From contig JAKFWA010000118.1 in assembly GCA_021732995.1 (NCBI GenBank), forward strand, positions 62,001 to 126,000: a stretch of 64,000 nucleotides of DNA. Direction: 5' to 3'. Origin of the DNA: Planctomycetaceae bacterium. GTDB lineage: Bacteria; Planctomycetota; Planctomycetia; Planctomycetales; Planctomycetaceae. The notes beneath the pieces were generated by a model. It did no database searches. It was not told the DNA's origin and worked only from the letters and a program-made list of their open reading frames with translations. Made by a program: the position numbers and the translations under genes. Positions 1-64,000 of the stretch are shown one piece after another (positions within the stretch are counted from its first letter, which is position 1; each line of letters starts with the position of its first letter).

Positions 1-1
1 G

Positions 2-253
2 TTCGAGCCTCCTAAGAACTCGACAGATAAGAATAAGGCTTTGCCGCTTAACTCGGATGTTGAGGGCCAAGCCAGCCGTCGTCCGCTGAATCTGGACAAC
101 AAGTCGACGTGGAGCCTCTCTTCCAACCTTCCGGAGCGGCGAGCAGTTGCCACTCAGGCGCGCTTCGGAGAAGCGAAGATTGCCCGTCGTCCGAGCAACG
201 TAAAGGCAGATCCGGCAACCGTCGCCAGCGGCAGTGCCGTTGTGCGAAAGTAG
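2..253 (+). CDS. C-terminal end of an unidentified protein (partial at left edge)
   Basis: The frame is open from the window edge to a TAG at 251-253, about 83 residues. The residues are polar and low in complexity, rich in Ser, Arg, Asn and Ala, with no recognisable domain, which fits a disordered C-terminal tail. A strong intrinsic terminator starts 25 bases after the stop, which supports this being the true end of a gene transcribed from outside the window. A TTG at 41 could give a 70-residue protein, but no ribosome binding site precedes it, so a truncated larger protein is preferred. Function unknown. Confidence 0.5.
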
Positions 254-278
254 CTTTTCGCGAGTCATTCGATGCACC

Positions 279-323
279 ACAAGACGGTGCGAGTTCACTC
301 TGGGCTCGCACCGTCTTGTTTTT
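279..323 (+). terminator. Intrinsic terminator after the left-edge gene
   Basis: A perfect 15-base-pair stem (279-293 with 305-319) closes an 11-base loop and is followed by a run of T through 323. It lies between the stop at 253 and the polX start, so it ends the upstream transcript and argues against any polX start upstream of 330. Confidence 0.85.
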
Positions 324-350
324 GATGACCGGATGCGTGAGGAATCTGCG

Positions 351-2066
351 ATGCAGAACGCTGAGATCGCCGCGATGTTTGAAGAGCTGGCCGACTTGCT
401 GGAGTTGCAGGGCGCGAACGTCTTCCGCCTGCGAGCTTACCGCAATGCCGCTCGCACCATCGAAAGCATGACGGCATCGATCGCGGATATCGTCGCATCG
501 GAACCTGGGGCGCTTACCGAACTGCCGGGTATCGGCAAAGACCTTGCCGAGAAACTGGTCACGATCATCTCTTCGGGGCAATTGCCGCAACTCGAAGAGC
601 TGCGTGCACAGATACCTGCGGGTGTCGTGCAGATGCTGCGCATTCCAGGCATCGGTCCCAAGCGAGTCGCGACGCTGTTTGCGGAACTGAAGGTCGAGAC
701 GCTGGACCAGTTGCGCGAGGCCGCGTTGCGCGGCGATGTGGCGAAGCTCAAAGGTTTCGGTGCCAAGACCGCTCAGACGATCCTCGACGGCCTTGATATC
801 GCCGCCCAGTCGGTGGTGCGGTACTACCTTGCCGACATGAAGCCCGCCGTGGACGCGATTGTGGAGTCCCTCGCCGCGCTGCCGACGGTGACTCAAGTCA
901 GCCCGGCTGGCAGCTTCCGACGTCGCAGGGACACGGTCGGCGATCTGGATGTGCTCGCGACCTCGACGAATTCAGCCGCAGCAATGGACGCGCTGGCGGC
1001 GCATCCACTTGTCGAAAAGGTGCTGGCGCGCGGTGACACCAAGCAGCGAGTGCGTCTCAGGAACGGCATCGAGATGGATCTGCGCGTGGTTCCTGACGAG
1101 TCTTACGGCGCGGCGATGCAGTACTTCACCGGTTCCAAGGAGCACAACATCGTCGTGCGGCGTCGTGCGCAGGAACGTGGCTTGAAGCTCAATGAATACG
1201 GCGTCTATCGCGATGAGGAATACGTCGCCGGCCGCACGGAAGAAGACGTCTACGCGACGGTGGACTTGCCCTGGATTCCGCCGGAGCTGCGTGAGAATCG
1301 CGGCGAGTTCGAACTCGCCGAAGCTGGCAAGCTGCCAAAGCTGCTCGAACTGTCGGACATGCAGGGCGACCTGCACATGCACACGACAGCTACCGATGGC
1401 ACCGCCTCAATTCGCGAAATGGCTGAAGCCGCCAAACAGCGCGGGTTGAAGTACATCGCCATCACGGATCACTCCAAACGCGTGACGATGGCCAACGGCC
1501 TTGATGCCGATCGATTACGGGCTCACTGGCGTGAGATCGTCAAAGTCCGCGAACAAATCAGCGGAATCGAAATCCTCTGCGGCATCGAATGCGACATCCT
1601 CGAAGATGCCACGCTTGACCTGCCGGATGATGTCTTAGCAGAAGCGGACTGGGTTATCGCCGTGCTGCATTACGGTCTGAAGCAACCGCGCGAGCAGATC
1701 AGCAAGCGGCTGCTGTGTGCGATCCAGAATCCGCATGTTGATGTGATTGGGCACCCATCCGGCCGCATTCTCGCACGACGTCCCGGCGCGGACGTCAACT
1801 TCGAAGAGACGTTCAAGGCCGCCGCTGACCACGGTGTGATGATGGAGATCAACGCTCATCGCAGTCGGCTGGATCTGGATGAAGTGCAGGCTGCCGCTGC
1901 GAAGGCGCGCGGCATTCCGATCGTCATCAGCACCGACGCGCACAGCGTGCACGGTTTCGACGAGATGCAGTTCGGCGTGTTCCAGGCTCGTCGCGCCGGT
2001 CTCACCAAAGACGACGTCGCCAATACTCGACCGCTGAAAGAATTCCGGAAGCTACTGAAGAAGTGA
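351..2066 (+). CDS. polX: DNA polymerase/3'-5' exonuclease PolX
   Basis: This is a family X DNA polymerase fused to a PHP domain, a gap-filling repair polymerase with exonuclease activity, 571 residues as is usual for bacterial PolX. Helix-hairpin-helix motifs occur near residues 58-69 ([12 protein letters not shown]) and 95-105. The polymerase metal ligands are seen as GDLD near 197-200 and MDLR near 242-245. The PHP domain begins near 339 with GDLHMHT and continues with ITDHS. The ATG at 351 is chosen because GAGGA lies 7 bases upstream and because the frame's earlier starts fall before or inside the terminator. It probably acts in base-excision repair as a single-gene transcript. Confidence 0.93.
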
Positions 2067-2160
2067 AAGTGTAGAAACCGGATGCAAGCGACGCAGGGTC
2101 TGCATCTACTCACCCATCCAGTTGGTGTTTTGGCCGCTCAGAGGCTGTGACCTTTTCGTG

Positions 2161-2181
2161 GAGCACGATTTTATCGTGCTC
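2161..2181. terminator. Hairpin between convergent genes, no T tract
   Basis: A perfect 9-base-pair stem (2161-2169 with 2173-2181) with a TTT loop lies between the convergent ends of polX and the isochorismatase gene. There is no clear T run on either side, so it is only a candidate bidirectional terminator. Confidence 0.4.
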
Positions 2182-2237
2182 GTCTTCAGGCACGTTGAAA
2201 ACATGCCCCACTTTTGCCGACAAAAACTCACAACCTC

Positions 2238-3653
2238 TCAGCGAACGGATGGTTCAAAGACGATGTCGGGTGACGCCCCGTAACGCGCTGGCAGCGGAAT
2301 CCCGGACCACGCGGGATCGTCTCCCAGACGGAACTGCCAGCGCCCGAGGAGGGTCAAGGCTCTGTCGCGAGTTGAAATTGTGGGAACTTCTGGCAGCGGC
2401 GGCTGTCCGAATTTTGCTTTCGTCCGAATGACCAGCAGGTTGGCGTCGTCGAGTTCAATCGCCTTCCTGGGAATCTCGTACTTCTCGGTTTGCGGGTAGA
2501 ACTCCAATTCCTGGCCATTCCACCAGACCGACATGTCATCATCAGTCTGGGCGAAATGCAGCAATGCAACGCCATCCGCGGGGAGCCACTTCGCCGGCAT
2601 TCGCACGGCACAGCGATACCACGCGACGCCCTCGTAGCTGGTCTTCAACCCGCCGGTGGCTGCTTTCCAAGTGTCGGGTAAAGTCGTCAAAGACCAATGT
2701 CGATTGAACTCAGAATCTTCCTCAGGCTGAGGCATCACGAAGCTGATGTCGGTCTGCTCGCGCGTGTCGTGCTTCGATCGGAATGGCTTGCCTCCTAGAA
2801 TTTGATCACTGGTGATCGTGGGACACACGACGCGTTCCACATGTGCGATGATCAGATCGTTGCCCGTGAAGTGATTCACGTAGGGCCAGCGTTTGGGGTT
2901 GTACATGCAGTCGGTCACGTCGCGCATCAAAGCGACCTGCATGCCGTTGCGAACCATTTGCCGCAGCCCAAACGGTCGTCCCAGCACGCACATGTTGGTG
3001 TGCACCCCCGTGAGAATCACATGCTTGATGCCACGGTGCTGCAGGATGTTCCAGACTTCATCGCCTTTGTCGGAAATGTAGTCGCGCTCACGATCGATCG
3101 TGATAAGGTCTGACTGCTTCTTCCACGGCATGCCCGGATTGCGACCTTGAGCCTTCAACTTCTCAGCCCACGCGGCGTGTTCGGTGGGATCATCGTCCTC
3201 GCCGCCGTCGGATTGATCGATGGGATAGACAGCCGAGTTCTCGGCCGGAATCTTCGAGCACCACGACTTGATATCTCGCGGCAGCTTCGCGGCAACGGGG
3301 ACAGCTTGAGCCCGTATTCGAGCCAGATGACCCTCATACGCTGGCATGCAGTCACTGGGCGAATGAATGATCGTTGCGCCCTTCTGACGAGCCGTCTTCA
3401 GCACCGCATCCAGTCGCGGAGCAAACTCTTCCAGACGCCGGACTGCGTTCAGGCAGTGATGCAGGTCCCAGACATCACACACGATGACGGCTGTTTCCTG
3501 CAGCTTCCACGATTCGGTCTGAACCGGTCGCTCCGGCTTGTGGTAGCTTCCTCGCAGCGAGCGCAACTGGACTTGCAGGTCTTCAGCCATGATGGTTGAG
3601 CTATGTAGAAGGAATGTGAAAACGACCAACAGCGACGAACGCGATATGCTCAC
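2238..3653 (-). CDS. Exported isochorismatase-family cysteine hydrolase with C-terminal beta-sandwich domain
   Basis: About 471 residues. A hydrophobic signal peptide at the N terminus is followed by an isochorismatase/nicotinamidase-like fold: VIVCDVWD carries the likely catalytic Asp, and GVHTNMCVLGR carries the likely nucleophilic Cys. The last 130 or so residues (WSLTTLPDTWK, then GVAWYRC, then VWWNGQEL) look like the sugar-binding beta-sandwich found at the start of family 2 glycosidases. The GTG at 3653 is chosen because GGAG lies 8 bases upstream; a longer reading to 3731 has no such site. The substrate is unknown. It is transcribed away from the cytochrome gene, with which it may share a control region at 3654-3794. 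Family confidence is high, function low. Confidence 0.82.
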   Translation of the reverse strand: MSISRSSLLVVFTFLLHSSTIMAEDLQVQLRSLRGSYHKPERPVQTESWKLQETAVIVCDVWDLHHCLNAVRRLEEFAPRLDAVLKTARQKGATIIHSPSDCMPAYEGHLARIRAQAVPVAAKLPRDIKSWCSKIPAENSAVYPIDQSDGGEDDDPTEHAAWAEKLKAQGRNPGMPWKKQSDLITIDRERDYISDKGDEVWNILQHRGIKHVILTGVHTNMCVLGRPFGLRQMVRNGMQVALMRDVTDCMYNPKRWPYVNHFTGNDLIIAHVERVVCPTITSDQILGGKPFRSKHDTREQTDISFVMPQPEEDSEFNRHWSLTTLPDTWKAATGGLKTSYEGVAWYRCAVRMPAKWLPADGVALLHFAQTDDDMSVWWNGQELEFYPQTEKYEIPRKAIELDDANLLVIRTKAKFGQPPLPEVPTISTRDRALTLLGRWQFRLGDDPAWSGIPLPARYGASPDIVFEPSVR

Positions 3654-3794
3654 AGTGCGGTCTCCTGCGGAAACAGTCAGCGAAACTGATGAAGCAGGCC
3701 CATAAAGTAGAAGTGTCGAAGCGATTCGCAAACGTCGCGGGCAGTTTCACACCTCGACGATGACTTTACAGACGCACCTGATCGGAACTCATCC

Positions 3795-5588
3795 GTGCTG
3801 AGCTTCTTCCACTCTCTTCCGCGACTGGCTGCGATGCTCGTGATCTGGGCTGTGTGCTCAGAGACGATCGCGGCAGCGGAACCTGCCTGGCAACCGCAGC
3901 CTGCAGTGCGCCGACCGATCGGCATTCTCGAGACTGAATCGCGAGACATGGTCTGGGTCGCCAATCGCGAAACGGGAACGCTCAGCCAGATTGATGTGCC
4001 GGGTCAACGCGTTGTCGCTGAGCAGCGGGTGGCTCGCAGCCTGAGCGCTGTCCGGACGCTGCGAGAGTGGTGCTTGCTGCTTGACCGGGAGCAGAATGAA
4101 CTCCTGCTAAGCTCTGAAGCTGATCCGTTCCGCGTCCTTGTGCGGCATCCAGTGGCTCGCGACCCCGTCAGCATCGCGGTCATTGATCACCTCGGCGTGA
4201 TCAGTGTGGCCTCACTCTGGTCGCGGCGAATTACGCTGCTCAAGATTGATTATGTTAAACAACCACCGCGCCTGCAGACGATCGCAGTGTTCGATTTGCC
4301 GTTCGCGCCGCAGGAGCAATGTTTGCTGTGGGACGACCATGTGCTCGTGGCAGACGCTTTTGCGGGACAATTGGCAGTGGTCGACGTGAGCTCGCGCAAA
4401 ATCGTCTCCATTCAGCAGATCAATGGTCACAACATTCGTGGCCTGGCACGCACGTGGGACGGCGACGAAGTCGTGCTAACCCATCAGTTGCTGTATCCGA
4501 TTGGCGAAACGAAGCAGAGCCACATTACATGGGGCGGCGTCATTACCAACGTACTCCACACGTTGCCAATCAGACGTCTGACGGAATCGCGCAATCTGGA
4601 TGAGTCGCGCCCCGAACGTATTCACGGCAGCATGTGGCCGCTCGGCGAACAGGGCCGCGCAGCGGGTGATCCGGGGCCGGTTGCCTGCAATGTCTCGGGA
4701 GACGTCTTCGTGTTGTTCTCGGGCGTCAATGAAGTCGCGCGCAAGCGGAAAGGCGAACAACACCTGACGCGCACGCCCGTCGGATTGCGACCAGCTGGGA
4801 TGCACTTCAATGAGTTCCGCAATCGCATGCTGGTTGCGAACACTAACGATGACACTGTCTCCGTCATCAATCCGCTCGACATGTCCGTCACGTCCACGAT
4901 CCGCCTGGGACCGCCGGTCGTAAAGAACCCGCAGCAGCAAGGCGAGGACTTGTTCTATGACGCGCGGCTGTCGTTTGACGGCTGGTATAGCTGTCACAGT
5001 TGTCATTCGAACGGGCACTCGAACGGGCTGCTGAACGACAACCTCGGCGATGACACCTTCGGCACGCCCAAGCGCATCCTGACGCTGCTCGGCACCGGCT
5101 TGTCGGAGCCGTGGGCGTGGAACGGTTCGCAGTCCGACTTGAAGAATCAGATTCGCAAATCGGTCGAGCTATCGATGGCCGGCCCCGGCAAACACGCTCC
5201 GCCGTTCGATGATCAGGCACAGGAAGCGCTGACGGCGTTCGTCGCGCTGCTCCCCCCTGCCCCTGGAATCTCAGTTGTTCGTGAGAACGTCAACGAACCT
5301 TCACGGCAGCGTGGTGAAAAACTCTTCAACAAGATCGGTTGCAGCACCTGCCACCAGGCACCGAGCTATGCCTCGCCGCTGAAGTTTCAAGTCGGTCTGT
5401 CTGACGAAACGGGTTACAAAGAATTCAATCCACCTTCGTTACGCGGCGTGAGTCAGCGTGGCCCGTTCTTTCACGACAACCGCGCGAAGCAACTGCGAGA
5501 CGTTTTTGAAGAACACGACCACGCCGGAGCAGCGGACCTGAAAAGCACAGAGCTGGATGATCTCGTTGAGTTCTTACGCAGCCTTTGA
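3795..5588 (+). CDS. Exported di-heme cytochrome c with YVTN-type beta-propeller
   Basis: A 597-residue protein with a GTG start and a signal peptide ending near AEPAW. Residues 40-370 contain blades like LVANTNDDTVSVINPLDMS, typical of YVTN propellers. The C-terminal part has two c-type heme sites, CHSCH at 400-404 and CSTCH at 516-520, and resembles the MauG/di-heme peroxidase family. It should act in the periplasm or at the cell surface. The redox partner and substrate cannot be read from the sequence. It is a single gene, convergent with the coiled-coil gene ending at 5671. Confidence 0.85.
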   Translation: MLSFFHSLPRLAAMLVIWAVCSETIAAAEPAWQPQPAVRRPIGILETESRDMVWVANRETGTLSQIDVPGQRVVAEQRVARSLSAVRTLREWCLLLDREQNELLLSSEADPFRVLVRHPVARDPVSIAVIDHLGVISVASLWSRRITLLKIDYVKQPPRLQTIAVFDLPFAPQEQCLLWDDHVLVADAFAGQLAVVDVSSRKIVSIQQINGHNIRGLARTWDGDEVVLTHQLLYPIGETKQSHITWGGVITNVLHTLPIRRLTESRNLDESRPERIHGSMWPLGEQGRAAGDPGPVACNVSGDVFVLFSGVNEVARKRKGEQHLTRTPVGLRPAGMHFNEFRNRMLVANTNDDTVSVINPLDMSVTSTIRLGPPVVKNPQQQGEDLFYDARLSFDGWYSCHSCHSNGHSNGLLNDNLGDDTFGTPKRILTLLGTGLSEPWAWNGSQSDLKNQIRKSVELSMAGPGKHAPPFDDQAQEALTAFVALLPPAPGISVVRENVNEPSRQRGEKLFNKIGCSTCHQAPSYASPLKFQVGLSDETGYKEFNPPSLRGVSQRGPFFHDNRAKQLRDVFEEHDHAGAADLKSTELDDLVEFLRSL

Positions 5589-5670
5589 GACGTTCTTCAC
5601 GGCTCGGATCGAGATGCAGCGCGGCACAGACCAGATCGCTCGACAGTCGCACCGGACTTCAATGCCATGT

Positions 5671-8415
5671 TTACTTCGCGGACTGTTCGGCGCGTGTGAA
5701 GTTCGCCAGACGGCCTTCAGTACGGGGGTCGGGTTTAACTTCCACCGGGTGGTCGTCTCCGGATTGAGGACGCTTTTTAGCCCCCTTCGATTTCTTGATC
5801 GAATCGCGAACGATCACAATCAGCAAGTCGATAGCGAAGATCAGGCCCAGGGCGATCACCGAGTAACCATAGATCACCGGCAGTTCGAGAATCAGGGATG
5901 TCGCGCCGAAGATCAAAGACATGACTGCGGCCACGGTTTTTGTGAGCACCTGCATCTTGAGTTGTCGCTTGTTGGAGCGCACTACAGCCGTGCGGGCTGA
6001 TTGGTTCGCGACCTCACGCAATGTCTTCATGTGTGCCCGAACGCTCTCTTTGTCCTGCTTGTGCTTCGGGCTTTCGGACAGCCAGGACAGATCATTAACG
6101 GTCGCTCTGGGAGCTTCGCTCGCGCCTTCCACGGACGCATCATCGACGCTCGCGTCAGATGTCACCGACGTCGCTGCGGCAGCGGTTGCAGACGGCGTGC
6201 GTCCGAAAGGTGGTGCCTGCACGGCGACCGGATCCGTCTTACCCGACTGCTGACGGTTGCGAGCCAGCAATTGCGCCATGTAGGCCTTGATCGGGTCGTC
6301 TCCGTCGCTCGCCGCTGGTTCTTCCGTTCGTGCAGGTGCGCTGACTGGAGCCACCGGTGCAGGCGCTGCAGTTTCTGACTTCAACACTTCGCGCAACAGC
6401 GATCCCGTCGCCAGTTCGGCCGACGAACTTGGCGACTGTTGATCGTTCGCTGCCGAGTCACCCTCATCGACGGCGTGACGACTCGAGAACAGCGAACCGC
6501 TCGAACCACTGTGAGACGTCGGTGCCGCGCTCGAAGTTTCATCCTTCAAGGAATCGATGCCGAACATCTCGGCCAGTTGAGAACGCAGATTGGCGACTTT
6601 ATCGGTTTCGCCCGTTGGTGCAGCGGCTGCCGAAGAGACTTCAGCTTTCGCAGGCTCATCGATCACTGGAGCCGCCGAGGCTTCAACCTTCTGGAACAAC
6701 GAGCCGGCCGCACTGCTGGACTCGACCTGCTCTTCAAACTCGTCAACGACAGCGAACGAAGTGCTGAAACCTTCGATGGGACGCTCGACCGAGACATCGA
6801 CCTGCGAGATGTGCTCGACAGTGTCGGATATCATCGCGCACATTGAAGCGTCATCCGTGGGAGGGACAGGCACGACCTCCACGCACGGGAACTCAGGCAA
6901 TGTTTCAATGGCATCCGCCGTCGGATCTTCATCCGCTTCATAGTTGACGCGTTCGTCGTATTCGAGTTCCGAATCAGACGCGCCGCCGCTGAGCCGCGGG
7001 ATGATCGCCGTGGGCTCATCCGCGGTCAGATCGCAGTCGAATTGCGGCTCGACTCTGCCGAACAGCGAGTCTCCGGTGTCAAAATCGAACGTTGCTTCGT
7101 CGGCTGGGGTCCCAGGCTCCGAAGCTGAAGGCGATCCAGCCACCGGGCTGATAATGGTTTGTGAGACGGACTCGGACATCGGCGCTGAAGCCGATCGTGA
7201 TGTGTCGACACTGGCGTACGACGACAGCAGTTCGTCCAGTTGACGAATCGCTTCATCACGAGACCGTCGAGCGTTCTGTGTATTGTTCTCGCCCAGCAGC
7301 ATCGCGCTGCCTGCCGGAACCGCGACCGACTCGGCTTCGTGATCGGCGTCAGCCGCATCGAAGGCTTCCACAAACTCACGCAGCTTTTGACGCTCGGCCT
7401 GCAGTTGCTCGGCTTCGAGTTGCTGGGCACACACTTCGTCCAGGGTGCGCGCGGCCTGGCCGTGCGCATCAGGTTGTTCGCACGCGGTCTTCTCACCCGA
7501 CCAGACGTACTCCGACACCAGTTGCGGAGGCAACGGACGCTCGATGGTAGATTCGGAATCGTCGCCCAGATCCGTCATGTTCGAGAACGCACCGTCCGAA
7601 CCAGAACAACCCGGAGTCTCGCTGGCGCTGTCGAAGCTGAGATCCTGATCGTCTGCGTTGTCTTCGCCGTGGCCCGATTGCAGCGCTGAGAGTCGTTCGG
7701 ACAGGCTGCCATACATGCGTTGCAGGTCGACTGTCTCGGCATCAATGGCTTCACGACGCAACGACAGCTCAAACCGCTCATGAGACAGCCGCTCGCGTTC
7801 CAGAGACAGCTCCTCGGAAGCTCGCTCCAGTTCATTCCGCTGAGAACTCAGGTCTTGAGCCTGCGCATCCAACGTCGCAGCGTGGTGGGCCAGGCCTTGG
7901 GAAACAGCTACCAGCCGAGCCAACTGCTGCGCCATGTGCGCGGTCACATCGCTGTGCTTGTGGATCGCCGCGTCGGCCCGATCAGTGAGCGGTTCAACAT
8001 CCGCCAGCACGTCGTCCAACTGCACGTCGCGATACAAACCATCGAGTTTGGAGCTGCTCAACCCACTGGTTGTCTCCCGCAGGACACCAGCCGGAATGTC
8101 GTTTTCAAAGCGGCTCAGGAGTTCGTCCAGACTGTCGCACGTCAAGATCGCAGAAGTGCCAGTGCTGTTCGTTGCTGTATTCGAAGAAGCTTTCAGATCG
8201 TTTGGTAGTTGTTCGTACTTGTTTTCAAAGCTGTCGAGTGCGGAGCTGTCGCCATGCAGTTCAGATTCCAACGCGTTGAGCGCTTCCGTGATGAATCCGA
8301 CACGTCGCGCCACCTGCTCGGCCCGCGACGTCGCACCGTGAGCGTCGGCCGAATGGCCCTGCAGCTCTGGCGTCGTAAGCCCGGCCGATGAATCCTGATT
8401 GGGGGAAACCAACAT
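5671..8415 (-). CDS. Large acidic coiled-coil protein with two C-terminal membrane helices, function unknown
   Basis: A 914-residue protein with no catalytic domain I recognise. Residues 150-247 form a charged coiled coil (RNELERASEELSLERERLSH). The middle 500 residues are acidic, rich in Ser, Glu, Ala and Asp, and likely disordered. Near residues 770-820 is a conserved-looking basic segment, followed by two hydrophobic helices at about 823-870 and a basic Lys-rich tail. There is no signal peptide, so it is probably cytoplasmic and anchored by its C terminus. The ATG at 8415 is preceded by AAGGAA. A scaffold or envelope-organising role is inference only. Confidence 0.8.
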   Translation of the reverse strand: MLVSPNQDSSAGLTTPELQGHSADAHGATSRAEQVARRVGFITEALNALESELHGDSSALDSFENKYEQLPNDLKASSNTATNSTGTSAILTCDSLDELLSRFENDIPAGVLRETTSGLSSSKLDGLYRDVQLDDVLADVEPLTDRADAAIHKHSDVTAHMAQQLARLVAVSQGLAHHAATLDAQAQDLSSQRNELERASEELSLERERLSHERFELSLRREAIDAETVDLQRMYGSLSERLSALQSGHGEDNADDQDLSFDSASETPGCSGSDGAFSNMTDLGDDSESTIERPLPPQLVSEYVWSGEKTACEQPDAHGQAARTLDEVCAQQLEAEQLQAERQKLREFVEAFDAADADHEAESVAVPAGSAMLLGENNTQNARRSRDEAIRQLDELLSSYASVDTSRSASAPMSESVSQTIISPVAGSPSASEPGTPADEATFDFDTGDSLFGRVEPQFDCDLTADEPTAIIPRLSGGASDSELEYDERVNYEADEDPTADAIETLPEFPCVEVVPVPPTDDASMCAMISDTVEHISQVDVSVERPIEGFSTSFAVVDEFEEQVESSSAAGSLFQKVEASAAPVIDEPAKAEVSSAAAAPTGETDKVANLRSQLAEMFGIDSLKDETSSAAPTSHSGSSGSLFSSRHAVDEGDSAANDQQSPSSSAELATGSLLREVLKSETAAPAPVAPVSAPARTEEPAASDGDDPIKAYMAQLLARNRQQSGKTDPVAVQAPPFGRTPSATAAAATSVTSDASVDDASVEGASEAPRATVNDLSWLSESPKHKQDKESVRAHMKTLREVANQSARTAVVRSNKRQLKMQVLTKTVAAVMSLIFGATSLILELPVIYGYSVIALGLIFAIDLLIVIVRDSIKKSKGAKKRPQSGDDHPVEVKPDPRTEGRLANFTRAEQSAK

Positions 8416-8776
8416 GCCTGCGTTCCTTCCGAATCCGTTTAGCCCGCGTTTCCTCAGAGGTCACAGCGCCTAGCCGCGCTCCTCCGATATTCCACCATCT
8501 AGGCTTTAGCTCGCGCCGGAAGGCAGTCAAACCGGGAGTGTGGAAACCGCCTGGTTCCCCTGACCATTCGAGCTTTCCACTCCTAACAATCGGGCACAAC
8601 CGCGCCCGTCGGCAGCGGCGGGATAACCCTCACAAACAGCACCGAGCGCAGGTCCGTCTTGTGGGGATTTTTTCTTCCGGCCTAGAGTGCTCACCGCAGG
8701 GGCGTGCGACGGCACCGGATAGCACGGTTGCGCGCCTCGAAAACGCTTGAGTGACCAGACCTCGCAGGGATGCGTT
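8416..8776. other. Divergent intergenic region
   Basis: 361 bases separate the divergent starts at 8415 and 8777. No open frame with coding character was seen. TTGTGG at 8659-8664 and TAGAGT at 8683-8688, 18 bases apart, could be a weak sigma-70-like promoter reading right, but this is a low-grade match. The leftward gene must also be driven from here. Confidence 0.3.
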
Positions 8777-9277
8777 GTGGAATATCAGTTTCGAACCTTC
8801 GGGAAGACCTGCACCGCCACCGGGCGCGAATTCCGTCCCGGCGAACGCATTCGCTGCGTGCTCGTCGAACGGAATGGCGAGCTGATCCGCCTCGACTATT
8901 CCGAAGACGGCTGGAAGGGCCAACCCGCAGGCACGGTGGGCGAATGGGTCGCTCAAATTCCTGCCGGGCCACCGCAGCCGAAGGCGATCGATACCGAAAG
9001 CCTGATGCAGTACTTCGAACAGCTCTGCGAAGATCCTAATCCCGCCCACGACCAGTTCCGTTACGTGCTGGCACTGTTGCTCCTCAAGAAACGACGTCTG
9101 CGTCTGGAAGGTTCCCGCACCGACGACGACGGTGAGGAATTCCTGCAGATCATCGGCAGCAAGAACGAAGGCCCGTTTGAGATCCGCGATCAGGAACTCA
9201 GCGAAGAAGAGATCACCCAGTTGCAGAACACGCTCAGTCAGCAACTGGCTGCCGAAGCCGCAGCGGAGGCCGCATGA
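8777..9277 (+). CDS. Conserved-looking hypothetical protein coupled to a lipoprotein gene
   Basis: About 166 residues from the GTG at 8777, which has AGGGA 6 bases upstream; a TTG at 8747 in the same frame lacks a good site. The protein starts MEYQFRTFGKTC and has an early Cys-containing beta-rich part (FRPGERIRCVLVERNG), then a helical segment with LLLLKKRRLRLEG and an acidic Ala-rich tail. No domain name is recognised. Its stop overlaps the next start by ATGA, so the two genes are probably co-translated. A role linked to the lipoprotein is inference. Confidence 0.75.
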   Translation: MEYQFRTFGKTCTATGREFRPGERIRCVLVERNGELIRLDYSEDGWKGQPAGTVGEWVAQIPAGPPQPKAIDTESLMQYFEQLCEDPNPAHDQFRYVLALLLLKKRRLRLEGSRTDDDGEEFLQIIGSKNEGPFEIRDQELSEEEITQLQNTLSQQLAAEAAAEAA

Positions 9278-10158
9278 GTCATTCAGCCACGAACGGAATT
9301 CGGATGAAACTCAGCCTGCTGACCGCGCTGGTGGCGTGCTGCCTGATCGTTACGCTGCCGGGTTGCGCCATCAAGAACTGGCTTGTCCACAAGCCACAGC
9401 CGGTGCCGCCAGCACTCGCGGCCAATGCGACGCTCGACGAAATCACCGATCATCTCAACAGGGACCGTTCCCAACTGATGAGGTGGCGATCCAGCCACGT
9501 CACAGTGACAGCCAGTGGCGAAGGCATTCTATCCCCGCGTTTGAGCGCTAACATTTGTGTTGAGAGCCCTCGCAACCTGCGACTGATGGCCAGCGCCATC
9601 GGCCCCGAAGTAGACTTTGGATCGAACGACGAACGCTTTTGGTTCTGGATGAAGCGCCAGGAGCCGAAAGTCCTGCTGACCGGTTCGCACGAAGGACTCG
9701 GACGTCAGCAGGTCTTACCGATTCCGTTTCCGCCCGACTGGCTGATGCAGGCCTTAGGTGTCGTTCCAATCGATACCAGCACCTCGCTGCTCGAACGCGA
9801 TGGTTCATCTTCTGGCCGCGTGCGCATCGTGTCGCAATCCAGCGAGACGGGACGACAGGTCAAACGTGTGATGGTGGTTGATCTCCACCAAGGGCAGATT
9901 GTCGAGCACATTCTATTCGATGCCCGCAATCAGATGCTCGCCAGCGCCAAGCTCAGCGAGTTCAAGCAGGAACCGAACGGCGGTGTCACGCTGGCTCACA
10001 AGATCGAGCTGATCTGGCCCGAAATGAAATCGGTTCTGACGCTCGACATCGGCCGCATCGAGGTCAACCAGGACATCCCAGCCACAACCTGGCAGATGAA
10101 GAACTACCCGAACTACGAAATCGTAGACCTCGACGACGAAAACGCGGGGCGGTTGTAA
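9274..10158 (+). CDS. Lipoprotein with LolA/LolB-like outline
   Basis: Up to 294 residues. The N terminus carries a lipoprotein signal with lipobox LPGC, so it should be processed by signal peptidase II and anchored in a membrane facing the periplasm. The mature part is beta-rich (SSHVTVTASGEG, then SPRNLRLMASAIG, then FWFWMKR), a pattern shared with LolA/LolB and DUF4292 lipoprotein-handling proteins; that link is by outline only. Two starts are possible: the ATG at 9274, which overlaps the previous stop, and the ATG at 9304 (MKLSLLTALV), which gives a more typical signal peptide. Confidence 0.78.
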   Translation: MSHSATNGIRMKLSLLTALVACCLIVTLPGCAIKNWLVHKPQPVPPALAANATLDEITDHLNRDRSQLMRWRSSHVTVTASGEGILSPRLSANICVESPRNLRLMASAIGPEVDFGSNDERFWFWMKRQEPKVLLTGSHEGLGRQQVLPIPFPPDWLMQALGVVPIDTSTSLLERDGSSSGRVRIVSQSSETGRQVKRVMVVDLHQGQIVEHILFDARNQMLASAKLSEFKQEPNGGVTLAHKIELIWPEMKSVLTLDIGRIEVNQDIPATTWQMKNYPNYEIVDLDDENAGRL

Positions 10159-10237
10159 ACCGCTTTCCGCAGATCGCTCATCGAGTGATTGCTGCTGTGG
10201 ATTCCGGCTAGGTTCACGTCTGCCCCGACCGATCCGT

Positions 10238-10255
10238 GACTGAACAAATTCAGTC
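10238..10255. terminator. Small hairpin at a convergent junction
   Basis: A 7-base-pair perfect stem (10238-10244 with 10249-10255) with a CAAA loop contains the stop codon of the leftward M20 gene and lies 80 bases beyond the lipoprotein stop. It has no long T run. Confidence 0.3.
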
Positions 10256-11686
10256 CGGATTCTTGCGGTAGTCCAACGGGGCTTTCTGGCCGGGCTGCAT
10301 CAGGGATTGATACTTGCGCTGGCCGAGTCGGCGTTCATGCTCGGCTTGAGCTTCACGCAGCAGGGCGGGATTGGTGTAGAGATCCCAGGCCGTCACTGCG
10401 AGCACTCGCGCGGCCAGTTGCATGCCTTTCTTACCGATGGTGGTTCCGCTGCCCGCGATGACCTGCCAGGAATGTCCCGGAGTGCCGGGTGCCCAGCAAG
10501 ACGTTGAGAAGCCAGTTGTTGGCACGAGCCACGATATGTCTCCGACATCCGTTGAACCTTTGCCAGTCTGGCCGCTGCGATCGACGACCGTCTTGATGGT
10601 ATCCAGCGACGGCTTCTCGTCGCAGGTTTCCTGAATCTTCAGAGCGAATTCCGCTTCCGCCGGCGTGTAGCTGAGATCATTCAGTTCGCGCAGATTCTTC
10701 AGAGCGATTTGAGCCAGCGCGTTGTTCGGCAGAATCTCGCGGGTGCCGCCTTCAAACTTGATGTCGAGCTTCGTCTCGGTCGCCAGCGCTGCACCTTGAG
10801 CACACAGCAAGAGCCGCCGATAAACATCCTGCACGACGTCGCCATCGGGATGACGCACGTAGTAATAGATCTCGGCAAACTCAGGCACGACGTTCGGAGC
10901 TTTGCCGCCGGACGTGATCACATGATGGATGCGCGTGAAGTCGGGCGTGTGTTCGCGCAGCAACTCAGATGCATGAGCTGTCAGTTCCAGTGCGTCAACG
11001 GCGGAGCGGCCTTTCTCTGGTGAACCGGCCGCGTGAGTCGACTTCCCGTGAAAGCGGAATTTGACCGCCATGCGTGCCAGCGCCGAACGATCACCGGCGG
11101 AGTTCTCGGAACTCGGATGCCAGTGCAGCACGGCAGCGCAATCTTTGAAGAGACCGGCTTGCGACATGAAGACCTTACCGCTGCCGCCTTCCTCAGCCGG
11201 GCAACCGTAAAACCGCACGGTGCCTTTGATGGTGCCGGCTTTGATCTGCTCGGCAATCGCCATTGCGGCAGATGCGCTCGCGGTTCCGAAAAGGTGATGT
11301 CCGCAGGCGTGCCCGCAAGTAACTCCGTCACGTAACTGACGGTACGGGACGGCATCCTGAGATAAACCGGGCAGCGCGTCGTACTCGCCGAGAATGGCGA
11401 TGACGGGTGCTTCCGTGCCGTAGGTTGCCGTGAAGGCTGTCGGGATCTCGGCGACGCCGCGTTCGACCTTGAAGCCTGCCGCCTCCAGCCAATCGGCCAG
11501 CAGCTTGGACGATTCCACTTCCTGATAGCCGGGTTCCGCCAACTGCCAGATGCGCGTGGCGATCTTCCAACTGTCGGCTTCGCGCCCATGAATCGACGTG
11601 CTCAAAGCTTCCCGCTGAGCGTACGCGTCCTGAGACGCGGCCAGACACAGCGACGCCGCGCAACACAGACTCCACAAGGTTCGCAT
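10250..11686 (-). CDS. Exported M20-family amidohydrolase (AbgB/IAA-amino-acid hydrolase type)
   Basis: A 478-residue zinc peptidase-like protein. A signal peptide ends near AYAQREA. Family landmarks are ILGEYDALPG, the metal-binding CGHACGHHLFG, and CPAEEGGSGK, followed by the dimerisation domain (KFRFHGKSTHAAGSPEKGRSAVDA). Relatives cleave amide bonds in N-acyl amino acids or p-aminobenzoyl-glutamate. The signal peptide is unusual for cytoplasmic AbgB and suggests a periplasmic scavenger. The start is the ATG at 11686. It follows a DUF1501 gene on the same strand, with a compound hairpin between them, so they may not be cotranscribed. Confidence 0.88.
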   Translation of the reverse strand: MRTLWSLCCAASLCLAASQDAYAQREALSTSIHGREADSWKIATRIWQLAEPGYQEVESSKLLADWLEAAGFKVERGVAEIPTAFTATYGTEAPVIAILGEYDALPGLSQDAVPYRQLRDGVTCGHACGHHLFGTASASAAMAIAEQIKAGTIKGTVRFYGCPAEEGGSGKVFMSQAGLFKDCAAVLHWHPSSENSAGDRSALARMAVKFRFHGKSTHAAGSPEKGRSAVDALELTAHASELLREHTPDFTRIHHVITSGGKAPNVVPEFAEIYYYVRHPDGDVVQDVYRRLLLCAQGAALATETKLDIKFEGGTREILPNNALAQIALKNLRELNDLSYTPAEAEFALKIQETCDEKPSLDTIKTVVDRSGQTGKGSTDVGDISWLVPTTGFSTSCWAPGTPGHSWQVIAGSGTTIGKKGMQLAARVLAVTAWDLYTNPALLREAQAEHERRLGQRKYQSLMQPGQKAPLDYRKNPD

Positions 11687-11720
11687 GATAGTTTCTTCAG
11701 GTTGATCGAGTGGAACACGA

Positions 11721-11767
11721 ACGACCCGACAGCATGCGGCTTGAATTCAAGTCATGGGACGGGTCGT
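11721..11767. terminator. Compound stem-loop between DUF1501 and M20 genes
   Basis: Outer arms 11721-11728 and 11760-11767 pair perfectly over 8 bases. The loop contains the 12-base palindrome CTTGAATTCAAG at 11740-11751. It sits just past the DUF1501 stop at 11797 on the leftward strand and could be a terminator or processing site. No T run follows. Confidence 0.35.
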
Positions 11768-11796
11768 ACGGCGACCGATCCTACAACTTTGTGCGA

Positions 11797-13176
11797 TCAG
11801 GAGAACTCGTGGAGCGGCTGACCAGACGGCAATGCCTGAATCGGACGGCCGGCGCGATTGAGATAGCTCACCGAACCATCCACGCCCAAGTGCTTGTAGA
11901 TCGTTGCCAGCACGTCTTGCGGCGGCTTCGGGTTGGTCTTCGGGAAAGCCGCTTTCGCATCGGATTCACCGACGACGCGGCCACCTTTGATCGGGCCACC
12001 AGCCAATGCCGCACTGAAGACGTTCGGATAGTGATCGCGGCCAGCGTCGTTGTTGACTCGCGGTGTGCGACCGAATTCGCCCCAGGCGACAACGAGTGTC
12101 TTCTCCAGCAAGCCGCGTTGATGCAGGTCTTCGATCAGGGCTGAGTAGGCTTTGTCGAAGCGCGGCAGGAATCCGCGACGCAGGGAATCGAAGCCTTGCA
12201 CGTGAGTGTCCCACCACCGCAGATCGACGGTCACAACGCGGACACCGGCTTCAACCAAGCGGCGAGCCAACAGGATTCGTTGACTCCAGGCCGGAGCTCC
12301 GCAACGGTTCGACGCACCCGGATCAAACGCTGGTGCGAAGCCATAGCGTTCGCGAATTTCACGCGGTTCGGAATCGAGGTCGAAGGCTTTGCGAGCCTTG
12401 TCCGTCGACAGCAGGCCCCACGCTTGTTGCTCGAAGCGATCCATCGCGTCCATGCAGCCGGCCTGATCGACCGCTCGACGCATGTTGTCAAAGCCCTGCA
12501 ACAGCGAGCGACGGTCGCCATAACGGTTCAGGGTCACGCCATCCGCGAAGGCAAAGTTTGGTACCGAGAACGGGCCATCCTTCGCCGGGTCGTTCAGGGT
12601 TTCGAAGGCTTTGTAGGCTACTCCGAGATACGCCGAATCCGTGCCCGGCACATTCTTCGGGATCATCACGTACGCGGGCAATTCAGGGGTGAGATGCTGC
12701 AGTTGTTTGGCGGCAATCGAACCGCAGCTCGGATGGATGTTCTCGTCGGGACTCGGCCCCGAGTTGTAGCCCGTGAAGCACAACTGGTCGGCACCCGAGT
12801 GTCCCGCGTCGTGATGGAACAGACTGCGGACGATCGACCACTTATCCATGATCTGCGAGCACATGGGCAGCATGTCCGACAGTTGAATTCCCGGTACGTT
12901 GGTGTTCATCGTGCCGAACTCGCCGCGGTATTCGACCGGAGCATTCGGCTTCGGATCCCACATATCCTGATGTGGAGGCCCACCACGCATCCAGAGAATA
13001 ATGACCGAGTGGTCCTTATTGGCGACCGCTGAGTTCGCTTCGGCGCGCAGCACATTGGCCAGCGACAGACCGGCACCGGTGAAACCGATGGCACCCGCCT
13101 TCAGGAAGTTGCGGCGGTTGGTGCGAAGTGACTCGCGGAATTCCGAGCATCCCACGGAAGTTGCTTGAGCAGGCAT
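11797..13176 (-). CDS. DUF1501 (sulfatase-like fold) protein, Tat-exported
   Basis: 459 residues. A twin-arginine motif NRRNFLKAG near the N terminus is followed by a hydrophobic stretch. The DUF1501 signatures are VIILWMRGGPPHQDMWDPKP, then MWSIVRS-like and HHDAGHSGAD, and near the end WGEFGRTPRVN plus DHYPNV. DUF1501 proteins are related to the alkaline phosphatase/sulfatase superfamily and often sit next to DUF1549/DUF1553 genes. Here no such partner is adjacent. The biochemical role is not established. The start is the ATG at 13176. Confidence 0.9.
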   Translation of the reverse strand: MPAQATSVGCSEFRESLRTNRRNFLKAGAIGFTGAGLSLANVLRAEANSAVANKDHSVIILWMRGGPPHQDMWDPKPNAPVEYRGEFGTMNTNVPGIQLSDMLPMCSQIMDKWSIVRSLFHHDAGHSGADQLCFTGYNSGPSPDENIHPSCGSIAAKQLQHLTPELPAYVMIPKNVPGTDSAYLGVAYKAFETLNDPAKDGPFSVPNFAFADGVTLNRYGDRRSLLQGFDNMRRAVDQAGCMDAMDRFEQQAWGLLSTDKARKAFDLDSEPREIRERYGFAPAFDPGASNRCGAPAWSQRILLARRLVEAGVRVVTVDLRWWDTHVQGFDSLRRGFLPRFDKAYSALIEDLHQRGLLEKTLVVAWGEFGRTPRVNNDAGRDHYPNVFSAALAGGPIKGGRVVGESDAKAAFPKTNPKPPQDVLATIYKHLGVDGSVSYLNRAGRPIQALPSGQPLHEFS

Positions 13177-13467
13177 GAACTCACCGTCCAGGTAGGACTA
13201 ACGGGCGGGAATATGAGGAGAGGCTGAGCTTTAAGTCTTATCGGACAGCCCCAGTCGCATCAACAGGATCAGATCTGTCGCTGCGATAATTCGAGATGTG
13301 GGGATGAGTTACCGTCCTATCTGGCACGGGGCGAGAGATGCGTTCCCGGAAGACTCGGCCTAATATTCGCCCCCGCAGTCTGCCTTCGCCCCGCCAGCCG
13401 GGAGCTGAAACCTGCGTCGGACACCTGCCTGACAGTCGCCTTCCCACCTTACCTTATCGAGGCATCC

Positions 13468-14037
13468 ATGAAGTGGCCCATCGTCTTCGCTCTGCTGACC
13501 GCACTCTTCTGGGGCATGTACGGCCCGGTTCTCGGTTGGGCTCGTGCCGCCGAGGGAAATAATCCCTTCAAGCCTTACCTGCTGATCGGCGTCGCATACT
13601 TGGTCTGGGCGATCATCGGTGGCGCTTGCGGCATGCTCTATACCAAGGTGCCGTTTGAGTTTAGCGGCGAAGGCGTCAAGTGGGGCTTCATCGCTGGAAG
13701 TCTGGGAGCCTTCGGTGCGCTGACGCTGACGCTCGCCATGTTCAGCTTTCCGACGGGAACCAAGCCGCGTCCGGAATTGGTGATGCCCATCGTGTTTGGT
13801 GGTGCCGTGACGGTCACCGCCATCATGAATCTGATCATTTCGATGAAGTCAGGTTCCGGCCACGCGCCCAACCCGATGCTGTGGGTCGGGATCGCTGGCA
13901 TGGCCGTGTGCATCGTGGTTGTGGCGTACAACACGCCTCACGTGGCCCCCAAGAAACCTGGTGCCGCTCCAACGACAACTCCGACTCCGGTCACTGCCGA
14001 ACCGCAAACTCCCGGAGACACTCCCGCCAAGCCTTGA
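13468..14037 (+). CDS. Small integral membrane protein, DMT-transporter-like
   Basis: 189 residues with about five hydrophobic segments: the N-terminal WPIVFALLTALFWGMYGP, then YLLIGVAYLVWAIIGGACG, FIAGSLGAFGALTLTLAM, VMPIVFGGAVTVTAIMNLI and LWVGIAGMAVCIVVVAYN. A Pro/Thr-rich cytoplasmic tail closes the protein. The opening FWGMYGP resembles half of a drug/metabolite transporter of the EamA type, but the protein is too short for a full transporter. It may dimerise. Substrate unknown. The ATG at 13468 follows a 291-base spacer divergent from the DUF1501 gene. Confidence 0.82.
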   Translation: MKWPIVFALLTALFWGMYGPVLGWARAAEGNNPFKPYLLIGVAYLVWAIIGGACGMLYTKVPFEFSGEGVKWGFIAGSLGAFGALTLTLAMFSFPTGTKPRPELVMPIVFGGAVTVTAIMNLIISMKSGSGHAPNPMLWVGIAGMAVCIVVVAYNTPHVAPKKPGAAPTTTPTPVTAEPQTPGDTPAKP

Positions 14038-14230
14038 TCTTCCAACCTTCGCTAATTTTTGCGATGCCCGGAAGACACGTCTTAACAAGTCGATTTTCGG
14101 CGGTATCCTCTCTCACCGCTGGCAACTGAGTTGCTGGCGGCGTTCCCACCTTGATGTTCCCGCCGCGACTCCTGCCCGCCCAGCCCCGTGCTGAATTCGT
14201 TCGATCGTCTGCCTCAACGGATTGTGCTTT

Positions 14231-14398
14231 GTGCCTGTAAAGGTCTGCTGCCTCTATGGGTTGATCGGTATCGAATTGGTCAAACAAAGACGTTTGCCGC
14301 ATCGGGTAGAGAATGTCTTTGACGGATCGCAATGTCTTCGGTGTTATGGCATTGAAGGCAAAGAAGTATCCAAGTTTGACCGAGGAGAACTGAGTTGA
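14231..14398 (+). CDS. Small cysteine-containing protein translationally coupled to DUF309 gene
   Basis: An open frame of about 55 codons from a GTG at 14231 (or TTG at 14222) to a TGA at 14396-14398. The stop overlaps the TTG start of the next gene in a TTGA arrangement, a usual sign of coupled translation. The protein begins [20 protein letters not shown] and has a later CLRC pair, so four cysteines in two pairs could bind zinc. The codons are more AT-rich than those of its neighbours. No clear ribosome site was found. It is too short for routine gene calling. Function unknown; it could also be a chance frame. Confidence 0.42.
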
Positions 14399-14967
14399 TT
14401 CCTGAAGTACTTGAAGCCAAAGACCGAGCCGGACGATTACTGCCTGGCGCGGGCTTGCCTCCCTATACCTACGTGCCCGGCACTTCGACGCCGCATCCGA
14501 TTCGCCATCCTGACGGTCATAGTCATGGCAAGAAGGGCAAATCGCCGACGCCGCTCAACCCGGAACGCTGGGCTGAGAATCGCAATTTTCTGCTGGCGAT
14601 CGACCTCTTCAACCATGGCTTCTATTGGGAGTCGCACGAAGAGTGGGAACGTCTGTGGCGCGCCTGTCCGCCGGAATCGACCGTCAGTCGCTTCCTGAAG
14701 GGCTTGGTGAAACTCGCAGCCGCTGGCGTGAAGGTTCGTGAACGCAGCATTCACGGCGTGCGTCGTCATGCGGCGTCTGCCGGTGAAGTCTTCGCCGACA
14801 TCGCCGCTGAAACCGGCAACGACCTGTTCTGCGGCCTGCGCCTGACGCACCTGCAATTCGCCGCCGACCGCGCTGCCCAACTCCCGTACAAAGACGAGCT
14901 CAAACCCGGCGAACCCGCCAAGGTTTTCCCGTTCGTCATCGAGCCCGAGCAGATTCCGCTGAGCTAG
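14395..14967 (+). CDS. DUF309 domain protein
   Basis: 190 residues. The DUF309 core is clear: [23 protein letters not shown]-type sequence around residues 65-88, then [14 protein letters not shown] and [12 protein letters not shown]309 proteins are small, helical, and conserved in many bacteria without an assigned activity. The N-terminal 55 residues are an extra segment with a His-rich patch ([15 protein letters not shown]), which may bind metal. The start is a TTG at 14395 with GAGGAG 7 bases upstream; it overlaps the stop of the small upstream frame. Confidence 0.85.
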
Positions 14968-14998
14968 TCTTGGTTCAACAGCCGTTAAAACTTGAGAC

Positions 14999-15031
14999 GC
15001 CAGCCTTAGTTTGAGGCTGGCATTTTCTTTT
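14999..15031 (+). terminator. Intrinsic terminator after the DUF309 gene
   Basis: An 8-base-pair perfect stem (14999-15006 with 15014-15021), 7-base loop, then ATTTTCTTTT. It lies 32 bases after the DUF309 stop. Confidence 0.8.
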
Positions 15032-15044
15032 ATGTATTGTCCAT

Positions 15045-15126
15045 CATTCGTTTGTCTCCATTCGTCTGACTGTTCCAAAAATCGTCGAACGAAAACCAGT
15101 GACAAACGAATGGAGACAATCGAATG
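15045..15126. repeat. Long imperfect inverted repeat between convergent genes
   Basis: Arms 15045-15068 and 15103-15126 are each 24 bases and match as reverse complements except at two positions; they enclose 34 bases. Each arm also contains a near repeat of ATTCGTTTG-like sequence. It lies between the terminator of the DUF309 gene and the stop of the TrhO-RluA gene at 15135, so it could be the terminator of the leftward gene, or a trace of a small mobile element. Confidence 0.75.
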
Positions 15127-15134
15127 AAGAAATG

Positions 15135-16955
15135 TTACGGAGTCTGAGTTTCCGGCGTTGCCGCAACCCACTTGGCCCAGCTGGGCAACTCGGTTGAAAA
15201 CTCCACACGCTCGCGCTTCAGAGGGTGAGTGAACTTGATGCTGCGGGACATCAGGCAGAGCGGTTCGGCCTCGATGGGCTGCGTCTGAGTCGTGCCTATC
15301 GTTTGTTCGGGCAGATAGACCTGATCGCCGCAGATGGGCCAGCCGAGCAGCCACAGGTGCACGCGAATCTGATTCGTGCGACCCGTTAGCGGGTTGACTT
15401 CCAGCAACGCGGTGCCGTCTGCGAACCGTTCCAACACACGGAACTCGGTACGTGACGGCAGGCCGGACTCTTCGTCGATCTCACGGGAACCGAGCACTCC
15501 GGCGGCTTCGCTGATGGGTGCTTCGCAAACAAAAGAATCTTCGGGCGGATGGCCCTGCACGCGCGCGACGTAAGTCTTTTCCACCTCGCCGCGTTGAAAC
15601 TGCGGTTGCAGCAGGCTGGCGAAGTGCCGCGTGCGAGCGAACACCACAATGCCCGTTGTGTTCGCATCCAGCCGATGCGCCGGTCGCGGATTCTGCGGTG
15701 CGTAGACCTCCGCCAGGATGTGCTGCAGCGTGTTGCGGTGAAACCGGCCGCTGGGGTGAATCGGCAACGGCGCGGGCTTGTGCAGCACCACGATCGCTTC
15801 GTCCTCATAGAGAATTCGGATGTCAGCATTCACATCAGGTTCGCTCGTCGCACGCTCTAGCCGCACATACTTCTCGCCCACATGAATGACATGATCGGCA
15901 CCGACCGGCTGGCCTGTGGCGTCCAGCATGCAGTGGTCGTCGATCAACCGCTGCCACTCATCACGCGGCACGTGGCTGAAGATCTGGCTGAGGAAATTCA
16001 GCATCGTGAAGCCGTCAAACGCCTCGGGCACTCGCAGCGGTCGCTCGTTGTCATACGGAGCGCTGCCAGGCAGCGGTGTGGTTGCGCGACGAATCGCCGC
16101 GTGACGTTCTTCAATCACGCGCGCCCGTTGTTGCTCATCAGTTTCGAAGCAATACGGGCACGACTTGCCGGGCACATATCGTGGATCGCGCTGTTCCTGG
16201 AACGTCAGCGGAGTCAGGCACACAAAACATTGTTCGTTGTCTGATTCCTGCAGAGTCGGATCAACGCCGACGCGCTGGTCGAACACGAAGCATTCGCCGT
16301 CGTAGTGCTCGCCGCCGCATTCTTCGAAATACTTGAGGATGCCGCCGTCGAGCTGAAAGATCTGCTGGAAGCCTTCGCGTTCCATGTATGGACCGGCCTT
16401 TTCGCAGCGGATGCCGCCCGTGCAGAACATCACAATCGGCTGCTGCTTCATTTCCTCGGGCAATTTGCTGACCGCGTCCGGGAACTCACGAAAGTTGCTG
16501 ATGCCCGCTGGCAGCGCGTTCTTGAAAGTGCCGAGCCGCACCTCGTAGTCGTTGCGCGTATCCAGCAGCGTGACCGGGCGGCCTTCGTCGAGCCACCGCT
16601 TGAGTTCCTTCGCGGGCAACTTCGGAGATGTGCGCCGCCCCGGATCAATGCCCTCGACGCCAAACGCAATGATCTCTTTCTTGATGCGCACCAGCATGCG
16701 GTTGAACGGTTGGTGCTCGCTGAGGCTGATCTTCGGATCGAGCGTTTCCAGTCCCGGAATCGACCGCAGTTCCGCGATGAGCAGATCAATCTCAGCACGC
16801 GGTCCGGCGACGAACAGGTTGATGCCTTCGGTACTGAGTAGAATCGTGCCCTTCAGCCCCCATGCCTGGCATTGAGCGATCAGGCGTTCGCGCAGCGGCT
16901 TCAGATCAGCGAGAGGAGCGAACTTGTAAGTCGAAATGTTCGTAACAGTCGGCAT
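15135..16955 (-). CDS. Fusion of tRNA uridine hydroxylase TrhO and RluA-family pseudouridine synthase
   Basis: 606 residues with two RNA-modifying parts. Residues 1-235 match TrhO/YceA (UPF0176): an N-terminal acylphosphatase-like domain and a rhodanese domain with active Cys178 in FCTGGIRCEK, a family that makes 5-hydroxyuridine at tRNA position 34. Residues 240-290 hold a probable zinc knuckle, Cys243/Cys246 and Cys266/Cys269. Residues 305-365 resemble an S4 RNA-binding domain. Residues 375-600 are an RluA-type pseudouridine synthase with HRLDANTTG (Asp430 catalytic). One unbroken frame from the ATG at 16955 supports a real fusion. Target RNAs are not known. Confidence 0.92.
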   Translation of the reverse strand: MPTVTNISTYKFAPLADLKPLRERLIAQCQAWGLKGTILLSTEGINLFVAGPRAEIDLLIAELRSIPGLETLDPKISLSEHQPFNRMLVRIKKEIIAFGVEGIDPGRRTSPKLPAKELKRWLDEGRPVTLLDTRNDYEVRLGTFKNALPAGISNFREFPDAVSKLPEEMKQQPIVMFCTGGIRCEKAGPYMEREGFQQIFQLDGGILKYFEECGGEHYDGECFVFDQRVGVDPTLQESDNEQCFVCLTPLTFQEQRDPRYVPGKSCPYCFETDEQQRARVIEERHAAIRRATTPLPGSAPYDNERPLRVPEAFDGFTMLNFLSQIFSHVPRDEWQRLIDDHCMLDATGQPVGADHVIHVGEKYVRLERATSEPDVNADIRILYEDEAIVVLHKPAPLPIHPSGRFHRNTLQHILAEVYAPQNPRPAHRLDANTTGIVVFARTRHFASLLQPQFQRGEVEKTYVARVQGHPPEDSFVCEAPISEAAGVLGSREIDEESGLPSRTEFRVLERFADGTALLEVNPLTGRTNQIRVHLWLLGWPICGDQVYLPEQTIGTTQTQPIEAEPLCLMSRSIKFTHPLKRERVEFSTELPSWAKWVAATPETQTP

Positions 16956-17124
16956 GGCAGCTAAATACTAACTCAGCAAAACGAATTCAGATTCCCGCGC
17001 GATCCACCGCGCTGGGGAAGTGGGAACTATCCTCGCCCCGAGTACCCGGCTGCAATTGAGTTGGGTACAGAGACGCCGCGTGTGCGCGGGTCCGCTGAGG
17101 ACGTGAGTCGATGAACAATCGGGG

Positions 17125-18510
17125 CTAGGCGTAGAGTTCAGAGATCACTCTGCCGGAACTAATGGGGTAAGGGCGGTTCGTGCTATCGTAAAAGTGGCCG
17201 CCGGGATCGATGCCCAGCGCGTGGAAGATCGTAGCGATCAGGTCCCACGGGCCGACTTTTACGCTCGTTGGGTACGCGGCATGACGATCCGTCGATCCAA
17301 CTGTCGCTCCGCTCCGCACGCCCGCACCCGCCATCAGGATTGAGTACGCAAAAGGCCAATGCTTGCGCCCGGGAGTAGCTCCCGCGAATCTGCTTTCCAG
17401 GGCCACGACCGGAGCGCGGCCGAATTCGCCCATGCAGACGACAAGTGTGGAGTCGAGCAATCCTCGATGATGCAGGTCGTCCAAGAGGGCCGAAAAACTT
17501 TGATCGAATCGCGGCAGCAGCGAGCGTCCCATGACATCGAAAATGTCATTGTGAGTGTCCCAGCCAAACTGCTCCTCGTCGTCGGGATAGCGATCCTGGC
17601 CGCGATTTGAGTGATTCCACATCACGGTGATGAGCGGTACTTCGGCTTCGACCAGCCGTCGAGCGAGCAGGCACGCCTGACCCGCTCGATGGAGACCGTA
17701 GCGCTCTCGAACTTGCGGCCGTTCGGCTGTCAGATTCAACGCTTCGCGAGCCGTTGGTCGATCCAGCATGGCATAGGCCTGTTGGTAGAGCGTCTGCATG
17801 TCGATGGCGGGTTGCGAGCGTTGGGGGTGCGCGTGCTCGATCCGTTGCAGCAGTCGTTGACGCTGCATCTGCCGCTGTGAATTGATCTCATCAAGCTGTT
17901 CGAGCCCTGAGACAGCAGCTTCGCCGGTTGAAACATCGCCAATGACCAGCGAGTCGAAGCGGCGACCCAGTAAGCCGGGAAACTGCCCGGGGCCAGGTTC
18001 GAAGGGGACGAGCGCGGGACCATTTACCAGCACACTTGTTCGCAGAAACCTCGATGGCGGCCGCAATTGCTCCAGCACCGAACCGAAGAAGGGGTGATCA
18101 GTTTCTTTCGGTGGCGGGTTTCCGGAACGGCGAGCGTGATACTGCCCGGTCAACGCCAGATAGAGCGCCGAACCGTGATCGAGATCCTCATGCGACATCG
18201 ATTTCACAAGAGCGTAACGGTCCGCGAGCATTGCCAGCCGCGGCAGGTGTTCGCACAGGAAAGTGCCGGGAACAGACGTCTCGATCGCACCGAACTCGCC
18301 GCGCACTTCGCGGGGAGCATCAGGGCGCGGATCAAAGGTTTCAAGCTGACTTTGCCCGCCGCTGGCCACGACCACAACGACAGACTTCGCGCGTCCGAAA
18401 CCGGGAGTTGCCGAGACGTCGCTGGCCAACACAGACCGCTGCCGTAGGACCTCGCCCAACAGGGCCAGACCTGTTCCGCCTGCGATGCTGAAGCAGTCTC
18501 TACGACGCAT
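17125..18510 (-). CDS. DUF1501 protein, second of a tandem pair
   Basis: 461 residues from the ATG at 18510; a TTG at 18513 is also possible. The N terminus MRRRDCFSIAGGTGLALLG is a twin-arginine signal. DUF1501 landmarks are VVVVVASGGQSQLETFDPRP, KSMSHEDLDHGSALYLALTG and, near the end, VVCMGEFGRAPVVALES with GRKHWPFAYS. It starts 32 bases after the stop of another DUF1501 gene, and the two differ strongly, so the duplication is old or they entered separately. It is probably the last gene of a three-gene operon led by a DUF1549/DUF1553 protein. Confidence 0.88.
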   Translation of the reverse strand: MRRRDCFSIAGGTGLALLGEVLRQRSVLASDVSATPGFGRAKSVVVVVASGGQSQLETFDPRPDAPREVRGEFGAIETSVPGTFLCEHLPRLAMLADRYALVKSMSHEDLDHGSALYLALTGQYHARRSGNPPPKETDHPFFGSVLEQLRPPSRFLRTSVLVNGPALVPFEPGPGQFPGLLGRRFDSLVIGDVSTGEAAVSGLEQLDEINSQRQMQRQRLLQRIEHAHPQRSQPAIDMQTLYQQAYAMLDRPTAREALNLTAERPQVRERYGLHRAGQACLLARRLVEAEVPLITVMWNHSNRGQDRYPDDEEQFGWDTHNDIFDVMGRSLLPRFDQSFSALLDDLHHRGLLDSTLVVCMGEFGRAPVVALESRFAGATPGRKHWPFAYSILMAGAGVRSGATVGSTDRHAAYPTSVKVGPWDLIATIFHALGIDPGGHFYDSTNRPYPISSGRVISELYA

Positions 18511-18542
18511 CAATCCCGCCCCTGTAGTTCTCAGCCGCAGTT

Positions 18543-19910
18543 CTATCCCAGGAGTTCATGGACGACCTGACCATGCACATCGGTCAGGCGGAAGTCGCGT
18601 CCCGAGTACCGATAGGTCAGCTTCTCGTGATCGAAGCCTAGCTGATGGAGTAGCGTCGCATGCAGGTCGTGCACGCTGACGCGGTTCTCGACGGCCCGGA
18701 AACCGAAGTCGTCGGTCGCTCCGTAGGTCATGCCACCGCGAGTTCCTCCACCCGCCAGCCACATCGTAAAGCCGTAGTGATTGTGATCGCGCCCATTGCC
18801 GCTTTCGGAGACCGGTGTGCGACCAAATTCTCCGCCCCACACCACCAGGGTTTCATCCAGCAGGCCACTCTGTTTTAGATCTTTCAGCAAAGCCGCAATC
18901 GGTTGATCGACCTGCCGGCTGGAGCTGGAGATCGCTTTGTTGATGTTCTCGTGATGGTCCCAGCCGCCGTGCTCCAGATGGATGTAACGCACCCCGCGTT
19001 CGACCAGTCGCCTCGCGACAAGGCAACCGCGGGCGAAGGGGCTGGTCCCGTATGCGTCCTGAGTCGCCTGCGTTTCCTGGCGAAGATCAAACGCATCTCC
19101 AGCAGCGAACTGCATACGGAAGGCAGTCTCCATCGCCCGGATTCGTGCTTCGAGGGCCGCGTCCGCGCCAGTTGTCTCGAGCTGGCGGCGATTGAACCGC
19201 GAGATGAAGTCCACCTGCCGTTGCTGGCTTTCGCGATCCTGTTTCGAGTTCCGCAGGTTGCGGATCATCTTCTCGGGATCTTTTTCGGTGGTATTGATGG
19301 GCGTGCCTTGATGCTCACTCGGCAGATAGCCGCAACGGACATAGCGCGAGGCATTGCCACTTTCACTCAAGGAAACAAAGCCCGGCAGGTTGCGATTCTC
19401 CGTGCCCAATCCGTAAGAGACCCAGGCACCGAGAGACGGGTGAATCTGATCGATGCGGCCTGAGAAAAGATGATTCGCCGCCGGCGCATGATTGGGGTTT
19501 CCGCCCACCACCGAACGCACGACGCACAAGTCATCAGCGCACTCGCGGATGTGCGGCATCAGCTCGCTGATCATCAGCCCGCTGTCCCCGCCCGGCCGGA
19601 ATTGAAAGGGTGAAGGCAACAGACCGCCGGTAACTCGCTCCGTCCGCAGGTCAGCCGCGGGAGGCCGTTGGCCCGCATATTTCTGCAGGCTGGTCTTCTG
19701 ATCGAAGAGGTCGAGAGACGACGGGCCTCCTGCCATAAACAGGAAGATCACATGCTTCGCGCGAGCTGGATGAGTGGTCGTCGAAGTGGTGCTTGAAACC
19801 TCAGCCTGCAGCAGATCTGCCAGTGCCAGTGTGCCGAACCCCGCCCCGAGCGCTCCCAGCAATTCGCGGCGCGTATATGCGACAGGCATCTTGTTCTGAG
19901 GTGAGGTCAT
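18543..19910 (-). CDS. DUF1501 protein, first of a tandem pair
   Basis: 455 residues from the ATG at 19910 (MTSPQNKMPVAYTRRELLGA), chosen because it follows the upstream stop at 19967 and gives a normal Tat-type signal; longer readings would overlap the upstream gene. The family pattern is present: HVIFLFMAGGPSSLDLFDQK, VVRSVVGGNPNHAPAANHLFSG, and VVWGGEFGRTPVSESGNGRDHN. It lies directly after a DUF1549/DUF1553 gene, the most common pairing for this family. Function is unassigned; an outer-surface role in polymer breakdown is often supposed. Confidence 0.9.
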   Translation of the reverse strand: MTSPQNKMPVAYTRRELLGALGAGFGTLALADLLQAEVSSTTSTTTHPARAKHVIFLFMAGGPSSLDLFDQKTSLQKYAGQRPPAADLRTERVTGGLLPSPFQFRPGGDSGLMISELMPHIRECADDLCVVRSVVGGNPNHAPAANHLFSGRIDQIHPSLGAWVSYGLGTENRNLPGFVSLSESGNASRYVRCGYLPSEHQGTPINTTEKDPEKMIRNLRNSKQDRESQQRQVDFISRFNRRQLETTGADAALEARIRAMETAFRMQFAAGDAFDLRQETQATQDAYGTSPFARGCLVARRLVERGVRYIHLEHGGWDHHENINKAISSSSRQVDQPIAALLKDLKQSGLLDETLVVWGGEFGRTPVSESGNGRDHNHYGFTMWLAGGGTRGGMTYGATDDFGFRAVENRVSVHDLHATLLHQLGFDHEKLTYRYSGRDFRLTDVHGQVVHELLG

Positions 19911-19966
19911 TCGGCGAGTATTGAAAAGGAGAGGCGCAGGCAGAGGGGCTACATCGTACGGCGTTT

Positions 19967-22363
19967 TCAGTCCGCGAACAGGAATTCGTTCGTGGCGAAC
20001 AAAGAATGGGCCAGGAGCGACCAACGCTCAGCCGGAACGGCTCCATTCGGGTCACGTACGAGTTCCAGTGATTCGATCAGCTCCTCGGTCGTAGGATCAC
20101 GGAGCAGGATCCGGCGGAACAATTCACTGATTCTTTGGTGGGGATTTGAAGGAGATTCCAGTTGAACTCTTCGGGCGACTGAGTCTGCCTGCTGCTGCAG
20201 GAAAGGGCTGTTGAGCAAGTACAAGTGTTGAAGTGGTGTCGTCGTCGGTAAGCGATTTTCCGCATGTCGTTTGGCGTCCGGAAAATCAAACAGGCGGAAA
20301 ACGTCGGCGGGTCGTTGTCGGCTGACGACGCCATAGACTGATCGACGGCGAAACTTGGCATCGTCCAGACTGGTCGATGGCCCGGTCATGGCGCGGTCGA
20401 GTTCGCCGCTGACACTTAGCACAGCGTCGCGCCAAGCCTCTGCTTCCAGGCGTCGCCGATTCATGTGCCACAGCCGGTGATTGTCCGGGTCTGCGTCCTG
20501 ATAACTGGCGGAAGAGTGGCTGCTCTGACGCCACGTCGCGGACAGCAGGATCTCGCGATGCAGCCACTTCAACGACCACCCGGATGCGATGAACCGGGCG
20601 GCGAGATCGTCGAGTAGCTCCGGATGAGAAGGGGCATCGCCGAGCCGACCAAAGTTACTCGGCGTTGTGACCAGCGGGCGATCAAAGTGCCAACCCCACA
20701 CCCGGTTCACGATGACTCGAGCGGCGAGCGGGGCCGCGTCAGTGACAATCGATTCAGCCCACTGCTGCCGACCACTTCCCGACGCGAATGCAGGCGTATT
20801 CCTCGGAGCCAGCACTTCGAGGAACCGTCGGGACACAGTCTTGCCCGGATTGGAAGGATTGCCGCGGATGAAGACGGGCAGATCACGCGATTGCTTCCAA
20901 CGATAGTCCAGCAGGGTCCAGGCGGGATCGTCGCCGTTGATCCACAAGCCCGCGTCGCGAACGCCGTTCGCAATCGGCCCCTTAAAGAGTTCGGTCGCCT
21001 TGAGTTCTTTAAGAGCCGTCTCCCAACGCGTGACTTCAGCGTCGAAGGCGGACAGGTCAGCCACGCCGTCTTCCTTGGCGGTCTTGCGATTTCGCTTCGC
21101 GTAATCAAACCGCAGTTCAACATCGATGATCTGTCGCTGGACTTCGGTGAGTGCCGCGGCCGTTTCCGGGGATGTTTCAGTCAGCGGCCATTCCACCAAC
21201 TGCGTGCTGGCCATTACTCCGGCGAGGGCGTAATAGTCTTCGGTTTTGATCGGATCGAACTTATGGTCATGGCACCGAGCGCAAGCCACGGTGAGGCCCA
21301 GAAAGCTGCGCGTGACCGTATCAATCCGTTCGTCCCACTCATCGGCGACGATCACTGAAATGACATCCGCCGCGAGCTTCGGCTCCTTGTGATACACGGG
21401 AGAGAGCCCCAGGAATCCCAGCGCGGCCAGTTCCGAGCGTGGCAGATCGAGCAAATCTGCAGCTAATTGCCGGCGGACGAACTCGTCATAGGGGAGATCC
21501 TCGTTCAGCGCTTGAATGACCCAATCGCGATACCGAAACGGAAATCGCGGTGGCTTGCACGTTGCTTCCGACGTCGGCTGATCTTCGGCATACCGCGCCA
21601 GGTCCAGCCAGTGACGTCCCCAGCGTTCACCGTAGTGTGGTGACGCCAGGAGTCGATCAACCAGTTGCTCATACACGTTGGGAGCAGTGTCCGCGTTGAA
21701 CTCCTCGACGTCCTCAAACGATGGCGGCACGCCCAGCAGGTCGACGAACAATCGGCGCATCAGAGTACGTCGATCGGCTTCCGGCGCTGGCCGCATCTCA
21801 TGCTGATCCAGGTGCTCCAGGACAAACGCATCGATCTTGCGGCGCGGCCAACCTGGATCGGAAACCTGCGGAGCAGGTACTTCGCGTACGGGTTGGAATG
21901 ACCAGAACTCGCGACCGCGTTCGATGTCGACGGGCCTCGGCTTTTCAGCGGCCTGGCTTGAGTCTGTGGGAAAAGCGGCACCGCGAGCGATCCATTCTCG
22001 AAAGTCCGCAATAACTTTGTCGGGCAACTTGCCGTCCGGCGGCATCTCGGACACGACACCAGACCAGGCAATCGCTTTGATAAGCAGGCTGTCGTCGGGT
22101 TTTCCGGGCACCAGCGAAGGTCCCGAATCACCGCCCTCAAGCGTGCTCGTTCGCAGGTCGAGTCGCAGGCCGCCCTTGGCTTTCGGCGAGTCTGCTGAGT
22201 GGCACTTATAACAGCGTGCGACAAGCACAGGCCGGATGCGCTGCTCGAAGAACTCCAGACCATCATCCGCGGCAGAGACCGCGTTGAACCCTGCGAGGAT
22301 GATCGCGAGTCCGCTCCAAATCGCCGCGATTCGGCAGTCGAATTGAAGCCCGGAAATTTGCAC
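19967..22363 (-). CDS. PSCyt1/DUF1549/DUF1553 protein, exported
   Basis: 798 residues from a GTG at 22363 with GAGGAA upstream. A signal peptide ends near VSAADDG. A cytochrome-like PSCyt1 domain carries CYKCH near residue 53. DUF1549 follows (WPRRKIDAFVLEHLDQHEMRPAPEADRRTLMRRL-type sequence and HYGERWGRHWLDLARYAEDQ), then DUF1553 (ARVIVNRVWGWHFDRPLV and RRRLEAEAWRDAVLSVSGELD). It is on the short side because the region between the two domains is reduced. It leads an operon with two DUF1501 genes. The family is thought to act on the outside of planctomycete cells; activity is not established. Confidence 0.93.
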   Translation of the reverse strand: MQISGLQFDCRIAAIWSGLAIILAGFNAVSAADDGLEFFEQRIRPVLVARCYKCHSADSPKAKGGLRLDLRTSTLEGGDSGPSLVPGKPDDSLLIKAIAWSGVVSEMPPDGKLPDKVIADFREWIARGAAFPTDSSQAAEKPRPVDIERGREFWSFQPVREVPAPQVSDPGWPRRKIDAFVLEHLDQHEMRPAPEADRRTLMRRLFVDLLGVPPSFEDVEEFNADTAPNVYEQLVDRLLASPHYGERWGRHWLDLARYAEDQPTSEATCKPPRFPFRYRDWVIQALNEDLPYDEFVRRQLAADLLDLPRSELAALGFLGLSPVYHKEPKLAADVISVIVADEWDERIDTVTRSFLGLTVACARCHDHKFDPIKTEDYYALAGVMASTQLVEWPLTETSPETAAALTEVQRQIIDVELRFDYAKRNRKTAKEDGVADLSAFDAEVTRWETALKELKATELFKGPIANGVRDAGLWINGDDPAWTLLDYRWKQSRDLPVFIRGNPSNPGKTVSRRFLEVLAPRNTPAFASGSGRQQWAESIVTDAAPLAARVIVNRVWGWHFDRPLVTTPSNFGRLGDAPSHPELLDDLAARFIASGWSLKWLHREILLSATWRQSSHSSASYQDADPDNHRLWHMNRRRLEAEAWRDAVLSVSGELDRAMTGPSTSLDDAKFRRRSVYGVVSRQRPADVFRLFDFPDAKRHAENRLPTTTPLQHLYLLNSPFLQQQADSVARRVQLESPSNPHQRISELFRRILLRDPTTEELIESLELVRDPNGAVPAERWSLLAHSLFATNEFLFAD

Positions 22364-22626
22364 GTCGAAAGTTCCTCGCCAGAGTCAGCCTGCAGCGGGG
22401 CTCTCGCGAGCACGTCGCGACCCCGTTTCAAGTGCGTGATTACAGTCCGCCAGAAGTGGCGGGAGCAAGTGAGATGCTCCAGCAGTGGTCGGATTCGACG
22501 CTGTTCATGATGGTCGAGCGTGTGCGATCCTTGGACCGCATCTTTGTCTCTGGCTATCGTCTCGCTTTGCTGAAGCTCGAGCTCGTTGTCGCTCGGAGAA
22601 TTTCTCTTTCCTACAAGGCCAAACTC

Positions 22627-23988
22627 ATGCAGCAGCCACAATCCACGCGCCAGAATCAGTCATCGCGTCGCGACTTCCTGAAGACGTCCGCCATCTTCGC
22701 GGGAGTCAGCGCCACGATGCCGGTGTTTGAATGGAGCCCCAAGGCATTCGCGAATCAGGAAGCCAACGCTCGGCCGCGCATTGGATGCATTGGTGTGGGC
22801 AGCATGGGCAGCGGTGATGCTCAAGGCCATGCCGGCTTTGGTGACATTCTGGCCGTGTGCGACGTCGACGCACCACGAGCCGAACAGGCTCGGAACAACG
22901 ACAAGATCGGCAAGGGCAAGGCGGACGCTTACACCGACTACCGCAAGGTGCTGGAACGCAACGACATTGATGTCGTCAGCGTTGTTACTCCGGACCACTG
23001 GCACGTGAAGATTGCGATCGAAGCTTTGCAAGCTGGCAAGCACGTGTTCTGCCAGAAGCCGCTGACACTGACGCTCGAAGAGAATCAACTGATTCGCGCC
23101 GCGTGTCGCAAGTTCAAGGACAAGACGTTCTTCGTCGGTACTCAGCAGCGCAGCGACAAGGATCGTTTCCTGCGAGCGATCAACCTCGTGCAAAAGGGCT
23201 TGCTGGGCGACATCAAGACGATCACCGTCGGTATCAATGGCGGCGATAAGGGCGGCCCGTTCGCCAAGTCTGAAGCACCAGCGGGTCTGGATTGGGACTT
23301 CTGGCTGGGACAAGCTCCAAAGGTGGACTACATCAAGGAGCGATGCCACTACCAGTTCCGCTGGTGGTACGAGTACTCAGGTGGAAAATTCACCGACTGG
23401 GGTGCTCACCACGTGGATATCGCCACCTGGGCCATCGGGATGGACAAGGAAGGCATGGGTCCGGTCGAGATCGATGGCACCGACGCCAAGCACCCCTGCG
23501 AATACAAGGACGGCTACGCGACGCAGGATGACTACTACAACACTGCTCACGACTACGCCGTGAAGTGCAAGTATGAGAACGGTATTGAGATGATCGTCAC
23601 CAGCCGCGGCGACAACGGCATTCTGTTCGAAGGTACCAAGGGCCGCATCTTCGTGAATCGCGGCAAGATCACCGGCCAACCGATCGACGAGAAGTGGGAC
23701 GAAGGCAAGTTCGGTCCCGAAGATCTGGCGGCTCTCTACAAGGGCAAGCCGTTCGAGGGGCACAAGAACAACTTTTTCCGCTGCATCGCAGAAGGCGGCT
23801 TGCCGGTTTCGGACGTTTTCACGCACACACAGGCCATGGCCACCTGCCATCTGAGCGCCATTGCCGGACGGTTCAATCGCGTGATCAAGTGGGATCCCAA
23901 GGCCGAGAAGATCGTGGGCGACGATCAAGCAGCGAAGCTGTTCGCCCGCGAACAACGCAAGGGCTACGAAATTCCGCGCGTCTCGTAG
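22627..23988 (+). CDS. Gfo/Idh/MocA oxidoreductase, Tat-exported
   Basis: 453 residues from the ATG at 22627; an earlier frame start at 22432 adds a segment unlike the family. SSRRDFLKTSAIFAG is a Tat signal, so the enzyme folds with its cofactor before export. The Rossmann motif is IGCIGVGSMGSGDA, and EKP-like VFCQKPLTLTLEEN marks the family. KFTDWGAHHVDIATWAIG carries the usual active-site His. Members oxidise or reduce sugars and inositols with NAD(P). It heads a run of rightward genes for carbohydrate use; a strong hairpin follows, so it may be a separate unit. Confidence 0.9.
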   Translation: MQQPQSTRQNQSSRRDFLKTSAIFAGVSATMPVFEWSPKAFANQEANARPRIGCIGVGSMGSGDAQGHAGFGDILAVCDVDAPRAEQARNNDKIGKGKADAYTDYRKVLERNDIDVVSVVTPDHWHVKIAIEALQAGKHVFCQKPLTLTLEENQLIRAACRKFKDKTFFVGTQQRSDKDRFLRAINLVQKGLLGDIKTITVGINGGDKGGPFAKSEAPAGLDWDFWLGQAPKVDYIKERCHYQFRWWYEYSGGKFTDWGAHHVDIATWAIGMDKEGMGPVEIDGTDAKHPCEYKDGYATQDDYYNTAHDYAVKCKYENGIEMIVTSRGDNGILFEGTKGRIFVNRGKITGQPIDEKWDEGKFGPEDLAALYKGKPFEGHKNNFFRCIAEGGLPVSDVFTHTQAMATCHLSAIAGRFNRVIKWDPKAEKIVGDDQAAKLFAREQRKGYEIPRVS

Positions 23989-24000
23989 TCGCGATCTGAT

Positions 24001-24038
24001 ACTCTGTCGCGCTTCACACGGTTGAAGCGCGACAGAGT
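24001..24038 (+). terminator. Strong hairpin after the Gfo/Idh gene
   Basis: A perfect 16-base-pair stem (24001-24016 with 24023-24038) with a 6-base loop, 13 bases after the stop. Only TTACTT follows, so it is a terminator or RNA-stabilising hairpin without a good T run. Confidence 0.7.
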
Positions 24039-24075
24039 TACTTGCTGATTTCCCGCCAGTTGTCAGAGGGCACTT

Positions 24076-25332
24076 ATGATGCGAGCTGTTGGTTGGCTGA
24101 TCGTCACAGCATTATTGGTTGGTTGGAATCAGACGAGTCTGGCTGAGAACTGGCCCGGCTGGCGCGGACCGCGCGGCGACGGCTCGATTCAGGACACCAG
24201 TGCGCCAACGCAGTGGTCGGATACTGAGAACGTCGCGTGGAAGATTGCAGTCAAATACAGCGGACATTCGTCGCCGGTCATCTTCGGAGACCGCGTCTTT
24301 CTGGTGGGGGCCGATACCGAAGCCAAGAACCGCATGCTGCTGGCGTTCAGCCGGAAGACCGGCGAGCCACTGTGGGAACGGGTGGTTGATAATTCCCCGT
24401 TGGAGAAGAAGCACAACCTCAACAGTTGGGCCTCCAGCACGCCCACGACGGACGGCGAACGCATCTATGTCAGCTTCCTGCATGAAAAAGAAATGTTGGC
24501 GGCAGCTTATGACCTTGATGGCAAGGAGCTCTGGAAGGTTCAGCCCGGCGTGTTTTCGAGCGTGCATGGTTATTGCAGTTGCCCGGTCCTGTTTGAGGAT
24601 CTGGTGATCATCAACGGCGATCACGACGGTGCCGCGTACCTGTTGGCGCTCAAGCGATCTACGGGCGAAACGGTGTGGAAGACGCCGCGCGAAAACAAGA
24701 CACGCAGCTACTGCACCCCGCTGATTCGAAACATCGAAGGCACGCCGCACATGATGCTGTCCGGCAGCAAAAGCGTAGCCAGTTTCGATCCGCGAAGCGG
24801 CAAACGCCACTGGGTAATTGATGGTCCGACTGAGCAGTTCGTGGCGTCGCTGGTGTTTCATGAGGGACTGGTTTTTGTGACCGGTGGTTTCCCTGACAAA
24901 CACCTCATGGCCATTGACCCGCGCGGGACAGGTAACCTCACGAAGAGCGAGAACATCAAGTGGCACATTGAGCGCAACGGCGTTTCTTATGTGCCGTCTC
25001 CGGTCGCAACAAACGGATTGTTCTTCATCGTTTCCGATGAAGGCATCGGTACCTGCCGTGATGCCAGAACGGGCGAGGTCTGCTGGCAGAAACGCATTGG
25101 TCGACACAACAGCGCGTCGTTGCTGACGGGAAATGATCTGGTCTATTTCCTCGACGATGACGGCGTGATGCGCGTCGTGAAGGCAACCCGCGAGTATGAG
25201 CTTGTCTCCGAAAACCGTCTCAACGAGCCGACCTACGCGTCACCCGCCGTCAGCCAGTCGCAGTTTTTCATTCGCGGTGACAAGCATCTCTTTTGCATCG
25301 GCCAGCCGGATCGCAAAACTGTGGCGAAGTAG
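24076..25332 (+). CDS. Exported PQQ-type beta-propeller protein
   Basis: 418 residues with a signal peptide ending near TSLAENW. WPGWRGPRGDG at the mature N terminus is the usual opening of planctomycete PQQ-repeat proteins related to BamB. Blades repeat as GKELWKVQPG, GETVWKTPRENK and GEVCWQKRIG, about eight in all. Family members may be enzymes binding pyrroloquinoline quinone, but many have lost it and serve as binding scaffolds; no catalytic Asp-Cys-Cys site of a quinoprotein dehydrogenase is seen. It precedes the NPCBM gene by 32 bases, likely in one operon. Confidence 0.88.
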   Translation: MMRAVGWLIVTALLVGWNQTSLAENWPGWRGPRGDGSIQDTSAPTQWSDTENVAWKIAVKYSGHSSPVIFGDRVFLVGADTEAKNRMLLAFSRKTGEPLWERVVDNSPLEKKHNLNSWASSTPTTDGERIYVSFLHEKEMLAAAYDLDGKELWKVQPGVFSSVHGYCSCPVLFEDLVIINGDHDGAAYLLALKRSTGETVWKTPRENKTRSYCTPLIRNIEGTPHMMLSGSKSVASFDPRSGKRHWVIDGPTEQFVASLVFHEGLVFVTGGFPDKHLMAIDPRGTGNLTKSENIKWHIERNGVSYVPSPVATNGLFFIVSDEGIGTCRDARTGEVCWQKRIGRHNSASLLTGNDLVYFLDDDGVMRVVKATREYELVSENRLNEPTYASPAVSQSQFFIRGDKHLFCIGQPDRKTVAK

Positions 25333-25364
25333 CTCTGCAATCACGCTCAAGATCGTTCAATTCA

Positions 25365-26528
25365 ATGAAGACTCTTTTGACATGGCTGGTGCTGGCCTTC
25401 GCCGATGGACCTCAGGTTGAGGTCGCTACGCTCAGCGGGCAGCAGAAAGTCGGCGAACTCGTCGCGGTCAATGGCAAGGAATGGAAGCTGCGCACCAGCA
25501 GTGGTGAAGAAAGCATTGCGGCGAATGAGATCCTCACGGCGACGTGGCCCGGAGCCCCCACAAAAGTCGAGATCGCGCCGCTGGAATTGAAGCTGGTTGA
25601 CGGTTCCCGATTGGGAGTAACGCAAGCCACATTGGAGGGCGATTGGATTACGGTAGAGTCGGCCAGTCTCGGTAAGCAGAAACTTGCCCGCACGACGATT
25701 GCAAACCTGCGTTTGGGAACACCTACCGGTCCGATCGAGCAGTCTTGGAGCGACCTCACGCAACGCGAGAAGACTCAGGATATGCTGGTCATTCGTAAGA
25801 ATGACGTGTTGGACTTCGTCGAAGGCGTGGTGGGCAAAATCACGCCCTCTGACGTACAGATTCTGCTCGACGGAGAACCCGTGACGGTGAAGCGGGAAAA
25901 GGTTTTCGGAGTGGTCGTCTTTCAGCGCGGTGCTGCGAATCAGAAGCCCATCGGCAGTCTTGATCTCGTCAACGGCGACAAGCTGTTTGCGCGCTCCGTG
26001 GCTTTGTCAAACGGTGAGTTTCAAGTGACGTTGCCAACGGGCGGCGAAGCAAAGGTGCCACTGGCCCAAGTGCGTCGAGTCGACTTTAGCCTCGGCAAGC
26101 TGACTTGGCTGGGAGATCTGAAGCCGCGTGACATGAAGCACGACTTCATCCTGATGGACGGTCTGCCCGAGTACGGTGTTGATCGCAGCCTGTTGGGTGA
26201 GCGCCTGCGAGTCGGTGACAAATTCTTCGACCGCGGCGTCTGGATTCATTCGAAGACGCGGCTGAAGTACCGACTCGAAGGTGACTACTCCCGTTTTCAG
26301 GCGTGGATGGGGATCCAATCGTCGCACACAGGCAACGTGCATGTCGAGTTTCTGGCCGATGGTCAGAAGTTGATGGAAGCCGACGTTCTGGCTGGTGCGA
26401 AAGCACCGCAGCGTGTGGACCTCGATCTCAAGGGCAAGTTCGTTCTGGAAGTCGTTGTCGACTATGGAGACGATGGGGACGACATCGGCGATCACCTCAC
26501 ACTGGGTGATGCCCGACTCACAAAATAG
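25365..26528 (+). CDS. Exported protein with NPCBM-like C-terminal domain
   Basis: 387 residues. The ATG at 25365 opens a short hydrophobic signal (MKTLLTWLVLAFADG); upstream starts overlap the previous gene. The first 250 residues are beta-rich repeats (TLSGQQKVGELVAVNGKEWKL; SGEESIAANEI), reminiscent of small SH3-like modules. The C terminus (RLRVGDKFFDRGVWIHSKTRLKYRL-type sequence, then GDDGDDIGDHLTLGDARL) matches the NPCBM/NEW2 carbohydrate-binding domain. It likely sits on the outside and binds glycans. It lies in the run with the PQQ-like gene and the alcohol dehydrogenase. Confidence 0.8.
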   Translation: MKTLLTWLVLAFADGPQVEVATLSGQQKVGELVAVNGKEWKLRTSSGEESIAANEILTATWPGAPTKVEIAPLELKLVDGSRLGVTQATLEGDWITVESASLGKQKLARTTIANLRLGTPTGPIEQSWSDLTQREKTQDMLVIRKNDVLDFVEGVVGKITPSDVQILLDGEPVTVKREKVFGVVVFQRGAANQKPIGSLDLVNGDKLFARSVALSNGEFQVTLPTGGEAKVPLAQVRRVDFSLGKLTWLGDLKPRDMKHDFILMDGLPEYGVDRSLLGERLRVGDKFFDRGVWIHSKTRLKYRLEGDYSRFQAWMGIQSSHTGNVHVEFLADGQKLMEADVLAGAKAPQRVDLDLKGKFVLEVVVDYGDDGDDIGDHLTLGDARLTK

Positions 26529-26605
26529 GTGCCGCTCTGCCCACAGTGTTGGCCTGCGTGCGAAGCGTCTCGTGTTCTTAAAGTCAGCCAGGAATTTGAA
26601 GCCTC

Positions 26606-27637
26606 ATGAAAGCTGTGCAGTTAGAGCGTCCGGAAGCGTTTCGATTCATTGATGTTCCCGAGCCGAACGAACCCGGACCGGGCGACGCTGTCGTTCAGGT
26701 TCACTCGGTGGGCATCTGCGGGACTGACTACAGCGGCTTTCTCGGCAAGATGCCCTTCTTCAGCTACCCCCGAATTCCGGGACACGAGCTCGGAGTTGAG
26801 GTCGTCGCGGTCGGAGCCGGCGTGACGAACGTGAAAGCCGGTGATCGCTGTTCGGTCGAGCCTTATATCAACTGCCAGAAGTGCTACTCGTGCCAGCGCG
26901 GTCATACGAATTGCTGCGAGCATCATCAGACGCTGGGCGTGCATTGCGACGGTGGCTTGCGTCGCCTGTTCACGGTGCCCGCGCGCAAGTTGCACCTGGC
27001 TCCGAAGCTGTCATTCGCCCAGGGAGCGCTCGTCGAGACCCTGGCGATTGGTTGCCATGCGGTTGATCGCGGTAATCCCAAAGCGGGCGAAAACATCCTG
27101 GTGATTGGCGCCGGCCCGATCGGTTTGAGTGTCGTGGAATTCGCGAAGCTCTCGGGCGCTCGCACCATTGTGATGGACATGAACGACGCCCGCCTCGGAT
27201 TCGTCCGCGAACGCATGGGAGTGCCTGACACCATCACCGCCACAGGCGACGGTTCTGAATTAGCGCGGCTCACCGAACTGACCGACGGCAAGCTCTGTGA
27301 TGTCGTGGTTGACGCGACGGGCAGCAACAAGTCCATGTCGGGATCGCTCGGTTATTGTGCCTTTGCCGGGCGACTGGTTTACGTGGGCATCACGCAAGCC
27401 GATCTGCAGTTCCCTCATGCTCCGATCATGCACCGTCGCGAATTGACATTGCTGGCGAGTCGCAACGCGCTCTCCAAGGACTTCGGCCGCATCGTCCGTT
27501 TGATTGAAGAGGGCAAGATCGATACCCAACCGTGGATCACTCACACAACACCGTTCGACAACATGATCGCCGAGTTCCCCAAATGGCTTCGCCCCGAAAC
27601 GGGAGTCATCAAGGCGGTTGTGGACTTGGACCAGTAG
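26606..27637 (+). CDS. Zinc-dependent medium-chain alcohol/polyol dehydrogenase
   Basis: 343 residues, the typical length. Catalytic-zinc residues are in VGICGTDYS and PGHELGVEVV. The structural-zinc Cys cluster is complete: NCQKCYSCQRGHTNCC. The Rossmann motif is VIGAGPIGLSVVEFAK, followed by MDMND, where Asp suggests a preference for NAD. It is closest in outline to sorbitol/threonine-type dehydrogenases; the substrate cannot be fixed. No signal peptide, so it is cytoplasmic. It is convergent with a PfkB sugar kinase, and the pair may process the same sugar. Confidence 0.9.
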   Translation: MKAVQLERPEAFRFIDVPEPNEPGPGDAVVQVHSVGICGTDYSGFLGKMPFFSYPRIPGHELGVEVVAVGAGVTNVKAGDRCSVEPYINCQKCYSCQRGHTNCCEHHQTLGVHCDGGLRRLFTVPARKLHLAPKLSFAQGALVETLAIGCHAVDRGNPKAGENILVIGAGPIGLSVVEFAKLSGARTIVMDMNDARLGFVRERMGVPDTITATGDGSELARLTELTDGKLCDVVVDATGSNKSMSGSLGYCAFAGRLVYVGITQADLQFPHAPIMHRRELTLLASRNALSKDFGRIVRLIEEGKIDTQPWITHTTPFDNMIAEFPKWLRPETGVIKAVVDLDQ

Positions 27638-27682
27638 TGCCGTCGCGATTTTATTGAGACGGAAGCCGAAGTCTGTCAGCCC

Positions 27683-28612
27683 TCACAGCTCTTCGATCAG
27701 ACACTGTTCCGCGAAGGCCTGCGCGGCTTCTCTGCTGATTCGGGCTGGTAGCAGCGAAGTGGCATTCTGCGCTGCAGCTCCGAGCCCGAACCGCACAGAT
27801 TCGAGAATGCTCAGCCCATCGGCGATTCCACTGGCGATTCCCGCTGCGACGCAATCGCCGCAGCCGATCGGGTTGATGACGTTCACGTTCACAGGATGAA
27901 CTCGCCACGCGTGATCGGCGTTCGCAATGAGTGTCGGGTTTGGTCCGTCAGTGATCACGACCCATTGTGCACCGCGAGCAACCAGCTCTCGCATGCCGAT
28001 GATCAATTCGTCGGTCGTTGTCAGTTTGCGACCGAGCGTTTGCGCCAGCTCCGCGCGATTCGGCTTCACGACGAGCGGCCTGCTTGCGAGGGCCGCGGAC
28101 AATTCGGCTCCGCGAATGTCGAGCACCGCATCAACGGGCTTCGCACTCAACAACTCGTGAAACAAGCTGGAACGAACGCCGCGCGGCAATGAGCCCAAAC
28201 ACACGACGACAGAACAGTTTTGAACTTGCTCCCGGTAACAGTCCACGAACCTGTCCACGTCAGCCGTCTGCAGCTCTGCCGCGTTCTCGACCAGTTCTGT
28301 GGTTTGCTGTTGGTGTCCGTCCAGAATCGTGGTGCAAACGCGCGTCAGGCCGCTGGTCTCAATCCACCGGGCTGGCAGTTGCAGGGCCGTGATTTCGTTC
28401 TGAATCTCCCGGCCGGACCAGCCCGCTACCGTTGAGAGCAACCGCGCCGGCGCGCCGAGTCGATGCAATGCCATCCCGACATTGATTACTTTACCCGACG
28501 CACACCAGGACACTTGGCGTGCGCGATTCACCTCGCCCAGCGTGAGGCGATCGAGTTGAACGATCTGCTGCCAGGCAGGACTCAATCCAACGGCCAGAAT
28601 CTGACGACGCAC
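27683..28612 (-). CDS. PfkB-family hexose/1-phosphofructokinase-like kinase
   Basis: 309 residues from a GTG at 28612 with GGGGAGA just upstream, the normal length of 1-phosphofructokinase/tagatose-6-phosphate kinase relatives; a longer reading to 28678 has no such site. Substrate-side signature: CASGKVINVGMALHRLG. Catalytic signature: INPIGCGDCVAAGIASGIADG with the base Asp in GCGD. The N-terminal LAVGLSPAWQQIVQLDRL fits the LacC/FruK group, where TLNPALD is more usual. It phosphorylates a sugar or sugar phosphate with ATP. It is divergent from folD with 77 bases between starts. Confidence 0.88.
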   Translation of the reverse strand: MRRQILAVGLSPAWQQIVQLDRLTLGEVNRARQVSWCASGKVINVGMALHRLGAPARLLSTVAGWSGREIQNEITALQLPARWIETSGLTRVCTTILDGHQQQTTELVENAAELQTADVDRFVDCYREQVQNCSVVVCLGSLPRGVRSSLFHELLSAKPVDAVLDIRGAELSAALASRPLVVKPNRAELAQTLGRKLTTTDELIIGMRELVARGAQWVVITDGPNPTLIANADHAWRVHPVNVNVINPIGCGDCVAAGIASGIADGLSILESVRFGLGAAAQNATSLLPARISREAAQAFAEQCLIEEL

Positions 28613-28689
28613 CTTGGTCTCCCCATTGAATTCATCAAGTTGATCCACCTCGGATCGTGACTCGGAACATAGCAACACGGACTTACTTC

Positions 28690-29574
28690 ATGTCGGCACG
28701 CATCATTGATGGCAAGCAGGTCGCAGCTCAGCTACGAGAACAGATCGCGGCAGAAGTCGCTCAGTTTCAGGCCGAAAGCGGCGTTACTCCACACCTTGTC
28801 GCAGTTCTGGTCGGCGGCGACCCGGCCAGCGCGGTGTATGTTCGCAACAAGCAGAACGCCTGCTCTAAAGCCGGTTTTCGCAGCACGCTGCACAAGTTAC
28901 CCGCCGAAACCACACAGGCCGAGTTGCTGAAGCTCGTGCTGGATCTCAACAACGATCCCGACGTGCATGGCATCCTCGTACAACTGCCATTGCCCGAACA
29001 GATCAACGAACAAGCCATTCTGGATGCAGTGACTCCGCTGAAAGACGTCGATTGCTTCCATGCTGAGAATGTCGGCTTGATGGTTCAGGGGCGCCCGCGC
29101 TATCTGCCATGCACACCACACGGTGTCCAGCAACTTTTGATCGCGTCTGGGACAGTGGTTGCCGGTGCCCACGCTGTCGTGCTGGGACGCAGCGAAATCG
29201 TCGGCAAGCCCATGGCGATGATGCTCGTCCAACGTGGAGCCGCCGCTAACGCCACCGTCACCATCTGCCATAGCAAGACGAAGGATTTGGCCGGTCTCTG
29301 TCGCCAGGCCGACATCGTCATTGCCGCGATCGGCCAACCAAAGTTCGTCACCGCAGACATGGTGAAACCGGGCGCCGTGGTGATTGATGTGGGCATCAAT
29401 CGAGTCGGCGATCAGCTCGTCGGCGACGTCGATTACGGCCCCGTCAGCGAAGTAGCGTCCGCTATCACTCCCGTCCCCGGCGGCGTGGGCCCCATGACCA
29501 TCGCGATGCTCCTGAAGAACACGCTCACCGCTGCCCGAATCCTGACGAAAATGTCCGGAATCGCTGGACGCTGA
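28690..29574 (+). CDS. folD: Bifunctional methylenetetrahydrofolate dehydrogenase/cyclohydrolase FolD
   Basis: 294 residues from the ATG at 28690 (MSARIIDGKQVAAQLRE). Family motifs are present: VLVGGDPASAVYVRNKQNAC with the catalytic Tyr-x3-Lys, GILVQLPLPEQINE, and the C-terminal PVPGGVGPMTIAMLLKNT. GRSEIVGKPMAMMLVQRG is the NADP-binding loop. It interconverts 5,10-methylene-, methenyl- and 10-formyl-tetrahydrofolate in one-carbon metabolism. The length is standard. It is a single housekeeping gene between unrelated neighbours. Confidence 0.97.
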   Translation: MSARIIDGKQVAAQLREQIAAEVAQFQAESGVTPHLVAVLVGGDPASAVYVRNKQNACSKAGFRSTLHKLPAETTQAELLKLVLDLNNDPDVHGILVQLPLPEQINEQAILDAVTPLKDVDCFHAENVGLMVQGRPRYLPCTPHGVQQLLIASGTVVAGAHAVVLGRSEIVGKPMAMMLVQRGAAANATVTICHSKTKDLAGLCRQADIVIAAIGQPKFVTADMVKPGAVVIDVGINRVGDQLVGDVDYGPVSEVASAITPVPGGVGPMTIAMLLKNTLTAARILTKMSGIAGR

Positions 29575-29687
29575 GTGCGTCTCCTCCCTACTTTTGACAT
29601 TGATGAATGTTCATAAAGTCGCGAGGCGTCGCAGCAACTTCGCCGCGTCTCGCGTGAATTTGGTGATCAGCAAAGACAGACTATTTC

Positions 29688-32600
29688 ATGCATTTGGGAC
29701 ACTGGTTGACGGCGTTGTGCACGGTCTCTCCGAAGCGTTCTGGATCAGGAGTCCTTCTCCGCAGGCAGCGTCAAGCAATGGCCGCACCCGCTGAACGCTT
29801 TGAACCACGCTTAGTGCTGTCCGCGCCGAATCCATTCAGTCTCAACAGCCTGGACGGTATGAACGGGTTCAAGCTGAATGGCTTGGGCGTTCGTGCTGAA
29901 GCGGGCTACTCGATTTCCGATGCCGGCGATGTAAACGGGGACGGGTTTGGCGACGTCATCATTGGCGCGCCCGGTTCGTCCTTCCTGCCGCCCGAGACTC
30001 CGGGTGACGCCTATGTGGTCTTCGGAAAAGCTTCTGGCATTCCCGCAGAGATCGAGTTGAGCCAGCTCAACGGCACCGATGGATTTCGACTCGCTGGCAT
30101 TGACGCGGATGATGAATGCGGCCGGTCCGTTTCTGGAGCGGGCGATATCAACGGAGACGGCATTGATGACGTGATTGTGGGAGCCGTTCATGCGAACCCC
30201 AACGGAAGCAGCTCAGGTGAAAGCTACGTTGTGTTCGGGAAGCGCGGGGCATTCGCCGCGTCCATTGATTTAAGCACGCTCAATGGACGAGATGGGTTTC
30301 GATTGGAAGGCATTTCCAGCGGCGACGCGACGGGCCGAGCAGTCTCGAACGCGGGCGACGTGAATGGTGATGGTTTCGATGACCTGATCATAGGGGCACA
30401 CTACGCCAATATCGACAATCAAGGTGATGTGGGCGAGGTCTACATCGTCTTCGGTAAACCAGACGGTTTCGACGCAGTCATCAATTTCAGATCCTTGAAT
30501 GGTGTAACTGGTTTTCGACTGCAAGGAGTTGGTCTTGGAGATCACACCGGTAACTCCGTTTCCAATGCAGGGGACGTGAATGGTGACGGTTTCGGTGATG
30601 TAATTATCGGGGCCACGCAGGCTGGTCAGGGAAGCAGTGGGGAAGACCTGAATCTTCCCGGCAAGAGCTATGTTGTGTTTGGCAAGTCGAATGGATTTGC
30701 AGCGACTGTTGATCTCGACACATTGGATGGTGCAACTGGTTTTCGGCTGGATGGATTTCATGCCCATGATCGGCTCGGCCAATCTGTTTCGGGCGCTGGA
30801 GATATCAATGGAGACGGCTTTGACGACGTGATTATTGGCGCCCAGTACGCCGAGCCGAATGGGCAGAGGTCGGGTGAAAGCTATGTCGTTTTCGGCAAGG
30901 CGCGTAGCTTTGCAGACGCGATCGATGTCAATGCTTTGAATGGCACTGATGGATTCCAAATCGAAGGGAGTGATGCGTTTCATCAGCTAGGAGTTTCGGT
31001 TTCTGCAGCCGGCGATGTGAATGCGGATGGCTTCGATGATCTGATTGTGGGAGCGCACAATGCTCCGTTTAATGGGCTTAGTCGCGCTGGTTTGAGCTAC
31101 ATCCTGTTCGGGAAGACGTCAGGCTTTGGGGCGGTCTTCGATCTCGGCACGTTGAATGGTTTGAACGGTTTTCAGGTCGGTGGCATTGACGCCGACGATG
31201 TTTCAGGAAGAACCGTGTCGACCGCCGGCGATATCAACGGAGACGGCTTTGACGATGTCCTCATCGGTGCGACCGACGCTGACGCCGGAGCCGAAGACAC
31301 CCACGACGGTGAAGGCTATGTGGTCTTCGGGGGAAACTTCACCGGCGGGGCCGAAACTCAAGTAGGTGGTTCAACTGCTGACACCCTGACAGCAACGCTG
31401 GGTGCAAATGCCGTTGATATTCTCGTCGGCGGTTTGGGTAATGATACTCTCGTAAGTGATGGTGGATCGGACGTATTGCGCGGTGGAACTGGTGATGACA
31501 CGCTCGCGATTCCTGACACGAATTTTTCCAGCACGCGACGATTAGTGGGTGGCCGAGGTGTCGACACACTGCGGTTCGATGGGGCGGGCTTAGCATTGGA
31601 TCTCACCACGATCAGCGACAATCGCATCAGCGAAATTGAAGTCATTGATATTCGCGGCGGCGGCGGCGGCGGCGGCAACACGCTGACGCTGGATTACCAG
31701 GAAGTCATCAATATCAGTGGCGAGTCCAACACATTACTCGTGCGGCGAGACATTAATGATGTCGTCAATAGGGGCTCGGGTTGGACACCTTTTACGCTGG
31801 TAAAGGATGGTGTTCGCTATGATGCCTTCCGCCAAGGCGCCGCTGTATTGCTGCTCACGTCGTTTGATGCGGTGCCGAGTTCGCCTGTCACGGTGCAAGT
31901 GACTCAAGGACGACTGGAGATCGACGACACTTCCAATAGTGCGATCGCTGTGACCGTTCATCAGGAACCAGGTCCGGGACAACTCGTTGTAACGGTGGTC
32001 GACGCGAACGCGGTCACATTTGAGCAACGAGTTTCGGCGGCATCCGTAACCGCTGGAGTGCTTATTCATCTCAACACGGGTAACGACAAGCTTGATCTCT
32101 CAAAGCTGGATCTGATCGCGACCGTTTTTGGTGGCGCTGGAAATGATTCGCTGGAGGGCAGCACCCGAGCAGACGCTCTTCACGGTGAAGATGGAGACGA
32201 CACACTCCGCGGGAACACAGGCAACGATCAGTTGGATGGTGATGTCGGCACTGACCTGCTCGTAGAAAACACCGGAACCATTGCTGCGGCGAATGTCACG
32301 ATTACGAGTATTCAACTGACGATCGTCGACAGTGGGGTCGATTCGCTGTCCGGACTGGAAAGTATCTTCATCTCTGATGGGGGCGGAGCCAGCCGGATTG
32401 ACGCGTCGCTGGCCAGCGCCCCGGTCAATCTGTTCGGCGGTGGCGGAGCGGACACGCTGATTGGCAGCGCTCTCACTGACACGCTCAATGGACAAGGCGG
32501 CGATGACGTTTTGTCGGGGCAAGGCGGAGCGGACCTGCTTGTCGGCGGTGCGGGCACCGATACTCTCAAGGATGCCATTGACCAGAATCTCACGCTGACG

Positions 32601-33974
32601 AATGTCGCCCTGACCGCTTCCGGCAACAGCAAGGCCGCGGTGGTTGATGCCCTGGTCACCATCGAGAAGGCAGACCTGACGGGTGGTGTCAGTCGAAACC
32701 GAATTGATTTGAGCGGTTTCACCGCCAGTCTCGGTGCAACCATCAATGGCGGCGGCCAGAGCGATACTGTGATTGGCTCACCCGGACCGGACTGGATCAC
32801 GACTCTGACCGGCGCCGACTCCGTAGTCGGCCTGGGCGGCTCGGATACGATGTTCACGGGCAGCGGCAACGACACGCTCGACGGCGGAGATGGCAACGAC
32901 AGTCTCAACGGCCAGAACGGAGACGACTCGTTGCTGGGCAACGCGGGCAATGATGTGCTCACCGGCGGCGCTGGAGTGGACACTCTCGCGGGAGGCGCCG
33001 ACAACGACTTCCTCAGCGGGCAAACGGAAGCTGGGCTGCTTAACGGCGGCGCTGGCAACGACACCCTGCAGGGTAATACTGCCAGCGATACGCTCAACGG
33101 CGAGTCAGGTGACGATCGCCTGTATGGCCTGCAGAGCAATGACGACCTGAATGGCGGCGACGGAGCAGACTCGCTCTCAGGCGGTATTGGCAACGATTCT
33201 CTCCGCGGTGGTGCGGGAGCAGATACTCTTTCCGGCGAAGTCGGCAGCGATGTGCTGGATGGAGGCGGCGACTTTGACCGCATCAAGGAATTGTTCGACG
33301 CCAGTTTTATAATTACCGGTATCAACCTGAACTCACCTGGCTTGGGCGTTGATACGTTTACCGCGATTGAGCGCATTCAGCTCGTCGGTGGACCGGGTAG
33401 CAACTTTTTTGATGGTCGTGCCGCGAACGTACCTCTCCTGCTTTCCGGTGCTGCGGGAAACGACACGTTGCTTGGCGGTACGCGCGCAGACGGAATTGAT
33501 GGCGGTGACGGCGACGATGTGCTGCTCGGCGGTGCGGGTGCCGATGTGATCTCCGGTGGCGCTGGCTTCGACTACTGGTGGGAGAAAGCCGACTCCGACT
33601 TTACCGTCAGTGGCGTGACCATTGCCTCGACGGTGACCGGTGCTGAGATCTCTACCGGCATCGAGCGAATCGTCGTGATCGGTGGGGTAGGCAACAACAC
33701 GCTCAACGCGACTGCTTCCAGCCTGCCTGTTGTGCTGATCGGCGGCAAGGGCAATGACAACCTGATCGGCAGTTCGCAGGTTGACGTGCTCACCGGTGGA
33801 AATCGCAATGACGCAACGGTGGTTGGCGGTGACGGTACCGACACTTTGGGTGGTGAAGCCGGTGACAATATCTACGAAGCGGATGTGAACGATACGCTGA
33901 TCGCTGGTCCGGGCAACGACGCCGCGATTCCTGATGTGTTTATACTCTTGCCCGACTGGGTCGATGCGATCTGA
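29688..33974 (+). CDS. Giant extracellular protein with seven FG-GAP repeats and hemolysin-type calcium repeats
   Basis: 1428 residues. The N terminus has no classic signal but ends in ERFEPRLVLSA, close to the LE.R.LLSA-type motif at the start of many exported planctomycete giants. Residues 70-560 hold seven FG-GAP repeats, each with GDVNGDGFDDVIIGA, a calcium-binding beta-propeller of integrin type. From about 560 to 1415 are many GGxGxDxL nonapeptides (GGLGNDTLVSDGG, GGDGNDSLNGQNG), grouped in blocks split by beta spacers. It should be secreted or displayed and rigidified by calcium, possibly for adhesion or a matrix. No enzyme domain was seen. A poly-Gly tract is coded by seven GGC triplets. 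Confidence 0.92.
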   Translation: MHLGHWLTALCTVSPKRSGSGVLLRRQRQAMAAPAERFEPRLVLSAPNPFSLNSLDGMNGFKLNGLGVRAEAGYSISDAGDVNGDGFGDVIIGAPGSSFLPPETPGDAYVVFGKASGIPAEIELSQLNGTDGFRLAGIDADDECGRSVSGAGDINGDGIDDVIVGAVHANPNGSSSGESYVVFGKRGAFAASIDLSTLNGRDGFRLEGISSGDATGRAVSNAGDVNGDGFDDLIIGAHYANIDNQGDVGEVYIVFGKPDGFDAVINFRSLNGVTGFRLQGVGLGDHTGNSVSNAGDVNGDGFGDVIIGATQAGQGSSGEDLNLPGKSYVVFGKSNGFAATVDLDTLDGATGFRLDGFHAHDRLGQSVSGAGDINGDGFDDVIIGAQYAEPNGQRSGESYVVFGKARSFADAIDVNALNGTDGFQIEGSDAFHQLGVSVSAAGDVNADGFDDLIVGAHNAPFNGLSRAGLSYILFGKTSGFGAVFDLGTLNGLNGFQVGGIDADDVSGRTVSTAGDINGDGFDDVLIGATDADAGAEDTHDGEGYVVFGGNFTGGAETQVGGSTADTLTATLGANAVDILVGGLGNDTLVSDGGSDVLRGGTGDDTLAIPDTNFSSTRRLVGGRGVDTLRFDGAGLALDLTTISDNRISEIEVIDIRGGGGGGGNTLTLDYQEVINISGESNTLLVRRDINDVVNRGSGWTPFTLVKDGVRYDAFRQGAAVLLLTSFDAVPSSPVTVQVTQGRLEIDDTSNSAIAVTVHQEPGPGQLVVTVVDANAVTFEQRVSAASVTAGVLIHLNTGNDKLDLSKLDLIATVFGGAGNDSLEGSTRADALHGEDGDDTLRGNTGNDQLDGDVGTDLLVENTGTIAAANVTITSIQLTIVDSGVDSLSGLESIFISDGGGASRIDASLASAPVNLFGGGGADTLIGSALTDTLNGQGGDDVLSGQGGADLLVGGAGTDTLKDAIDQNLTLTNVALTASGNSKAAVVDALVTIEKADLTGGVSRNRIDLSGFTASLGATINGGGQSDTVIGSPGPDWITTLTGADSVVGLGGSDTMFTGSGNDTLDGGDGNDSLNGQNGDDSLLGNAGNDVLTGGAGVDTLAGGADNDFLSGQTEAGLLNGGAGNDTLQGNTASDTLNGESGDDRLYGLQSNDDLNGGDGADSLSGGIGNDSLRGGAGADTLSGEVGSDVLDGGGDFDRIKELFDASFIITGINLNSPGLGVDTFTAIERIQLVGGPGSNFFDGRAANVPLLLSGAAGNDTLLGGTRADGIDGGDGDDVLLGGAGADVISGGAGFDYWWEKADSDFTVSGVTIASTVTGAEISTGIERIVVIGGVGNNTLNATASSLPVVLIGGKGNDNLIGSSQVDVLTGGNRNDATVVGGDGTDTLGGEAGDNIYEADVNDTLIAGPGNDAAIPDVFILLPDWVDAI
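31656..31676 (+). repeat. (GGC)7 microsatellite in the FG-GAP/calcium-repeat gene
   Basis: Seven consecutive GGC codons encode a run of seven Gly residues near residue 660, in a linker after the first calcium-repeat block. Slippage would change Gly number without breaking the frame. Confidence 0.95.
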
Positions 33975-34247
33975 GTACGATTTTGACTTTCGTCTCCGGT
34001 CCACGTTTGCAAGGCACGATTCATACCGTGCTATCCGACATCACTGCACACATTTGTGTTTAATAATGTGACCGGTTCTTAGCGGGAACTGGGCAATCGC
34101 CGGACAGCGAGTGTGATCGCGGCTAGTGCTGGACAACGATACGTGTCGTTTCGCATGACATCGCGATTCGCTGAGTATTGATGTCGGGCCGGGGTGTTGT
34201 CCTGGGTTTCCAGTTCATGCTGGCTCTGTGAACGGCGTGGCTACCGC

Positions 34248-35888
34248 CTACTTCTCCGCTTTCTTCGCGCCAGACGTTACGAACTCGTCGCGGCTCAAGA
34301 CTCCGTCTTCGTTGACATCGAACTTCACGAATCGTTCTGGGGCTTCATCGGGATCCGGCTGGTTGGCGAGAAACTCCTCGCGCGTCAGCTTGCCGTCTTG
34401 GTTCTTGTCCTTGTTATCGAAGAGTTTATTGCGATCGACCTTCGGCTTTGCGGGAGTAGCGGCTGGCTCGACTTTGGCGATTTGAGGTTTTGGTTCCGGG
34501 TGTCTGGCCAGGATGGCTCTCAACTGAGACACCACCTCGGACTGGCTCGCCGCGAGGTTACGTGACTCGAGCGGATCGGTTTCGTAGTCATACAACTCGA
34601 TCTCAGCGGAATCGGCGGGAGCACCGAACTTCTTCCATTCCACCATTCGATAACGCTCAGTGCGAATCGCTCGCCCCAACACTTGCCCCTTGTCGGGAGC
34701 GCTACGCGGATAGACCTGAATTGCGTGGTCTCGAGTTGGCATGGATTCATTTCGGAGCGTTGCAGCGAAGCTCTTACCATCCAGCCCGTTCGGAGCAGCA
34801 ACCTGTATCAATTCGCAGAGCGTCGGGTAGAGATCCGCAGACTCGACCAGCGACTTCGACTTCACGCCAGCCTTCATGCCGGGCGCGGAGACCATGAGCG
34901 GAATGCGCGTCGCCTGCTCGTAATTGGTGTGCTTGCACCACATGCCATGATCGCCCAAGTGCCAACCGTGATCGCCCCACAGGACGATAACGGTGTTCCG
35001 ACCAAAGTCCTGTCGATCGAGTTCGTCCAGCACACGCCCTACCTGCGCATCCATGTAACTAATCGCCGCGTAGTAGCCATGAATCAGGGAACGCTGCAGT
35101 TCGTCGTCCAGGGGGCCGGACTTGGGGACATCGGCATACTGACGGAGTTCTCCACCGAATTGAGGAGCGTAGCTGGGAGCGTCTGCTGGAGGACTGCGAA
35201 GCTCCGCCAACTTGAAAGCCGCGCGGTCATAGAGATCCCAATAGTTTTGCGGCGCCACAAACGGCAGGTGTGGCCTGATGAATCCTACGGCCAAAAAGAA
35301 CGGCTGCCGAGGAGTTGTCCTGGCGGCTTGCAGGCGACGAATGGCTTCGTCAGCGACAGCCCCGTCGGCGTAGGAACCATCGGCGACGTCCGCTGCTTCG
35401 AACGCGGCACCTCGCTCAGAACCCTGCGGCCTAGCATTCGCGGCCGCGTAGGTCGGCGCGCTGGGTTTCCACGAAGGGACGCTCCATGACGCAGCATCGT
35501 CAGTATTCCCGTGCCCGACATGGAAGATCTTGCCGAGCCCTGCAGTGTGCCACCCCTGCTGCTTGAAAAATTGAGGCAGAGTTATCCGGTCCGGTTCGGC
35601 TTTGCGAAAATTCTTCGCGAGGTCATAGATCCCCAGCGATTGCGGTCGCAGTCCAACCAGCAGTGCGTTGCGTGAAGGCGAGCACACTGCCTGGTTGCAG
35701 TAAGCCCGCTCAAACAACACGGATCGCGCAGCCAATCGATCGATGTTCGGCGACTTGACCAGCTTGTCGCCGTAACAGCCGAGATACGGCTTCAAATCAT
35801 CCACGCAGATGAGCAGTACATTGGGCTTGTCAGCGGCGTGGATTGAACTGGCAACTGTCAGTAACAGAAGCGTCAACAGCATCTTCAT
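34248..35888 (-). CDS. Sulfatase (iduronate-2-sulfatase type) with C-terminal EF-hands
   Basis: 546 residues from the ATG at 35888, which opens the signal peptide MKMLLTLLLLTVASSIHAAD. KPNVLLICVDDLKPYLGCYG has the metal-binding Asp pair. The active-site signature CSPSR at 69-73 needs conversion of Cys69 to formylglycine. The layout AVGFIRPHLPFVAP matches iduronate-2-sulfatase-like enzymes, which remove sulfate from polysaccharides. The last 60 residues carry two EF-hand loops (DKNQDGKLTREEF and DVNEDGVLSRDEF). It starts 25 bases after the next sulfatase's stop, so the two are likely one operon. Confidence 0.93.
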   Translation of the reverse strand: MKMLLTLLLLTVASSIHAADKPNVLLICVDDLKPYLGCYGDKLVKSPNIDRLAARSVLFERAYCNQAVCSPSRNALLVGLRPQSLGIYDLAKNFRKAEPDRITLPQFFKQQGWHTAGLGKIFHVGHGNTDDAASWSVPSWKPSAPTYAAANARPQGSERGAAFEAADVADGSYADGAVADEAIRRLQAARTTPRQPFFLAVGFIRPHLPFVAPQNYWDLYDRAAFKLAELRSPPADAPSYAPQFGGELRQYADVPKSGPLDDELQRSLIHGYYAAISYMDAQVGRVLDELDRQDFGRNTVIVLWGDHGWHLGDHGMWCKHTNYEQATRIPLMVSAPGMKAGVKSKSLVESADLYPTLCELIQVAAPNGLDGKSFAATLRNESMPTRDHAIQVYPRSAPDKGQVLGRAIRTERYRMVEWKKFGAPADSAEIELYDYETDPLESRNLAASQSEVVSQLRAILARHPEPKPQIAKVEPAATPAKPKVDRNKLFDNKDKNQDGKLTREEFLANQPDPDEAPERFVKFDVNEDGVLSRDEFVTSGAKKAEK

Positions 35889-35913
35889 GGGAGCGTCTCT
35901 CGGAGCGAGGAGT

Positions 35914-37293
35914 TCAGTCCTTCCCGGCACGCTTGGGAACTGTGTTTTCAACCTTGCCACCTCCCCACAGTGGTTTTACCAAGGTCGCATTCCAGGTATC
36001 CCAACGCGCTTGCAGGTCATTGACTTTGTCAGGCATGGCGGCAGCTAGATCTTTGGTCTCACCAATGTCAGCGGCAAGATTGTAGAGCTTAGCCTCCGAG
36101 GCGCCCTGGTTCGCCGCACCGGTTTGAGTGTCCGCGTTGCGGTCGTAGCTCACGAGTTTGTAGTCGCCGACTCGAATCGCCGACTGGTTGCCAAATCGCC
36201 AATACAGTGCCTCGTGCGGAGTGCCTGTCTTCTCGCCCTTCAGGTATGACAATAGATTGACGCCATCGAGTTTCGGCTCGGTCGGCTCGGGAACTCCAGC
36301 CACAGCCAGCGCCGTCGCGTGCGCGTCAAGCTGAATGACGGGTTGCTCAAACACTCCCGGCTTCAGTTGGTCGGGCCATGCAATGACGAAGGGTACGCGA
36401 ACCCCGCCTTCCAGCGTGGTTCGCTTGGAACCCCGCAAGGGTGCGTTGTTGGAGCCATTGACGGTCGTTCCATTCATCGTCGGCCCGCCGTTGTCGCTGA
36501 TGAACACCACCAGCGTGTTCTTACTTTGCCCGGTCTTTTCAAGAGTTCCCACGATGCGACCAATCGCTTCATCCATCGCGAACATCATCGCGGCATACGT
36601 GCGGCGCGTCTTATTGTTGATCGCTGCAAACTTCTTCAACCGCTCATCGTCCGCCTGCATCGGCGTGTGGACAGCATTGAAGGTGAGATACAGGAACCAC
36701 GGCTTTCGCTGCTGCCGTTCGATGAACGCGGAACCTTCACGAGCAATCGCGTCGGTGAGGTACTCGGTCTCGTTAGCGGGCTCGCGACCTCGCAGAATGC
36801 CCTTCGGATTGAAGTAATCGTGAGCGCCTCCAAGAAATCCGAAGAACTCCTTGAAGCCTCGCTCCTGCGGCTGAAACTGAGGTTCATCACCCAGATGCCA
36901 CTTGCCGACGGCCGCGGTTTCATAGCCCGCCTTCTTCAGCCGATCGGCCAGCGTGATCTCCGTTGTCGGCAGCCCGGCCTTGCCACCGGCGGGATTGAAC
37001 TCATGCCCGAAACGCTGCTGGTAACGTCCCGTCAACAAACCGGCGCGGGTCGGCGAGCAATAAGGACCCGAGACATAACCATTGGTAAACCGCACTCCGC
37101 TGGCAGCCAGTCGATCAAGATGCGGCGTGGGAATGTCTTTGCAGCCGTGGAAGCCGACGTCCGCATAGCCCATGTCGTCGCCGACGATCAGCAGGATGTT
37201 TGGTCGCCCGGGCTCGGCGGCATACACCGCGGGTGTGGCGCGAACCAGAACCAGGACGAGAACCAGCAGGCAGGTTTTGAAGAGCGTCTTCAT
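35914..37293 (-). CDS. Arylsulfatase-like sulfatase
   Basis: 459 residues from the ATG at 37293, with AAGGTG upstream. The signal peptide ends near AVYAAEPGRP. PNILLIVGDDMGYADVGFHG has the metal ligands, and YCSPTRAGLLTGRYQQR holds the formylglycine signature, Cys79. GKWHLGD and VFISDNGGPTMNGTTVNGSN are family landmarks. It would cleave sulfate esters from sulfated polysaccharides outside the cytoplasm and needs a formylglycine-generating enzyme or anaerobic maturase, not seen in the window. It is divergent from the DUF1080 gene across 232 bases. Confidence 0.94.
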   Translation of the reverse strand: MKTLFKTCLLVLVLVLVRATPAVYAAEPGRPNILLIVGDDMGYADVGFHGCKDIPTPHLDRLAASGVRFTNGYVSGPYCSPTRAGLLTGRYQQRFGHEFNPAGGKAGLPTTEITLADRLKKAGYETAAVGKWHLGDEPQFQPQERGFKEFFGFLGGAHDYFNPKGILRGREPANETEYLTDAIAREGSAFIERQQRKPWFLYLTFNAVHTPMQADDERLKKFAAINNKTRRTYAAMMFAMDEAIGRIVGTLEKTGQSKNTLVVFISDNGGPTMNGTTVNGSNNAPLRGSKRTTLEGGVRVPFVIAWPDQLKPGVFEQPVIQLDAHATALAVAGVPEPTEPKLDGVNLLSYLKGEKTGTPHEALYWRFGNQSAIRVGDYKLVSYDRNADTQTGAANQGASEAKLYNLAADIGETKDLAAAMPDKVNDLQARWDTWNATLVKPLWGGGKVENTVPKRAGKD

Positions 37294-37477
37294 CACGTGT
37301 CACCTTCGGTGTGAGGCCGCTTGACGCAATCAGGGTAGTCACGGGAGAGGCGTGGCTACGTATTTCCATTCATGAGGAACCGTCCTCGCTCCGGTTCCAG
37401 AAGGCAACAATACGGGGGCGACAATCAACGGCGGTCCATCGGCTCACTCTCTTGAGTTCTATCAGCTACAAACGTAA

Positions 37478-37493
37478 GTCTCATTCATGAGAC
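37478..37493. promoter_or_regulatory. Small palindrome in front of the DUF1080 gene
   Basis: GTCTCAT and ATGAGAC flank TC, giving two 7-base inverted arms 33 bases before the DUF1080 start and inside the divergent spacer with the sulfatase operon. It could be an operator; nothing else supports this. Confidence 0.25.
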
Positions 37494-37525
37494 GACACCT
37501 TATCGAATTCAACAAGGGAAGCCCG

Positions 37526-38824
37526 ATGAAGAAGCTCGGTCGCGTGTTTGCTGTGGCGATGCTGGCGGCGAATGGCCTGTGGGCTGAAGCCGCCGAGCTG
37601 AACGTGCCGCCGGAAGGTTATGTGGCCCTCTTCAACGGTAAGGACCTGGCCGGCTGGCGCGGGGGTACAACCGAGAACCCACTGGAGCGATTAAAGCTCG
37701 ATCCGAAAGAGCGGGCAACGAAAGACAAGGCGTCGCTCGAAGACATTCAGAAGCATTGGCGAGTCGAGGACGGGGAACTCATCAACGATGGCCAGGGGCT
37801 CTACCTGACGACCAACAAAGACTACGCGGACTACGAACTGCAATTGGACTTCAAGATCTCGCCCAAGGCGGACTCGGGGATTTATCTGCGCGGCGTGCCT
37901 CAGGTTCAGATCTGGGACTACACCGAAGCCGGTGGCCACTGGAAGCTGGGAGCTGACAAGGGCTCGGGCGGACTGTGGAACAATCCAGCGGATGCACCCG
38001 GCAAGAACCCCACAACCTTGGCCGACAAGCCGATTGGTGAATGGAACAACTTCAAGATCACGATCGTGGGTGACACGGTGACGGTGGTGCTGAACGACAA
38101 AACGGTCGTCGATCAGGCCCGTCTGCATAACTACTTCGCGAAGGGGCAGTCGCTGCTGCCGGCAGGACCAATTCAACTGCAGACGCACGGTGGCGAACTG
38201 CGCTGGCGCAATGTCTTCCTCAAGGAGACTCCGCGACCACTGCCAGACACTGGCAAGCTCGAGGCCGGCAAGCCGACGGGTGAAGGCTGGGAGCGTCTGT
38301 TGGGCGGAACTGACTTGAGCGGTTGGAAGTACACGCAGGAACGCTGGACGCTCAAAGACGGTCTGCTGGTTGGCGATTACGCAGGTGGCCCCAAGCACGA
38401 ATACATTTACTCCGAAAAGGAGTATGGCGATTTCGAGTTGCACGCGGTCGTGAAGATGAAGGGCGAAGGCGCGAACTCGGGTGTGTGCATTCGCACCAAG
38501 CCGACCGACTTCGACAACGTGCCCGGCTATCAGGTGGATATGGGACCGGGTTACTGGGGCTGTTTGTGGGACGAACGCCGCGACGGCATGGTGGCGGCCT
38601 ATCCGAAGGCACTCGCCGACAAGCTCGTGAAAGCCGACGACTTCAACCACTACTACGTCGTCGCGCGCGGTCACCACATTCAAGCATGGCTCAATGGAGT
38701 GAAGACGATCGATGTCGTGCATCCGCGCGGCATTGATAAAGGCTCGCTGGCCTTTCAACTGTGCCACGGCAACAAGCACACGCATCTGGAAGTGAAGGAC
38801 CTCTGGATTCGCGAAGCGAAGTAG
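37526..38824 (+). CDS. Exported protein with two DUF1080 (3-keto-disaccharide hydrolase type) domains
   Basis: 432 residues from the ATG at 37526, with AAGGGAA upstream. The signal peptide ends near LWAEAAEL. Domain 1 (about residues 27-240) begins GYVALFNGKDLAGWRGG and contains SGIYLRGVPQVQIWD. Domain 2 (about 255-430) begins WERLLGGTDLSGWKYT and contains SGVCIRTKPTDF. DUF1080 has a concanavalin-like fold, and some members hydrolyse 3-keto-glycosides after oxidation by a Gfo/Idh dehydrogenase; a Tat Gfo/Idh lies 14 kb to the left. The catalytic role of each copy is not settled from the sequence. Confidence 0.93.
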   Translation: MKKLGRVFAVAMLAANGLWAEAAELNVPPEGYVALFNGKDLAGWRGGTTENPLERLKLDPKERATKDKASLEDIQKHWRVEDGELINDGQGLYLTTNKDYADYELQLDFKISPKADSGIYLRGVPQVQIWDYTEAGGHWKLGADKGSGGLWNNPADAPGKNPTTLADKPIGEWNNFKITIVGDTVTVVLNDKTVVDQARLHNYFAKGQSLLPAGPIQLQTHGGELRWRNVFLKETPRPLPDTGKLEAGKPTGEGWERLLGGTDLSGWKYTQERWTLKDGLLVGDYAGGPKHEYIYSEKEYGDFELHAVVKMKGEGANSGVCIRTKPTDFDNVPGYQVDMGPGYWGCLWDERRDGMVAAYPKALADKLVKADDFNHYYVVARGHHIQAWLNGVKTIDVVHPRGIDKGSLAFQLCHGNKHTHLEVKDLWIREAK

Positions 38825-38837
38825 TTCGTCGCGGACG

Positions 38838-38860
38838 GTCGAGCCGGTCACTCGACTTTT
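38838..38860 (+). terminator. Short terminator after the DUF1080 gene
   Basis: A 6-base-pair stem (38838-38843 with 38851-38856) with a 7-base loop and then TTTT. The leftward membrane-protein gene ends inside it. Confidence 0.5.
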
Positions 38861-39258
38861 AGAGCAGGTCGACCGGCCTTGCTGCGCATCCAGTTCACAG
38901 CGTTGAGCACACCTTTGCTGCGAATGAGGGCCAGCTCCAGTTTTCGTTTGCCGGGGAAGCTGATCAGCATCAGCCCGAGCAGAATCGTGAGCACTCCCTG
39001 CCCGGGAACGACCAGCATCATGATTCCAGCCAGCAGCAACACCACGCCCAGCAGATTCTTTGCAACCAACAGCAGCACACGCACTGCAGGATGTCGGTGC
39101 CGAAAGGATTCTTCCGCGTCGCTCGGGCGAACGAAGTAGTCCTCGGGAATCCTCGCCACGACCATAGGGACAGCGACCAGCGAAGCCACAAATGTGATCA
39201 GCGACAGGGCTCCAAGCCATTCCATGGCAGCCTCATTGTGCTTGAACCAGTCCCACAT
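38848..39258 (-). CDS. Small membrane protein, PGPGW-like family
   Basis: 136 residues from the ATG at 39258, which follows the upstream stop by 5 bases; a longer reading would overlap the upstream coding end. Two hydrophobic regions: LGALSLITFVASLVAVPMVVAR and VAKNLLGVVLLLAGIMMLVVPGQGVLTILLGLML. The second resembles the PGPGW family of putative membrane proteins, with PGQG in place of PGPG. It ends with a basic helix. Function unknown. It is probably co-transcribed with the large DUF1549/DUF1553 gene, an unusual partner for that family. Confidence 0.72.
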   Translation of the reverse strand: MWDWFKHNEAAMEWLGALSLITFVASLVAVPMVVARIPEDYFVRPSDAEESFRHRHPAVRVLLLVAKNLLGVVLLLAGIMMLVVPGQGVLTILLGLMLISFPGKRKLELALIRSKGVLNAVNWMRSKAGRPALKVE

Positions 39259-39263
39259 GGTGT

Positions 39264-42200
39264 TCACTTCAGGAAAACGAACTCTTTCACATTGAAGAGC
39301 ACATGGCACAGGTCTGCCCACACCCGCTCGTCCTGCTGCCAGTTCACTCCATTACCTACGGCGGCGGCCTGCGATTTCAGGAACTCAATTCCTTCGTTGA
39401 CCTCAGCTTCTGTGGCAGCGCGAGTGAACGCGGCTTCGTAAAGCCTCTGAATCCGGGATGTTGTGTCCGCCGGTTGCTCCGCGAGAACTCGCTTCGCCCA
39501 CAGTCGCGACTGGTCCAGCACGAACTGATCGTTCATGAGGATCAGGGCTTGCGCTGGCACGTTCGAGACATTGCGGCGGCCCACGGTCGTGAACGGAATC
39601 GGCGTATCGAAGGCAATCATCATCGGTGACAGGAAGTTGCGGTTCACCGAGGTGTAGATGCTGCGACGACCAGCTCCGTCCAATGGCCCGCTGCCGGGAC
39701 GGCCACGCCCTTGCATGAAGGGCGTGAGGTGCACCGGCACAGACGGCCCCGAAAGTGTGCGATCCAGGCGACCAGAGACGACGAGCATCGCATCGCGGAT
39801 CGCTTCGCCTTCCAGACGGCGGATTGGCATGCGATGCCACCAGAGGTTTTGAGGATCCCTGTCCGCAAACTCCGGCACGACCTGACTGTCCATGCGGTAG
39901 GTCTGTGAGAGCATTAACGAGCGGATCATCTGCTTGATGGACCAGCCGTCGCGGACGAACTGGACCGCCAGCGCGTCGAGCAGCTCAGGATGCGTCGGGG
40001 CTTTGCCGAGCACGCCGAAGTTGTCGACCGAGTCCACGATGCCGCGTCCGAAGAGATGCTGCCAGATGCGATTGGCCATCACTCGCGCGGGGAAGGGATT
40101 AGCAGGATCGAGTAACTTTTCGGCGAGTTCGAGGCGACCGCTGCCGTTCGCAGGCGCGGGCTGATTGGAGCCGTAGATCGCTTCGAGCATGCGTCGTGGA
40201 ACTTCCGGGCCGAGGTTCTTGTGGCTGCCACGAATGAAGAGGTGCTCGTTCTCCGAAGACCCATCCATGATGCCGACGGCATACAGCGGTTCTGGCAGTT
40301 TGGCCTCGATATCTTTCATCTTCTGAGTCGCGGCAGCCAACAACGTTGTGAGTTGCGAATCGTCGATCAGACCGGCGTTGAGCAACCAGTTGCCGAGTTC
40401 TGAGTTCTCCCCCGACGCCAATTGAGCCATGCGTGCCGTCAAAGACGCAGCCGAAACAAGGGTCTCATCGGCTGCCAGCACCGCGTTGACACTGCTGGCA
40501 GGTTCCGGCGGTTGTGCATCGCCGTCGGCCAGCCGAATCTCATCAACAGCGACCCACCCGTTGCCTTCGTCAATGATCTCAATGTGGCAGCGATGTCCCT
40601 GATAACGGCTGACGTCTCCGCCCTGCCGGTGCCACTGCCAGTTCTCGTTGCCCACATCAAACTTCGCACCACTGAAGAGCAGGCCCGTGAACTCATCCAT
40701 CAGGTAACCTTCGATGATGAGTCGCACCGTCACACCTTTGCCCGCGATGCGGTACAGCAGGGTCGGCTTCGACAGCGTGAAGGTCGGCGAGCGCAGCACA
40801 CCGCGCAGGCCATTGCCGTAGCGGCCGCTGTGAGCCACGCCCGGCGTCACAGTTTCCTCACCGCGAGACCAGTCGCCCTGACGAACGGGACCTGTTCCAA
40901 ATGCCCAACCAGTAGCTTGCCAACCCTTCCATGTCTCGCCATTGAAATCGGCGAGCAGTTGGGTCTTCTCATCAAACGGAGCTGTTCGCTTCTCCGCTCG
41001 AGCCTGTCGGGCACGCAACTGTTCGCGGGCCGTAGCGATCTCCTGTCGTGAGCTGGCCGCATTCGCCAGCTCTCTCCACGCCGCGAACGGGTGGCTGGGT
41101 AACTTTGCGGCGGATGAATTCACGGCTTCGACCCACCTCTGCAGCATGATTGGGTTCACGCTGAATTCACGAGCAACCACCGCGACTGGACGCCGCACGG
41201 TTACGGGAACCTGATCGTCAGTGAAAACAATGTGGTCGACGTTCACGTGTCCCCAACCGCCAGTGCGACGATCCACGATCTGCAGCCTGGCTCGACGCCC
41301 CTGGAACTCGGTGACGTCCCAGCCTGCGGGATCGAGCTTCTCGTTGTCTAAACCGACGGCGCTCCGCACGACCTTGTCATCAATCATGAGATTGAGGCAG
41401 GTCTCACCGGCCCAATGCCCTCCACCGATCAGGAAGCGGATCTTGCTGCGTTGAATCTCAAACTCGGGCGAGGTCAGAGTGCCCGTAGCGTCGTCGCCAT
41501 TCACATAGGAATTGACGAGCCGCTTGCCGGAGAATCCTGAGACCTGTTGCTGCGCGGGCAGTGTGCCCTCAACCGTGCCTTTGGCGAACGCATTGCCTTC
41601 CGCTTTCCAACCGCCGAAGTCGGCCTGTTCGAAGTCGGCGAACACGATGGGCTCACGCGCTTCGGTCGCAGGTTTCGAAGCGTCCTCAGGTTTCGGCGTG
41701 CCAAACACCACTTCGCGAGTGGCGTTGAAGTAGGCCGCGAGTTGCTCACGCTGACGCGCGACTGCCGAGTTCTTCATTGCCGTTGTGGCTTCAGCGTGAA
41801 TCGCTTGGAGCGCATCCGCAGCCTGCTGCACCTTGCCGTGCGGATCGAGGTAAGCGTTCTGGCGATGCGAACTCTGAATGAAGCCAGCCAGCGCGTAGTA
41901 GTCTTTCGCAGAAATCGCGTCGTACTTGTGATCGTGACAGCGGGCACAACTGACCGTCAGCGCCATAAAGGTCTTCGAGAACACATCGATCTGATTATCG
42001 ATGACGGCGGCTTCTTCGCCTTTGACATCGACCGGTGCGTGCTTCAGCTCACCCAAGAACCAGAAGCCCGTGCCTTGAAGGGACTCGTTGGTACCGTCCT
42101 CAGGATTCAAACGTGGCTTCGTCAGCAGGTCGCCCGCAATCTGCTCGCGGACAAACTGATCGTACGGCACATCCGCGTTGAGAGCTCGAATCACGTAGTC

Positions 42201-43073
42201 GCGATACCGGAACGCGTTACGAAGCGGGTAGTCGAACTCATGTCCCAGCGTTTCCCCGTAGCGCACCAGATCAAGCCAGTGTCGCGCCCAACGCTCTCCA
42301 AAATGCGGCGATGCCAGCAGCCGGTCAACCAGCTTCGCGTGAGCCTTCTCGATCGGGTCTGGATCATTCAGAAACTCGGCAGCTTCTGCAGGCGAGGGCG
42401 GCAACCCAAGAAGGTCGAAGTAAGTGCGACGGACCAGCGTGCGACGATCGGCTTCTGGCGATGGCTTGAGCCCCTGCTCTTCAATCTTCGCGAGGATGAA
42501 GCGATCGAAGTCCGTCTGCGGCCAACTGGCCTGCTTGACTGTCGGCACGGACGGAGCCTTGATGGGTTGCCACGACCAGTGAGCCTTCTTCAGAGCATCG
42601 ATGTTGAAGATTTTGTCTTCAACGTTGACCTTGAGCCCCTCGTCCGACCACGGTAGCCCCAGTTCCACCCACTTCGTGAGGATGTCGATTTCGCCCTGCG
42701 GCAATCGTCCGCGCGGCGGCATCTCAAAAGTGTCGTAGTTCACCGCTTTGACGATCAGGCTGTCGGCAGGTTTACCCGGAACAGCCGCAGCGCCCGAATC
42801 TCCGCCCTTCAAAACCCGAGGGCGTGCGTCCAGCCGTAAGCCGCCTTCCAGCCGCTTCGAGTTTCCCGCATGACATTCAAAGCAGCGCGCTTCCAGCAGC
42901 GGACGAACCTTCTCCTGAAAGAACTTCACCGACGTTGCGTCAAATTTGGGAGCTGCCTGATCGTTCTTGGCGTCATCTGCCACAACAGCTATCTGAAGCA
43001 GACCGATGACCAAAAGCGGTTGCCATGCCCGGCCGAAATGCACGAGGTTGTGGAGAGCAGCAGAACGCAGCAT
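39264..43073 (-). CDS. PSCyt1/DUF1549/DUF1553 protein with an inserted levanase-type double module
   Basis: 1269 residues, about 400 longer than usual. A signal peptide and PSCyt1 domain with CFECH near residue 62 come first, then DUF1549 (WPQTDFDRFILAKIEEQGL; HFGERWARHWLDLVRYGET) and, at the C-terminal side, DUF1553 (ARVMANRIWQHLFGRGIVDSVDNFG; RRLEGEAIRDAMLVVSGRLD). Between them, residues 465-880 contain two copies of a beta module: FADFEQADFGGWKAEG with SPEFEIQRSKIRFLIGGG and GWGHVNVDHI, and LADFNGETWKGWQATG with GWVAVDEIRL. These match the repeat module seen after levanases and other GH32 enzymes. This suggests a glycan-binding role. The DUF1501 partner is missing. Confidence 0.93.
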   Translation of the reverse strand: MLRSAALHNLVHFGRAWQPLLVIGLLQIAVVADDAKNDQAAPKFDATSVKFFQEKVRPLLEARCFECHAGNSKRLEGGLRLDARPRVLKGGDSGAAAVPGKPADSLIVKAVNYDTFEMPPRGRLPQGEIDILTKWVELGLPWSDEGLKVNVEDKIFNIDALKKAHWSWQPIKAPSVPTVKQASWPQTDFDRFILAKIEEQGLKPSPEADRRTLVRRTYFDLLGLPPSPAEAAEFLNDPDPIEKAHAKLVDRLLASPHFGERWARHWLDLVRYGETLGHEFDYPLRNAFRYRDYVIRALNADVPYDQFVREQIAGDLLTKPRLNPEDGTNESLQGTGFWFLGELKHAPVDVKGEEAAVIDNQIDVFSKTFMALTVSCARCHDHKYDAISAKDYYALAGFIQSSHRQNAYLDPHGKVQQAADALQAIHAEATTAMKNSAVARQREQLAAYFNATREVVFGTPKPEDASKPATEAREPIVFADFEQADFGGWKAEGNAFAKGTVEGTLPAQQQVSGFSGKRLVNSYVNGDDATGTLTSPEFEIQRSKIRFLIGGGHWAGETCLNLMIDDKVVRSAVGLDNEKLDPAGWDVTEFQGRRARLQIVDRRTGGWGHVNVDHIVFTDDQVPVTVRRPVAVVAREFSVNPIMLQRWVEAVNSSAAKLPSHPFAAWRELANAASSRQEIATAREQLRARQARAEKRTAPFDEKTQLLADFNGETWKGWQATGWAFGTGPVRQGDWSRGEETVTPGVAHSGRYGNGLRGVLRSPTFTLSKPTLLYRIAGKGVTVRLIIEGYLMDEFTGLLFSGAKFDVGNENWQWHRQGGDVSRYQGHRCHIEIIDEGNGWVAVDEIRLADGDAQPPEPASSVNAVLAADETLVSAASLTARMAQLASGENSELGNWLLNAGLIDDSQLTTLLAAATQKMKDIEAKLPEPLYAVGIMDGSSENEHLFIRGSHKNLGPEVPRRMLEAIYGSNQPAPANGSGRLELAEKLLDPANPFPARVMANRIWQHLFGRGIVDSVDNFGVLGKAPTHPELLDALAVQFVRDGWSIKQMIRSLMLSQTYRMDSQVVPEFADRDPQNLWWHRMPIRRLEGEAIRDAMLVVSGRLDRTLSGPSVPVHLTPFMQGRGRPGSGPLDGAGRRSIYTSVNRNFLSPMMIAFDTPIPFTTVGRRNVSNVPAQALILMNDQFVLDQSRLWAKRVLAEQPADTTSRIQRLYEAAFTRAATEAEVNEGIEFLKSQAAAVGNGVNWQQDERVWADLCHVLFNVKEFVFLK

Positions 43074-43112
43074 GGGCGGAATTCCTCAGAGGATGTCGAG
43101 ACGCGAGCAACC

Positions 43113-43958
43113 ATGACGAGGCAGGACGGCACGGATTGGCGAGCGGAAACTCACCCCTCAGCACCTGATGCGGGGATCTGCAAATTACTCGGCGCCCGCC
43201 ACCCCTCCAAGCGATTGAACGATTCCGTGACCACCGCCAGCAAGAGCAACCTGCAATTGGACGGTCTTGCGATGCTGCCTCAGGTCATTGACGCTGACGG
43301 CATTCAACGAGTCCTCGATTGCCTGAAAGGCGCCGAGGCGTTGTCCGGAGCGAGGCAGAGAACCAGCCAGACCTACGCTGTCCGGCATCTGCTGTGGGAC
43401 GTTCCGAATCTGGCGTGCTGCCTGACACAGATTGGATTGGGCGACGTTGCCTGCGAACTGTTTGGCCAACCCGCGTTTCCGATCAGTGCGACGTTCTTCG
43501 ACAAGAACCCGGACGCCAACTGGCTGGTACCCGGCCATCAGGATCTGGTCATGCCCGTGGCCGAGCGGCAGACCGCCGAAGGATTCACAGGCTGGAGTGA
43601 AAAGTCAGGAGTCACCTACGTCGAATTGCCCGAGTCCGTGCTGGTCAATCTGGTCGCTCTGCGGCTGCATCTGGATGACTGCTCTCTCGATAACGGAGCG
43701 TTGGCAGTCGTTCGCGCTAGTCATCTGCGGGGCAAATTGCGTGATACGGAGATTGCAGCGATTGCTCGTGAGACCTACCAGCTCTGTCCGGCCAACGTCG
43801 GAGACGTTCTGGCCATGAAACCGCTGCTCGTGCATCGATCCTCTCCGGCCGTCGCGCCTTCCCATCGGCGAGTGCTGCATGTCGTCTACGCGGTCGAAGA
43901 TCCAGCGCAAGGTGTTCGCTGGAAGAGAACGGCTGGGCCGAATCTACATACTTCCTAA
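43113..43958 (+). CDS. Phytanoyl-CoA dioxygenase (PhyH) family protein
   Basis: About 281 residues from the ATG at 43113; a GTG at 43227 (VTTASKSNLQLDGLAM) would give 243 residues and may be the true start, since the domain begins at DGLAMLPQVIDADGI. PhyH proteins are non-heme iron, 2-oxoglutarate-dependent oxygenases. The iron site is seen as HQD in PGHQDLVMPV and a distal His in PLLVHRSSP, with HRR supplying the likely 2-oxoglutarate Arg. The substrate is unknown. It is divergent from the large cytochrome-like gene with only 39 bases between starts. It has no signal peptide. Confidence 0.85.
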   Translation: MTRQDGTDWRAETHPSAPDAGICKLLGARHPSKRLNDSVTTASKSNLQLDGLAMLPQVIDADGIQRVLDCLKGAEALSGARQRTSQTYAVRHLLWDVPNLACCLTQIGLGDVACELFGQPAFPISATFFDKNPDANWLVPGHQDLVMPVAERQTAEGFTGWSEKSGVTYVELPESVLVNLVALRLHLDDCSLDNGALAVVRASHLRGKLRDTEIAAIARETYQLCPANVGDVLAMKPLLVHRSSPAVAPSHRRVLHVVYAVEDPAQGVRWKRTAGPNLHTS

Positions 43959-44039
43959 GCAACGAAGACACTTGCATTTAGGAACGCAATAGCGTGCGGC
44001 AGGATCGCTTCAATCAACAATCTCGCTCGACACAATCAC

Positions 44040-44070
44040 GGCGACTTTGATTTCAAGAGTTGAAGTCGCC
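44040..44070 (+). terminator. Hairpin after the PhyH gene
   Basis: An 8-base-pair stem (44040-44047 with 44063-44070) closes a 15-base loop, 81 bases past the PhyH stop. No T run follows. Candidate terminator or leader structure of the next gene. Confidence 0.35.
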
Positions 44071-44160
44071 TGCCCGTCCGCGTAAACCTAGTTTCAACCT
44101 CTCAGAATTACTTCAGTTGCCGCTCGATTGCCCGCCTCTCATCCCCGCCACGTGAGAACC

Positions 44161-46827
44161 ATGATGCGAGTTTCCACTTTAAGCCTGGCTGCTGCCGCCG
44201 TGCTGAGTTTTTCAGCGTCCGTGTGCCGTGCGGACGCGGGAACCTACTTGAAGGTTTTTCCCGCCGAAGTCTCGCTGCGAGGCAAGGCTGCTCAGCAGAA
44301 CATCGTGGTGCAGCTCGTGAACGAACAAGGGCTGACGCGCGACGTCACCGGTTCAGTGCTGGTGCGGCCGGCGAACGAAAAGCTGGTGGAGTTGAAGGGG
44401 CGCACGCTCAAACCGAAAGCCGATGGCGAAACGAAGTTGTTGATCGAACTTGGCCAGCATAAAGCCGAAGTTCCGGTGGTCGTGAAGGACGCGGCAGCCT
44501 CCCGAGACATCAGCTTCCGCCTGGACGTTGAACCCGTCTTCATGAAGCACGGTTGCAACAACGGTAGTTGCCACGGCGCGGCCAGAGGCAAAGACGGTTT
44601 CATGCTTTCCCTGTTCGGCTATGACCCCGCAGGCGATTACCACCGGCTGACGCGGCAGATGCCCGGTCGCCGAGTGGACTTGGCTGTGCCCGCTCAAAGC
44701 CTGCTGCTGGAAAAGGCGATCGGTGAAGTCAACCACACCGGCGGGCAACTCTTCACGGATGACAGTGACGACTACCAGGCCCTGTTGCGCTGGGTGGAAG
44801 CGGGTGCTCCTGACGATAAGGGCGACACGCCAGAACCGCTCGGCATTGAACTGCTCCCGCCGAAGGTCGTCTTTGCTGGCAGCGGCCAGACGCAAGAGAC
44901 ACTCGTCCTGGCGAAGTACTCGGATGGCTCGGTGCGCGACGTGACCCGACTGGCGCTGTTCATGTCCAACAACGAAGCCGTGGCTGCTATCGGGAAAGAT
45001 GGAGTTGCCAAGGGGAACGGACGAGGTGGCGCGTTTGTCTTCGCGCGGTTCAACAAGTTCACCGTCGGCAGCGAGGTGCTGGTGCTGCCGACCGATGACA
45101 AGTTCTCGTGGCCGAATACTCCGGAATCGAACTACATCGACTCGCTGGTCTTCGACAAGCTGAAGAAGCTGCACATGGCTCCGGCCGAACTGGCCAATGA
45201 TGAGACCTTCCTGCGACGCGTCTATCTGGATTTGATCGGCCTGCCGCCGTCACGTGACGAATTCAATGCGTTCATGGCGGACAACTCACCGACGAAACGC
45301 GCCAAAGTAATTGATGAACTGATCGAGCGGCCTGAGTTCGTCGACATGTGGGCGATGAAATGGGGCGAGTTGCTCCGCATCCGCGCCGTGCAGAATGCTC
45401 AGCAATACGGTCGCGATGCCAAAGCCATGTGGTCCTACGCCGAATGGCTCCGCGAGCAGATGGAAGCCAATCGGCCGTTGAATGAACTGGTCGCCGATCT
45501 GGTGATCGGTCAGGGCAGCAACATCAAAGAGCCGACCGCTAACCTCTACACCGCGGGCGAGCGACTAACTCCGCAGAAGACCGCTGAAGACTTCGCTCAA
45601 ATCTTCCTCGGCACACGAATTCAATGTGCCCAATGCCACAATCACCCATTCGACCGTTGGACGATGGATGACTACTACGGCTTCGCCAGCTTCTTCGCCG
45701 GCATGAACATGAAGCGCGGCGTCGAAGGCCGCGAGGTCGTGGTCTACAACAACAATAACGTCAACACCGTCGATCACCCGGTTGACGGTCGCAAGATGCC
45801 GCCCAAGTTTCTGGGCGGTCAGGCTCCTGAAGTGGCCGGACAGGATCCGCGAGTCTCACTGGCCAAGTGGCTGACCTCGCCGGACAACGAAGCGTTCTCG
45901 CAAACGATGGCGAATGTCATCTGGTCGCACTTCTTTGGCCGCGGGATTGTTGAACCGGTCGATGATGTGCGCATCAGCAATCCACCGAGCAACAAAGAGC
46001 TGCTGGAAGCGATTGGACAGAAGCTTGCCAGCTACGGCTTCGACAAGAAGAAGCTGGTCCGCGACATCTGCAATTCGCGGACGTATCAACTCTCAGCCGC
46101 GACCAACCCGACTAACGAATTGGACGAGAGCTACTTCTCGCACAGCTATGTTCGTCGCCTGCGAGCGGAAGTGCTGCTCGATACCATTACACGCATCACC
46201 GGCACGGAAGATCGCTTTCCGTCGTCGCCTCCGGGCACACGTGCTGTGCAGCTCTACTCGGGCAACCTGACGAACTACTTCCTCACGACGTTCGGACGAG
46301 CCCCCCGAGAAAGCGCCTGCTCCTGCGAAGTGAACCGCGAAGCCAATCTCTCGCAGGCCCTGCACCTCGTGAACGGCGATACGATCACCAGCAAGGTTGC
46401 TGGCAGCCGGTTGATATCGAACCTGATCAACAGCAAGCAGCCGGTCGAAAAGATCGTTGAGGAACTTTACATCCTCGCCCTGTCGCGAAAGCCGACAGCG
46501 GACGAAGTCACGAAGCTGACGGACCTCATTAATCAGGACCTCAACAATCCTGATCGAGTCAACCAGCTCGCCGCGTTGCGTGCGCAGGCCGAAGCGACCT
46601 ACCGCCGCACCGAAGAGCAGTTGAAGTCGATGAAGGCCGAGTACGCGAAGCTCAAGGATGACGGCCAGGAAGCGGAAGCCCTGACGTCGCTCGAAAAGCA
46701 GATTGCCACCGCCGAAAAGCAACTCGCCGACAGCCGCCAGCGTCAGATCAACAGCGTCCCTCTGATGGTCTACGGCGACATCCTGTGGGGACTGTTCAAC
46801 TCCACTGAGTTCGCGTTCAACCACTAG
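44161..46827 (+). CDS. Exported BIG2-like/DUF1549/DUF1553 protein with a CX4CH cytochrome-like motif
   Basis: 888 residues from the ATG at 44161; a TTG start at 44128 has less support. A signal peptide ends near VCRADAG. An Ig-like BIG2-type module covers about residues 30-115. GCNNGSCHGAARGK follows, a CX4CH site that departs from the usual CXXCH heme motif but is typical of this subfamily. DUF1549 (SNYIDSLVFDKLKKLHM; CAQCHNHPFDRWTMDDYYG) and DUF1553 (RLRAEVLLDTITRITGTEDRF) follow. CAQCH provides a second heme-like site. The C terminus carries a 70-residue coiled coil (YRRTEEQLKSMKAEYAKL). No DUF1501 partner is adjacent. Confidence 0.92.
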   Translation: MMRVSTLSLAAAAVLSFSASVCRADAGTYLKVFPAEVSLRGKAAQQNIVVQLVNEQGLTRDVTGSVLVRPANEKLVELKGRTLKPKADGETKLLIELGQHKAEVPVVVKDAAASRDISFRLDVEPVFMKHGCNNGSCHGAARGKDGFMLSLFGYDPAGDYHRLTRQMPGRRVDLAVPAQSLLLEKAIGEVNHTGGQLFTDDSDDYQALLRWVEAGAPDDKGDTPEPLGIELLPPKVVFAGSGQTQETLVLAKYSDGSVRDVTRLALFMSNNEAVAAIGKDGVAKGNGRGGAFVFARFNKFTVGSEVLVLPTDDKFSWPNTPESNYIDSLVFDKLKKLHMAPAELANDETFLRRVYLDLIGLPPSRDEFNAFMADNSPTKRAKVIDELIERPEFVDMWAMKWGELLRIRAVQNAQQYGRDAKAMWSYAEWLREQMEANRPLNELVADLVIGQGSNIKEPTANLYTAGERLTPQKTAEDFAQIFLGTRIQCAQCHNHPFDRWTMDDYYGFASFFAGMNMKRGVEGREVVVYNNNNVNTVDHPVDGRKMPPKFLGGQAPEVAGQDPRVSLAKWLTSPDNEAFSQTMANVIWSHFFGRGIVEPVDDVRISNPPSNKELLEAIGQKLASYGFDKKKLVRDICNSRTYQLSAATNPTNELDESYFSHSYVRRLRAEVLLDTITRITGTEDRFPSSPPGTRAVQLYSGNLTNYFLTTFGRAPRESACSCEVNREANLSQALHLVNGDTITSKVAGSRLISNLINSKQPVEKIVEELYILALSRKPTADEVTKLTDLINQDLNNPDRVNQLAALRAQAEATYRRTEEQLKSMKAEYAKLKDDGQEAEALTSLEKQIATAEKQLADSRQRQINSVPLMVYGDILWGLFNSTEFAFNH

Positions 46828-46829
46828 TT

Positions 46830-47228
46830 ATGTCAATCGACATCGACAGTGTGCGATTTGTAAAGAGCAGACCACAGGTTACTCGCGACTATTACGAATC
46901 GCACATGTGGGGCACGGTCGTCGTCTATATGGCTTTCGAGGACGACCGATTCGTGGGTCGGCAAGTGGACGCTTATGAGAACGGGTATCTCGTCCGCTAC
47001 GACCGCCTGCACTGGCAGGATCAGTTTGGTTCTCTCGCTGACTTCCGCTTCGGCAAGTTATGGATCAAGCACTGGGGGCAACCGCTGGTGATCACCGAGC
47101 AAGAGTTCGAGATCAAGTGGAGCGAAGCGGAACAATCTCCGCCGTTCGCCTTGCGACACCCGTCACCGGAAATGCGGCCACCTTGGATTGACCTGTTCGA
47201 ATCTGGCCAGTGGCAGGGGCAGGCATAG
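46830..47228 (+). CDS. Hypothetical 132-residue protein
   Basis: The ATG at 46830 is 2 bases after the stop of the DUF1549/DUF1553 gene, so translation is probably coupled. The protein is soluble and rich in aromatic and acidic residues: DYYESHMWGTVVVYMAFEDD, VDAYENGYLVRYDR and GKLWIKHWGQP. The strand pattern resembles small beta-rich proteins of immunity or DUF6881 type, but the match is weak. Function unknown. Confidence 0.7.
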   Translation: MSIDIDSVRFVKSRPQVTRDYYESHMWGTVVVYMAFEDDRFVGRQVDAYENGYLVRYDRLHWQDQFGSLADFRFGKLWIKHWGQPLVITEQEFEIKWSEAEQSPPFALRHPSPEMRPPWIDLFESGQWQGQA

Positions 47229-47355
47229 TCAGACCGCCGAGGCACCAATCGCACTGCGATGACGATCGATTAGCGGGACAACTTCTCGACAGCCGCATAT
47301 GGCGATTGGTTGGTGCGTTGCGTCTTATGCCGTGCCAACGGCGTGACACGATCTC

Positions 47356-48306
47356 TCATCCAACCAGAAGCAGCCCTGCTCCACCTGCGGCCGCCAGCAC
47401 GATTGCCGTCGCGACGGCGCGCTGTCGAGAATGGCCAGCGCTTCCGGCGACTCGTAGAACGGATGATACGAAGCCTAAACCCAGTGCCAGCAAAGCGGTT
47501 CCGACTCCGTACTGGGTCATCCGGCGATCAACTTGACTTAGCTTCCAGTCGTGTTCGAGAAGTTCACGAACGCGCGGCGAGTCTTCAAACTGGACGTAGG
47601 CGGTGTACATCGTCTCTTCGAAGCTCTTGAAGTCGTGCAATTGTTGATCGATGAACTGTTGCTTCTGGGCGTGCTGCCGGAACGTCATTTCCGACATCTG
47701 CCAGCTGGCCATCTGCGGATAGGTGTCGACCAGTCGCCGCTTCAAAGTGGCGATGGCCAGTGCCGTTGCTTCGCGCACAGCCTCGGCCTCTGAGGTGCAA
47801 AGTTTGCTTTCGCGTACGAGTAACACGTCGGGAATGTGGCCGGCTTGCACCGTCTTCTCGGGCACCGATGTCCAGGAGGGTCGCTTGGATTCCGGCGGTG
47901 TAACAGGAGTTGCAACGGCAGCAGGCTGTTCAACGTCAGCGGTGACCTCAGTTGCCGAAACCGCCGGGCGCCGTTGCATCACTGCGACCTCCGGAGCGCG
48001 AACAGCCACCATTGGCGGAGCGACTTGAGCCTCATCCATTACGATCGTCGCCTGTTGCACGGTGTGGACCGACGTTGCAGTGAACATCAACGCGAACAAC
48101 AGGCCACCCGCCAGCAATAAGACCACGGTCAACGCGGGCACAACCGGGCGCTGAGCGTGGGTACCGCGAGGTGGTGCGGGTTCGTACGACGTTCGTCGCG
48201 TGGTTCCAGCCGAGGCGTGCCCCATCCAGAACACGAACGCACCCGCGCCGATCATGAGGACCAACAACCCAAGAGAGATATCGGCGACTGCAGTAGTCTC
48301 GTTCAT
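47356..48306 (-). CDS. Membrane protein of the kinase/FHA cluster, function unknown
   Basis: 316 residues with no recognised domain. Hydrophobic segments are at about 12-30, 55-76 and, at the C terminus, two between 268 and 314. A Pro/Val-rich region near 90-150 is likely disordered, then a helical domain follows (REATALAIATLKRRLVDTYPQM; LHDFKSFEETMYTAYVQFEDSP). The layout fits a protein with a loop outside the cytoplasm between membrane anchors. It is 60 bases after the kinase gene on the same strand and is taken as the last gene of that operon. It could be a kinase substrate or a sensor. Confidence 0.75.
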   Translation of the reverse strand: MNETTAVADISLGLLVLMIGAGAFVFWMGHASAGTTRRTSYEPAPPRGTHAQRPVVPALTVVLLLAGGLLFALMFTATSVHTVQQATIVMDEAQVAPPMVAVRAPEVAVMQRRPAVSATEVTADVEQPAAVATPVTPPESKRPSWTSVPEKTVQAGHIPDVLLVRESKLCTSEAEAVREATALAIATLKRRLVDTYPQMASWQMSEMTFRQHAQKQQFIDQQLHDFKSFEETMYTAYVQFEDSPRVRELLEHDWKLSQVDRRMTQYGVGTALLALGLGFVSSVLRVAGSAGHSRQRAVATAIVLAAAGGAGLLLVG

Positions 48307-48365
48307 GTTTAACTCACGATTCCATCAAGAGCACTAGCTACAGACGAAATACTTCCCATTAGCCC

Positions 48366-50198
48366 TCAAGCCTGAATCATCGCACCGTCGTTGGAGACCG
48401 TGCGGTCCGCGGGGTTCGTCCAGGTGGATGCCAGTTGAGCCGTCGTTGAGATTGCTATCCCCCACATCGCGCCCCACTCGATCGGAAAGCGGGTCCAGAC
48501 TGACAGCATCACAGCGGCTATTGTGGTCGCAATCACCGTCGTGAACTTCAATCGTCGTTCGCGGAACGTATCCACGTGATACCACCAGCGTCGCGACACC
48601 ATCAGCAGCGTGAAAAACAACGTGCAGCCAATCACCTGGGTGGCCGCAGATTCCGGCATCTGCAGCTTGCTGGCCAGCAGTTGAGACGTGCCGCCCAGTT
48701 CGTGAATCTGCAAGTCAACCATCAGCGACCGGCCGATTGAACTGGCGGCGATGCCGACGGCCGAACCGCAAGCTGCGGTGGCCAGCCGCCGAGGGGTTCC
48801 GTCAGCGCCACGACCTTCCCACAACTTCGCCGGGATCATCACCGCCCACGATCCCAGCGTTGTGATCATCGCAAAGAACGTGGCCTGGGCCGGCGTTTTC
48901 AAGAACGTATTGAGCCACAACAGCACCGCTGAGAACATCGCGGCCACGACACACACAACCGCCATCGACCCCGTGAGATCAGAAGTGCGTTGCAGCATCG
49001 AAATCGAACGCACCGAGTCAGGTGTCAGATGACGGTGATAACGCGCATTCAAACGCACTCCGCGTTTGTACCCGCCCCCTGCAAATGGCACTTTCAGTTC
49101 GCCGCCGAAGTAGTGTCGTGCCAGCGTGAAACCACCTGCCATCACGAACCCGAACGACACCACAGCCAGCCACGTTGGCTGCACCTCTCCGCTACGGAGC
49201 AGATAGAGCCCGACGATTGTCGTGAACACCACAAACGCCACAGTCGCAAACGCGCCGGCCGCTGCGGAATTGGCAGCGTACGGAGCCTCGTCCTGTTCAG
49301 CTGAGTTATGCTCGCCTGCGTGCTCTGCATGTTCGGCAGCTTGCCACGTCTTGGCTTCCGCACCCGTTGCAGCGTTGAAGTCCGCAAGCAGCTTCAAAGC
49401 TGTCGGTGTGCGTTTGGCGGGATCCTTTTCGAGAGCCCGTGCCAGGACGGACCGCAGCTTCGACGGCAACACGGACAAGTCCGGCGGCTGCGTGAGATGC
49501 TTCATGAGAATCTCACCCGTCGTTTCGCCATCGAAGGGCAATTTTCCCGTCACCATCTCATAGAGCATCACGCCGAGCCCGTAGACATCGACCTCGCGAC
49601 CGTACTTGCCGTGCGCGATTTCGGGAGCCATGTAGTAGACGGTACCGACGCTTTGAGTCTGCGCACTGCGCTGGCTGACCGAAATGAACTTTGACAGCCC
49701 TACGTCGCCGATCTTCGCGGAACCGTTCTCCACGAACACATTCGCGGGTTTGAGATCGCGGTGGACCAGCCCTTGGTCGTGCAGGTAGTTCAACCCGTTG
49801 GCGATATCCGTCAGCAGTGAGCGGATGCGGTCATACGTCATGCCCGACGGAGACGCGGCGATCACCTGATCGAGCGTCTGACCGTTCATGTATTCCATGA
49901 CGACCCAATGCTCGCCGCTGGCACTGCGGCGCACGTCAAAGATCGTCATCAGATTGGCGTGTTTCAGGTTGAGGCATTGCGCCACGCCACGCAGTTCGAC
50001 ATCCAGGTTGTCCTGCAGCAGCTTGAGAGCGACTTCTTTCCCCGCGTCACTGATGGCGTAGTAGACCTCACCGAACCCGCCACGCTGAATGGCGCGCTTG
50101 ATCGTGTAGCCTTCTAACGGTCGTGATTCGGGAGCGTACTTGAAGCTCATTGCTCTGCCGTCCTGCTGCGCTTGCTTCAGATCAATCGTGGTTTGCAT
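48366..50198 (-). CDS. Membrane-bound Ser/Thr protein kinase with DVG in place of DFG
   Basis: 610 residues from the ATG at 50198; ATGs at 50150 and a start at 50213 are also possible. The N-terminal kinase domain (about 30-300) has the glycine loop QRGGFGEVYY, Lys59 in VALKLL, HRD at 146-148 in VHRDLKPANVF, a changed magnesium motif GDVG at 164-167, and the APE-like MAPEI. The metal-binding Asp is kept, so activity is likely. The C-terminal 280 residues contain about eight membrane helices instead of a sensor repeat domain. It overlaps the FHA gene by about 22 bases, so translation is coupled, and it may phosphorylate the FHA partner's targets. Confidence 0.92.
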   Translation of the reverse strand: MQTTIDLKQAQQDGRAMSFKYAPESRPLEGYTIKRAIQRGGFGEVYYAISDAGKEVALKLLQDNLDVELRGVAQCLNLKHANLMTIFDVRRSASGEHWVVMEYMNGQTLDQVIAASPSGMTYDRIRSLLTDIANGLNYLHDQGLVHRDLKPANVFVENGSAKIGDVGLSKFISVSQRSAQTQSVGTVYYMAPEIAHGKYGREVDVYGLGVMLYEMVTGKLPFDGETTGEILMKHLTQPPDLSVLPSKLRSVLARALEKDPAKRTPTALKLLADFNAATGAEAKTWQAAEHAEHAGEHNSAEQDEAPYAANSAAAGAFATVAFVVFTTIVGLYLLRSGEVQPTWLAVVSFGFVMAGGFTLARHYFGGELKVPFAGGGYKRGVRLNARYHRHLTPDSVRSISMLQRTSDLTGSMAVVCVVAAMFSAVLLWLNTFLKTPAQATFFAMITTLGSWAVMIPAKLWEGRGADGTPRRLATAACGSAVGIAASSIGRSLMVDLQIHELGGTSQLLASKLQMPESAATQVIGCTLFFTLLMVSRRWWYHVDTFRERRLKFTTVIATTIAAVMLSVWTRFPIEWGAMWGIAISTTAQLASTWTNPADRTVSNDGAMIQA

Positions 50199-50893
50199 GA
50201 ACTCGACCCACATTCTTCGAGCCGAAACCGGAAGTCCGGTCCGGAAACAGTTTGGCCGAAACTGACTGTCGCAATGCCCGTCTGCTGCTGGCCGTCGATC
50301 AGAATCTCACGTTGCGATCGCACCGCGAAACCACCCGGTCGCTTTACCAGCACCACGCTGCCCGACCAGCCAGGACAGCGTACATGATTCTCCGGCCCTG
50401 GCCCGAACAGACAGGTCTCCGCCATCAACAGGATTCCATTCACGAAGATTGGCCCGCGATGTGAACTTGTCACATCCAGACGAGCGGTTGTGCTAAGTGG
50501 TGTCGGCAGCACGAAGTTCAGATGGACCGCCTCGTTGAGAACAATCTGCGCTCCGTGAGACAGCATGGCCGCCTGATCCAGAGGCTGAGCATTCACTCGC
50601 GTTGCCTGCAGCGGCTCGATGACATAGTCGTCTCCGATCCGCGTGATTGCTGAATGCTGTCGCGCCAACGGTCCTGTCAGCGCCACGTCTGCTTCGTCAT
50701 TGCTGCTGGCTCGACCGATGGTGACCCGATTCGCAGCCAGCAGCAGGTAAGAGCCGACGCCGTCGATCCACACCAGACACCGCGGGGCGGTGTCCGGAGC
50801 GGCGACGGCCTGTGAGTCAGCTTCGGTCTGCGCGGGCTGCGAGCCCATCCATCGATTCGCGAAAAACATCTCACTGATGCTCGCGATAGCCAT
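50177..50893 (-). CDS. FHA-domain protein with a second degenerate FHA half
   Basis: 238 residues from the ATG at 50893, with AAGGA upstream. The first FHA domain (about 45-130) has GRASSNDEADVAL and RQHSAITRIGDD, with the Gly-Arg and Ser/His positions that bind phosphothreonine. The second (about 145-225) has LFGPGPENHVRCPGWSGSV and an ILIDG tail but lacks the Gly-Arg pair, so binding is uncertain. FHA domains read Ser/Thr-kinase signals, and the kinase gene overlaps its end. It is cytoplasmic, with no membrane segment. It sits 37 bases after the coiled-coil gene. Confidence 0.87.
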   Translation of the reverse strand: MAIASISEMFFANRWMGSQPAQTEADSQAVAAPDTAPRCLVWIDGVGSYLLLAANRVTIGRASSNDEADVALTGPLARQHSAITRIGDDYVIEPLQATRVNAQPLDQAAMLSHGAQIVLNEAVHLNFVLPTPLSTTARLDVTSSHRGPIFVNGILLMAETCLFGPGPENHVRCPGWSGSVVLVKRPGGFAVRSQREILIDGQQQTGIATVSFGQTVSGPDFRFRLEECGSSSCKPRLI

Positions 50894-50930
50894 AAACAAG
50901 TTCCTTATGGGTCACCCGGTGGTGACTGAG

Positions 50931-51737
50931 CTACTTGTTTTCAGCGACGTTCGCAGTCTTGCTGTTGTTGCCGAGGTACGCATCGACTTCGTCCAGAACG
51001 CCCTTGGGGGCGTCGTTGGCTTGAACGGGAATCAGGCCATCCGAAGGTGTGCCTTCGGTGTCCACAACCTTCTCCCGCACCTTCAGATCCTTGTCGATTT
51101 GATCGACGAGGTTCTTCACTCGCGTAAACTCGGAATCATCAATCGCGACGTCGTTGACCATCTCAGTCGCCTTCACCTGATCCAGCCGCGCCTGCAGCCA
51201 TTCAATCTTGAGCTCCAGCTCCCTCTTCTGCTTCATCATTAAGTCGAGCTTCTTGCGATTGGCTTCCACGGCTGCTTCCTTGCGAGCCAACAGCTTCTCT
51301 TCTTCGGACAAAGTCTGCTCAGACTGCTTCACGCGGTCGAGCCGGGTCTTGAGATCCGACTCCAACTGTCCCCGAGTGTAACTCTTGTTGGACACCAGAA
51401 ACGATGTCTTGTCGGTGCGAAGTTCATCGCGCCGAGTCAGCATCTCAGAACGATCCTTGGTCAAGGAATCGCTCCGCTTCGCGATTCGGCCCTTCAGGTC
51501 ATCGATATCGACGTCCTGGCGTGCGACCGTGGTCTTGGCCGTCTTGATCTCCGGATCAATGTTGTTGATCAGGTCCTTGGCACGCTTGAGTTCGAACTCC
51601 ATCGGAACGGCGCCCTTGACGGTCTCTTTGACCTCGGTGCCTGCCGTTCGCAGGTAGCTGACCAGATCCGTGCCGAACACCATCCCGCCGACCACTAACG
51701 CGCCGGCAACACCTGCTGCGACTTTCTTGAGCAACAT
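50931..51737 (-). CDS. Membrane-anchored coiled-coil protein heading the kinase/FHA cluster
   Basis: 268 residues from the ATG at 51737, with GGAG 8 bases upstream; the frame extends further up but without support. Residues 5-24 form one membrane helix (VAAGVAGALVVGGMVFGTD), followed by SYLRTAGTEVKETVKGAVPMEFELKRA-type sequence and a coiled coil from about 45 to 220 rich in Lys, Glu, Asp and Arg. The acidic C terminus is likely disordered. I know similar planctomycete proteins only as hypothetical. A scaffold or stress-sensing role at the membrane is inference from its place before FHA and kinase genes. Confidence 0.82.
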   Translation of the reverse strand: MLLKKVAAGVAGALVVGGMVFGTDLVSYLRTAGTEVKETVKGAVPMEFELKRAKDLINNIDPEIKTAKTTVARQDVDIDDLKGRIAKRSDSLTKDRSEMLTRRDELRTDKTSFLVSNKSYTRGQLESDLKTRLDRVKQSEQTLSEEEKLLARKEAAVEANRKKLDLMMKQKRELELKIEWLQARLDQVKATEMVNDVAIDDSEFTRVKNLVDQIDKDLKVREKVVDTEGTPSDGLIPVQANDAPKGVLDEVDAYLGNNSKTANVAENK

Positions 51738-51911
51738 ATCAGTCTCCCCAAAGTTGAGTGTGAATGAGCCGTGCGTTGTCCGAAGTGTTCGGACCTGATT
51801 GATTCGCCGTGCAACCAACGCGGTCCTTCGCGTGCAGATCACTGTTCCTGTGGAGTACTTCGCACCAGCCGCCGGAATCTTGGCACCAATTTAGAGTTTT
51901 TTCGAAAGTCG

Positions 51912-51930
51912 CTGATTGCTCCGCAATCAG
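51912..51930. terminator. Hairpin in the spacer between the FAD enzyme and the kinase cluster
   Basis: An 8-base-pair perfect stem (51912-51919 with 51923-51930) with a TCC loop. It lies upstream of the coiled-coil gene and 77 bases past the stop of the FAD enzyme's leftward neighbour position, so it may be a terminator or a leader element. No T run on the leftward strand. Confidence 0.35.
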
Positions 51931-52006
51931 AACGTTTTCCTAAGAGTGCAACCTGTTTGCGGAAAAAGACTTGTGGTCGACAATCTTCCCAGGAGCTTCA
52001 TCCCAC

Positions 52007-54115
52007 CTACTTGGCTTCAAGGATCTGCACGGCGTCCACAATGACGAATCCATCGACCCCGGCGTTGGTGATCTCGACGGTCATCTCACCCGCTGCGAAT
52101 TCGTAGGTACCGATGGTGGCGAAGCCGTCCTTCGGCAGCGGCTTCTGCTGGTTGAGTTTCACCGTATGCACCTGTTGATCCTGACGGACCTTGACCGGCA
52201 CATTCGTCGCGCGATTCGGGTTTGGCGGGTAGGCCACTCGCACCTCGTACCGACCGGCTTTCGGCAACTTTGCTTTGAAGATCGCGCTGTGTTCACCGTC
52301 CCGCTGGTCGGCGTCGTGGCGATAGCCCGCTCCAATGAATGGCCGAGTCACCTGACCGACATTACTAAAACCTTTCAGTTCGGCAGCGCTGTCGTCAATG
52401 ACGATCCCCGGCAGAGACTTGGGATCGACGCCACCCGTGGTCTTGGGACCAGTCCAGGCGAGGACCTGCTTGTCCGCGAGCAATCGAGCTTGCAGCTTCG
52501 CGTAGTCGATCTTCTGCACGGGCACCTGAGCTTCAATTGACTGCATGGCCGCAGTCGCCGCCGACTGCCCAAGGACCATGAAGACGGGCTCCATCCGGAT
52601 GGAGCCGAACGCGATGTGAGTCGCGCTCAGGCAGACGGGGACGAGCAGGTTTTCACACTCGTCCTGTTTCGGAGTGATGGAGCCGTACGAAATCGGATAC
52701 GGCGGAAAGCCTCCAACTTCGACGTTGCCTTCGTTCCGGGCATGCCCGTTCTGATCGACGTAGCGCTGCGTGTTGTGCGAGTCCATCGTGTAGGCAGCCA
52801 TACCGACGGCGTCGTCAGCGACGGTGCGGCCCTGACAATAGTGCTGAGTCATCACCGTAGCACCGATCATGCGGCGAGCCTCGCGGATGTAGAGTTGCTC
52901 CTGCCAGCCATTGCCTTCCGTGAACTCGTCCTTGCTCATGCCCCAGCGTGAGATCTCCTTGCGGACGTTCTCGGGCACTCGCGGATGATTGGCGAGCGTC
53001 CACATCAGGCCCTGCTGGTATTGAAGGTGCCGAGCAACAATCTTCTCGCGCTGCGCATAGCTCGCTTCGGGGTAGTCGTAGTTCTGGCCGATGAAGTCGG
53101 TCGAAAAACCGGTGCGGTTGTTGGTATCCGTCTTGCGATTCGGCATGTCGGAATTGATCCAGGGCATGCCTTTCTCACCCGCTTCGAAGTTGCGGAGCAT
53201 CAATTCGTAGAGCAGTGGGTCGTAACCTTCCGGCTTCGCGAACGGGATGCGGTTGTCTGGATGATCGGTCAGACACATCCTGAAGCAATAAGCCTGCACG
53301 CGATGATCGGCTCCACCTTCAGTCCCCGGCCCGGCAGGGTCGATGCCCGGTAGCAAGCCGCTGTTGCGATCGCCGGGCTTCACATAGGGATCAATGTTCT
53401 TTTGCAGCTGGTGGTTTCGCGAGTTCGCGACCTGCACGCCGCTGAGCGTTTCCTGATATGCCGCGTTCGCTTCGCGGCCGACGATGTAACGCACACCCGC
53501 GCCGGCCAGCAGGTCGCCTTCATAGGTGGCATCAATGAAGACCTTGCCGCGGTACGTTTCGCCGGACTCCAGCGTGATCGCAACAACCTTTCCACCTTCC
53601 TTCTTCACACCTTTCGCGATGGTCCCCGGTCCGGTATTGCCCGTGCGGTCCAGTCGATTCTGCATCACGACGGGGATGTCGTACTCGCGCACGAAGTCCT
53701 GCATCACGAGCAACGCTGCAGACGGCTCGAACGTCCACATCGTGTCCTCGCCGGTGGTCGTTCGAGTCTGACCGCCGTCGCGATATTGTTCGCGTTTCTG
53801 CCACTTCCAGCGATCCGGGTTGGCGTAGAACTTAAAGACCCGTTGATAGAACTCACGCGAGATTCCGCCCACGGCCGCCTTGTTGCCGATATCCGTCTGG
53901 CCCAGACCGCCAGTTGTCAGACCTCCGATGCGCGAACTGGGCTCAATCACCGCGACGGTGCCGCCCATGCGTTTCACCTGCACCGCCGCCGCGATGCCGC
54001 CAGATGTTCCGCCATAAACCACGACATCAAACTGTTTCTCGTCAGCTCGCGATGCCGAGACCATGCTGGCCAAGACACAAGCAAAAAGACCGAGTAATCG
54101 TTTCCAGGATTTCAT
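52007..54115 (-). CDS. Exported FAD-dependent oxidoreductase with golvesin-like C-terminal domain
   Basis: 702 residues from the ATG at 54115; a start at 54145 adds ten residues. The signal peptide ends near VSASRADEK. The FAD fingerprint is VVVYGGTSGGIAAAVQVKRMGG, and VFIDATYEGDLLAGAGVRYIVG is typical of the FAD_oxidored family of sugar-lyase-linked enzymes. The last 125 residues (GYRHDADQRDGEHSAIFKAKL; GRYEVRVAYPPN; GFVIVDAVQIL) match the golvesin/xanthan-lyase C-terminal beta domain. It likely oxidises a carbohydrate outside the cytoplasm, although export with FAD would need Tat or loading after export and no twin-Arg is seen. Substrate unknown. Confidence 0.9.
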   Translation of the reverse strand: MKSWKRLLGLFACVLASMVSASRADEKQFDVVVYGGTSGGIAAAVQVKRMGGTVAVIEPSSRIGGLTTGGLGQTDIGNKAAVGGISREFYQRVFKFYANPDRWKWQKREQYRDGGQTRTTTGEDTMWTFEPSAALLVMQDFVREYDIPVVMQNRLDRTGNTGPGTIAKGVKKEGGKVVAITLESGETYRGKVFIDATYEGDLLAGAGVRYIVGREANAAYQETLSGVQVANSRNHQLQKNIDPYVKPGDRNSGLLPGIDPAGPGTEGGADHRVQAYCFRMCLTDHPDNRIPFAKPEGYDPLLYELMLRNFEAGEKGMPWINSDMPNRKTDTNNRTGFSTDFIGQNYDYPEASYAQREKIVARHLQYQQGLMWTLANHPRVPENVRKEISRWGMSKDEFTEGNGWQEQLYIREARRMIGATVMTQHYCQGRTVADDAVGMAAYTMDSHNTQRYVDQNGHARNEGNVEVGGFPPYPISYGSITPKQDECENLLVPVCLSATHIAFGSIRMEPVFMVLGQSAATAAMQSIEAQVPVQKIDYAKLQARLLADKQVLAWTGPKTTGGVDPKSLPGIVIDDSAAELKGFSNVGQVTRPFIGAGYRHDADQRDGEHSAIFKAKLPKAGRYEVRVAYPPNPNRATNVPVKVRQDQQVHTVKLNQQKPLPKDGFATIGTYEFAAGEMTVEITNAGVDGFVIVDAVQILEAK

Positions 54116-54234
54116 GTTGAGCGCTCCACAGTTCCGCAGACACAAACTGGCCCGTCAGTGAGAATCTAGTGATTCACAAGACGAGTCGTCAGCGAGTGCG
54201 AACTTCGAGCGATGAAACCTGGAGACCAGCGAAG

Positions 54235-56355
54235 CTACTCGTTCCCCGGCGCGCGATAGGGCTCAAAGACGGTCTTGCGCGATTCCTCGGCGAGTTCCAC
54301 GTAGTGGCAGGTTTCGTGGTATAGCCATTCCTGAGCCCGGAGCTTGTTGCTGCTGCGCTTCTGCAGGGGTTTGTAGTGGCCGTCGGGTTGCAGCACGCGC
54401 CCTTTGACGCGGTCTTTAAAGTAGCTTTCCATGATGGTTATCAGGCGGTCACGCGAGGGAGCGTCATCCACCGGGACCAGCAATTCGACTCGGCGGTCGA
54501 GATTACGAGGCATCCAGTCGGCGCTGGAAATGAACACACGGCGGTCGCCTCCATGCAGGAAGTACAGCACGCGGGCGTGTTCCAGGAAGCGGTCCACGAT
54601 GCTGACGACTTCAATGTTCTCACTCAGTCCCGGCAGGCCCGGTCGCAGACAACACGTGCCGCGAATGTTGAGCCGCACTTTCACACCGGCCTGCGACGCC
54701 TTGTAGAGCAGTTCGATGATCTCGGGATCGACCAGCGAGTTCAGCTTGCAGGTGATCTCGGCGCGCTGCCGCTGCTTTTTGTATTGGATCTCGGCCTCGA
54801 TCATTTCGATGATGCGATCGCGCAGGCCAAACGGCGCGGCGGCGATGCGGCGAAACGTCTGGGGCTGCGAATAACCTGTCACCGCGTTAAAGAACGCGAC
54901 GGCGTCCTGACCGAGCGATTCGTCACAGGTCAGCAGACTGACGTCGCTATAGATGCGTGAGGTCTGCTCGTTGTAGTTGCCGGTGCCGAAGTGGACGTAC
55001 CGCTGAATTCCCTGCGGTTCACGGCGCACGACAATGCAGATCTTGGCGTGCGTCTTCAGGCCTTTAACTCCGTAGAAGACCTGCACGCCCGCGTGTTCGA
55101 GTGATCGCGCCCATTCGATGTTGCGCTCTTCGTCAAAGCGCGCCTTCAGTTCCACAATCACCGTCACGTGCTTGCCGCTGGATGCAGCGCGCGCGAGGGC
55201 GGCAACAATCGGACTGATGCGGCTGGTGCGATACAGCGTTTGCTTGATGGCGATGACGTCCGGGTCTTTCGATGCCTCTTCAACCAGACGGACAACCGGA
55301 TCAAAGCTCTCATAGGGGTGATACAGCACAATGTCGCGTCGCGAGATCGCCGCAAAGATGTCTTCCTGCGGATCGACGAGTGGCGACTGTTTCGGCGGCC
55401 AGTTTTCATAGCGATGTTCGGCGCCGGTGCCGTGATCAGTCAGTTGCATGAACGCGGACAGATCGACCGGCCCGGGCACTCGATAGACGTCGCGGTCGTG
55501 AACTTCGAGCGATCGCTGCAGGAAGCTAACGAGTTCATCCGACGCGGAACTGGTGATTTCCAGCCGCACGCAGTCGCTGGCGCGTCTCGCGGAGATCAAC
55601 TGCTGCATCTCGACCAGCAGGTCGGCGGCCTGATCTTCGCGAATCGCCATGTCCGCATTGCGAGTGACGCGGAATGTGGCACACTCCAAAACCTTCTCGG
55701 TCGGAAAGAACTGCCTGATGCTGTGCTCGACGATCTCCTCCAGCAGCAGATACGAGTAGCTGCCGGTGCTGGGCATGGCCACAAAGCGAGTGCGCAAACG
55801 GCCGAACGGAATCAGTGCATAGCGCGTCTCGATGACATCGGGATCGTCGACAGCTTTGCGTTCCAGTCGCACGCAGACGCTTATGGAGCGATTCATCATC
55901 AGCGGGAACTCTTCGCCGTCCTGCACCGCGATCGGCGCCAGTGTCGAGAAGATCTCATCCGCGAAAACCTGCTGGATGAAATGCACCTGCGACGGCGTGA
56001 GTTGATTGCTCTTCAAGTGCTGCAAGCCGGCAGCGACGAGGGCCGGTTCGAGTTCCTTCAGGTAGCACTCGTATTGGTCGGCAACCAACCGATGCGTGCG
56101 TTCGCTGATCGCGACGAGCTGCTGAGTCGGCGTCATGCCAGACTGGTCGAGCGACTTGCTGCCGGCTTCGTCCAGCGACTGTAAGCCGCCGACGCGCACC
56201 ATGAAAAACTCGTCCAGATTGGACGCGGTAATGGCCAGGAACTTAAGCCTCTCCAACAGTGGAATGCTGCTGTCGCGAGCCTCGTCGAGCACTCGCTGAT
56301 TGAATTCCAGCCAACTCAGTTCGCGATTGAAAAAGTTAGAATCGGGGTTGCTCAT
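54235..56355 (-). CDS. ppk1: Polyphosphate kinase 1
   Basis: 706 residues, the standard size. It reversibly makes polyphosphate from ATP. NFFNRELSWLEFNQRVLDEA opens the N domain. The phosphorylated His lies in GVKGLKTHAKICIVV, and SSADWMPRNLDRRVELLVPV is the second active-site block. VIAIKQTLYRTSRISPI is the conserved P-loop-like core. ATG at 56355. No ppx or pho gene is next to it. It is probably a single-gene transcript, the 305-base spacer upstream holding its promoter. Confidence 0.97.
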   Translation of the reverse strand: MSNPDSNFFNRELSWLEFNQRVLDEARDSSIPLLERLKFLAITASNLDEFFMVRVGGLQSLDEAGSKSLDQSGMTPTQQLVAISERTHRLVADQYECYLKELEPALVAAGLQHLKSNQLTPSQVHFIQQVFADEIFSTLAPIAVQDGEEFPLMMNRSISVCVRLERKAVDDPDVIETRYALIPFGRLRTRFVAMPSTGSYSYLLLEEIVEHSIRQFFPTEKVLECATFRVTRNADMAIREDQAADLLVEMQQLISARRASDCVRLEITSSASDELVSFLQRSLEVHDRDVYRVPGPVDLSAFMQLTDHGTGAEHRYENWPPKQSPLVDPQEDIFAAISRRDIVLYHPYESFDPVVRLVEEASKDPDVIAIKQTLYRTSRISPIVAALARAASSGKHVTVIVELKARFDEERNIEWARSLEHAGVQVFYGVKGLKTHAKICIVVRREPQGIQRYVHFGTGNYNEQTSRIYSDVSLLTCDESLGQDAVAFFNAVTGYSQPQTFRRIAAAPFGLRDRIIEMIEAEIQYKKQRQRAEITCKLNSLVDPEIIELLYKASQAGVKVRLNIRGTCCLRPGLPGLSENIEVVSIVDRFLEHARVLYFLHGGDRRVFISSADWMPRNLDRRVELLVPVDDAPSRDRLITIMESYFKDRVKGRVLQPDGHYKPLQKRSSNKLRAQEWLYHETCHYVELAEESRKTVFEPYRAPGNE

Positions 56356-56660
56356 AAGGTCGTTTCAAGGCCCGCGAGGGCGAACACTGAATTCGCTGTC
56401 GCTCGCGTTTCTCGGTTTCGGTACTGCTCAAGTTCGATTAGGTCGTCATGCCGCCTTGATCTTCCTGATCGGCGGAGCGGATCTCCACCGTACCCGGTGA
56501 CTTTCGTAAGTCTTAACAATTCCCGCTCCGTTTGTCGGCAGACACCTGAGTCTAGTACGGAAATGTGCCGCTCACGAATACCCCATGCTGAACAGCAGCG
56601 CCTTTGATGAAGCGTGATTGAGAAGCTCGGCTTGCTGCGGGCAGTCGATCACATCTTACG
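56356..56660. other. Spacer between ppk1 start and ftsI end
   Basis: 305 bases without a frame that looks coding. It should hold the ppk1 promoter and the end of the ftsI transcript. I see no strong terminator and no convincing Pho box. Confidence 0.5.
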
Positions 56661-58463
56661 CTATTCAAGCAGCGTATCGAGGTCGAATTCATCGAAGCGG
56701 GCGGCGGAGCGTTCGTCGCGATCAGGGGGGACTCGCAGGTGCAGCAGGGTGCGTTGCAGGATGCGGCCGGCTACGGGAGCGGCGATCTTACCGCCGAGAA
56801 CGCGCTGGAATGTGTGGGGTTCATCAACGACGACAAGAACAACAACCTTCGGGTCGTTGACGGGTGCGCCGCCAATGAATGAGACCACGAAGTTCTTCGC
56901 CGAGTAGCCACCGGTTTTGGGGTCGTACTTCTGCGCGGTGCCGGTTTTCCCGAAGACTGAATAACCTGGAATGCGAGCCTTAATACCGGTGCCGCGGCGA
57001 ACGACTTCAGCCATCGGTTCTTTGATCACCCAGTCAGCAATGTTCTCATCCACGGTCGCGGTCTGAATCTGCGGCGGAGTCGCCAACAGTGGGTCCGTCA
57101 TCGACACTGTGAAGGTCGTGTCCATCGTCGAACCGTCGCCGAACACGCCTTTGAGCACTCGCGGCGAGATTAGCCTGCCACCATTCGCCAGGGCGCAGTG
57201 AGCGGCAATGAGCTGCATCGGCGTCACTGCGATTTCCTGACCCATCGGAATCGAGCCGGTGGAATAGCTCGTCCACTTTTCGAGGGGATGCAGAATGCCG
57301 CTGAGTTCGCCGGGGAGTTCCACGCCCGTCGGTCGACCGAAACCAAACCGCGTGACGGCGGCATACAAGCCTTCGTTCTGCATGCGGTCGCCAATTTGAG
57401 CCATACCAATGTTACTGGACTTCACCAGCACCTCGGTCACGTTGAGCAAACCATGCTTGCCCACGTCCCGAATCTGCCGACCGCCCTGCATGCGATAGGT
57501 ACCGAAGTGACAGTTGAAGGTGTCATCAATCGTCAGCGCCTTCTGCTGCAGACCCCAGGCGACGATGAAGGGCTTGAACGTCGAACCCGGTTCATAGACG
57601 ATGCTGATGGCCTGATTCTTCCAAGCTTCTTCCGGGACGTCGCTCAGGTCGTTCGGTGAGTAAGTTGGCCGCGACGCCAGCGCGAGCAGTTCGCCGGAAC
57701 GAGGCTCCATGACGATCACCGTGGCTGCTGACGGCTTCCATTCCTCGCACAGTTTCTCCAGCTCGCGCTCAGCAAAGAGTTGAATCGCCAGATCGAGCGT
57801 TAACTGCACAGCTTGAAACTGGCGCGGCGCATCTTCGGGGGAATAGTCGACTTCGACGATCCGATTGCGCGCGTCCTTCACCAGTTTGCGTTTGCCGGGC
57901 TTGCCTTTGATCAACGGATCGAGACTTAGTTCAACGCCCGCCTTTGCTTCGCCGTCGATGTCACGCAGTCCGAGTACGTGCGCGGCCAGTTCGTCTTGCG
58001 GATACTGCCGTTGAAACTCCTCGCGAAAACCGAACGAGTTCTTCGGCCATTTCAAACTGAGAACGCGATCGACTTCTTCATCGCTGAGCCGACGCTTCAC
58101 CCACATGAAGCGTTTGTTCTTGTATTCCTCAACGCGTGTTGAGAGTTCTTCGAACTTCAGATGCGTCGCTTCAGCCAGCGCACGAATGAAGTCCGCGTCG
58201 ACTTTGAGATACTTCGGATCGACGAACAGGCTTTGCGAGGTCACGCTGCCGACGAGCAGCTTGCCGTTGCGATCCACAATGTCCGCCGGACGTGCGGGGA
58301 CTTCCACGACCACTTCGCTTTGTCGAGTCGCGAGGCGCGCCAGTTCTTCCGCCTGATACCACTGCAAATGGATCAGTCGCAGGGCGACAACGCCCCAGGC
58401 GCAAAATATCAGGCGTGTGAATGCCGACGTCCTCCATGCGTGCGGCGAATCGGCGGAAGTCAT
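56661..58463 (-). CDS. ftsI: Class B penicillin-binding protein (FtsI/PBP2-PBP3 type)
   Basis: 600 residues: a membrane helix at about 13-33, a dimerisation domain (VEVPARPADIVDRNGKLL), then a transpeptidase domain. The catalytic motifs are intact: STFK at 294-297, SSN at 349-351 and KTGT at 506-509. It crosslinks septal or elongation peptidoglycan; its place after the FtsL-like gene and rsmH points to the division form. No PASTA repeats. In Planctomycetota, which lack FtsZ in many lineages, the presence of an intact class B PBP fits the peptidoglycan now known in several members. Confidence 0.93.
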   Translation of the reverse strand: MTSADSPHAWRTSAFTRLIFCAWGVVALRLIHLQWYQAEELARLATRQSEVVVEVPARPADIVDRNGKLLVGSVTSQSLFVDPKYLKVDADFIRALAEATHLKFEELSTRVEEYKNKRFMWVKRRLSDEEVDRVLSLKWPKNSFGFREEFQRQYPQDELAAHVLGLRDIDGEAKAGVELSLDPLIKGKPGKRKLVKDARNRIVEVDYSPEDAPRQFQAVQLTLDLAIQLFAERELEKLCEEWKPSAATVIVMEPRSGELLALASRPTYSPNDLSDVPEEAWKNQAISIVYEPGSTFKPFIVAWGLQQKALTIDDTFNCHFGTYRMQGGRQIRDVGKHGLLNVTEVLVKSSNIGMAQIGDRMQNEGLYAAVTRFGFGRPTGVELPGELSGILHPLEKWTSYSTGSIPMGQEIAVTPMQLIAAHCALANGGRLISPRVLKGVFGDGSTMDTTFTVSMTDPLLATPPQIQTATVDENIADWVIKEPMAEVVRRGTGIKARIPGYSVFGKTGTAQKYDPKTGGYSAKNFVVSFIGGAPVNDPKVVVLVVVDEPHTFQRVLGGKIAAPVAGRILQRTLLHLRVPPDRDERSAARFDEFDLDTLLE

Positions 58464-58495
58464 AGAAGTGTAAACGCAGAGATGATTGAGGAACG

Positions 58496-58834
58496 CTAAC
58501 CACGATCGTTGAGTCGCGGGTCCAGCAACGGCTTGTTCCAGAACAGCAGAGGCGCGCGACGCGGCTCATCATCGTCCTGCGGACGTACGACCGGAGCCTT
58601 CTCCGGTTGTTTGAGCTGCGATCCCTTCTGCTCAATGGTCTCGACCAGTCGATCAATGGCCGCCAGCTTCTGAGATCGCAGACGCAATCGCGCGTGCTGG
58701 TCCTTGAGTACGTCCATGCGGTAATGCTGACGGCTCATCTCGCGGCGGCATTCGAGATTTTGTTTCTCGACGGCGATCCCCACCAGAGAAAGCAGCACAA
58801 TCAGAATGACCGCGAAACTGAACCGGAAGAACAT
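58496..58834 (-). CDS. FtsL-like single-pass membrane protein
   Basis: 112 residues: a very short cytoplasmic start, a membrane helix at about 3-22 (FRFSFAVILIVLLSLVGIAV), a helical coiled-coil stretch at 27-75 (RREMSRQHYRMDVLKDQHARLRLRSQKLAAI) and a Pro-rich end. This is the size and shape of FtsL/DivIC, which bridge division proteins and guide septal synthesis. Sequence similarity to FtsL is always low, so the call rests on topology and position between rsmH and ftsI. It ends 32 bases before the ftsI start. Confidence 0.7.
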   Translation of the reverse strand: MFFRFSFAVILIVLLSLVGIAVEKQNLECRREMSRQHYRMDVLKDQHARLRLRSQKLAAIDRLVETIEQKGSQLKQPEKAPVVRPQDDDEPRRAPLLFWNKPLLDPRLNDRG

Positions 58835-58883
58835 GGCACGTCGATGCAGCGGCTGAGTTTGAACCTCAGAAGAACCCGCTCAT

Positions 58884-60194
58884 CTATCGTCGAGGCGACA
58901 GATCTTCCGAGAGGGCGACTCGACTGGCATCGGCCGGAAGCCGCAGTTCGAGCCCCGGGCGCATGTCATCTTCACTCTTTAGCAGTTCTTGATTCATGTT
59001 GTAGATCTGCTCCCACCGCTCTTCTCTACCCAGGTGGTCCAAAGCGATCTTGCGCAAGCTGTCGTTTTTTCCGACTCGGTAAACTGGCAGGCCGGCTTCG
59101 CGGAAGAACAGGCCCGATTCGCTTGTCGAAGCGCGACGTACTGTCGCCGCAGACACGCGCGGTCGTCCCAGCTTCGGTTGCTCGGTCGCGGCGATCGTGG
59201 CCGCTAAGGGTTTCAATGCCTCCCGTTCCGGAACCTGCAGAATGGTTCCCGGACGCAGCAGGTCCGCGCTGGGAACCTTGCCGCGATTGAATTCATACAG
59301 GGCCAGGAATAGCCCGTGCGTGCCGTAGATCTTCTTGGAGATCTCCCAGAAGTTGTCGCCCTCTTTGACGATGTACTCGCCGCCGTTCTGATTCTCGGTT
59401 TCCAGCATGGCCGGATTCGGCCGGATTCTTTCTGGCAACGTGTCGGCAGCAATCGGTCGCGGAGATTTGAACTCGGACGGATCGGGTTGAGGCTCGTTAA
59501 CGAACGTGCTTTCCGCCGGCGTGCGTTCTTCCATCACGGGTTGAGGCTCAAAGGCTGGCAGCCTGTTGGGGCGAGTGTTGGCAGGCTTCGGCTTGACGAC
59601 TTCAGGTTCAAAAGTTGTTTCAAGTTCGGAGTTCTGATCGAGCAACGCTGGCGGCGGTTCGTTGTTCGTTGTCACCGATCGACCAGGGAACGGTTCGGCA
59701 GGCTCAATGGTCGTTTCCGTCTGGGTATCAAACAGCCCGGTGGGCTTCGGCTTAGCGGCCTCTCCCCCGAACGGATCCGTCGCGGCTTCTTGAGGCTCAA
59801 ATGTCGCGACTTGACGCTCCACAGGCTGTTGCGGTTCCTGGTTCCCACCTTCGGAGCCAAACAGTCCGGAAGTCTGAGTCGACGTAGCTGCTGTTTGAGG
59901 CTGCACCGCAGGTGCCGGATCAGGCTTCTGCTCGAATGGATCTTCTTTGTTGGGATCGCCCGCAACCACCGGATCCGAACTGCTGGGCAACGGTTTTTTG
60001 AAGAAGCTCTTCCAGACGATGACGCTGAACACCGATAGCAGCAGCGTGATCGCGATGAACGCGATGATGATCTCTTTGGAGAATCGTCGCTTCTTCTCTT
60101 CGTAGCCCCAACTGGGCGCAGCATCGCCCGCAGCGGCTTCCTGAGTCCCGTCGATTGGCTCGCCTTCAGAAGACAGAGCTTCCTCGTCGGTCAT
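58884..60194 (-). CDS. Membrane-anchored protein with two LysM domains, coupled to rsmH
   Basis: 436 residues from the ATG at 60194, whose ATGA overlaps the rsmH stop; an ATG at 60293 in the same frame would overlap rsmH by 103 bases and is less likely. A cytoplasmic N terminus is followed by a membrane helix at about 41-61 (EIIIAFIAITLLLSVFSVIVW), a 200-residue Pro/Glu-rich linker and two LysM modules at about 273-323 (YIVKEGDNFWEISKKIYG) and 370-422 (YRVGKNDSLRKIALDHLG). LysM binds peptidoglycan or chitin-like glycans. It lies where FtsL usually follows rsmH. A role in septal wall binding is inferred. Confidence 0.85.
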   Translation of the reverse strand: MTDEEALSSEGEPIDGTQEAAAGDAAPSWGYEEKKRRFSKEIIIAFIAITLLLSVFSVIVWKSFFKKPLPSSSDPVVAGDPNKEDPFEQKPDPAPAVQPQTAATSTQTSGLFGSEGGNQEPQQPVERQVATFEPQEAATDPFGGEAAKPKPTGLFDTQTETTIEPAEPFPGRSVTTNNEPPPALLDQNSELETTFEPEVVKPKPANTRPNRLPAFEPQPVMEERTPAESTFVNEPQPDPSEFKSPRPIAADTLPERIRPNPAMLETENQNGGEYIVKEGDNFWEISKKIYGTHGLFLALYEFNRGKVPSADLLRPGTILQVPEREALKPLAATIAATEQPKLGRPRVSAATVRRASTSESGLFFREAGLPVYRVGKNDSLRKIALDHLGREERWEQIYNMNQELLKSEDDMRPGLELRLPADASRVALSEDLSPRR

Positions 60195-61075
60195 TTCCGG
60201 ATTGCTACCCTGAGCTTCGCGCTCCTCGAGCGAGGATTCATCCTCGCTTCCGCCGGAGTGGGCAGAATTGGTTTTTTTGTCGTTGCGAGCCATCGTGCTT
60301 CATCCCGCAAAGCGTTTTTGACGATCCGGTCTTCCAATGAATGAAACGTGATTACGGCGATGCGTCCGCCCGGCGCCAGCAGCTCGTACAAGCCGTGCTG
60401 TAAGGCTTGTTCGAGATGCTCCAGTTCCCGATTGGCTGCGATTCGCAACGCCTGGAACACGCGTGTGGCGGGCTCCTTGCGAGCTTCTCGTTGAAACCGA
60501 CCGGGGATGGCTGCTGCCACCACCGCGATCAGGTCTTCCGTCGTCTTCAGTGGCTGCTGTTGCCGCTGCTCAACGATGGAAGCCGCGATCTCACGGCTGA
60601 AACGTTCTTCTCCGTACTCACGAAATATTTCTTCCAACGTGCTGGCGTCGGCAGTGTTGACCAGATCCTCAACCGACTGCCCCGTTCGCACGTCAAATCG
60701 CATATCCAGAGGTGCATCCACCGCGTAACCAAATCCACGATCCCGATCGGCCAACTGATCGGACGACAAACCCAGATCGAGGAGAATGCGATCGACACTG
60801 TCGAATCCCAGCTCCGCGACGACTTGTCTGGCTTCCGAATAACTGGCTTGTTTGAGGAATCGATTCGCACCAGAAACGCGTTGCCCCGCGAAGTTCAGCA
60901 TCATCGGATCACGATCGAGTCCAATCAGGACGCCATCGGGACCAATTCGCTGAGAGATCTCGGAACTATGCCCGCCCGCACCGACAGTGCCGTCCAGAAC
61001 CCGCAACCCAGGCTGCAGCTCAAGCTGCTGCAAGACCTCGCGGAGCATGACCGGAACGTGTCGAGTGGAAGACAA
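60191..61075 (-). CDS. rsmH: 16S rRNA (cytosine(1402)-N(4))-methyltransferase RsmH
   Basis: 294 residues, standard for RsmH (MraW), which methylates C1402 of 16S rRNA with S-adenosylmethionine. HVPVMLREVLQQL, the binding motif LDGTVGAGGHS, LDLGLSSDQL, ITFHSLEDRIVK and the C-terminal NPRSRSAKLRVAI are all present. The only usable start is a TTG at 61075, with no ATG in the open frame before it. In most bacteria mraZ precedes rsmH; here no mraZ is found. It heads a short division cluster. Confidence 0.96.
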   Translation of the reverse strand: MSSTRHVPVMLREVLQQLELQPGLRVLDGTVGAGGHSSEISQRIGPDGVLIGLDRDPMMLNFAGQRVSGANRFLKQASYSEARQVVAELGFDSVDRILLDLGLSSDQLADRDRGFGYAVDAPLDMRFDVRTGQSVEDLVNTADASTLEEIFREYGEERFSREIAASIVEQRQQQPLKTTEDLIAVVAAAIPGRFQREARKEPATRVFQALRIAANRELEHLEQALQHGLYELLAPGGRIAVITFHSLEDRIVKNALRDEARWLATTKKPILPTPAEARMNPRSRSAKLRVAIRK

Positions 61076-61312
61076 GCTGAACTCGAAACTGATGTGAAAA
61101 AGCTGAAGTGAGGCTGCGATCTCTTATGAACGAAATCGCTGACAGGCTGGCCAATCGAAGAGGACATAAGAGGTGCGCAGTCCCTCCGCATGACCAGAGG
61201 GCGGCGTCTTGTAGGGATTGCTCCAATTTACCGATAGACCAACTCGGAAGCGGCGTGAGAATCCGGAACCTCTTTTGCTGTATCATCGGGAATCTGGCTT
61301 GAGGCCAAGCAA
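61076..61312 (-). promoter_or_regulatory. Region upstream of rsmH, probable promoter region
   Basis: 237 bases from the TTG start of rsmH to the terminator of the neighbouring transcript. No coding frame was seen. It must hold the promoter for the rsmH-LysM-FtsL-ftsI run; no clear -35/-10 pair is convincing. No MraZ-type repeated boxes were found. Confidence 0.35.
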
Positions 61313-61350
61313 CAAAAAAGCGAGGCGACGAATTACTTCGTCGCCTCGCT
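61313..61350 (-). terminator. Intrinsic terminator of the Ala/Lys coiled-coil gene
   Basis: A perfect 14-base-pair stem (61319-61332 with 61337-61350) and a four-base loop. On the leftward strand it ends in a T run at 61319-61313. It lies 31 bases past the coiled-coil gene's stop at 61381. Confidence 0.9.
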
Positions 61351-61380
61351 GGTATTCAGAGCGATAGACACCAACCGGTG

Positions 61381-62217
61381 TTACTTCGCTTCTTCCTTCT
61401 TCTCTTCAGTAGCAGCGGCCGCACCTGCGTCGTCTTTCTTTTCTTCCTTCTTCTCTTCGGTCTTGGTCTCTGCGGCCTTCTTGGCATCTTCAGCAGCCTT
61501 CTTCGCATCCTCGGCCGCCTTCTTGGCTTCATCCACAGCCTTCTTGGCAGCGGCGAGTTCCTCGTCCTTCTTCGTGATCGCCTGGTTCAGGCGAGCGATT
61601 TCGTCCTTCGACTTCTTGTCTTCGTCGCTGGACTTCTTCTTCTCAGTTTCCAGAGCGTCCTTCGCAGCCTTGATCTGCTCAGCAGCGGCAGCGGCCTGCT
61701 TCTTGGCCTCTTCGGCATTCGTCTTCGCGATGAGCGCTTGCCGCTGGGCTTCTTCGTTGGCTTTCTTGGCTTCGGCGATAGCATCCGCGGCCTTCTTGTT
61801 GGCATCGGCGGCGGCTTTGTTAGCGGCTTCAGCAGCCTTGGTCGCAGCTTGAGCGGCGGCTTGTGACTTCTGAGCGTTGGCCTTCTCAGCTGCGGCGACC
61901 TTATCGCTTTCAGCAGCCTTCGCGTTAGATGCGGCAGCGTCGGCGTCGGCCTTGGCCTTAGCGTCGTTGGCAGCGACCAGTTCGGCCTTCACCTTGGCCA
62001 GTTCAGCCTGCAGGTTCTTGACTTCGGCTTCGGCCTTATTGGCGTCTTCCGCGCGCTGCAGAGCGACGTGATAGGGCAGCAGCAGAACGGGCTTCACCTG
62101 AGCACAGCCTGTCTGGCAGGGCTGGCACGTCTGGCAAGCATCTTTTCCGGCTTCAGCAGTTTGGGCGGCAGCTGCGAGCACCGCGATCGACAACAAACTT
62201 GAAACGAACGTCTTCAT
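61381..62217 (-). CDS. Exported Ala/Lys/Glu-rich coiled-coil protein with a cysteine cluster
   Basis: 278 residues. The signal peptide ends near AQTAEAGKD. A short Cys-rich stretch follows (DACQTCQPCQTGCAQ, four Cys), then about 220 residues that are almost purely helical and built from Ala, Lys, Glu and Asp. The last part has four 7-residue repeats like KKAAEDA. No enzyme domain. It has the feel of a periplasmic fibrous or Lpp-like spacer protein. Cys may form disulfides or bind metal. Single gene with a strong terminator, suggesting high expression. Confidence 0.85.
   Translation of the reverse strand: MKTFVSSLLSIAVLAAAAQTAEAGKDACQTCQPCQTGCAQVKPVLLLPYHVALQRAEDANKAEAEVKNLQAELAKVKAELVAANDAKAKADADAAASNAKAAESDKVAAAEKANAQKSQAAAQAATKAAEAANKAAADANKKAADAIAEAKKANEEAQRQALIAKTNAEEAKKQAAAAAEQIKAAKDALETEKKKSSDEDKKSKDEIARLNQAITKKDEELAAAKKAVDEAKKAAEDAKKAAEDAKKAAETKTEEKKEEKKDDAGAAAATEEKKEEAK
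61472..61555 (-). repeat. Four 21-base imperfect tandem repeats in the coiled-coil gene
   Basis: Units at 61472, 61493, 61514 and 61535 each encode one KKAAEDA-like heptad. They differ by a few bases, consistent with internal duplication of a coiled-coil heptad. Confidence 0.8.
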
Positions 62218-62433
62218 TGAACAGCCTCACACAAAGCATTTTCAGGAGGGAGGAGGGGTGGGATCCATAGGCGGCTCCGCCCACGGTGAGGGTGAATTCG
62301 TGACGCGATTCACCCAGCTGAGCACGCTGCCGCGCCGCAAACTTAGCTCAGTTATTCCATCTTCGCGGGACTGAGTGCCCAGAATCAAGCATTCGCTGCC
62401 TGTTGATTGTTCCAATCGGTCCGGTCGCGCCGA

Positions 62434-62889
62434 CTAACCTGACGCCAGCAAGTGCCGGTTCTGCTCAAGAAACTGGTCGCTCCAGCGGTATTGATCGAGC
62501 AGACCCGTCGTGTTGCGTCCGAGGCTGACGTAGGCGGCGTAGATCGCTTCGATGGTCGCCAGACCGGTCAGAGGGTCTTCAAACACCTTGGAAACACGAG
62601 GATAGGCGGTTTGCCAGACGGGAATCGACCGCACCGGTACGTCGGCAAATGACGGCTCCATGCGCTGAGCCAATCGCCAGGTGCCATCGAGCACCAGCAA
62701 GCCGGATTCCCGATCGGCCTCGCTGAGCAGCGGTCCGCCGATCCCCAGGCGCACATAGCCTTGAAGTGACTCGGTCCCTCGCTCCGGAAAAGTCCAGAAC
62801 CGGAAGTCGGAATGCTGTCGCAACGGTTCAACCGAGCACTTGCGCCGATTTTCGCGCGGATGAACAACAATAATCGTTGGCGAGGGCAT
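62434..62889 (-). CDS. Minimal DTW/Tsr3-like protein, candidate RNA aminocarboxypropyltransferase
   Basis: 151 residues. [13 protein letters not shown] at 65-77 has the Asp-x-Thr-Trp core of the DTW/Tsr3 superfamily, and [11 protein letters not shown] at 110-120 is the matching helix after it; [17 protein letters not shown] lies between. DTW proteins (TapT) put an acp group on tRNA uridine 47, and Tsr3 modifies rRNA, both from S-adenosylmethionine. The usual Cys-rich N terminus of TapT is absent, and the protein is much shorter. Its ATG overlaps the stop of the GAF/receiver gene (TAATG), so they are coupled. Function is an inference. Confidence 0.7.
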
Positions 62890-64000
62890 TACTTCGCTGT
62901 GTCCGCCAGTTCTGCCGGATTGGCGAACGCCTTCTCGAGTTCTGACACCAACTGGTCCACGCGGAACGGCTTGTAGAGCACCGACGTCAGCCCGCCCTGC
63001 CGCGCTTTGACGATCGAGTGCGAAGGGTCATACCCGTAGCCGGTCATCAGAATCACCGGCAGGTGTTCGTCAATCTGCTTGAGCTGCGTAAAGGTCGAAA
63101 AGCCATCGTGATCGGGCAGCCGGATGTCCGCGATTACGGCGTTGTAGTGATATGAGCGAGCCATCAGGAAACTGCTTTGAGCGTTGCGGGCGGTCTCAAC
63201 TTCGCAGCCGAAGCGACCGAGCAGTTCGTGAGCCGCGCGACGCACTTCTTCATCGGCATCGACGACCAGCACGCGCTTGTGCTGCATCTTCGGTCGCACT
63301 TTGGACTGCATCAGTGACGCGTCACCTACTTTCGGACGCAGTTCGTCGCCCACATGCTGAATCAACTGCTTGATGTCGCGCGTCTGCTTCAGAATGTCCC
63401 GCACGCGCTCAGTGACGAGCCGATCCACACCGATGGTGTTTTCCAGCACCCAGGTGGCATCCTGAATGATCGCGTCTACGGGCGAACCGACTTCGCACAT
63501 GATCATTTCTGTGCTGATCGTCGCGGTCGAGAGCTTTTCAACCGCCAGCAACTGCAGCGTGTTGAGGGCCATCGCGATTTCGCGGGCGAACAGTTCCAGG
63601 AACTGCAAGTCGTTCTCGGAGAATCCGCCCGCTCGCGGACTTTCCACGTTAAACGTGCCGAGCACTTCGTCGTGCCACATCAGCGGCACCGTCAACGAAC
63701 TGCGGGCCTCGTTCGCGCCCACCAGATACAGCGGGTCAGAGGTCGTGTCTTCGCACAGATAGCTCTTGCCGGTCGCCGCGACGAAGCCAGTTACGCCGTT
63801 GCCTTGCGGGTCTGCATGGAGAATGCGGCACTCGGCTTCTTTGTTCATACCGACCGACAGCAAGGGATCAAGACGTCCCGTCGCGCGATCCAGCACTCGA
63901 ATCTCGACGGTGTCGTATTCGAGCAGATCCTGAGTGAAGTGCAGGATCTTGGACTTGAGTAATTCCACTCGGTCTTCGACTGACATCTCGAGCAGTTCTT
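62889..64000 (-). CDS. GAF plus receiver-domain protein (partial at right edge)
   Basis: The frame is open to the right edge; an ATG at 63986 is in frame, but residues before it are open too, so the true start may lie outside. Numbered from that ATG, 365 residues: a GAF domain at about 10-145 ([20 protein letters not shown]), a helical stretch at 150-215 that resembles a histidine-kinase dimer domain without a clear phospho-His, and a receiver domain at 236-355 with Asp287 in VIADIRLP, acidic VVDADEE, and the LMTGYG and YKPF switch residues. It is a regulatory protein, likely fed by another kinase. The overlapping DTW-like gene follows. Confidence 0.88.

Follow-up and report, generated by a model that had tools for sequence, protein, structure and literature searches.

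A gene for a membrane-anchored double-LysM protein stands directly behind the methyltransferase gene rsmH (mraW) in most relatives of the planctomycete studied here, and it has been retained after the loss of FtsI, FtsW and the other wall polymerases. Because it usually stays beside rsmH when those enzymes are gone, the protein probably has an envelope-tethering role of its own and is more than a mere helper of FtsI. The gene bears on two questions, namely the mechanism of planctomycete budding in the absence of FtsZ, and the presence or absence of peptidoglycan in lineages devoid of mur and fts genes. A 2025 survey of PVC bacteria reported that only murB, mraW and ftsK are kept throughout (PMC12283558), and a LysM protein beside mraW in such lineages is a candidate handle on their wall polymer. 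The LysM gene is unmentioned in five papers on planctomycete division (PMC5147048, PMC10632474, PMC12283558, PMC8567305, PMC4432640); an earlier mention elsewhere is possible.

The window, i.e. the whole stretch of 64,000 nucleotides that was analysed, carries on its minus strand a cluster comprising, from 5' to 3', rsmH, the two-LysM membrane protein, an FtsL-like protein and an FtsI-type class B penicillin-binding protein (bPBP). The open reading frame list and the Pfam and NCBIfam matches confirm all four genes in the places given by the initial annotation. The first gene (60191–61075, 294 aa) encodes the 16S rRNA m4C1402 methyltransferase (Pfam PF01795, 3.7e-90; TIGR00006, 296.7 bits against a cut-off of 154.3). 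Upstream of it, a terminator-like hairpin of 14 pairs followed by a T run (61319–61350, minus strand) closes the preceding gene, so that rsmH probably begins its own transcription unit. The rsmH, ftsL-like and ftsI genes follow the canonical order of the dcw cluster (mraZ-rsmH-ftsL-ftsI-murE and so forth) as in E. coli and other planctomycetes; the window locus differs in having the LysM gene inserted behind rsmH and in lacking mraZ and the mur genes. As the initial annotation had observed, neither an upstream mraZ nor downstream mur genes, mraY or ftsW are present among the cluster's neighbours according to gene inspection and Pfam. The Mur ligase domains and two SEDS genes of this genome reside on other contigs, and mraZ is still found upstream of rsmH in other members of the window's family. 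Two neighbours were considered as parts of the unit and rejected, since neither is conserved beside the cluster: ppk (54235–56355) and an Ala-rich coiled-coil gene (61381–62217), the latter also being separated from it by the strong terminator-like hairpin.

The LysM gene (58884–60293, minus strand) encodes 469 aa, or 436 aa if translation begins at an alternative ATGA (60194–60191). The ATG overlapping the rsmH stop codon that was originally proposed does exist at 60194, but a start at 60293 is more likely judging from the sequence of the congeneric locus L033, in which the sole start ahead of the transmembrane (TM) helix corresponds to 60293 (-102) and whose orthologue aligns from this upstream ATG onwards; the 3' end of rsmH and the 5' end of the LysM gene would then overlap by 103 nt (60191–60293). 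The next gene (58496–58834, minus strand) encodes a short protein of 112 aa in which a coil-like segment comes after a single TM helix, and in most relatives it lies between the LysM and bPBP genes, directly before the latter. It has no match to the FtsL models of Pfam and NCBIfam, whereas hhalign aligns it to the FtsL-slot proteins of classic clusters with a probability of 88%, a score that the coil composition could inflate. The designation 'FtsL-like' is hence retained on the basis of position, topology and the profile match, and not of a named FtsL family. The initial annotation had assigned the FtsL slot to the LysM gene; this assignment fails because in most relatives ftsL comes after the LysM gene, which thus sits between rsmH and ftsL. 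The last gene (56661–58463, minus strand, 600 aa) encodes a bPBP with PBP_dimer (PF03717) and Transpeptidase (PF00905) domains and, as previously read from its translation, intact STFK, SSN and KTGT motifs; it scores as an FtsI/SpoVD type (SpoVD, 386 bits) over MrdA (292 bits) in NCBIfam.

The anatomy of the LysM protein is well resolved (all of its features lie on the minus strand). A TM helix spans residues 75–93 (60015–60071; hydropathy 3.05, flank alignment) and is preceded by RFSKE, which the flank alignment identifies as the counterpart of an N-terminal M(T/S/A)RE-TK signature common to the LysM proteins of the relatives, PBP-less lineages included. It is followed by a proline- and acid-rich linker (59376–60014) that is predicted from composition and length to be unstructured, with about 183 residues up to the start of the modelled LysM region. 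The linker is longer inside the class Planctomycetia, with medians of 374 and 363 aa compared to 108 aa outside it (raw medians, kinship ignored). LysM domain 1 (residues 307–355, 59229–59375) matches Pfam PF01476 with 34.3 bits against a gathering score of 20.9. The second domain (residues 404–454, 58932–59084), which the initial annotation had correctly counted, is supported by NCBIfam PRK11198 (1e-16), a C-terminal Pfam scan and the fold in the AF2 model, in which the LysM folds reach a pLDDT above 90. LysM is matched in 26/26 family members and 11/11 PBP-less members, and the two folds are present in PBP-bearing and PBP-less lineages alike; domain 2 is better conserved among relatives than domain 1, which in families f3 and f5 has partly degenerated. 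When flanking charges were scored on charge-bounded TM segments, K and R residues were more numerous before than after the helix in 11/12 proteins from outside the class, in 10/13 from PBP-less lineages and in 14 versus 5 from the window's own family, whereas fixed 19-residue windows were uninformative (14/31). The charges suggest an N-in/C-out orientation and hence a periplasmic C-terminus, but the charge rule is weak here because the FtsL-like protein, used as a control, violates it.

Several known systems resemble the LysM protein in part. In Chlamydia, nlpD presumably lies near murD-ftsW. NlpD, a divisome lipoprotein combining LysM with LytM/M23, is likewise a LysM wall-binding protein tied to division genes in the same superphylum; it is septal in Chlamydiae and was not found in Planctomycetes (PMC5147048). 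The window protein differs from it in having a TM anchor and a long linker in place of a lipoprotein anchor and two C-terminal LysM domains, and the LytM/M23 domain that characterises NlpD/EnvC amidase activators was not detected (Pfam reports LysM only, and NCBIfam yields no peptidase-domain match). The closest solved structure is the LysM domain of E. coli YgaU/Kbp (PRK11198), to which domain 2 is similar both in sequence (1e-16) and in structure (Foldseek, 1.3 A over 55 residues). The window protein is nonetheless no member of that family, as it lacks the BON domain, carries a TM anchor and linker, and reaches 61.7 bits over the LysM part only against a curated cut-off of 134. The third resemblance is to FtsN, whose N-terminus lies in the cytoplasm and whose single TM helix is followed by a long disordered linker and a C-terminal glycan-binding domain. 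The topology is the same, yet FtsN carries a SPOR domain, which Pfam does not detect in the window protein, where LysM takes its place. This shared topology raises the alternative that the LysM protein is the planctomycete counterpart of FtsN, an activator of the FtsW–FtsI divisome that senses the septal wall and activates the adjacent synthase.

A search for related loci with the 7-row alignment A2 revealed the LysM gene at this position in related planctomycetes, rather than its absence there from all of them. It adjoins rsmH in 31/37 genomes of the window's family as well as in contigs of named Planctomycetaceae, Schlesneria and Fuerstiella, and other classes of the phylum show the rsmH-LysM order as well. 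This order is recurrent in most relatives and far beyond chance. The LysM gene is indeed a fixed, lineage-wide member of the cluster, as the initial annotation supposed in calling it particular to this lineage, but its range is wider: it occurs in the greater part of the class and also in several further groups within the phylum. The complete order rsmH-LysM-ftsL-ftsI in most family genomes and several other classes would suit a divisome activator, as would genome G033 (locus L101), where rsmH has been relocated and the LysM gene still accompanies ftsL-ftsI. Against this role, ftsI has left the cluster in G027, G030 and G032, two genera of the window's own family that lack the operon's ftsI (G004 and G010) keep rsmH-LysM-ftsL, and Planctopirus limnophila can do without either ftsI or ftsW (PMC6952346, PMC10632474).

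Further evidence comes from five sister families, in 21 genomes of which no class B PBP, SEDS protein, class A PBP glycosyltransferase or transpeptidase was found, as judged by PF03717, PF01098, PF00912 and PF00905; a Mur ligase domain was likewise not found in 18 of these 21. The LysM gene has been lost from five of them, and in 14 a two-LysM gene with the shared N-terminal signature and intact LysM folds remains directly behind rsmH. The dN/dS of its C-terminal part is about 0.05–0.45, i.e. below 1 in the polymerase-less lineages. The expectation that LysM presence tracks with FtsI is thereby ruled out, and the initial proposal of a dedicated FtsI or division partner finds no support; we consider an FtsN-like activator improbable. 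A second alternative is that a generic envelope LysM protein hitch-hikes behind rsmH for expression only and has no connection with division or wall synthesis. The LysM-rsmH link is steadier than the LysM-ftsI link, and the rsmH genes mraW1 and mraW2 are dispensable in P. limnophila (PMC10632474). We nevertheless regard hitch-hiking as unlikely, since in L101 the LysM gene stays with ftsL-ftsI when rsmH relocates, and in another group (L158) a LysM gene lies between murG and murC within a full classic cluster. The L158 gene may have arisen by relocation of the gene behind rsmH or by a separate recruitment, the LysM domains being too short to tell. Second copies of rsmH served as an internal control: no LysM gene follows any of those examined, and they were discarded as hosts of a similar cluster.

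On balance we lean, by a small margin over even chances, towards the LysM protein being an inner-membrane envelope tether for a GlcNAc-containing wall polymer. A short N-terminal stretch would lie in the cytoplasm, a single TM helix would lead into a long disordered linker that could span a widened periplasm, and the two C-terminal LysM domains would hold the polymer, which would be peptidoglycan where that is made; we infer the link to peptidoglycan purely from the LysM fold. Its job would be envelope organisation in growth or budding, as opposed to FtsI activation. LysM folds can be cytoplasmic, as in E. coli Kbp, and this counts against a tether, as do the loss of the gene from five of the 21 genomes and the possibility that gene adjacency reflects no more than shared transcription. 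A third alternative holds that in polymerase-less lineages the LysM protein has been repurposed for another GlcNAc polymer or an envelope glycoprotein, or as a cytoplasmic Kbp-like module. It would accommodate retention with dN/dS below 1 where the polymerases are gone, the partial degeneration of LysM 1 in f3 and f5, and Kbp as the best solved match of LysM 2; the TM flank charges, which favour an outward C-terminus, speak against it, as do the MurNAc, DAP and lysozyme-sensitive sacculi that Jeske (2015) described in Gemmata obscuriglobus (PMC4432640). We view repurposing as rather doubtful, and the Gemmata sacculi imply that peptidoglycan may persist via an unknown route. A broader version of the tether reading, which we put forward tentatively, is that the LysM gene might belong, so far unrecognised, to the core envelope genes of budding planctomycetes and have outlived the peptidoglycan synthesis machinery, with the tether for a GlcNAc polymer maintained. 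If so, polymerase-less lineages would either synthesise peptidoglycan along a pathway not yet described or carry another wall glycan. Planctopirus limnophila is genetically tractable, which makes tagging or deletion of the LysM gene possible, and the LysM pair could be used as a probe for the unknown glycan.

The four genes lie on the minus strand in the order rsmH (60191–61075), LysM (58884–60293), ftsL-like (58496–58834) and ftsI-type bPBP (56661–58463), and an ORF listing of the window bears out the coordinates of the initial annotation. The identity of rsmH is unambiguous (Pfam 3.7e-90; NCBIfam TIGR00006 also matches). In the LysM protein a TM helix (residues 75–93) is followed by a linker rich in Pro and acidic residues and, at the C-terminus, by two LysM domains, the first detected by Pfam and the second by NCBIfam PRK11198; Foldseek finds two LysM folds in its AF2 model. 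The 112-aa protein has the position and topology of FtsL, and the PBP contains PBP_dimer and transpeptidase domains with all three motifs and scores higher as FtsI/SpoVD than as MrdA. The intergenic gaps measure just 49 and 32 nt. The unrelated gene upstream of rsmH is closed off by a strong terminator-like hairpin. The ATGA overlap with the rsmH stop noted initially is present at 60194; sequence comparison nevertheless favours a LysM start at 60293, giving a 103-nt overlap, because the protein of the window's congener (L033; 74% identity in rsmH, 42% in LysM) aligns from the upstream ATG and has no other start before its TM helix, because several further family members possess an ATG at the equivalent of −102, and because a WG(F/Y) motif immediately before the TM helix is conserved across many relatives, which indicates that the N-terminal extension is coding.

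When rsmH loci from 59 genomes were retrieved and their ORFs called and classed by phmmer and HMMs, the proposed gene order recurred in relatives, with LysM adjoining rsmH in 31/37 family genomes. In G033 rsmH is located elsewhere and LysM remains with ftsL and the bPBP (L101), in G032 rsmH and LysM are unlinked, and for G012, G017, G018 and G020 either a contig end truncates the locus or no rsmH was found. A profile from a 26-row double-LysM alignment (A1) has one strong match per family genome (E about 1e-51 or better), except in the fragmented assemblies G012 and G018. The identical order occurs on contigs named Planctomycetaceae AM_0621, Schlesneria, Fuerstiella and Rhodopirellula sp. MAG, among others, and ftsI has left the cluster in G027, G030 and G032.

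G000 has a second rsmH paralogue that is N-terminally extended (G000:C31:88881-89762; L032:4237-5781, 514-aa ORF), and many relatives harbour a second copy; no LysM neighbour was found beside the second copies of these genomes. The mraW1/mraW2 pair of P. limnophila and the two RsmH paralogues of Tuwongella are known cases. Three Schlesneria-like contigs (L184, L188, L203) show a second double-LysM-profile match (299–384 aa) shortly after ftsI, and in L038, L194, L201, L202 and L205 a conserved block follows ftsL or ftsI, composed of a flavin reductase, two FAD-linked oxidases and an Fe-S/CCG protein (glcDEF-like by Pfam in L051).

A PBP/SEDS/Mur survey of the same 59 genomes (37 family, 22 non-family) detected PF03717 (class B PBP), PF01098 (SEDS) and PF00905 (transpeptidase) in 37/37 family genomes and in G041 of family f6, and in 0/21 of the remaining class genomes, which represent five sister families within Planctomycetia and are termed PBP-less here. 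The class A glycosyltransferase PF00912 was found in 0/22 non-family genomes and in only 5/37 family genomes (G000, C66:5950-6471; G001; G030; G031; G032), SEDS proteins being the only known polymerases found in the other 32. The Mur ligase N-domain (PF01225) is present in all family genomes and absent in 18/21 PBP-less ones; the survey matches a published account in which Pirellulales, Isosphaerales and Gemmatales have lost mur and fts genes (PMC12283558). In 14/21 PBP-less genomes (G038, 39, 40, 42, 43, 44, 46, 47, 48, 50, 53, 55, 56 and 58) rsmH is followed immediately by a two-LysM gene of the same orientation; G037 (contig end) and G051 (weak) count as incomplete, and the other five (G045, 49, 52, 54, 57) lack the gene. 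In G038 a frameshift in the assembly breaks the gene into two frames (L074:7013-8889), reflecting either an assembly error or a pseudogene; in a close relative (L095) it is a single intact ORF. This rsmH-LysM arrangement also occurs in G241, G255, G265 and the named Pirellulales contig L214, all outside the PBP survey, and at L079:4020-9173 a 1717-aa ORF behind rsmH combines a LysM pair with a very long low-complexity stretch. A second, finer case of ftsI lost while LysM stays is provided by the family genomes G004 and G010: the long PBP2-type bPBP and a single SEDS gene are all they retain of these synthases, yet rsmH-LysM-ftsL is kept. The suggestion that LysM presence would track with FtsI is thus contradicted by 14 PBP-less genomes and by G004 and G010.

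PBP-less and PBP-bearing proteins share the LysM pair at the C-terminus (11/11 PBP-less proteins match Pfam LysM; AF2 pLDDT above 90 for both domains, with Foldseek LysM matches), the long linker and, in variants, the N-terminal signature M(T/S/A)RE-TK-(I/F/L)GL. The dN/dS of the C-terminal part in eight pairs of PBP-less genomes is about 0.05 to 0.45, a qualitative measure since dS is near saturation in several pairs.

The best supported reading, held with modest confidence, is that the LysM protein is an inner-membrane tether: anchored in the membrane, it would reach across an enlarged periplasm by its linker and place the LysM pair at the wall polymer. This orientation is suggested by the LysM domains and K/R bias, the support from which is weak because the FtsL-like control breaks the bias. 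In 24/26 of the family's FtsL-like proteins (58496–58834 in the window) the stretch following the TM helix holds more K/R residues than the one preceding it, counter to the usual positive-inside rule. Gene order suggests a natural rival, an FtsN-like activator of FtsW-FtsI, which would however have to explain LysM retention without FtsI. P. limnophila survives loss of ftsI, ftsW, mraW and pbp2, in studies that do not discuss the LysM gene (PMC6952346, PMC10632474). Returning to the tether, the median stretch between TM helix and LysM pair is 374 residues in the family and 363 in the PBP-less families, against 108 in loci outside the class (Mann-Whitney 2e-6 and 9e-6, respectively, with shared ancestry ignored) and 20 in the murG-murC type; the window linker, at 183 residues, is short for its family. 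These lengths would fit a tether spanning the enlarged planctomycete periplasm, named as a phylum trait in PMC11958385.

The component parts are of known kinds. In the searchable literature, whose coverage is incomplete, we found no account of a LysM tether inserted in the planctomycete rsmH-ftsL-ftsI cluster, nor of its survival past wall-synthase loss. Chemical evidence for peptidoglycan has been reported in Gemmata (PMC4432640), and the retained LysM protein offers a useful test object for setting this chemistry against the missing genes.

In a phylum sample of 244 genomes, A1 matches adjoin rsmH in several other families, and 40 fetched loci fall into three arrangements: the classic mraZ-rsmH-ftsL-ftsI-mur order without LysM, resembling mraZ-rsmH-ftsL-ftsI-murE of E. 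coli; the classic order with LysM farther downstream; and the window-type rsmH-LysM-ftsL-ftsI, whose loci outside the class were picked for visible adjacency, so that their number is no frequency. Loci with rsmH-adjacent LysM cluster strongly in an rsmH tree with weak deep branches, the LysM-plus-ftsI type requiring 3 changes versus 19.6 in shuffles. The second arrangement is exemplified by L158, where, inside a full classic dcw cluster, the gene of a LysM membrane protein (13052-13735) comes after murF and ftsW and is flanked by murG and murC; such a gene is possibly the source of, or a parallel to, the rsmH-linked one.
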